Positions 1 to 33,127 of a stretch of DNA of 33,127 nucleotides are shown piece after piece. The stretch's first letter is position 1. The number at the start of each line of letters is the position of its first letter. The DNA is from Candidatus Heimdallarchaeota archaeon. GTDB taxonomy: Archaea; Asgardarchaeota; Heimdallarchaeia; Heimdallarchaeales; Heimdallarchaeaceae. Made by a program: the position numbers and the translations under genes. Location of the stretch: assembly GCA_030611665.1 (NCBI GenBank), contig JAUWPI010000008.1, positions 1-33,127 on the forward strand, in the 5' to 3' direction. The notes beneath the pieces are model-generated. The model did not search any database, was not told the origin of the DNA, and worked only from the letters and a program-made list of their open reading frames with translations.

Positions 1-149
1 AAATAAAAAGATTTTTCATTATCTCTAAAATATCCTATGTATCCTGCAGGTCTTTCAGGTCCTACGCTAAAAATCATCATTTTTACTAAATCTTTAATTG
101 AAGTAAGTTTAATAGCTGCTGGAGATTGTATCTTGTCTGTATCAACCAT
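1..149 (-). CDS. Hypothetical protein, N-terminal part only (runs off window start)
   Basis: Open frame from ATG at 149 (MVDTDKIQSPAAIKLTSIKDLVKMMIFSVGPERPAGYIGYFRDNEKSFY...), preceded by a GGTGA-like RBS and co-directional with the upstream ATPase c subunit. Confidence 0.5.
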   Translation of the reverse strand, partial: MVDTDKIQSPAAIKLTSIKDLVKMMIFSVGPERPAGYIGYFRDNEKSFY

Positions 150-184
150 AATAATTCACCAAAAAATAAGAAAAGATTATGGAA

Positions 185-496
185 TTAGAATACTATCAGA
201 ATTGCCACTAGTAGTCCATAAATAGCTACTGCTTCAATAAGCACAATGAAGAGAAAAGCTTTTCCGAACAGATCAGGATTCTCAACAATAGCACCTATTG
301 CTGCACTTCCCGCCATACCCATTCCTATTGCAGCTCCAACTCCTGCAATTCCAACTGCCATTGCTGCGCCAATTGGTTTTAAATAGTTATCAGAAGGGGG
401 ATCTTGTGCAAGAACACCTGTTGACATCAACATTATTGCTCCGGCAATACTAAAGATTATCACCGCTAATTTTGCTGTTTTTTTATTCAAAATCAT
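185..496 (-). CDS. atpK: A/V-type ATP synthase proteolipid (c/K) subunit
   Basis: Gly/Ala-rich hairpin AVGIAGVGAAIGMGMAGSAAIGAIVENPDLFGKAFLFIVLIEAVAIYGLLVAILI, typical of the c subunit; additional N-terminal hydrophobic segment. Confidence 0.9.
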   Translation of the reverse strand: MILNKKTAKLAVIIFSIAGAIMLMSTGVLAQDPPSDNYLKPIGAAMAVGIAGVGAAIGMGMAGSAAIGAIVENPDLFGKAFLFIVLIEAVAIYGLLVAILIVF

Positions 497-648
497 AGAT
501 TATCACCTATTTTCATACTCTCTTTTACCTATCTGAATTTAAAAATTTCGAAAGGACCTTTATTCATCGATATAGAGTTTAAAACAATAGATATAATAAC
601 AACGAAAGCTTAAATAGGTATAACTCGAGAAATTAAACAGTGAGATAG

Positions 649-1263
649 ATGTTCGGAAATTTTATGGGATGGCTATTAGGTTCGAAGAAAAATCCTCGTG
701 ACCACATAGTGAATCTAAGATTAACTGTTCGTCGATTAGAAAGAGCTCAAAGAAAGCTTGAACGTGACGAATCTAAGATGCAATTAAAAATGAAACAAAG
801 TATCCAACGTGGAGATTTAGAGTCTGCAAGATTGTTTGCAACAGATATTGTTCGAAACCAACGTTGGGAGTTTGGTTATCAAAAATTAGTGTCTAGAATA
901 AACGGTTTAATTTTCAAACTCGAACGTGCAGATACCGCTGCCAGCATGGCTGCAGAAATGCACGGTGTAGCGTCCGCTCTTCGAGCAGCTAATGAACAGC
1001 TACAAATACCTGATTTAGACCGAGTAATCCAGGATATGGCAGGTTCTATTGATGGGATTGAGGAATCTACTGGTACAATGGAGGATGGTATAGATGATTT
1101 ATTGATTGCAGATACTGATCCAGCTGAAGTAGATCGATTAATAGAAAAAACTGCTGTTGAATTAGGTGTCTCAACACAAGCAGGATTACCTTCTGTAGGT
1201 GTTGTTGAAACAGATGATTTAGAACAAGAAATCCAAAAGCTAAGAAAAAGAGAAGAAGATTAA
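649..1263 (+). CDS. ESCRT-III family protein (Vps2/24/46-like)
   Basis: Basic helical N-terminus with RLERAQRKLERDESKM..., long helices, acidic C-terminus ending DDLEQEIQKLRKREED; next to a Snf7-like gene and near Vps4. Confidence 0.82.
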   Translation: MFGNFMGWLLGSKKNPRDHIVNLRLTVRRLERAQRKLERDESKMQLKMKQSIQRGDLESARLFATDIVRNQRWEFGYQKLVSRINGLIFKLERADTAASMAAEMHGVASALRAANEQLQIPDLDRVIQDMAGSIDGIEESTGTMEDGIDDLLIADTDPAEVDRLIEKTAVELGVSTQAGLPSVGVVETDDLEQEIQKLRKREED

Positions 1264-1277
1264 ATAGGTGATAAATA

Positions 1278-1931
1278 ATGGTTAAAAATTGGCTCTTTGG
1301 CAAAAAACGGAAGGAAGACGCTGATGCTCTTTCAACACTTAAAGCACAAATGAATAGAATGGAACATGAGGCAAGAAATCTTGAAAGACAAGCAGATGAG
1401 CAGAAAATATTAGCTGCTAAAATGCTTCAAACCGGTAACAAAGCTGGAGCAAGATCTGCACTCAAAAGAAGAGCAGTCTTCATGAAACGTCTCAATTCTC
1501 TTCATAATACAATTATGAACCTTCAAGCTCAGATAGATAGTATACAAACAGCTACCTCAACTGCTGACACTGTTAAAGCAATGGAAGTAGGCACAAAAGT
1601 AGTTGGTGAGAAAATCAAACAGGTTTCACCAGAAAGAACAGAACGTGTTATGGATACAGTAATGGAGCAACGTGATCAGATTGAAATGATGACAGAAGCA
1701 CTATCTGATCCAAGTTTATCTGAAGGAATTCTAGATTTTGAAGATGATGCTGCAATTGATGATCAATTGGCACAGCTAGAAGCTGAAATGGATCTTGGAA
1801 CAACAACAAGTTTGCCAGATGTTTCTGGATTACCCGCAACACCAACTGGTGTTTCAAGTGAAAAAGAAGAAGATACATCAGATCTTGAAGAAGAGCTTGA
1901 ATCGTTGAAGAAAAAAATGAGTGAAGATTAA
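1278..1931 (+). CDS. ESCRT-III family protein (Snf7/Vps20/32/60-like)
   Basis: SALKRRAVFMKRLNSLHNTIMNLQAQIDSIQTATSTADTVKAMEVGTK...VMDTVMEQRDQIEMMTEAL matches the Snf7 core pattern; C-terminal SDLEEELESLKKK. Confidence 0.85.
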   Translation: MVKNWLFGKKRKEDADALSTLKAQMNRMEHEARNLERQADEQKILAAKMLQTGNKAGARSALKRRAVFMKRLNSLHNTIMNLQAQIDSIQTATSTADTVKAMEVGTKVVGEKIKQVSPERTERVMDTVMEQRDQIEMMTEALSDPSLSEGILDFEDDAAIDDQLAQLEAEMDLGTTTSLPDVSGLPATPTGVSSEKEEDTSDLEEELESLKKKMSED

Positions 1932-1997
1932 CATCTTCTTTTTTGTTTTTTATTTTTAAAGGAAAATATATGTGATTCAATTCAAAAACTTAACAGC

Positions 1998-2594
1998 TCA
2001 TGGAGTTTTTGTTTTTGCATTGCGAATTTTCTTTCTTTCTTCTGCTATAGCTGGAGCAATAAATATGACACTTAACAATTGTTCAGTTAAAGCAATTATG
2101 CTTTCAGCTTCTTCGACATCAACTTCTGGGCTATCAGGATGTGCTGCATCGTTGCCAATCCATCGTGTGACAGTCGCCCATTCTTTTATGTCCGATGTTA
2201 TTATTCCTTTTAGAGCTAATTCATTTATCTGTTTCAATAATTTTGCTCCTTTGGTTGCTCCTTTATCTATACAAGTATTTTGTAAAGCTCTTCTTGTCAT
2301 TGTAGCACTAGCTCTATAGGCTTCTATACTAAAACATTGTTTAGCTTCATCGAAATCTCTCCTGATTTTTTCAGGAATCCTTTTATCACTTTTCTCTGGT
2401 AATGAAAGCGGATAATATTGGATTGTTTTTGTTCCACTTTGTCTAATTATCACAGGTCCCCTGCAATTTGGACAATATGACATGTTCCACTTTGATCCTG
2501 CTGGATAAGGGCTATTTAGCCATTCATATAAGTTCACAAGTTGAATATGAAGTGTACAGTGAGGGCATTTAATTTGGAACTTTCTGGTGCTCAT
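1998..2594 (-). CDS. DUF4145 domain-containing protein with N-terminal zinc ribbon
   Basis: CPHC...CPNC ribbon followed by IEAYRASATMTRRALQNTCIDKGA...WIGNDAAHPD; ATG at 2594 (MSTRKFQ) preferred over the longer ORF start at 2681. Confidence 0.7.
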   Translation of the reverse strand: MSTRKFQIKCPHCTLHIQLVNLYEWLNSPYPAGSKWNMSYCPNCRGPVIIRQSGTKTIQYYPLSLPEKSDKRIPEKIRRDFDEAKQCFSIEAYRASATMTRRALQNTCIDKGATKGAKLLKQINELALKGIITSDIKEWATVTRWIGNDAAHPDSPEVDVEEAESIIALTEQLLSVIFIAPAIAEERKKIRNAKTKTP

Positions 2595-2735
2595 GTTATA
2601 TCTAACTAACGTACATGAGTTATGTATTTTAACATTACTAGATTTCTGATACTCACTCAGATAATAACTTATATTTTTCAAGCAAGATAAAATGAAATGT
2701 TCTATATTTGATAATAATTATATTAGATAGAACTC

Positions 2736-2743
2736 AAAAAAAA
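2736..2743 (-). terminator. U8 tract after the structured TnpB1 3' region (possible terminator, or start of guide)
   Basis: Eight consecutive A on + (T8 on -) immediately 3' of the predicted pseudoknot strand. Confidence 0.3.
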
Positions 2744-2832
2744 CGCACGTTATGAAACTTGGTCGAACTTGCCAGAAGGCGCTGACCGTTGTTTAGGTTG
2801 GTCCCCTCACGTGCGATGAGGGGAAGTGATTA
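2744..2832 (-). ncRNA. Candidate omega-RNA/right-end structured RNA of the TnpB1 element
   Basis: Perfect 8-bp stem 2802-2809/2817-2824 (TCCCCTCA/TGAGGGGA), its loop complementary to 2744-2749/50, and a nested hairpin 2761-2787 (GGTC/GACC with GCC-AGAA-GGC), directly downstream of the tnpB-like stop codon. Confidence 0.45.
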
Positions 2833-4737
2833 TAAGGAAGGGAGACGCGTACCAGGAAGAGAAGCGATATTTCGAGCTGCATTGCTATGTGTATTAACTT
2901 TTTTACCACATCTAGTACAAGGAGCAAGATCATAATGCCCCCGACTACGAGCAAGTGTACCTCCGCAACCATAATGGATAGAACTAGTTTGGGCAGGAGA
3001 AACATATTCAAGATTAACAGGATAGCCCAATTCTTTTGAAGCTAACCAGACTGCTTTTTTATAAATGTGTAAACTATCCGGCATGGTGTAAATGGCTTTA
3101 GCCAATGCTCCTTTGGTACCAGTAGGGTCTACTGCGAGTTGTTCTATCTTCAAGGTCTTGCATCTTTTATTGATTATAACGGAAGCAAGGAATGGAGGAA
3201 GAAGGCGAAGAATTTCACGAAGAATTCTCATTCGTCGCATATAGACTCTGTTAAGCTCTCCTTTTAGTTTGCAGAAACCAAAGGTGTCTCGATTCTTACG
3301 CTTACAAATCAATCCTATATGGAGCTCAGGGAGAACCTTATCACTCAAGTGAGTATACTTTTCCGCTAAAAGTAACAGATTAACCGGAAGTTTAACTGGT
3401 GTGTTAAATGATACCATATGTTTACCTAGACGGTTGATATCTATGCCAAGAATGGATTGGTTTTTTCCTGAGATAAAGGGAAGGTAGCTGTGGATAAGGG
3501 TAGAAGAATGGAAACAACTCAGCGTTCCTTCTAAAATCACATCAATTCTAGGTTTATAACTAGGGGCGTGTCCACTGCTGACTTGAAAGAGCTTGATTTC
3601 TGCTCCATTGTTGAGATATTCTTGTATTTTATGTGGAAAAAGAATTTGAGCAGTGAGTTTTTTCTTCCCTTTTTGTGGAAAACCTAGTTCTGTCCATCCT
3701 TGCTTCTTGACTTGCATAGTTAATTCTTTTGCATTCCCTTGGCGGGTGATAATATAGTCTTTTTTCATCAATAATTTTATCGGTAATTTTCCTTTCTTCT
3801 TTTGTTTGAATGGTAGGGGAACAACTTTAGTTATAGATAATCCTTTTACTAACTGAGGGACACTCTGCATGAACTGGTCGAAGAGTGTGAAAACAATTAT
3901 CTGCCTCACAGCAGAGAAAAGTTTTCGGGTAGGTTTACATATGGTAATTGCTAGTTGTTCAGAAAGCGTTTTGAGACTTTTCCACCGAGAGAGCTGGGGA
4001 CTATTAATCCATGAGGTAAGAAAAGGGATAACGATTTGTTGTTCCTTCTTGAGCAACTGGAGTTTGGCTAAAAATGTTTGTTGTTTTTTAGTAAGTATGG
4101 ATAAAGAAGTAAATTCATTGGTATAATAAAACAATGCATCATCGAGTGCTTGGAGTAGATTTTGTTGAGTTGTGGAAGGTAGAACATTGTTGAACTGCAG
4201 ATTATTTGGAATATAAGTTGTTTTTTGTTTCTTTCTCCAGAATGAGTCAGATAGCATCCTAGAGCTAGTTAAAAGATTAATTACATATCTTCTCTTCAAC
4301 TTCCAAAAGTTCCCTAAACTGCTTTCAGTATAGGGAGATCTACCAAAGATCATCCATTCAACCAGCTGTTGCGGATTCTTGGTGAGAAAATTCAATAATT
4401 TTTGTACTTTCTTTTCTTTGTCTCTTTTACTTTTGAGAGCTATATGTAGCCAATGGAAGGAGCTTTCTGCAATATTGGGGCTCTTTCCTACCTCTTTACA
4501 TAGCTTACGGGTGAAGAACCCTTCCTTAGGGTTGGCATGATACAATGTTTCAGCTTTTCTTACTATTTGTGGAGATAGAAGCGCGAGTTGTTGCTCTTCT
4601 AATGCTCTTATTCTTTGATTAATTTCTTCTCGTTGGTATTGGTCTACACATTTTAGTGGTACCTCATAGCTCCTCATCAATTTTTTTGATGTAGAAGCAG
4701 TAAATGGTTGTGATTTGCTAACTGTTTGTGTGACCAA
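2830..4737 (-). CDS. TnpB/Cas12-superfamily RNA-guided nuclease-like protein (IS605 OrfB-like), 635 aa
   Basis: RuvC-I ILGIDINRLGKHMV, RuvC-II TLKIEQLAVDPTG, zinc region HYGC...CTRC, RuvC-III-like KKVNTHSNAARNIA; TTG start at 4737 is only one possible start. Confidence 0.78.
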   Translation of the reverse strand: MVTQTVSKSQPFTASTSKKLMRSYEVPLKCVDQYQREEINQRIRALEEQQLALLSPQIVRKAETLYHANPKEGFFTRKLCKEVGKSPNIAESSFHWLHIALKSKRDKEKKVQKLLNFLTKNPQQLVEWMIFGRSPYTESSLGNFWKLKRRYVINLLTSSRMLSDSFWRKKQKTTYIPNNLQFNNVLPSTTQQNLLQALDDALFYYTNEFTSLSILTKKQQTFLAKLQLLKKEQQIVIPFLTSWINSPQLSRWKSLKTLSEQLAITICKPTRKLFSAVRQIIVFTLFDQFMQSVPQLVKGLSITKVVPLPFKQKKKGKLPIKLLMKKDYIITRQGNAKELTMQVKKQGWTELGFPQKGKKKLTAQILFPHKIQEYLNNGAEIKLFQVSSGHAPSYKPRIDVILEGTLSCFHSSTLIHSYLPFISGKNQSILGIDINRLGKHMVSFNTPVKLPVNLLLLAEKYTHLSDKVLPELHIGLICKRKNRDTFGFCKLKGELNRVYMRRMRILREILRLLPPFLASVIINKRCKTLKIEQLAVDPTGTKGALAKAIYTMPDSLHIYKKAVWLASKELGYPVNLEYVSPAQTSSIHYGCGGTLARSRGHYDLAPCTRCGKKVNTHSNAARNIASLPGTRLPSL

Positions 4738-5092
4738 AGTCTCTCACTAGGTATATTCCAAAAATGGTATTTAAACTAGTAGAACTTTTTTTTCTTGTTT
4801 GAGGATTCTTCATGTAAGGTTGATAGTGTTTTGAGAATCGCGAACTGATTTAGTCTTATCTCTTCAAAAATGTAAAGCACCATAATCAAAATTATAGTAG
4901 CAAAATCATATCATCTTTTGTATATTTATGAATGCTCTATGTTATTTTTGACATTTCTTCTAAGGGTATTCCCCTCCAATTGTTGTATTTGACTATGTAG
5001 TGTATTGACTTGAAGAGCGCTTCTGTACCACTAATTTGAAAAAATCATTTAGCAAGATTTATCAAGTATTGAAGAACTATTAACATACGGTT

Positions 5093-6247
5093 GTGACTTA
5101 CGTGTCAGCACAAGGCTTAATTGATCATGCTAGAGAATTTGCTTTAAAAGCATATAATTTTGACAAAGAAAAAAACTATAGTGAAGCTATTCCTTATTAC
5201 TTAGATGCAGCTGAAGCTTTAATGAAAGCTATTAGATTCGAGCGTAACCCTCAAATTGCTCGAACGTTGAAGAAGAAAGCGGAGATGTATTTAGCTCGTT
5301 CAAAAGAATTGCGAGAATTACTTAAGAAACGAAAGGAGAAGAAGTCAACTGCTGGAGATGATGTTGAGGATGATAAATTATCAGGAGCTATTTCTGATAT
5401 TATCGTTACAGAGAAACCTTCAGTCACCCTGAAAGACATTGCTGGGTTAGAAAATGCTAAACAGACATTAAGAGAAGCAATCGTTTTACCTTTAATGCGT
5501 CCAGATCTTTTTTCAGGAGCAAGAAGACCTTGGAAAGGAATTTTGTTGTTTGGTCCTCCCGGTTGTGGAAAAACTCTAATAGCAAAGGCAACTGCAGCTG
5601 AAGTAGAAGCTACTTTTTTCAATGTTAGTGCTTCCTCAATCATTTCCAAGTGGTTAGGAGAATCAGAAAAACTTGTTAAGACTTTATTCACTCTCGCTCG
5701 TGAAAAACAACCAAGTATTATCTTCATCGATGAAGTAGATACTTTAGCAGGAGCAAGAGGTGGAGAACATGATGCTATGCGTCGAGTTAAAACTGAATTA
5801 TTAACTTCAATGGATGGTTTATCCAGTTCCGAAACAGATCGAATTGTTACAATAGGTGCAACAAACATGCCAAGTGCTATAGACGGCGCTTTTAGACGGA
5901 GATTTGAACGTCGTATTTACATACCTCTACCAGACCCTGATGCTAGAGAAGCAATCTTCGGATACAACACTAGAGGCATAGAAATTAGTCCCGATGTTGA
6001 ATTTTCTATTTTAGCTGAAATAACTGATAGTTACTCTGGTGCTGATATTGCAATGGTGTGTAGAGAAGCAATAATGACTCCCATCAGAGAGTTGGACATG
6101 GCTGGAGCCATTACAGATACAACTATAAAAGCACGTTCAGTTACACAAGATGACTTTCTAGAGGCCATTGAAGCGATTAACCCTTCAGTTAGTGATTCTG
6201 AGGTAGATAGATACGACAAATGGAATGAAGAATTCGGTAGTGCTTAG
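5093..6247 (+). CDS. vps4: Vps4-like AAA ATPase with N-terminal MIT domain
   Basis: MIT-like ALKAYNFDKEKNYSEAIPYYLDAAEAL; Walker A GPPGCGKT, Walker B IIFIDEVD, SRH GAFRRRFERRIYIPLPD. Confidence 0.93.
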   Translation: MTYVSAQGLIDHAREFALKAYNFDKEKNYSEAIPYYLDAAEALMKAIRFERNPQIARTLKKKAEMYLARSKELRELLKKRKEKKSTAGDDVEDDKLSGAISDIIVTEKPSVTLKDIAGLENAKQTLREAIVLPLMRPDLFSGARRPWKGILLFGPPGCGKTLIAKATAAEVEATFFNVSASSIISKWLGESEKLVKTLFTLAREKQPSIIFIDEVDTLAGARGGEHDAMRRVKTELLTSMDGLSSSETDRIVTIGATNMPSAIDGAFRRRFERRIYIPLPDPDAREAIFGYNTRGIEISPDVEFSILAEITDSYSGADIAMVCREAIMTPIRELDMAGAITDTTIKARSVTQDDFLEAIEAINPSVSDSEVDRYDKWNEEFGSA

Positions 6248-6264
6248 AACTAGAGGTTTAACTT

Positions 6265-7020
6265 ATGTCTACCCTTGAAAAGAAAAAAGATGACGAAGAA
6301 CATACTGAAAAATTAGATGTTAAGAAACTCTTGAAAGAAAAAGAAATTTCCGATGAGAAACTTAAGCTAATTGAAGCAAGTATCAAGGGGTTGGAAATCA
6401 CTGAAGAAGACCTAAAAGCTACTATGCCTGTTGTTAAGGCTATTACAAAAGTAGATCTTTCAAAAGAACAAAGAGCGTTTATAGAAGTTGAGTTTGAGGA
6501 TAGTCTACCAAAATGGGTAAAAGCCCCATGGATGTATATTAAACCAAAGAAAGAATCACAAGTTGAATCCTGGCTTGAAAGCTGGTCCGCAATAGTTCTT
6601 GACTATAGTCGTATTTTTGTGATTCATATCATAAACATTAATGAAATTCGAAATGTTCATCCATTTAATAATACTATAAACAATAAGAAGATGTCTTTGA
6701 AACAAGTTCGAGAGGTTATAGATCATCTTGTTAAGCAGAGTGTAGCTCAATGGCTAGATGAAAAAACAAAAACACGAGCTCGTATTTATTGGAAAACAAA
6801 TGAAGAATGGGCAGATAATTTATTAGATTTCATGATTGAAACAGGTAGAGTGGTAGAGATACACTCACTTTTTGATCTTTCACAACTTCAACAAGAATGG
6901 AGCGATTTACCAGCTGATGATTTAATAATAGTTTGCGAAATGCTGGTTGAAAACAAAGTAGCAAAATGGTTGAATAAAGAAAAAACGATCATTCAATTTG
7001 AAGCTGATAAAGTTTTTTAA
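6265..7020 (+). CDS. vps25: ESCRT-II subunit Vps25-like (tandem winged helix)
   Basis: WMYIKPKKESQVESWLESWSAIVLDYSR...HPFNNTINNKKMSLKQVREVIDHLVKQSVAQWLDEKTKTRARIYWKTNEEWADNLLDFMIETG follows the Vps25 pattern (PLFNN, WLD, W..PEEW). Confidence 0.85.
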   Translation: MSTLEKKKDDEEHTEKLDVKKLLKEKEISDEKLKLIEASIKGLEITEEDLKATMPVVKAITKVDLSKEQRAFIEVEFEDSLPKWVKAPWMYIKPKKESQVESWLESWSAIVLDYSRIFVIHIININEIRNVHPFNNTINNKKMSLKQVREVIDHLVKQSVAQWLDEKTKTRARIYWKTNEEWADNLLDFMIETGRVVEIHSLFDLSQLQQEWSDLPADDLIIVCEMLVENKVAKWLNKEKTIIQFEADKVF

Positions 7021-7024
7021 AAAA

Positions 7025-7780
7025 TTACATTCCCAGTAACCCTGGAAACCAATATTTGGTTCCTTCGGAATAACTTCTATCTACTCTTGCAATAGCGTGC
7101 TCTTCAAAGAATGTTAAACATCTATCAATTCTTTCTTCTGACCAGTCAGTTTTCATCAGAAGATTTTCTTTCGTTACATACCCTGTTCTGGATGCATAGC
7201 TCAATATGATGTCATGATCTGGGCTGAATTCAACTGGAGTAAACTCTAAGATTTTGACACCAGATTCAAGGTTTTTGTATGGACTAATGAGTTTAGAATT
7301 GATAAGTTTCTCAATAGATCTATACATATCATCAATTGAAACCATTTTTCCTGGTCTGATCTTGTTTAATTGAGTAAATAATTCTCCTACTGACATGATT
7401 CCTCCATTATCTGGAGTCGAACTCTGACCTAATTCTAATATCTCATTTGCTAAGATATCGTAGAACCCTTTACCAGTTAATTTATCTTTGAGTGTAGGTG
7501 CTTCTTTCCAATCAAAACGACCAATTTCTGCAGGTAATCCTAATTCGTCTCGTAACCCTGCAAGTTTATCATAATATTCTTTATTCTCCGAGATTTTGTC
7601 ACCATATTTTTTCTCGAATTTCTTCAACTGTTTCTTAATAACTTGAATATTGTCCATCATTTGCTGTAATTCTTGAATCATTAATTCAGCATCTTTTACT
7701 TGGAAAGCAGACTTTATCTTGATTTTTTTCTCTATGTCTCTTAAACCCACTTCAATCTCCAAATAGTAATTGTATAGCAC
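7025..7780 (-). CDS. ESCRT-II EAP30-family protein (Vps22/Vps36-like)
   Basis: Coiled coil, then winged-helix segments, ending in EEHAIARVDRSYSEGTKYWFPGLLG like SNF8/Vps22 C-termini; adjacent to Vps25. Confidence 0.8.
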   Translation of the reverse strand: MLYNYYLEIEVGLRDIEKKIKIKSAFQVKDAELMIQELQQMMDNIQVIKKQLKKFEKKYGDKISENKEYYDKLAGLRDELGLPAEIGRFDWKEAPTLKDKLTGKGFYDILANEILELGQSSTPDNGGIMSVGELFTQLNKIRPGKMVSIDDMYRSIEKLINSKLISPYKNLESGVKILEFTPVEFSPDHDIILSYASRTGYVTKENLLMKTDWSEERIDRCLTFFEEHAIARVDRSYSEGTKYWFPGLLGM

Positions 7781-7898
7781 TTATTTATAATTAGCTATTT
7801 ATTCCCCTGTCTCATCGAGATAAAAAGGATTAACTTAAATGGACTTTTCTATGTGAATATTACCGGGTTTTTTATAAGAAAATAGTACTAAAAGAAAG

Positions 7899-9134
7899 AT
7901 GACTAAAGTCTTGCGTGTGGAGTGCATAGAAGTGGACTATCACCCCAATTTGAGCATGCTGTGTCATCTGGTGAAAAATCTCTACAATCGAACAAATTTT
8001 CTTATAAAAGCTGAGTTGAAAAAAAACAAACTTTTGTTCTATTACGATCTTGACAAAGTGTTAAAGCACGAAGAATGTTACCGTGTCCTTCCTGCTCATG
8101 TTGCTCAACACATGCTCAAACTCCTCTGTGGGAATTGGAAGGGATATTTTAATGCGCTGAAGGAGTGGAAAAAAGATCCTTCATTGTTCTTCGCTATACC
8201 TCAATCTCCTAACTATAAAAGTAAGGATGGGGAAGTGGTAGCCATCTTTTCCAACCAGCAAGTAAGAATCGTTAATGGCTAGTTGGTTCTACCTAAGAAA
8301 GTGGGGTATTGTTACAAAACAAGACTGACAGAGCACGCAGAACTTAGAGAGGTTAGAATAATTCTTCGCAGACCAGGATATACGCTTGAGATAGTCTATA
8401 GAAAAAGTTTACCTAAACTCCGGAAAAAACATATCAGAAAAGGTGGAATAGATTTAGGGATGGATAACCTTGCAGCTTTTGTGGATAACCTCGGAGGTCA
8501 GCCGATTGTTATCAAAGATGCAGGGAAAGGAATAAAAAGTATAACACAGTATTATCTAAAAAAACAGAAAGCGTTACAAATACAGTATAGTCAACAGCAG
8601 AGAAAACAGCTGAAAGGAAAGCAAAGAGTAGTGTATGGGTATGCCTATCACAAACTCAAAGAGAAGTGGAGAAGGAAACTAAAGGATGGGATACACAAGT
8701 TAACCAGTTATTTGATTGACTTGTGTGTTGAACGTGGAATCCATGAAGTAGTGATTGGCTACAATAAGAAATGGAAACAGAATCTTCACTTCTGGAAAAA
8801 AGTTACCCAGATGTTTGTCACTATTCCTTTCCTGCGAATCATCAATCTTTTGAAGTATAAAGGAGCAGAACGAGGCATAAAAGTGGAAACCATTCCTGAA
8901 GAGTTCACCTCTAAAAGCAGTTTCCTCGATAACGAATTCCCCAAAGAACGACAGAAGTACAAGGGAAAAAGAATCAAACGAGGGTTGTTCCGTTCATCCC
9001 AAGGTTACCTCATTAATGCTGCATACAATATTTTAGTTAAAAGCGATTCGAAAGCCTTGCCTAAGCGCAATGTGAACGGGGTAGGAGGATATGTGATGTA
9101 TCCACTCAGAGTGAGTATTGAACATATCAATTAA
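7899..9134 (+). pseudogene. TnpB (IS605 OrfB family), interrupted by in-frame TAG at 8280-8282
   Basis: 7899-8282 and 8283-9134 share a frame and are separated only by TAG; N-terminal TnpB motifs (LPAHVAQHMLKLLCGNWKGYF), GGIDLGMDNLAAF, VVIGYNKKWKQ, TIPEEFTSKSSFLD, GKRIKRGLFRSSQGYLINAAYNI. Confidence 0.85.
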
Positions 9135-9139
9135 TATGT
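9122..9139. repeat. Inverted repeat ACATAT-CAATTA-ATATGT over the tnpB2 stop codon
   Basis: 6-bp perfect arms at 9122-9127 and 9134-9139; possible element end, RNA hairpin or terminator stem. Confidence 0.35.
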
Positions 9140-9258
9140 CCTATACGATGACCTCTAAGAAACAATCTCAACTTCCTTGTTAAAAGACAACTCGGGACAA
9201 CAACCCATCATATCTTCGCAAATCTGAATACTTTCAAAATATAAATAATCGGTAAAAA

Positions 9259-9573
9259 CTAGAAGATACTTGGTAAAATTTGTATCCAATTCTTTATTTT
9301 CCCTGTTATCTGATTTACTTCTCGCGGGGAAAGGAATGCGGCAAGTTTATTCTTGTATTTCCTATAAAGAGATTTGTATACCTCTTTCATCTCGTCTCCC
9401 AATCTCTCCCCCCTTGGGTTGATTTTTCCAATTTCCAAAGTAATCTCCTCTATCTCTTCAAGGATGTAACCAACATCTATCTTAATCTCTATAAGATTGA
9501 TTAATTCAAATAATGACTGTCTCATGTTGGTAAATTGTGCGTCTTTAGCGTTTTTTTCTAGCACGAAAATCAC
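9259..9573 (-). CDS. Small helical protein of unknown function, last gene of the Ub-E1-UEV run (candidate ESCRT-I partner)
   Basis: 104-aa ORF, GTG start, co-directional and 70 nt downstream of the UEV/Vps23-like gene; amphipathic helical composition. Confidence 0.55.
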   Translation of the reverse strand: MIFVLEKNAKDAQFTNMRQSLFELINLIEIKIDVGYILEEIEEITLEIGKINPRGERLGDEMKEVYKSLYRKYKNKLAAFLSPREVNQITGKIKNWIQILPSIF

Positions 9574-9643
9574 CCGGTTATATCTTGATGGACCTTAATG
9601 GAAAAGAATTGTAAGAAGAGAGGATAAGTCCTTCTTCGTTTTA

Positions 9644-11047
9644 TTATAATTCTTTGAGAACTCGTCGAAAATCATTCAGCCATCTCGCTGCTTGGAATTC
9701 AAGTTTTTCACAATCTTCTTCCTTTATTACCTCTTCAGGTTTGTATTTACCAATAATTTTACGCCAATTATTGATATCTCCAATAACCCAATGGTCTTTA
9801 GGAATTGATGGAAATGTTTTGAGAATGTGTAGCATTTCATCCATATCTGCTAACAGTAAATCTGCTCTGGCTACCGAACGAAGTCTTGTTAAGTCGATCA
9901 ACTCAATTGCAGAAGAAACATAATCCGCAGTTTTTGTGGGCATTTTCTTCAATGAGTCAAAGGGTATGGATACTGCATCAGCAGTTTCAACTCCTTCAGC
10001 TACACGGAGATGTCGAATACCTTTAGGATATTTATTATCTAGTTTCTCTTTTTTGATAAAGCTTTCAAGCTGGAACCCAACTTTTTCTAGTTGCATTCGT
10101 GATTTGAAAATACTTCTAATAAGAGAGCGCAATTGCTTTCTATATGCAATTTGATCTATTTCATTATTTTCATAGCTTATAGCAAGATTATCTAGTGTTA
10201 CAATTGAAGCATAAAGGTTAGCTTCTAATTCGAGGTTTCTTTCATCTAGTTTTGACATACTACCACTCTTTTTGACATGATTATGCTGTTTTTCAGCTTT
10301 ATAACCATTTTTAGAGTACCGTTTATACAATTTCAAGAAATCCACGGTTGTCATGTCCCCATCTTCAAATTTTTCTTGAAGTACTTCTAAAGTTTCTTGA
10401 ATTGCATAGCTTTCAGCTTTAAGATTTTCCTCTAAGGAGATCGATATTTCTTTGTCTGATCTATCAACTTTGATACCACCTTCTTTTAGTAAAGAAGTTC
10501 TTTCTTTCTCAATTTTTCTGCCTATGTCATCAATCTTTGATTGATAATCCATAATTGTGTCTTCAATTTCCCGTTTTTCAGTCTCTATAATAGTTTCTTT
10601 TTTAGTTGCAACCATTTCAACTTGAGGAAGCTGTTTGACAGGGATGGTAGCTCTTTGTAATCCTATATATTTCTCCTTTTTCTTTGATCTCTTTGTTTTA
10701 TATGGTTTAGCTGGAACACGGGTAAATAGCTGCTTTGTATCATTGATCACGTCATGAACATGATAACTTCTGTTCCATTCTGCTAGTATTTTAATGTTCA
10801 AGGTTCCATCATCATCAGTATTAGGATGATTCACTTTTGGTGTAATATCAACAAAAGGAGCTATATCGGGGAACCCATCTTGAATGAAAATATTTGCAAA
10901 GATAGGAATTTCAGTTCCTTCAATTGTGCCTACATAACCTTTCCAGTGTTTAAGATTACCTCTTACCGGTTCGAATCCTACTGCATTTTCATATATTAAT
11001 TGCGTTTCATTTGCAAGGATGTAATCATCTGTAGATATTTGTCTCAC
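9644..11047 (-). CDS. UEV (E2-like, no catalytic Cys) plus coiled-coil plus C-terminal helical domain; Vps23/TSG101-like ESCRT-I protein
   Basis: E2 fold signature HPNTDDDGTLNIKILAEWNRSYHVHDVINDTKQLF with Asn at the catalytic Cys position; long coiled coil; C-terminal helical region resembling a steadiness-box/ESCRT-I core. GTG start. Confidence 0.75.
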   Translation of the reverse strand: MRQISTDDYILANETQLIYENAVGFEPVRGNLKHWKGYVGTIEGTEIPIFANIFIQDGFPDIAPFVDITPKVNHPNTDDDGTLNIKILAEWNRSYHVHDVINDTKQLFTRVPAKPYKTKRSKKKEKYIGLQRATIPVKQLPQVEMVATKKETIIETEKREIEDTIMDYQSKIDDIGRKIEKERTSLLKEGGIKVDRSDKEISISLEENLKAESYAIQETLEVLQEKFEDGDMTTVDFLKLYKRYSKNGYKAEKQHNHVKKSGSMSKLDERNLELEANLYASIVTLDNLAISYENNEIDQIAYRKQLRSLIRSIFKSRMQLEKVGFQLESFIKKEKLDNKYPKGIRHLRVAEGVETADAVSIPFDSLKKMPTKTADYVSSAIELIDLTRLRSVARADLLLADMDEMLHILKTFPSIPKDHWVIGDINNWRKIIGKYKPEEVIKEEDCEKLEFQAARWLNDFRRVLKEL

Positions 11048-11133
11048 CTTATTCTAGTTCTCTATATCAAATGATGACAATTAAACTTTAAAAAACATTG
11101 CATTCAATTTGTAGGTTTAAGCAAAAACCCGAC

Positions 11134-12138
11134 TCATTCTGTTATCTGAAGGATAATTATTATCGGTTTTGCAAGATTATTATCTAGAACAAACACCGTT
11201 TCTTTACTTTTAGAGATAGAATCTTTGATTAATACATTGGAATCTAGTAACCTTCCCTTTATCATTAACTCTGGTTTTTTCAATCCATAAGTTAAGGCTA
11301 ACCGAACTTCTAACTCTTTGACAGTTTCATCTGAATGAGCTACAAACTCTATCTGTTCAAGCTTATACAACTCTCCACAGGTAGGACATTCTTCAGATCG
11401 AACCAATTCCAAAATGGTAGTTGCATTATTTAACCCATCATAAAAGAGGTAGTTTTGAAGATGATTACCAACATTTAGAATCAGTTTCAAAGCTTCTTGG
11501 GCCATGATACCTCCAATGATTGACGATAATGTTGCAACAGCTGGAAGAGGAGGTTCCTTCTCTATTTCTCCTCTATCTTTTTTCCTTTCCTCACCAAAAG
11601 GAGTACAGGCTTGAGCTAATTCTTCTTCAGGAACCAAAGGTTGGCACTCAAAACACGCCGTTTCGTAAGGAATGATAACTTGAGCATTTCCTAAAAAAGC
11701 AAACATGCCACCTGTAACTAATGGTTTTTTCACTCTGACAGCCATTGAATTGATCCATCTACGTCCAAGAAATGTATCTAAACAAGAAACTATTACATCT
11801 GCCTCTTCATATACAGATACAGAAACCTTTTCCATCTTCTTATGATAGAATTCAATGTTTACTGTTGGATTTACTTCCTTCAATCTTTTTGCAGCAGTTT
11901 CTGATTTAGAGCTTCCTACATCACTGTCACGATATAATAGTTGTCTGTTGAGATTGGATGTTTCAATTGTGTCAAAATCGATTATGATTAATTTACCAAT
12001 TCCTGATGAAACAAGAATGGTTCCTACATAACTGCCAATTGCGCCAACTCCAATAAGAACTATTGTGCTATCAGAAAGAGTATCTTGATTCCATCCTGGT
12101 ATCAACTGCTGTCTAGAGTAACGATTATCATATGTCAT
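11134..12138 (-). CDS. E1-like ubiquitin-activating enzyme (ThiF/UBA superfamily)
   Basis: GVGAIGSYVGTILVSSGIGKLIIIDFDTIETSNLNRQLLY, zinc CFEC...CPTC, ACTPFGE candidate catalytic Cys, SSIIGGIMAQEALKLIL; ORF opens at 12153 but ATG 12138 (MTYDNRYSRQ) preferred. Confidence 0.92.
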   Translation of the reverse strand: MTYDNRYSRQQLIPGWNQDTLSDSTIVLIGVGAIGSYVGTILVSSGIGKLIIIDFDTIETSNLNRQLLYRDSDVGSSKSETAAKRLKEVNPTVNIEFYHKKMEKVSVSVYEEADVIVSCLDTFLGRRWINSMAVRVKKPLVTGGMFAFLGNAQVIIPYETACFECQPLVPEEELAQACTPFGEERKKDRGEIEKEPPLPAVATLSSIIGGIMAQEALKLILNVGNHLQNYLFYDGLNNATTILELVRSEECPTCGELYKLEQIEFVAHSDETVKELEVRLALTYGLKKPELMIKGRLLDSNVLIKDSISKSKETVFVLDNNLAKPIIIILQITE

Positions 12139-12294
12139 CAAATCACAAGCCAACGATATGATACTATTAGTTTCTGATATATGTTTCTTTTTGAACAGCT
12201 AAAAACAGTAGTGAAAACTCAGAAAATTGAGTTTTCAAATAAAAATACAAATGTAAACTGTAAAATCAAAAGAAGAAAGGGATTTAGATATGAA

Positions 12295-12531
12295 TTAATA
12301 ACCGCCTTTAGTTCTGGCAATTAGATAGCATTTGTCTCCATCCATCATACCAGTTTGCTTCAAAATTTCGCTATCATCAAGCTGTTTTCCATGGAAAACG
12401 ATAATCACAGTATTAGCTGGAATCTTTTTCTTTTTAGAGACTTCTCTCTTTAATTGTGCAACTGTTGATTGTGAATCCACATCCAGCTCCAATGACCCTC
12501 CACCTATAGCGGTAACAACGCTGATTCTCAT
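12295..12531 (-). CDS. Ubiquitin-like modifier precursor ending in KGGY
   Basis: 78-aa beta-grasp; IVFHGKQLDDSEILKQTGMMDGDKCYLIARTKGG aligns without gaps to the ubiquitin C-terminal half. Confidence 0.93.
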   Translation of the reverse strand: MRISVVTAIGGGSLELDVDSQSTVAQLKREVSKKKKIPANTVIIVFHGKQLDDSEILKQTGMMDGDKCYLIARTKGGY

Positions 12532-12794
12532 TTTATTTTCACCTATACTTTTCTAATTTCATTATTGACTTATTCATTATTAAAGCTTGTCAAATGATTT
12601 GCATTTATTATATACTTTACTCCACACGAATATAACAGTAATTTGTTAGAAATTTCAATAGATAACACATGCTGATATTCTCTATGTATTATGACAGCTT
12701 AACTATGAGATTATGATTCTCAAGATAGGCAGACTGATTAGAGACTAATTATTTCTGCCTAAAACAAAGCAAAAAGCACGAAAGGGGTGCCCAA

Positions 12795-13079
12795 ATGATT
12801 TATGATGTTGTTAACCAAATCTGTGAGGAAATAGACACAGACATTACTCCATTTTATAATTCAATTGAAATTAAAGGAGATAGAATTCTATTGTTTAGGG
12901 ATAAAATTGTACAAGAAGTAGAAACTAAGAAAACAGTTAGCTATAATGAACTTGTTATTCCTGTTCAACCTAGTATAAATGATTCAAACAAAGATATTGA
13001 TGAAGTGATACAAAGATTAAGAGAGCATTATAAAGAAAAACTAGTCATATTTTACAAGAGTTCCGAAAGGAGAAAATAG
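12795..13079 (+). CDS. Hypothetical protein, 94 aa
   Basis: ATG ORF preceded by GGGGTG-rich leader; divergent from the ubiquitin run. Confidence 0.5.
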   Translation: MIYDVVNQICEEIDTDITPFYNSIEIKGDRILLFRDKIVQEVETKKTVSYNELVIPVQPSINDSNKDIDEVIQRLREHYKEKLVIFYKSSERRK

Positions 13080-13088
13080 AAATAGTTT

Positions 13089-13478
13089 TCAATCTACTGT
13101 TCTCTCTTTCTCTCCCTTTCTTTTAATAGTGATTGATGGAGGTATGCCCTCGATTTCTCTTTCAAGTTTCTTTATCCCTAATCTAGTGATTTGTTTGCCT
13201 TCCATATAACCTATTTTTACCATATATAGTAGATTTTTGAAAATAGTTTCAGCGGTCATTTTTTTGTTATGTTTTTCATAGAGACTGAACCAATAATTAT
13301 ATGCTTCTGGAACTAAAAAAAACTTCATCAGAGCTAGTTTATCTTTCTCTTCAACACTAGCTGGAGCTTGCTCAGATTTTTTTAGTTCTTCCATCCTCTG
13401 TTTTCTCAGATTAGCAATTTCAAGAAGCTCTTGAGCCTTTTTTTTCCGGATTTTGTCTAACTCATTGTCCGTAGTCAT
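13089..13478 (-). CDS. PDCD5/TFAR19-like DNA-binding protein
   Basis: DELDKIRKKKAQELLE N-terminus and C-terminal GYMEGKQITRLGIKKLEREIEGIPPSITIKRKGE resemble the archaeal PDCD5 layout. Confidence 0.55.
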   Translation of the reverse strand: MTTDNELDKIRKKKAQELLEIANLRKQRMEELKKSEQAPASVEEKDKLALMKFFLVPEAYNYWFSLYEKHNKKMTAETIFKNLLYMVKIGYMEGKQITRLGIKKLEREIEGIPPSITIKRKGEKERTVD

Positions 13479-13640
13479 AAATTTCTCCGCAGATTTAATG
13501 AAAAAAGATAGTTATTAAGTGTATTTTTGCACAACACCTAAATGACTTCAAATTTGGTCAATGATCATTATTCTTAGGAAAAAATGTTTATTGTCAAATA
13601 TTTACCATGAATTGTTCTGGAGATTCTCTCTAGAAAATTG

Positions 13641-14466
13641 CTATATTACTTTGCCAACAAACCAGAGTAGAAATGCAATAACCATAAACAATGATGCACT
13701 CTTAAATATAAGTTTAGAAATTTTCTCAGTTGGTTTAATGAGGTTCACAATTGATAGACCAATCATAATAACCCCAACAAAAATAACTATTACATTGATT
13801 ACAATGTTAATGTCAAGAAGTATACTGATAGCAATAGCTGTGAACGAACTAATGAGTGAGGATATTGTAATAACTATAATTGTCTCCTTTTTGCTTCTCA
13901 CTACAGGCCACATTGGTACTTCTGCATTTTTGTAACCTTCCAATGTTTTTGGTATTAGTGCAAGTGTAAGAATGTGCAAAGGTGGTCTGTAAGCGGCAAG
14001 AGGTTCAGTTATTCTTGGAATACGAGCATATGTCAAAGCGTCATATAGGATGTTAGCTGTTCCTCTATGGTCCGGATGTCGGGTGTTCATTGACCATGTG
14101 ATAATTGCATCGGGTTTGATTTCTGCAATTACTTTAGCCATTTTAAGGGCGCTGTCTCTTGTTGCTCTAACAAGAAGTATCTCCGAACCCTAAAAACATG
14201 GTCTGGCTACCAATAATCTCTCCTACTACTTTCCCTTGTTCCTCCCTAATTTTCTTGACTTCATTAAAAGACATTTTATCGAAGTGGGAAGCCATTTCAC
14301 CACTTGTCGTCCAAACTAAAACAACTTGATCTCCCTTATCAACATGATTTGAAAGTGTGCCAATACATCCAATCTCATCATCTGGATGTGCAAAACATGC
14401 TAGAATGGTTTTTTTCTCATTGGTCATTAATTTATCTAAAGAAATTGTATTTTTAAATTTGTGCAT
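13641..14466 (-). pseudogene. PIG-L/LmbE-family deacetylase with C-terminal transmembrane region, split by a single-base frameshift near 14170-14185
   Basis: AHPDDE in the upstream ORF (14167-14466) and RHPDHRGTAN in the downstream ORF (13641-14141); the downstream frame reads through LVRATRDSALK upstream of its annotated start, joining GDTS in a +1 shift. Confidence 0.75.
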
Positions 14467-14581
14467 TTTTAAAACATTAAACTAAAAAACTTTAGATATA
14501 ATAACGACGCAGTCATAAATACTATATATAGAGAAATATACCTTAAGTAAAAGAGTAGAATTGAATTTCAGAGGATGTTTA

Positions 14582-15211
14582 ATGTATAGTGATGAGCAAA
14601 GACAAAGAATTGCAAGGATTATAGAATTACCTATCCCAATGGAATTTTTTGATATGCTAGAAGATCTTGTTTCGCACTATGGAAGTCCAGAAAGAGCAAT
14701 TTTAGAAGCAATAAAATCCCATCACAAAGAACAATTTGGTACTTTGGACGATTTCAAACTAACTCAGACACCTCCTCCAGAAAGGGTTTATCGACCGATA
14801 AATCATATGAATTCTCCAGTTACTGGAGGAAAAATAGCTAAAATCATCGAAAATGGAAAGAAATTTGAAGAAAAAACTCAGAGAGATTTGGCTAAGGTGG
14901 ATAAATTGATAGATCATCTTAATGATTTACCAGCTCTTTCTGAATTAAAAGACGAGATTTCTTCAATGAAAACAATGATAAAAAATATCGGAAACACACA
15001 ATATACTACACATCAAAAAAGAGGACCCAGAGCAGATCTATCCGCTCTAGATGTGAGTGTCTCTGATTCACATGATGTTCTTTTCGATGCACCTGATAGA
15101 CCTTTATTAGAATCTGTTTTAGATAGTGTTTTGCTATTTGATGATGAATATGAAGAAGAAGAAAGCGACTCTGTGAAAGAAAAAACAAAGGATAAAAAAG
15201 AGAAAGCTTAA
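14582..15211 (+). CDS. Hypothetical protein with possible ribbon-helix-helix-like N-terminus and acidic/basic C-terminal tail
   Basis: IELPIPMEFFDMLEDLVSHYGSPERAILEAIKSH; ATG at 14582 preferred over TTG 14561. Confidence 0.55.
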   Translation: MYSDEQRQRIARIIELPIPMEFFDMLEDLVSHYGSPERAILEAIKSHHKEQFGTLDDFKLTQTPPPERVYRPINHMNSPVTGGKIAKIIENGKKFEEKTQRDLAKVDKLIDHLNDLPALSELKDEISSMKTMIKNIGNTQYTTHQKRGPRADLSALDVSVSDSHDVLFDAPDRPLLESVLDSVLLFDDEYEEEESDSVKEKTKDKKEKA

Positions 15212-15750
15212 TCCATCTCTTTAGCTTGCTCAACTAATAATTCAGCTATCTTTGAAAATGCTTCATCTACATGTTTTCCAGATAAAGCACTTGTATTGAA
15301 CTGTATTTTACTCTTAATTTTCTTGTTCATCGCTTCACACTCAGACTCTGAAATAGCTCTCTCCTTCTGGAGATCCTCTTTATTTCCAACTAAAATTTTG
15401 ACAACTTTAGAACCACAATTATCAATGAACTCTTTATCCCATTTTTTAATATCTTTAAGAGTCGTTGAGCGTGTTAAATCGAAAACAAGAATCGCAGCTT
15501 TTGCACCTTTGTAAAAAGTAGGTCTGATGAACCGAAATCTATCTTGACCTGCTAAATCCCAGATGGATAAGGCTACTTTTGTACCATCTTTGAGTTTTAC
15601 ACGCTTCTCAGATGGTTCCATACCAATTGTCATTAGGTAACTGGAATCAAATCGATCGTGTACAAATCTTTGTACCAAACTGGTTTTTCCAACAGCTGCA
15701 CTACCTAGAAGAAGAATCTTAAAATTATAATCTGGTTGGGAAGAACTCAT
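15208..15750 (-). CDS. Ras/Rab-superfamily small GTPase
   Basis: G1 GSAAVGKTS, G3 WDLAGQ, G4 GNKEDL, G5 TSAL. Confidence 0.93.
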   Translation of the reverse strand: MSSSQPDYNFKILLLGSAAVGKTSLVQRFVHDRFDSSYLMTIGMEPSEKRVKLKDGTKVALSIWDLAGQDRFRFIRPTFYKGAKAAILVFDLTRSTTLKDIKKWDKEFIDNCGSKVVKILVGNKEDLQKERAISESECEAMNKKIKSKIQFNTSALSGKHVDEAFSKIAELLVEQAKEMD

Positions 15751-15751
15751 T

Positions 15752-16099
15752 CTATATCTCCATTAGAGTTTTTAACAAACTATCTAATTCTTCTTTCAAG
15801 CTTTTTAAATAAAGCTTTTCAAAGCTCCCCTCTGATCTTTGAATAGTTGAAAGAGATGTGCATAAATCTAATAATTTCTCATAATCCTCACGCTCTTCAG
15901 GTTTCGCAATGTAATTGTTGAATTTTTTCAAGGTTTTTTTGGCTAAAGTAGTAGCTGTCTTTTTGTTAATAAATCCACTTTCATAAGCTTTGATTACATT
16001 CTGCGTCCAGTTAGCAACAGATTTGAGACTGGTAATTTCAGTTAGAGGAGAAATATCACTCATAACAAATAAGGAATAAGAACTAACTTTAATATACAT
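15752..16099 (-). CDS. Small helical hypothetical protein, 1 nt upstream of the GTPase start
   Basis: 115-aa ORF (probable start MSDISPL); TAG-A-ATG junction with the GTPase. Confidence 0.6.
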   Translation of the reverse strand: MYIKVSSYSLFVMSDISPLTEITSLKSVANWTQNVIKAYESGFINKKTATTLAKKTLKKFNNYIAKPEEREDYEKLLDLCTSLSTIQRSEGSFEKLYLKSLKEELDSLLKTLMEI

Positions 16100-16305
16100 T
16101 TTGTTAGAGAGTGAAAAAATTATTAATAAATAGAAGAAAAAAAGAAAAAAATGGATCTATTCAAATAAGTGACCTCCACCACCTCTTGGTGTTTGTTTAC
16201 AATGAAAACATACGAAACAAATAAGACGAAAAAGAGACAATATAATTTGCAGTTGGTGAAATAATAATTAATAATATTCACAGAAGACTTCTGATAATAG
16301 TTTTA

Positions 16306-17643
16306 ATGTTACTTATAATTAGTATATTGATTATTGTTCCATTATCAATTCTCTACATTTGGAAAGATGAAACTAAACCATTTCTAATAGAAGTGAAATC
16401 AGGGAGAATTGGAACAATAACTTTTGATAATGAGGAAATTAACCTAGCTTATAGTCATTATGATTTAGAAAAAGGTAATCAAATTGGATGGACTAGTATA
16501 ATAACTAAAAAAAGTGGAATTAAACTACAGAATTATTTTGACCATAGAAGAGGAGGAGAAAGAAGAATAGGTTCATTTTCTAAAGTAGTTGGAATCCCAG
16601 GACATGATGGTTGGAACTATATTTTTGCAAATGGAATTGACGGCTTTTTTGATCCTGGTGTAATCGGTCAAAGAACTCGTGACTTTAAGGATTGGATTCC
16701 TATACCGACTTTTAACTTTGAAACAAGCTCTTCTATTTTTAGTTACTTCAGTGGATATGATTTCAATTCTACAGATTCTCTATATTGCTGTTTCAGTGAT
16801 TATCAAGGTTTAATAATGGGACAAACAAATTATAGTTTCTATTTATTCCAAATAACAGACGATCAGTGGGACATATCCAAAATAACGTTTCAAGGAAATC
16901 TCGAATATTATATCAAATCTATCTACCAGATATTTCAGGATAGAAATGTAATCTTATGGAATTATTACAATTCATCCAAGGATTTAATTGAGCTAAATTT
17001 AACAAAGCAAAATGATAATGATATTTGGCTCAATTACACGATTTCATTACCCCAAGAGGATTTAACTCCGATTGGTTTTGAAAAATCTGATCAAGATCTT
17101 CGGTTCTTTTTTTATGGGTTAAATTATTATGGTGAGAGTAATACAAGTAACTACAAAATTACTAATATATATTGTGCTGATATTAAAGGAAATCAAACAG
17201 AATATTCTTTGATAGCTTCATATCCTAATAGAATATATATTAAAGAAGGTAATATCTACAACTGGGGGAATGGATCCTATTCCATCTTTTTCAATGAATA
17301 TGAAAACTATTCAATATCATCATATTATGCGTTAATTAATGAAGGTAATATTATTAAAGAAAAGGTACAATACAATGAGAGTTCGACAAATTTCTTAACA
17401 CAACAAATGACAATTAAGGATAACTATGTTTATTTAGTTTGGACTGAAATAATAACAGAAGATATAGAAGATTTGTACTATCTTTATGTTCTACGATTTC
17501 ATGCTAATAGCTCATTCAAATCAGCATTAGAAGCAAATAAGCAAATAGTCGTATGGAATGAGGACATTAATACAACAATGTTCCAGCTTATAGCTACAAT
17601 TCCGGTTGTTTTATTAATTAGAAAGAAAAAACGGAAATTTTGA
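16306..17643 (+). CDS. Membrane-anchored extracellular/surface protein of unknown function
   Basis: N-terminal hydrophobic segment, Tyr/Asn/Ser-rich body with many N-x-S/T sequons, C-terminal hydrophobic stretch and basic tail (TTMFQLIATIPVVLLIRKKKRKF). Confidence 0.6.
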   Translation: MLLIISILIIVPLSILYIWKDETKPFLIEVKSGRIGTITFDNEEINLAYSHYDLEKGNQIGWTSIITKKSGIKLQNYFDHRRGGERRIGSFSKVVGIPGHDGWNYIFANGIDGFFDPGVIGQRTRDFKDWIPIPTFNFETSSSIFSYFSGYDFNSTDSLYCCFSDYQGLIMGQTNYSFYLFQITDDQWDISKITFQGNLEYYIKSIYQIFQDRNVILWNYYNSSKDLIELNLTKQNDNDIWLNYTISLPQEDLTPIGFEKSDQDLRFFFYGLNYYGESNTSNYKITNIYCADIKGNQTEYSLIASYPNRIYIKEGNIYNWGNGSYSIFFNEYENYSISSYYALINEGNIIKEKVQYNESSTNFLTQQMTIKDNYVYLVWTEIITEDIEDLYYLYVLRFHANSSFKSALEANKQIVVWNEDINTTMFQLIATIPVVLLIRKKKRKF

Positions 17644-17884
17644 TTCTAGGATTTTTTCAAAAATTTCTTCATCAAATAAATGAGAGGGTTAACTGGTTCA
17701 GTCACCTTTATCAAATCTGTATACATTTCGACATCTTCTAGAAGAAGCAGGGACATATGGAAGAAATATTATTGTTAAGCTGAATATAGAAAAAATGATA
17801 AATATGAAAAACAAAAAAAAGGGAAAAAAATCCCACTCCCCACTCCCGGAATAAAGGGGCCAAAAGACCCAAAAGTAAATAAAC

Positions 17885-18172
17885 TTAATTTGATTGAGAA
17901 ACTTCTACTTCATTCTTAGAACTAACTAAGAACTCGAAATTAGCGCGAATGTCTAAGTCAAGATAGTAGTAAACAGAACGCATATCACTTAAGTTGGACA
18001 TTTTCTTTAGGATTCCTTTTTCTAATAACCTTCGTATACCGTATCTTACGGTTCTTTCAGGCTGATCAACCGAACCCAATATCTGCTTTTGTGTCATTGG
18101 TCCACTCATATCCAGGACCTTCATTATATCTTCTCCACCACGAGGCAGTTTTCTTCTTTTCATTATTTTCAC
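17885..18172 (-). CDS. Winged-helix transcriptional regulator
   Basis: MTQKQILGSVDQPERTVRYGIRRLLEKGILKKMSNLSDMRSVYYYLD, a wHTH pattern. Confidence 0.75.
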   Translation of the reverse strand: MKIMKRRKLPRGGEDIMKVLDMSGPMTQKQILGSVDQPERTVRYGIRRLLEKGILKKMSNLSDMRSVYYYLDLDIRANFEFLVSSKNEVEVSQSN

Positions 18173-18343
18173 CTTGTTTTTCTTTCAACCTAGTTTTCCT
18201 TGGTTGTCTTACTCATTAGAGCCTCTCTAAGAGTCGTAATTTTTTATTGTGTTATTCTCTCCTATCATTAGTCCTTATAAACTTTTAGGAGAACCAAATA
18301 CCTCTACTCTAATGGGTTTCAAGCCGTTTCCATACACATTGGT

Positions 18344-18353
18344 CATACGTATG
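18344..18353. promoter_or_regulatory. 10-bp perfect palindrome CATACGTATG
   Basis: Read directly; lies in the intergenic region between the wHTH gene and the next gene. Confidence 0.3.
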
Positions 18354-18360
18354 GATAATT

Positions 18361-18375
18361 TTCCTATTTTAGGAA
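18361..18375. promoter_or_regulatory. Inverted repeat TTCCTA-TTT-TAGGAA
   Basis: 6-bp arms, 3-nt spacer; 7 nt from the CATACGTATG palindrome. Confidence 0.3.
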
Positions 18376-18561
18376 TTTGTCAGACTCTAACGTTCTAGCA
18401 GTGTACTATGCCATTTTTCCTATATATACCTTTCCAAAAATTGTGTAATAATCTAAAGTATCTTACGATTATTTGATGAAAACTTGCATTTTTGGTTTTT
18501 TTAATAAAATTTTTTTCTTATTTTTAGAAATGTTTTTTAATGTTTTTACCTTCTTTTTCTA

Positions 18562-19239
18562 GTGAAATTGTCTTACTTGATTAGAATTTTCCCACTTATT
18601 CTTCTTTTTCTTTTCTGTTGTAATTCTTCTTTTTCATTATATTCTTCATCTGACGAGGTCATTGTAGGTTTTCAGATAACTGATTTTCCATGGCCTCCAC
18701 TTAGAGAAGTTAGTGATTACATTCCAATCACTTGTTTTACTTTTCCAATTTTATATGAAGTTTGGAACCCTTACTCTCAAAGTATTGAAATTCATACTCC
18801 TAATTACAACTTAATTAATGTAAGTGGTTATTTTCAACCTTTGAACAATTCTTTTTCTCTTAATATTCCTCGGGGGGTTTATCCTTCACCCAATACCTTT
18901 CTTTTTGAACCTGGATTGACAACAACTTTTACTGATCTTATCATATCTGTTAATTCCACAGATTTGGTAACTCTTCCTTTTGGTTATTATACTTTCTGGA
19001 TTGATTTGGATTTTAGCTATGAAGGTTATTATAAGGTTGTATCCTTTTCCACCTATGTTAACAGAACATTTGAGGAAACTATAATCTCTCAAGAACCTAC
19101 CCCTCCTACGTGGGGAAAAACTATCTATACTGTTGATATTACTTATGATTCTGTTAGTTCCACTTCTATGACTCTGATTATCGTCTTGCTGTCTTTCATC
19201 TCACTTGCTTACTTATCCAAACAGGAAATATATCCTTGA
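18562..19239 (+). CDS. Secreted/membrane-anchored hypothetical protein
   Basis: GTG start; N-terminal signal-like LIRIFPLILLFLFCCNSSFS and C-terminal TM MTLIIVLLSFISLAYLS. Confidence 0.55.
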   Translation: MKLSYLIRIFPLILLFLFCCNSSFSLYSSSDEVIVGFQITDFPWPPLREVSDYIPITCFTFPILYEVWNPYSQSIEIHTPNYNLINVSGYFQPLNNSFSLNIPRGVYPSPNTFLFEPGLTTTFTDLIISVNSTDLVTLPFGYYTFWIDLDFSYEGYYKVVSFSTYVNRTFEETIISQEPTPPTWGKTIYTVDITYDSVSSTSMTLIIVLLSFISLAYLSKQEIYP

Positions 19240-19293
19240 AATTAAAAGAAGACCATTAGTTAAATTTAAAACCGTCTTTACTTTCATAATCTT

Positions 19294-19710
19294 GTGACTG
19301 ACTTTAGGAAAAGAGAACTTTTGCTTTTTTACGGTGGAGCTTATTTGCTTATAGCTATTTTGATTACCGGTTTATTCCTCTTCATTTTAGGTGATTTCTC
19401 TTTTCATAATATCCTTGTAACATTTAGCATCTGGGGACTAATCTGGTTAATATCTATGTTTGCTTATCCTATGTTCATAAGTGACGTTAATCCTGATTTA
19501 TTAGTAAATAATCCGTTACTAGCTCTTTTTGGGTATGCTATAATTCTTGTCGTATTAGTTGGTGTATTCTTCTTACACAAAATGGTTGTAGCGAATCGGT
19601 ATGGTAAAAAAGTGGGTTTCTCAAAAATCATTGATCTCTATTTTCCACCTCCTAAGAAGAAATCAGTTAAATCTCTAGAAAAGCCAGAACTTTTGAAAGA
19701 TAGCATATGA
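19294..19710 (+). CDS. Multi-pass membrane protein of unknown function
   Basis: GTG start; three hydrophobic segments and a basic cytoplasmic tail. Confidence 0.5.
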   Translation: MTDFRKRELLLFYGGAYLLIAILITGLFLFILGDFSFHNILVTFSIWGLIWLISMFAYPMFISDVNPDLLVNNPLLALFGYAIILVVLVGVFFLHKMVVANRYGKKVGFSKIIDLYFPPPKKKSVKSLEKPELLKDSI

Positions 19711-19776
19711 CTAATCTGCGATTTTCTTAATGCTCAATAGAAAGTTTAATCTAACTACCGAAATATTTTGTTTTTA

Positions 19777-20892
19777 ATGCTTAAAATTGGTTTTTTAATT
19801 AATCCTATTGCTGGAATTGGTGGAAAAAAGGCTTGGAAGGGCACTGATCTCATCAAAGAGGCTTGGGAATTCTTTGAAAGTGGTGAAACTTACGCATTTG
19901 AAAGAGTGAAACAAGCATTAGACTCAATTAACCCCTCTCTCCCTATAACCTTCTATAATTGTGATGACCCCATGGGTAAATCTATTCTTGCTAATTATGA
20001 TTTCAATGTTGAACTTGTCTTCAATCCTTCCCAACAACGTACAACTGCAAGTGATACACAAGTAGCTTGTAAAGTATTTGTGGAATTAGATTTAGATTTA
20101 ATCCTTTTTGTTGGGGGAGATGGAACAGCTAGAGATGTTGCTTCTGTGGTTGGAGATAAAATCCCTGCCTTGGGAATCCCATCCGGCGTAAAGATGTTTA
20201 GTGGTTGTTTTTTGTATAGACCAAAAGATTTGGGTGAGATTCTTGATGAAATGATTCATGAAGAAATTGTTCTTGCTCCAGAGGATGTTATGGATGTAAA
20301 CGAAGAACTGTTCAGGGAAAATAGGGTACAATCTTCTCTTTTTGGACAATTAATAGTTCCTCAAAAAACAGGCTTAATCCAAGGGGGAAAAATTTCTTCT
20401 TCAGGAGGAATTACTGATGATTTTTATCCTCTTTCTGAAGAATTAGTAAATGAATATGATATTCTTAAGGGCACAGTGATATTGGGAACAGGAAGTACTG
20501 TATATCATATTATGAAAGCCATTGGTGTTGAGAAAACATTACTAGGCATTGATGTTCTCATAGATGGCGAAATTAAACACAGAGATGTAAATGAAGAATT
20601 ATTACACAAGATTACTGCTGAAAAAGAAGTTAAAATTCTATTAACGCCTATTGGAGGACAAGGTTTTCTATTAGGACGAGGTAATCAACAAATTAGCTCA
20701 AGAGTTCTAAATGGAATTTCAATGTTTCAATTTATTGTTGTCTCTTCTGATCAGAAATTAACAACCATTGACAAACTGGAAATCGATTTGGAACACCCTG
20801 TAAACTTTGAGAGCATTAAGAATGGTTTCATTAGAGTTTTGATTGGTTATCATCAATATAAATTGAAGAAAATAAATGTTCAAGTAAACTAA
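19777..20892 (+). CDS. ATP-NAD kinase-like protein (COG3199-type)
   Basis: IGFLINPIAGIGGKKAWKGTD, LILFVGGDGTARDV, IPALGIPSGVKMFSG; ATG 19777 preferred over TTG 19768. Confidence 0.85.
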   Translation: MLKIGFLINPIAGIGGKKAWKGTDLIKEAWEFFESGETYAFERVKQALDSINPSLPITFYNCDDPMGKSILANYDFNVELVFNPSQQRTTASDTQVACKVFVELDLDLILFVGGDGTARDVASVVGDKIPALGIPSGVKMFSGCFLYRPKDLGEILDEMIHEEIVLAPEDVMDVNEELFRENRVQSSLFGQLIVPQKTGLIQGGKISSSGGITDDFYPLSEELVNEYDILKGTVILGTGSTVYHIMKAIGVEKTLLGIDVLIDGEIKHRDVNEELLHKITAEKEVKILLTPIGGQGFLLGRGNQQISSRVLNGISMFQFIVVSSDQKLTTIDKLEIDLEHPVNFESIKNGFIRVLIGYHQYKLKKINVQVN

Positions 20893-21800
20893 ATTTCTTC
20901 TCTTAACCTATTTTGTAGTTCATGAACATCGTCGTCATATTCTCTCTTTATCAAATCCGTTGAATTACGAAATTCTATATTTTTAATTCTCTTAATGTTT
21001 TCAGGAATTTTATTGACAACTTCTTTCTGATATCTATGTAGATTCTCTTCATCAACAACTTCCTCGTGTATCATTCCACTTAGAATCAGTGCTTTTTCAA
21101 TAAATATTATGACTGGGAAACAGATATCATACACGGATGCTCTTCCTTCTTCAGCGATACATTGTTTCAAAGATCTAGCGATATCTGGGAGAATAACCTT
21201 ATCAAAAATAAGTTGTTGACTTTTTGAATTCAATAAATAATCTAACAGCTGAAGCATGTTATTTTTCAAATCTGGGCCAAAAATTTTGAAGTTACGTGGC
21301 ATGAGTGATAACATGTTTGCTTCATCGTAGGCCTGAGGTAATCCACTATCTTCAATGGGAATCTCTTCTTGAGTTTTCTTTGCTTTTTTATCTTTTTTGG
21401 ATACTTTTTCAATTTTTGGTGGTTTGACATCTGAAGTTAAATGAAATATCTTTCGAAGATCTAGAAAAACACCGCGACCTCTAAACACAAGGTTATGTGC
21501 TTCTCCTGGTTCATAGATATATTTTCCCTCTCTCTCAACAACTGCTTGGAACTCACCATCTTCCCAAATTGGGATAGTAATTTTGAAAGTGACAAACGGT
21601 TCTTCTTCTCTTGTAAAAACCTTTGCTGTACCCAAATCAGATACAAGATCATTTTTGTTTCCAATAAGAAAAACATTATCAATTCCAGCTTTATCTCCAC
21701 TGTACTCTAACTCTAGTTCAACATTCTTATCTTCTTTTACGTTAACTGATGACATATAAAGAGGAAAATCATCCTCGCTCGTACCACTCATGTTATTCAT
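20889..21800 (-). CDS. Hypothetical protein: beta-rich N-domain, KK-rich linker, helical C-domain
   Basis: 303-aa ORF with no family recognised. Confidence 0.55.
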   Translation of the reverse strand: MNNMSGTSEDDFPLYMSSVNVKEDKNVELELEYSGDKAGIDNVFLIGNKNDLVSDLGTAKVFTREEEPFVTFKITIPIWEDGEFQAVVEREGKYIYEPGEAHNLVFRGRGVFLDLRKIFHLTSDVKPPKIEKVSKKDKKAKKTQEEIPIEDSGLPQAYDEANMLSLMPRNFKIFGPDLKNNMLQLLDYLLNSKSQQLIFDKVILPDIARSLKQCIAEEGRASVYDICFPVIIFIEKALILSGMIHEEVVDEENLHRYQKEVVNKIPENIKRIKNIEFRNSTDLIKREYDDDVHELQNRLREEI

Positions 21801-21891
21801 ACCTAATTATATATTTGTTCAAAAAAGGTTTTCGGAACTATTAACCAGTTATAAGAAAAAAAGTTGGGGACTTATTGTTTGTGGGATTAAG

Positions 21892-23043
21892 TTAAAAGTA
21901 TTGTTTAAGGGTTTCTACAATATATTCTATGTTTTTTTCAGTCAAAGAAGTAACCATCGGTAATTCAAAATGCCGTTTTGCTATGTTTTCAGCTACTGAG
22001 CATTTATCTTTGGAATAATCGGGATAATTAATGACTCTAGATAGAGGCCATTTTGACAAATCTTGATAACATGGTTGTTGATATGATAGTAACGTATAGA
22101 TTGTTCTTGAGCCTATATTTTTTGACTTAAGATAATCTATTATCTGCTCTTGAGACACACCCTCCTTTTGAATAAGCGGTGCCATAATATAATCTGAATG
22201 CTGATGTCCTGGTAAGATTTTTTGTAACTGAATCTCTTCTGTGTCTTTGAGGAGCTCTCTATATCTATCTCCATTATAATGTCTTTTTGATAAGATTTCC
22301 TTAGCTCTATCCATTTGTACATTCATTATTGCTGCTGTCATATCCGTCATACGAAAGTTGTAACCAATTAAGTTGTGTGAATAGCCACCAGCAGGACTTC
22401 TACCATGATTTTTTATGCTTTTTATCTTCTCAAACAATTCTTCATTATTTGTTGTAACTGCTCCTCCTTCTCCTCCAACTAAATTTTTTGTTCCATAAAA
22501 TGAATATCCTGCTACTTCACTGAAATTACCAACATGCTTACCATCAATAGAAGCTCCATGTGCTTGAGCACAATCCTCTATTACAACTAGATTCCTGTCT
22601 TCCGCTATATCTCTTATAGCACTCATATCACAAGGATTTCCGAAAATGTGAACTGGCATTATTGCTTTAGTGTTTTTTGTAATGATTGTTTCAATTTTCT
22701 CAGGGTCTATGTTATATGTTTCAGGATCTATGTCAACAAAGATTGGAATTGCTCCAGTAAAAAGAATTGAATTTGAAGATGCAATAAAAGTATAGGGAGT
22801 TGTTATCACTTCATCTTTTGGACCAATTTCTAATGCAGCTAACGATAGATGCAATGCACAAGTTCCATTTACTACAGTTGTAACATATTTTGTTCCTGTA
22901 AAATCAGAAAATTTTTGCTCAAAGGAACGTGCATTCTTATCCTCTACTAAATATTTGCTTTTTACTACATCTTGAACCGCTTGAATCTCTTTTTCTTTAA
23001 TATCTACATCAACAATAGGAATCATCAGCATCACTCTAAACAA
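21892..23043 (-). CDS. DegT/DnrJ/EryC1/StrS-family PLP aminotransferase
   Basis: VVNGTCALHLSLAAL, VIEDCAQAHGA, SFYGTKNLVGGEGGAVTT; true start likely an internal ATG near MIPIVDVD. Confidence 0.92.
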   Translation of the reverse strand: MFRVMLMIPIVDVDIKEKEIQAVQDVVKSKYLVEDKNARSFEQKFSDFTGTKYVTTVVNGTCALHLSLAALEIGPKDEVITTPYTFIASSNSILFTGAIPIFVDIDPETYNIDPEKIETIITKNTKAIMPVHIFGNPCDMSAIRDIAEDRNLVVIEDCAQAHGASIDGKHVGNFSEVAGYSFYGTKNLVGGEGGAVTTNNEELFEKIKSIKNHGRSPAGGYSHNLIGYNFRMTDMTAAIMNVQMDRAKEILSKRHYNGDRYRELLKDTEEIQLQKILPGHQHSDYIMAPLIQKEGVSQEQIIDYLKSKNIGSRTIYTLLSYQQPCYQDLSKWPLSRVINYPDYSKDKCSVAENIAKRHFELPMVTSLTEKNIEYIVETLKQYF

Positions 23044-23112
23044 ATTAACTAAATTTGAGTAAATTTAAATCCTTATTAATTTTGTGGTGACTTCTCTGGC
23101 TTTGTAAGCATT

Positions 23113-23970
23113 TCACTGAAAATGATTCCGGGTATTATAGATAAAGCTCTTCAGATTGAAAAGCGATACTAACTTGTTGCATTGCACAGTTTTTTCTTTG
23201 AGTTTTAAGATAGCCCATTGGGCATTCACTAGAGCTCCAGGGTTCAAGATTAGTGATCTTTCCCTAATCTCATATCCTTGAGATTCATGAATGTGACCCG
23301 CAAAAACATAATCATACTTCACACGGTTAATATGAGAAAGAATATTTTTACTTCCTCCATGAATTTTTAGAAATGGTAGATAATCTGCTTTTGTATTGAA
23401 TGGAGGTTCATGAAATAAAGCAAATTTAGTTAAATTGCTGTCTGAATTGATGTTTAACAATTTAGCTTCTAAAGTATACAATTCTTTGATGATTTCAGTA
23501 TCTTCTTTCTCTCCAGGTGTCTGTAGAGCCTTTCTATAAACTGCTGGGGAACAATATCCATATCCAGTAATTATCCATTCATCATGTTTGACAACGGAAT
23601 TACCTAAATAGTATAAGTTATCATTATCTTTAGCTTGTGTCGTGAAAAATTCTCTAACTTCTTCAGTCTCACTATTTCCGTGTGTAAAGAATACAGGAAA
23701 ATCTAATTTCCGCACGAGTTTAAGAAATTTCGTTGCTGATTTAATTTGAAACTTAACAAACTTCTCTCTATATTTTCCATAGACCAAATCAGTATATTTT
23801 TCCCGAGAAATGGTTTTGGTTTTAAGTATTGATTTTACAATTAATGAGTATGAAACAGTCCCTGTAATATCTCCCGTAACAAAAAGTGCTTTTGCTTGTT
23901 TAATTTTTGGAATAAGTCTACTGAGATTATTTAATGAGCCGTGAATGTCTCCAACAACTGCTATCGTCAC
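23113..23970 (-). CDS. Calcineurin-like metallophosphoesterase
   Basis: GDIHGSLNNL, FVTGDITG, FTHGNSE, FAGHIHES; GTG start overlapping the preceding gene by 4 nt. Confidence 0.85.
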   Translation of the reverse strand: MTIAVVGDIHGSLNNLSRLIPKIKQAKALFVTGDITGTVSYSLIVKSILKTKTISREKYTDLVYGKYREKFVKFQIKSATKFLKLVRKLDFPVFFTHGNSETEEVREFFTTQAKDNDNLYYLGNSVVKHDEWIITGYGYCSPAVYRKALQTPGEKEDTEIIKELYTLEAKLLNINSDSNLTKFALFHEPPFNTKADYLPFLKIHGGSKNILSHINRVKYDYVFAGHIHESQGYEIRERSLILNPGALVNAQWAILKLKEKTVQCNKLVSLFNLKSFIYNTRNHFQ

Positions 23971-25508
23971 AAAGCATCACCAAGAATTTCCCCTAATTTT
24001 TGTTCAGCAATTTTGATAAACGATCTATTTTCTATTTGATCTGCAATCCAATACACTTCTTCATCAAATAGTTTGTCGTCCTTCAGCATTGGTATTTTTT
24101 CTCGAATAAACGAGTAAATATTACTAAGAATGTTTGAAAAGGTTCTGTTTTCCACAAACTCTAAGCCTTGACATGCTGTGTAAATCTCAATCCCAACCAT
24201 TTGAGCCACATTCTTCACCAATTGGTAAGCTTTCTTACTAGCTGTTAACCCCATTGAAACATGATCTTCTTGGTTTGCCGATACGGAGGTGTTATCTATA
24301 GAAGCCGGTGATGAGAGTATTTTATTTTCTCCCGATAAAGCCGCGTCAGCATATTGTATCATCATTAAACCAGAATTTAAACCAGGATTTTTACAGAGAA
24401 AAGAAGGTAGTCCGGATATGGAAGCATCTAATAGTAGGTTAACTCTCCTTTCAGATATGTTACCTAGTTCTGTCATAGCTATAGCCAAATAATCCATCGC
24501 TAATCCAATTGGTTCTCCATGGAAATTACCTCCCGATACCACCTCTGATGTTGCTTGATTTATCAGAGGGTTATCGGTGGTTGAGTTGATTTCGATTTCA
24601 ACTAGTTCTTTACAATGTTCAATCACATCTAAAATTGCTCCATGAACTTGAGGTGAACATCTAATTGAATATGGATCTTGAATTCTTTTAGGTTGTTTAG
24701 TAAGCAAATCACTACCTGCAAGAACATTAAGAACAGATTTGGCAAATCTCATCTGACCTTTATGAGGTCGAAGATTCATAATAAATGAAGCAAATGCATT
24801 AACATTTCCATCAAAAGCTTCCAAAGTTAAACCTATGGCAAGTACGGAATTCTTCACAATATTTTCCGAGTCAAGAACATTATGAGCAGCAAATGAAGTT
24901 AGTACATGTGTCCCATTAATTAACGAAATTCCTTCTTTTGCATGCAGTTTGATAGGTGATAAATTGAGTTTAGAAAGGATCTCAGAACTCTTTTGTACTT
25001 TGTTTTCATATTTTGCTTCCCCCTCTCCTATGAGAACTCTTGCAATGTATGCAAGAGGAGAAAGATCTCCACTAGCTCCTAGAGAACCAATGCTAGGTAC
25101 TAATGGTACAACATTGTTGTTGATTAGCTTCTCGAGCATTTCTACAGTTCTGAGTCTTATTCCACTACCTCCTTTGCAGAAGGAATTAAGTTCTATAACC
25201 ATTGCTCCTAAGACAATTTCATCGGGAAGGTAAGGACCAAAGCCTATACTATGTGATTTAATGATATTCTTTTGAAGTATCTCTCTTTCTGATGGAGATA
25301 TAATTGTATCAGCAAGCTTTCCAAAACCAGTTGAAATGCCATACATGGTTTCATTCTTATCAAGCTTATCCTCCAAGATTTTTCTTGCCTTTTCAATTTT
25401 CTTTTTTCCTTCCTCACCAATTTTTACTATTCTTCCAAATCTAGTAACCTCAATCAAACTATTAATTGTCAGGGAATCTCCATTTAAGATGATAACTTCA
25501 TGTTCCAT
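23967..25508 (-). CDS. hutH: Histidine ammonia-lyase
   Basis: MIO motif GSLGASGDLSPLA, KSHSIGFG, DPYSIRCSPQVHGA, NSTTDNPLI, NQEDHVSMG. Confidence 0.92.
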   Translation of the reverse strand: MEHEVIILNGDSLTINSLIEVTRFGRIVKIGEEGKKKIEKARKILEDKLDKNETMYGISTGFGKLADTIISPSEREILQKNIIKSHSIGFGPYLPDEIVLGAMVIELNSFCKGGSGIRLRTVEMLEKLINNNVVPLVPSIGSLGASGDLSPLAYIARVLIGEGEAKYENKVQKSSEILSKLNLSPIKLHAKEGISLINGTHVLTSFAAHNVLDSENIVKNSVLAIGLTLEAFDGNVNAFASFIMNLRPHKGQMRFAKSVLNVLAGSDLLTKQPKRIQDPYSIRCSPQVHGAILDVIEHCKELVEIEINSTTDNPLINQATSEVVSGGNFHGEPIGLAMDYLAIAMTELGNISERRVNLLLDASISGLPSFLCKNPGLNSGLMMIQYADAALSGENKILSSPASIDNTSVSANQEDHVSMGLTASKKAYQLVKNVAQMVGIEIYTACQGLEFVENRTFSNILSNIYSFIREKIPMLKDDKLFDEEVYWIADQIENRSFIKIAEQKLGEILGDAL

Positions 25509-25689
25509 TATTACCTAAACTCAATTTGTTGTGTGCTATTTATCCATTACGCTTTCTAACATTAAGGATATTTATACAGAACCAAAAGTGCAGTAAATAA
25601 ACCATATAATGTAATTGTTCAAATCCAATGGACAAAAATTTTAAATGAAAGACTTATCGTCTTTCTAAATCATATCAAGGGATTAGAAT

Positions 25690-27213
25690 ATGACATACAT
25701 TATAAAAGGTTCAGAATTAACAATTGAAGATGTAGTAAATGTAGCACGACATAATGAAAAAGTCGAGTTACATCCTGATGCAATGGCTAGGATGATAAAA
25801 TGTCGAGCAATGCTAGAAGAAAAAATTGATGCTGGAGAAATTATGTACGGTGTGAACACTGGAATTGGAGAATTTTCCGAAGTTGTTCTAACTGATGAAG
25901 AAGTTGGTTTATTTCAAAAATATCTGATTTACAACCATGCCGCAGGTATAGGCGATCCAGCACCTCTAGAATATGTTCGTGGTGCAATGCTTGGTAGAAT
26001 TAATGTTTTAGCTCATGGTAATTCAGGTAATAGACCAATTATTGCCGAAACACTAGTTGAAATGCTAAATAAGGGATTAACTCCATTTGTCTGCCAAAAA
26101 GGATCTGTTGGTGCATCTGGTGATTTAGCACCTATGTCACAAATTGCTCTATTACTAATGGGTGAAGGAAAAGCCTATTACGAAGGTGAATTACTTGATG
26201 GCAAAGAAGCTATGGATAAAGCAGGTATTGAAGTTCCAGGTTTAAAAGCACGAGATGGTTTAGCTGCAATTAACGGTTCAAATCTTCTTACAGCTATGAG
26301 TGCAATCTTCCTTTATGATTCTCTCCGGTTCATGAAACAAGCAGAAATTGCCTGTGCAATGTCTATTGAAGCTTTAATGGGCAATATGAAACCATATACT
26401 CCAATGTTACATGAAATCCGTGGTTTTCCTGGAGCAGTAAGATGTGCAAAATCACTATCCAAACTTTTCGAGGGTGGAGACTTATATGAAGGGAGACTCA
26501 AAGTTAAAGTTCAAGATGCATATTCCATGCGTTCAGCACCCCAAGTCCTTGGGGCAGTTCATGATGCTTTGGCCTGGGCAAGAATTCAGGTTGAAATAGA
26601 GTTGAATGGTGTAGGTGATAATCCGGTCTTCTTCCCAGACGAAAAAATTATTCTAACTGGTGCCAACTTCCAAGGAACACCTGTGTGTCTACCTATGGAT
26701 ATGGTTGGTGCTGCTATAACAATGGTTTGTGTAATGTCTGAAAGAAGGATGAATAGATTGAATCACCCTGCTCTTAGCGTTGGATTACCGCCTTTTTTAT
26801 CAAAAGGAGCAGGTTTAATGTCAGGTTTAATGCTTAGTCAATATACTGCGGCTATGCAAATCGTCGAAATGAGGATTCTATCTATGCCTGCAAGTATTCA
26901 ATCAATACCTGCAGCTGCAGATCAAGAAGATTTTGTGTCCATGGGCATGAATACAGCAATAAAGAACTTCCAAATCATGGATAATGCTTATGGTGTTTTG
27001 GGCATAGAGTTCATGGCTGCTGCTCAAGCTTTAGACTTTCGAGAGTTTAAATTTGGTGATGGTGTAGCTAAAGCCAAAGAGGTTATTAGACGACATGTAG
27101 AATTCCTAGACATAGACAGACCATTGTATGATGACCATACAGCAATGAAAGAACTGGTCAAATCCTGCGAAATTCTAGAAGACGTTGAAAAAGAAATCGG
27201 AAGCTTAGGTTGA
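25690..27213 (+). CDS. MIO-dependent aromatic amino acid/histidine ammonia-lyase paralogue
   Basis: GSVGASGDLAPMS, YNHAAGIG, DAYSMRSAPQVLGA, NGVGDNPVF, DQEDFVSMG. Confidence 0.88.
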   Translation: MTYIIKGSELTIEDVVNVARHNEKVELHPDAMARMIKCRAMLEEKIDAGEIMYGVNTGIGEFSEVVLTDEEVGLFQKYLIYNHAAGIGDPAPLEYVRGAMLGRINVLAHGNSGNRPIIAETLVEMLNKGLTPFVCQKGSVGASGDLAPMSQIALLLMGEGKAYYEGELLDGKEAMDKAGIEVPGLKARDGLAAINGSNLLTAMSAIFLYDSLRFMKQAEIACAMSIEALMGNMKPYTPMLHEIRGFPGAVRCAKSLSKLFEGGDLYEGRLKVKVQDAYSMRSAPQVLGAVHDALAWARIQVEIELNGVGDNPVFFPDEKIILTGANFQGTPVCLPMDMVGAAITMVCVMSERRMNRLNHPALSVGLPPFLSKGAGLMSGLMLSQYTAAMQIVEMRILSMPASIQSIPAAADQEDFVSMGMNTAIKNFQIMDNAYGVLGIEFMAAAQALDFREFKFGDGVAKAKEVIRRHVEFLDIDRPLYDDHTAMKELVKSCEILEDVEKEIGSLG

Positions 27214-27322
27214 AACTTCTTGTTATTTAATTGAATGAGTAAACAAAGAAAAACTCATTTACTTTATTTCTTATTTCAAAGATTTTGAAGTAAACTTTAA
27301 ATTAGCGCATTTTCTTAAGAAC

Positions 27323-28594
27323 ATGAGTTTTATGATTTCTAATCAAAAAGAAGGAATAATTCTAACAAGTGCTTCTGAGCTTTTTCTTGGTAATGTTACA
27401 AAATATGAACCTATTTACTCAAATGAAATTCCTGATAGTTTAGTAATGCGTAATGGAGTGATAGAAGCCATAGGTGATTCTTCTCGGATACTAGCCGAGT
27501 ATACAAGAAGCGATTTTGAGATAATTGATTGTTCAAATAAAACAATCTGTCCAGGTTTTGTAGATTCTCATACTCATTTGGTTTTTGCAGGTGACAGATC
27601 TCATGAGCTAAATTTGAAAATAAAAGGAAAAACATATCCTGAAATCGCAAAAGGAGGAGGAGGAATATCCTATTCAGTCAATCAGACACGAGCTGCTTCT
27701 AAAGAAGAACTTGTAGCACTGGCTATGGAACGACTAGATGAAATGCTTGTGCATGGTACTACAACAATTGAGGCAAAATCTGGATATGGATTAAATGCAG
27801 AAGACGAAATTAAAATCCTCGAAGTAATAAATGAAGTTAATGAAAAACATCCAATAGATGTTATACCAACCTTTTTGGGATGTCACATTAAACCTGAAGA
27901 TTTCATAGGAAACCAATGGGAATATATTGAAAGCATGATACTTCTTTTGCCAGAAATCAAAAGAAGAAATTTAGCAGAATATGTTGATATTTGGACAGAT
28001 CAAGGTGCATTTTCGATTGAAGAATCTGAATATTTCCTGAAACAAGCATTGGATCACGATTTGAAACTAAGAGTACATGCAGACGAGATGGAAAATGTCG
28101 GCGCAACATTGATGGCTGCAAATATTGGTGCAACATCTGCTGACCATCTCTTAAAAACTGAAGCGATTTCTGCTCGTTCTATGGCAGATGCAGGAGTAGT
28201 TGCAAATTTACTCCCTGGAACACCTTTTGTTCTAATGTCAAAGAAATATGCAAATTATAACATGTTCAAAGATGCAGATGTGACAGTGGCGTTGTCATCA
28301 GATTTTAACCCTAATTGTTATTTAACAAATATGCAATTTGTTGTAGCTCTTGGCTGCTTTATGATGAAGATGCTACCAGAAGAAGCTCTGTTAGCTGCAA
28401 CCTATGGTGGAGCAAAATCTCTTAACAGAGAGCAACAAATTGGTAGTCTTGATCTTGGAATGAATGCTGATGTTCTGATTCTAGATCTTCCTAGTATATC
28501 TTCTCTTCCCTATCAGTATGCAGTTAATCATACAAATATGATAATCAAGAATGGGAAACTAATTATGAAAAACAAAGAAAGAATACAGGAGTAA
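27323..28594 (+). CDS. hutI: Imidazolonepropionase
   Basis: PGFVDSHTHLVFAGDRSHE, KGGGGISYSVNQTR, GTTTIEAKSGYGLN, LSSDFNPN. Confidence 0.93.
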   Translation: MSFMISNQKEGIILTSASELFLGNVTKYEPIYSNEIPDSLVMRNGVIEAIGDSSRILAEYTRSDFEIIDCSNKTICPGFVDSHTHLVFAGDRSHELNLKIKGKTYPEIAKGGGGISYSVNQTRAASKEELVALAMERLDEMLVHGTTTIEAKSGYGLNAEDEIKILEVINEVNEKHPIDVIPTFLGCHIKPEDFIGNQWEYIESMILLLPEIKRRNLAEYVDIWTDQGAFSIEESEYFLKQALDHDLKLRVHADEMENVGATLMAANIGATSADHLLKTEAISARSMADAGVVANLLPGTPFVLMSKKYANYNMFKDADVTVALSSDFNPNCYLTNMQFVVALGCFMMKMLPEEALLAATYGGAKSLNREQQIGSLDLGMNADVLILDLPSISSLPYQYAVNHTNMIIKNGKLIMKNKERIQE

Positions 28595-28603
28595 TCTTCT
28601 ATT

Positions 28604-29947
28604 TTACCATACTGTAGCAGTAACAAATAGGGAAACAGCCAGTAAGAGAGTATAAACTAGAGTTGTGAGTATAGTCATTGCCTGTGCTGGAATCATTGCT
28701 AAATAATTATCATAATACTTTCTAATTGTTATCATAGCTCTCACAGCGAATACGAGAGATAATAACGTAATTAGGCTCAAATAAGGTAGTACTTGGAGAA
28801 TAATGAATACTATGAGGATAACATAAGTTAAACTCAAGAAAATAATGAATAATATTGAGGATATTTCTCTTCCAACTAAAACAACAATGTTCCTTCTCCC
28901 AGATTCTTTATCTGCTTCGTAATCTGGAAATTGATTAACAAACAAAACCAATAAAATGAGGAGCCCAACTATTATTGACGCATAAATGGGGACCCAAGAA
29001 AATTTTTCTTCTTGTATATAATATGAACCAAAAACAATAGCTGGACCAAAACTTAGGAAGATAGCTAATTCAGCAAATCCAAAATTGGCTAGTTTGATTG
29101 GTTTCCCAACGTAAAAAATTCCTAGAAATGTTCCTCCAATGCCAATGTAGAGTATGATGTTTCCAGCAACTGTAAAATTAATGTATAGGCCAATCCCAAG
29201 GGTGATTAGAAAAGCAACAATAGCTCCTGCCAATGTCCTAGTAGTAGAGAAAAGTTTGTTTTGAATCATTCGAGATCCTCCTGAAAATGGGGTAAGTTTT
29301 TCGTTAACTTCATCGTTTCTTGATAAATGATCAAAGAAATCATTCAATAAATCTGCACAAGCATGAAAAGCTGAAATACCAATAACTGCTAGAAGAAAAT
29401 ATAACCAATCAAAGTTTTTGCTCTCATAATACGCGACAGCGGTTCCAACCACAACTGCTGCTACACTAACAGAAATGAATGGCAATCTTAATCCTTTAAC
29501 CCAGATATTGACTGTTTTTGTTATTGAACAGAAGAAATCTTTCAGTATTGAAGGCTTATTTTCTTTGAATTCTTGGTAGTAATCCCATTGAATCACACTT
29601 ATTTCCGTAGGAATAATTTGAACAAGATCAATGCAATAAATACCTTTAATTTCCAAATTATCTTTTTGGGACAATTCTTCGATAAGTTTTTCTTGATTAG
29701 GATGATTATTGAAAATTTTAGCCCTACCAACATATTTGAGGGTATTCTCCCCATCATTGACAATAATTTCCACTTTTGGATTAAATCGAATTTGTTCGAT
29801 GAGCGAACTGTTTTGCTCTCCAGCAATAATCAATGTAGTTCCTTCAGAAACATAAGAGCATTTAGAAAGGTTGGGATTATTATAACTGCTTGAGGCTATA
29901 AGTAACGAATTATTTGCTTTTAGAAACTTTTCTGCTTTTTCTAACAT
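28604..29947 (-). CDS. N-terminal PNPOx-like split-barrel domain fused to UbiA-family prenyltransferase
   Basis: UbiA/MenA motif DLLNDFFDHLSRNDEVNEKLTPFSGGSRMIQ and VNQFPDYEADKESGRRN with about 8 TM segments; first ~135 aa soluble and PNPOx-like. Confidence 0.82.
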   Translation of the reverse strand: MLEKAEKFLKANNSLLIASSSYNNPNLSKCSYVSEGTTLIIAGEQNSSLIEQIRFNPKVEIIVNDGENTLKYVGRAKIFNNHPNQEKLIEELSQKDNLEIKGIYCIDLVQIIPTEISVIQWDYYQEFKENKPSILKDFFCSITKTVNIWVKGLRLPFISVSVAAVVVGTAVAYYESKNFDWLYFLLAVIGISAFHACADLLNDFFDHLSRNDEVNEKLTPFSGGSRMIQNKLFSTTRTLAGAIVAFLITLGIGLYINFTVAGNIILYIGIGGTFLGIFYVGKPIKLANFGFAELAIFLSFGPAIVFGSYYIQEEKFSWVPIYASIIVGLLILLVLFVNQFPDYEADKESGRRNIVVLVGREISSILFIIFLSLTYVILIVFIILQVLPYLSLITLLSLVFAVRAMITIRKYYDNYLAMIPAQAMTILTTLVYTLLLAVSLFVTATVW

Positions 29948-30029
29948 TAAGCCACAGCCCTAACTGCTTCTTATAAAATTATCTGAAAACCAATAAAATA
30001 GAAGAAAATAAAAAAAAGAAAAAGAGTTT

Positions 30030-31703
30030 TTACATCATGCCGGGCATACCGCCCATTCCACCCATACCTGGAGGCATTCCACCACCTGGGGGCATAGCAG
30101 GTTTATCTGATTTTGACACGATGACATCATCAATTCTCATTATCATTATAGCAGATTCACTTGCTGATTTAATTGCTTGAGAAAGAACTCTTAGTGGTTC
30201 AATTATTCCAGCTTTTTGCATATCAGCAATTTTTCCGTCTTTCAGTATATCAATACCCGCGGCTATTTGACCTTCTGCATGTGCTGCTCTGATCTCGTTG
30301 AGTATATCTAATGGATCTATTCCAGCATTCTCGGCAAGAGTTGATGGTATGACTAGCAGAGAATCAGCGAATGCTTTAACGGCTAGTTGCCTTTTGTCTT
30401 TGAATTCATCGGCGAACTCGTCTATTCGTAGAGAAAGTTCTGTATAAATTGATCCTCCACCAGGTAGGTAGGTTTTATCTTCAACAACATTTCTCACAAC
30501 ACATAGAGCATCGTGTAAAGCCCTTTCTGCTTCATCAGTAACATACTTAGCAGCACCGTATAAGATGATTGAAACTGCTTTTGGATTTTTGCATTCACGA
30601 ACAAAAACATGTTCATCATCACCAAGTTTCACTTCTTCAACTAACCCAGCATCACCAAGATCTTCTGCTTTAGCATCTTTAAGATTGGTAACAATCTTTC
30701 CACCAGTAGCTCGAGCAATTTTTTCCATGTCGCTTTTCTTAACTCTTCTAACAGCTAAAATATTTTCTTTAGCCATGAAATATTGAGCCATGTCATCTAT
30801 ACCTTTTTGACAAACTACAACATTTGCTCCAACTGTTTTGACGTTATCAACCATATCTCGTAAAACTTGTTCTTCATTATCCAAAAAAGACTTCATTTCT
30901 AATGGGTCGTTGATTCTAATTTCGCGGTCCCATTCACCTTTCTGAACTTCGATGTTTTGGTTCAACAAAAGAATTTTAGCATTCTTTGCAGATTTTGGCA
31001 TAGCTGTATGAACTACTTCTTTGTCAATGATAACACCTTCAATAAGTTCTGATGCAGCTAAGGATTTACCTGTTTTCTGTATGATTTTGATATTATTTAA
31101 ATCAACTGTATAATTACCCTCATCTTCATCAACTACTCTCTTGACACTATCAACAGCAATTTGTGCGAATGCATCTTTTGCTGAATGAACAGCTTTACTG
31201 TGTAGAGCAGTCTTAGCAATTTCTTGTAGAACTTTGTTCCCATTTTGGAAAGGTTCCATTTTCTGAGCTAATTCCACAATAATCTCTTGAGCCTTAGTTG
31301 CTGCTGCCTTGTATCCCTCAACAATTAGAGATGCATGAACCTTCTTATCTAAAAGTTCTCCACCTTTCTTGAGTAATTTACCAGCAATGATAACTGAACT
31401 AGTTGTACCATCACCAGTTTCTTGATCCTGAACTTTAGCTACTTGAACCATAATTTTTGCTGCAGGGTGTTGAACATCAATCTCATCTAACAATGTAGCT
31501 CCATCATTGGAAATTAAGATGTCGCCTAAAGAATCTACGAGCATTTTGTCCATACCTTTTGGTCCTAGAGTGCTTTTAATAGTGTCTGCAACAATAGAAG
31601 CAGCCAGGATATTATTTCTTTGAGCATCTCGACCTTTGGTTCTTTCAGTACCTTCTTTTAAAATAATAACTGGTACTTGTCCTTGTCCTATCATAATTAT
31701 CAC
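30030..31703 (-). CDS. Thermosome (group II chaperonin) subunit
   Basis: [55 protein letters not shown]-terminal GGM-rich tail. Confidence 0.97.
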
Positions 31704-31971
31704 CTAAAATATTCACGTAAATTTCAAATTCATGTTTATTCATTGATATATAATCTTTGTTATCTTCTTAAAAATCACAAAATCCTACTTTAATATAATT
31801 TTATGCCTTGATGCCCATGAATGTGTGCTTTTTAGTTTCTTTCATCTTTCAACATCATTAGGTCCTATTGTTTTTTTAGTCTAATATTTGTCTATTTCCT
31901 CTTTTCATCTTGAAATTAAGAAAACATTTTTATCATTAAGGTATAATTGTTTGTTACTGGGGATATTCTAG

Positions 31972-33127
31972 ATGAGTGATGAAGAAAGACTTCAAGATAC
32001 AGAAAAAGTGCGGCTTCTGTTCTTTACAAGCCCAGATTGCTTTGCTTGCCCTGAAGTTGAACGTATTATTGAGAACATCGCGGGTACTTCTATGAAAGGT
32101 ATGCTTCATGTTAGTACTATTGATATTACAGAAGAGCAGGAAATTGCTGCTCAATATGGCATAATGAGCGTTCCAGTTGTAATCATGAACGAAGAAAGGA
32201 TTGCAGAAGGTTTGATAACCGAGGATGTTATTAGGGAAAAACTTTGGTCATCAATTCTACCTAACATCATTAACAGACAACGTGATACAAGACTAAGGGA
32301 GAGCATGATGATTCTAACAAAAAATACTATCAGCAGTATAATCTCCCAAGAACTTGTACGAGCAAATCTAGGTGATTACGTCCATATAGGCATTTATCAA
32401 CAGGTCATGATGTCTTTGCTCCAGTTAGATCCACTTATTCCCCAATTGCTTTACCAAAGTGGAAGAGAGCTAGGCATTTATGGAGCTGCTCCTTACTACC
32501 TAACTGTTTTGAACCCCAAAGTAGGAGCTGTAAAACCTGCTGAACGATTTCAAGAAGTTTTGATAGCTCTTGCTAAACTCTATAGCCACAACAATATTGT
32601 GCCATTATACCTATCCACACATTGCGACATAGCTAAAGTGGAAGGGTATACAGCAACTCTTCGTATATATGAACTAGCTAATAGTGCTGGTGCAATCAAC
32701 ATCGGAGAAACGCTGTGTCATTACACTGCAGGAGAAATTGCAGGAACTATAGAAGCTATGATCGGTTCTGCAACTAGCGTTATTGAAACTAAGTGTAGAG
32801 GATTAGGTGACGATTGTTGTGAGTTTGAAATTGAAGTATTCTTAGGAAAGGAAGTTGGTAAAGCACCTTATCAGGTATACGAACCTAAAGAAGGAGATAA
32901 ACGAGTTCAATTCCTAGGAGACATTCCTCAAGAAGATTTCAGAAGGCAACTTTTCTATGAGTTCATTCATGAAACAACACAGCATGGGCATAATTCCTTG
33001 CTTATGAAAGAAGCTTTAAGACCTAATGATGTTGATTTTGTTCATATTAGTGCTTTACAACAACAGATAATCTCTCTGAAATTCCGAGATAAGTTTTGTG
33101 GTGCTCTTCTATATTCAGCTGGAAGAG
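31972..33127 (+). CDS. Thioredoxin/glutaredoxin-like domain fused to V4R-type domain(s), partial (runs off window end)
   Basis: Not in the ORF track. Manual translation from ATG 31972: FFTSPDCFACPEVERI (CxxC), YGIMSVPVVIMN (cis-Pro), then CHYTAGEIAGTIEAMIGSATSVIETKCRGLGDDCCEFEIE (V4R-like). Confidence 0.78.
   Translation, partial: MSDEERLQDTEKVRLLFFTSPDCFACPEVERIIENIAGTSMKGMLHVSTIDITEEQEIAAQYGIMSVPVVIMNEERIAEGLITEDVIREKLWSSILPNIINRQRDTRLRESMMILTKNTISSIISQELVRANLGDYVHIGIYQQVMMSLLQLDPLIPQLLYQSGRELGIYGAAPYYLTVLNPKVGAVKPAERFQEVLIALAKLYSHNNIVPLYLSTHCDIAKVEGYTATLRIYELANSAGAINIGETLCHYTAGEIAGTIEAMIGSATSVIETKCRGLGDDCCEFEIEVFLGKEVGKAPYQVYEPKEGDKRVQFLGDIPQEDFRRQLFYEFIHETTQHGHNSLLMKEALRPNDVDFVHISALQQQIISLKFRDKFCGALLYSAGR

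Follow-up and report, generated by a model that had tools for sequence, protein, structure and literature searches.

The window analysed here, a 33,127-nt stretch of DNA from a Candidatus Heimdallarchaeota archaeon, contains a 104-residue ORF whose product (below, the orphan protein) is very probably a free-standing and diverged paralogue of the Vps28 C-terminal domain (Vps28-CTD), a four-helix bundle encoded within a ubiquitin-E1-Vps23/Vps28-orphan-Vps22 operon. The slot between vps28 and vps22 is occupied by an orphan gene in several other Asgard families as well, and the gene is an old, conserved extra part of the ESCRT gene cluster. The first-pass annotation had proposed a missing, Vps28-CTD-like subunit of ESCRT-I. 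Family profiles, the predicted four-helix bundle and gene order uphold the likeness to Vps28-CTD. The word missing has to be dropped because the adjacent gene, a Vps23-Vps28 fusion, already holds a complete VPS28 domain (Table 1); the orphan protein is therefore an additional CTD paralogue. Its homology to Vps28-CTD would also be expected if it were the missing Vps28 itself, split from Vps23, as the annotation worded it. This reading is refuted by the fusion and is opposed by the coexistence of full-length vps28 and the orphan gene in other families, which leaves it very improbable.

Table 1. Features of the ESCRT locus in the window
Feature	Position (nt)	Strand	Description and evidence
Orphan (stand-alone Vps28-CTD paralogue, very probable)	9259..9573	-	104 aa, four-helix bundle H2-29, H34-49, H53-73, H83-103
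Orphan helix 4 (residues 83-103), segment likened to Vps28-CTD in the first-pass annotation	9265..9327	-	Profile alignment, AlphaFold
Vps23-Vps28 fusion	9644..11047	-	467 aa: UEV 31-120, Vps23 core 208-246, VPS28 276-464; Pfam
Complete VPS28 domain within the fusion (headpiece part and own C-terminal four-helix bundle)	9656..10222	-	Pfam VPS28 E 4.6e-11, profile 2-188/188
Vps22 (EAP30), next operon gene, split from orphan by insertion	7025..7780	-	Pfam EAP30 2.3e-21
E1-like ThiF-family enzyme	11134..12153	-	Pfam ThiF 8e-62
Ubiquitin-like protein	12295..12531	-	Pfam ubiquitin 1.3e-13
TnpB (OrfB_IS605) insertion element, between orphan and vps22	7789..9211 (~1.4 kb)	+	Frame broken by TAG 8280-8282

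The orphan ORF begins with GTG. It follows the stop codon of the fusion gene after 70 nt (9574-9643) and runs in the same direction. ORF mapping and the helices of the AlphaFold model confirmed the position, strand, spacing and all-helical nature that had been read from the letters. The gene is present in one copy in the 2.74 Mb draft genome. Comparison with four close relatives gave dN/dS values of 0.07-0.26 (about 0.1), and the neighbouring gene has a value of ~0.09. The antisense frame overlapping the orphan gene, checked in one relative, is not open and contains stops. The ORF is a genuine gene under purifying selection and not a chance ORF. The adjoining TnpB element, the GTG start and the lack of a database family might suggest an ORF open by chance, or one carried as cargo by the neighbouring transposon. 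The low dN/dS, the occurrence of the gene in relatives without the TnpB element and its orthologues across the phylum reduce this reading to a negligible chance. The exact start codon is uncertain, and translation could instead begin at a GTG at residue 4. In the close relative Heimdallarchaeota HM4_B41, the orphan gene (L125:5692-6006) has a TGA at codon 3; therefore its translation starts further downstream than the annotated GTG of the window.

Gene order was compared among the relatives. The orphan gene lies immediately 3' of vps28 in 42 of 43 genomes, and in the remaining one (G061) the contig stops there. The pairing with its ESCRT-I neighbour is thus conserved in relatives. In the window's own family (f1) vps28 is fused to vps23; it is a separate gene in the other families that have the orphan. 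The gaps between vps28 and the orphan gene range from -8 to 70 nt, with the exception of the HM4_B41 locus, where the gap is 240 nt and only the downstream part of the orphan gene is present in the ORF list. In most genomes vps22 follows on the same strand, 0-100 nt after the orphan gene or overlapping it. A 1.5 kb insertion separates the two genes in three genomes of family f6, and in the one genome examined it is an opposite-strand RsmB/F-type methyltransferase gene. No vps22 was found in the stretch after the orphan gene in G023, and the contig of G067 ends before any vps22. The position within the vps23-vps28-vps22 cluster is therefore conserved and co-directional, as in an Asgard ESCRT operon. 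The ubiquitin-E1-Vps23 run had been taken to end at the orphan gene. It only looks terminal there because the TnpB insertion parts the orphan gene from vps22, which comes 0-100 nt later in the relatives. The TnpB element is absent at the equivalent site in one relative (G007, locus L083), whose empty site reads TTATTTAT^ATCTTCGC.

Several other features of the window were noted. Beside the ESCRT-III genes, a 635-aa protein (2830-4737, minus strand) has a weak C-terminal match to the Cas12f1-like TNB domain (3e-5, below the cut-off), and we regard it as a second, larger, diverged TnpB-like protein. Upstream of the ubiquitin gene is a 129-aa protein (13089-13478, minus strand) with no Pfam family above the cut-off; by eye it looks PDCD5-like, and ORFs of similar size occur near ubiquitin in relatives (L081-L084). 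At 13641-14466 (minus strand), a PIG-L deacetylase gene lies in two frames, and the second frame continues into the C-terminal portion of a protein resembling UbiA prenyltransferases. The L083 relative has a 308-aa UbiA at the matching place, and the region in the window looks decayed or deleted.

A family profile search of 228 genomes of the phylum found orphan homologues of 93-132 aa in 43 genomes from seven families. Twenty belong to f1, one to f2 and nine to f6; the other 13 are in f9, f10, f11 and f29, outside the class. Weak matches in G169, G051 and G084, which lie within larger ORFs or in broken frames, were left out of this count. The same search of the 228 genomes found no orphan in families f3, f4 and f5. 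Three f1 genomes (G012, G015 and G016) have no orphan, and the locus is truncated or missing in all three. The close relatives are Candidatus Heimdallarchaeota, among them strain AB_125 and Ca. Heimdallarchaeum endolithica PR6. A profile built on ten f1 sequences alone recovered all distant members, the full-length ones with E-values of 2e-17 to 5e-7 and the truncated ORF of locus L118 with 4e-4; the best reversed decoy scored 0.05. A genome scan with a narrower Vps28 alignment gave 26 named loci. In one family without the orphan (f5, L072:2299-3645), an opposite-strand gene between vps28 and vps22 encodes a protein of 448 aa that has a zinc-finger-like region at its N terminus and is possibly the one that Makarova 2024 calls Znr_PH_CC_SB.

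The sequence relationship to Vps28-CTD was examined with profiles. A class-level Asgard Vps28-CTD profile was run against a database of 6,344 sequences, among them 2,200 shuffled ones and every ORF reversed. Distant orphan proteins scored 7e-9, 7e-8, 3e-7 and 1e-4, members from f1 and f6 scored 0.02 to 6, and the best decoy scored 0.45. The f11 g18 members reached ~1e-5 also under default filters. In the same database, profiles of Vps28-N, Vps23 core (steadiness box), Vps22, Vps25 and UEV gave no comparable signal with the orphan family. The window's own orphan sequence scored E 4.1 with the Vps28-CTD profile, which is not significant, and its homology therefore rests on the family chain. HHalign of the orphan family against Vps28-CTD gave an E-value of 4.5e-7 and a probability of 93% over 92 columns, with the whole domain in register; the control families (Vps28-N, Vps23, Vps22 and Vps25) gave probabilities of at most 4%. 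When HHalign was restricted to Heimdall sequences the match was weak (E 0.005), and the relationship became clear only once the distant members were added. The C-terminal segment singled out by eye in the first-pass annotation, LSPREVNQITGKIKNWIQIL, is helix 4, and the profile alignment places it on Vps28-CTD helix 4, KEEDCEKLEFQAARWLNDF. A helix-3 tryptophan (EEW) is common to Vps28-CTDs and distant orphan proteins. Because it is replaced in the Heimdall orphan proteins, their binding surface may have changed.

Pfam VPS28 (PF03997) matched no member of the orphan family, all of which were scanned. Since that model covers full-length Vps28, a half-length, diverged paralogue may escape it. The Pfam scan of the orphan protein and all family members returned only sub-threshold chance matches (e.g. 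Terpene_synth_C, 0.006), and searching PDB sequences with the profile of the family gave nothing meaningful. The orphan protein is not a full-length Vps28, being 104 aa long and having no match to the Vps28 N-terminal headpiece profile.

AlphaFold, with 26 family sequences as input, predicted four helices for the orphan protein with a pLDDT of 91.4 and a pTM of 0.81. Among the 50 Foldseek matches listed against the PDB, both chains of 2J9W were at the top, the first with the highest TM-score (0.68/0.70, rmsd 2.7, probability 0.85) and the second with TM-scores of 0.66/0.69 and a probability of 0.80. The E-value of 2J9W was 1.5, and no match reached significance by E-value, as is to be expected of so small a bundle. 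The predicted bundle and its best TM-score among the listed matches thus agree with the suggested Vps28-CTD-like structure, though at E 1.5. Four-helix bundles are a common fold. This, together with the non-significant Foldseek E-values and the silence of Pfam, is what an unrelated small four-helix operon protein (such as a chaperone or a regulator of the operon) with a convergent likeness to Vps28-CTD would give. We consider such convergence unlikely, as the profile signal is specific to Vps28-CTD, extends in register over the entire domain and outscores every decoy, and as the gene lies directly after vps28, as expected of tandem duplication. The 2J9W entry is the Xenopus Vps28-CTD (PMC4874542). 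Besides the predicted bundle, the orphan protein shares with Vps28-CTD the order of the helices in the aligned sequences; it differs in being encoded by a stand-alone gene, in lacking the Vps23-binding N-terminal half, in a shorter helix 1-2 region and in an identity of 9-10%.

A third gene after those for Vps23 and Vps28 would suit, by place and size, a Vps37-like subunit, the third of the ESCRT-I headpiece, with a steadiness-box hairpin. Such a subunit is reported absent from Asgards, which have no clear Vps37 according to Hatano et al. (PMC9192718). Vps37 and the free-standing steadiness-box protein of Loki- and Thorarchaea are, like the orphan protein, small helical proteins linked to ESCRT-I, but their fold differs and there is no profile similarity. 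The orphan protein matched neither the Vps23 steadiness-box and Vps28 N-terminal profiles nor Pfam, its prediction is a four-helix bundle and not the expected hairpin with coiled coil, and the consistent signal is to Vps28-CTD instead. A Vps37-like subunit is thus quite unlikely.

A Vps28-CTD paralogue has probable precedents. Separately encoded Vps28 C-terminal domains (Vps28_C) in some Asgards were described by Makarova et al. 2024 (PMC10936438). The orphan family is likely of the same kind; their text names neither genomes nor gene, and what is added here is the fusion with Vps23, the precise slot and the members from Heimdall archaea. The HeimAB125 ESCRT locus of Hatano et al. 2022 (PMC9192718) has the same operon as the window, including the Vps23-Vps28 fusion. 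In their account HeimAB125_14070 is the UEV-Vps28 fusion and HeimAB125_14050 is Vps22. The orphan gene of strain AB_125 (L139) lies between these two, and the main text does not mention a gene there; its product is not among the HeimAB125 interactions described. In a tree, the orphan proteins and Vps28-CTDs are parted by a single branch with support of 99/99, with long branches and an unsure placement of the f2 member. As far as these sequences go, this would fit one old duplication followed by loss.

In yeast, Vps28-CTD joins ESCRT-I to ESCRT-II via Vps36, with helix 3 at the interface (PMC4874542), and Asgards lack Vps36 (PMC9192718). The orphan protein would be made together with ESCRT-I and Vps22. 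It may serve as a small adaptor where ESCRT-I meets ESCRT-II, a second docking module of the Vps28-CTD type beside that of Vps28, and its docking target might be ESCRT-II or ESCRT-III. We give this adaptor role about an even chance. PDB entry 2J9U is the yeast Vps28-CTD with Vps36. The HeimAB125 orphan protein and Vps22 were co-folded as one read-through chain, with 12 naturally in-frame genomes as paired rows and intergenic stops read as Gly. The model reached a pTM of 0.42 and had no confident interface; its linker and the Vps22 N-terminal helices were predicted with low confidence, and Foldseek of it recovered only Vps22/Vps36. A bolder proposal, which we hold as a doubtful possibility, is that the Vps28 tail was duplicated before several Asgard classes diverged and gave rise to the orphan protein as an indispensable additional subunit of their ESCRT-I. 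The orphan protein would then couple ESCRT-I to the Vps22 homodimer, a role that later passed to Vps36 in eukaryotes.

The orphan protein is an immediate candidate for testing, as it occurs in AB_125, a strain with purified ESCRT proteins, yet goes unmentioned in the main text on them. A conserved extra Vps28-tail protein in the operon bears on how ESCRT-I and ESCRT-II communicate in Asgard archaea, which are reported to have neither Vps36 nor Vps37.
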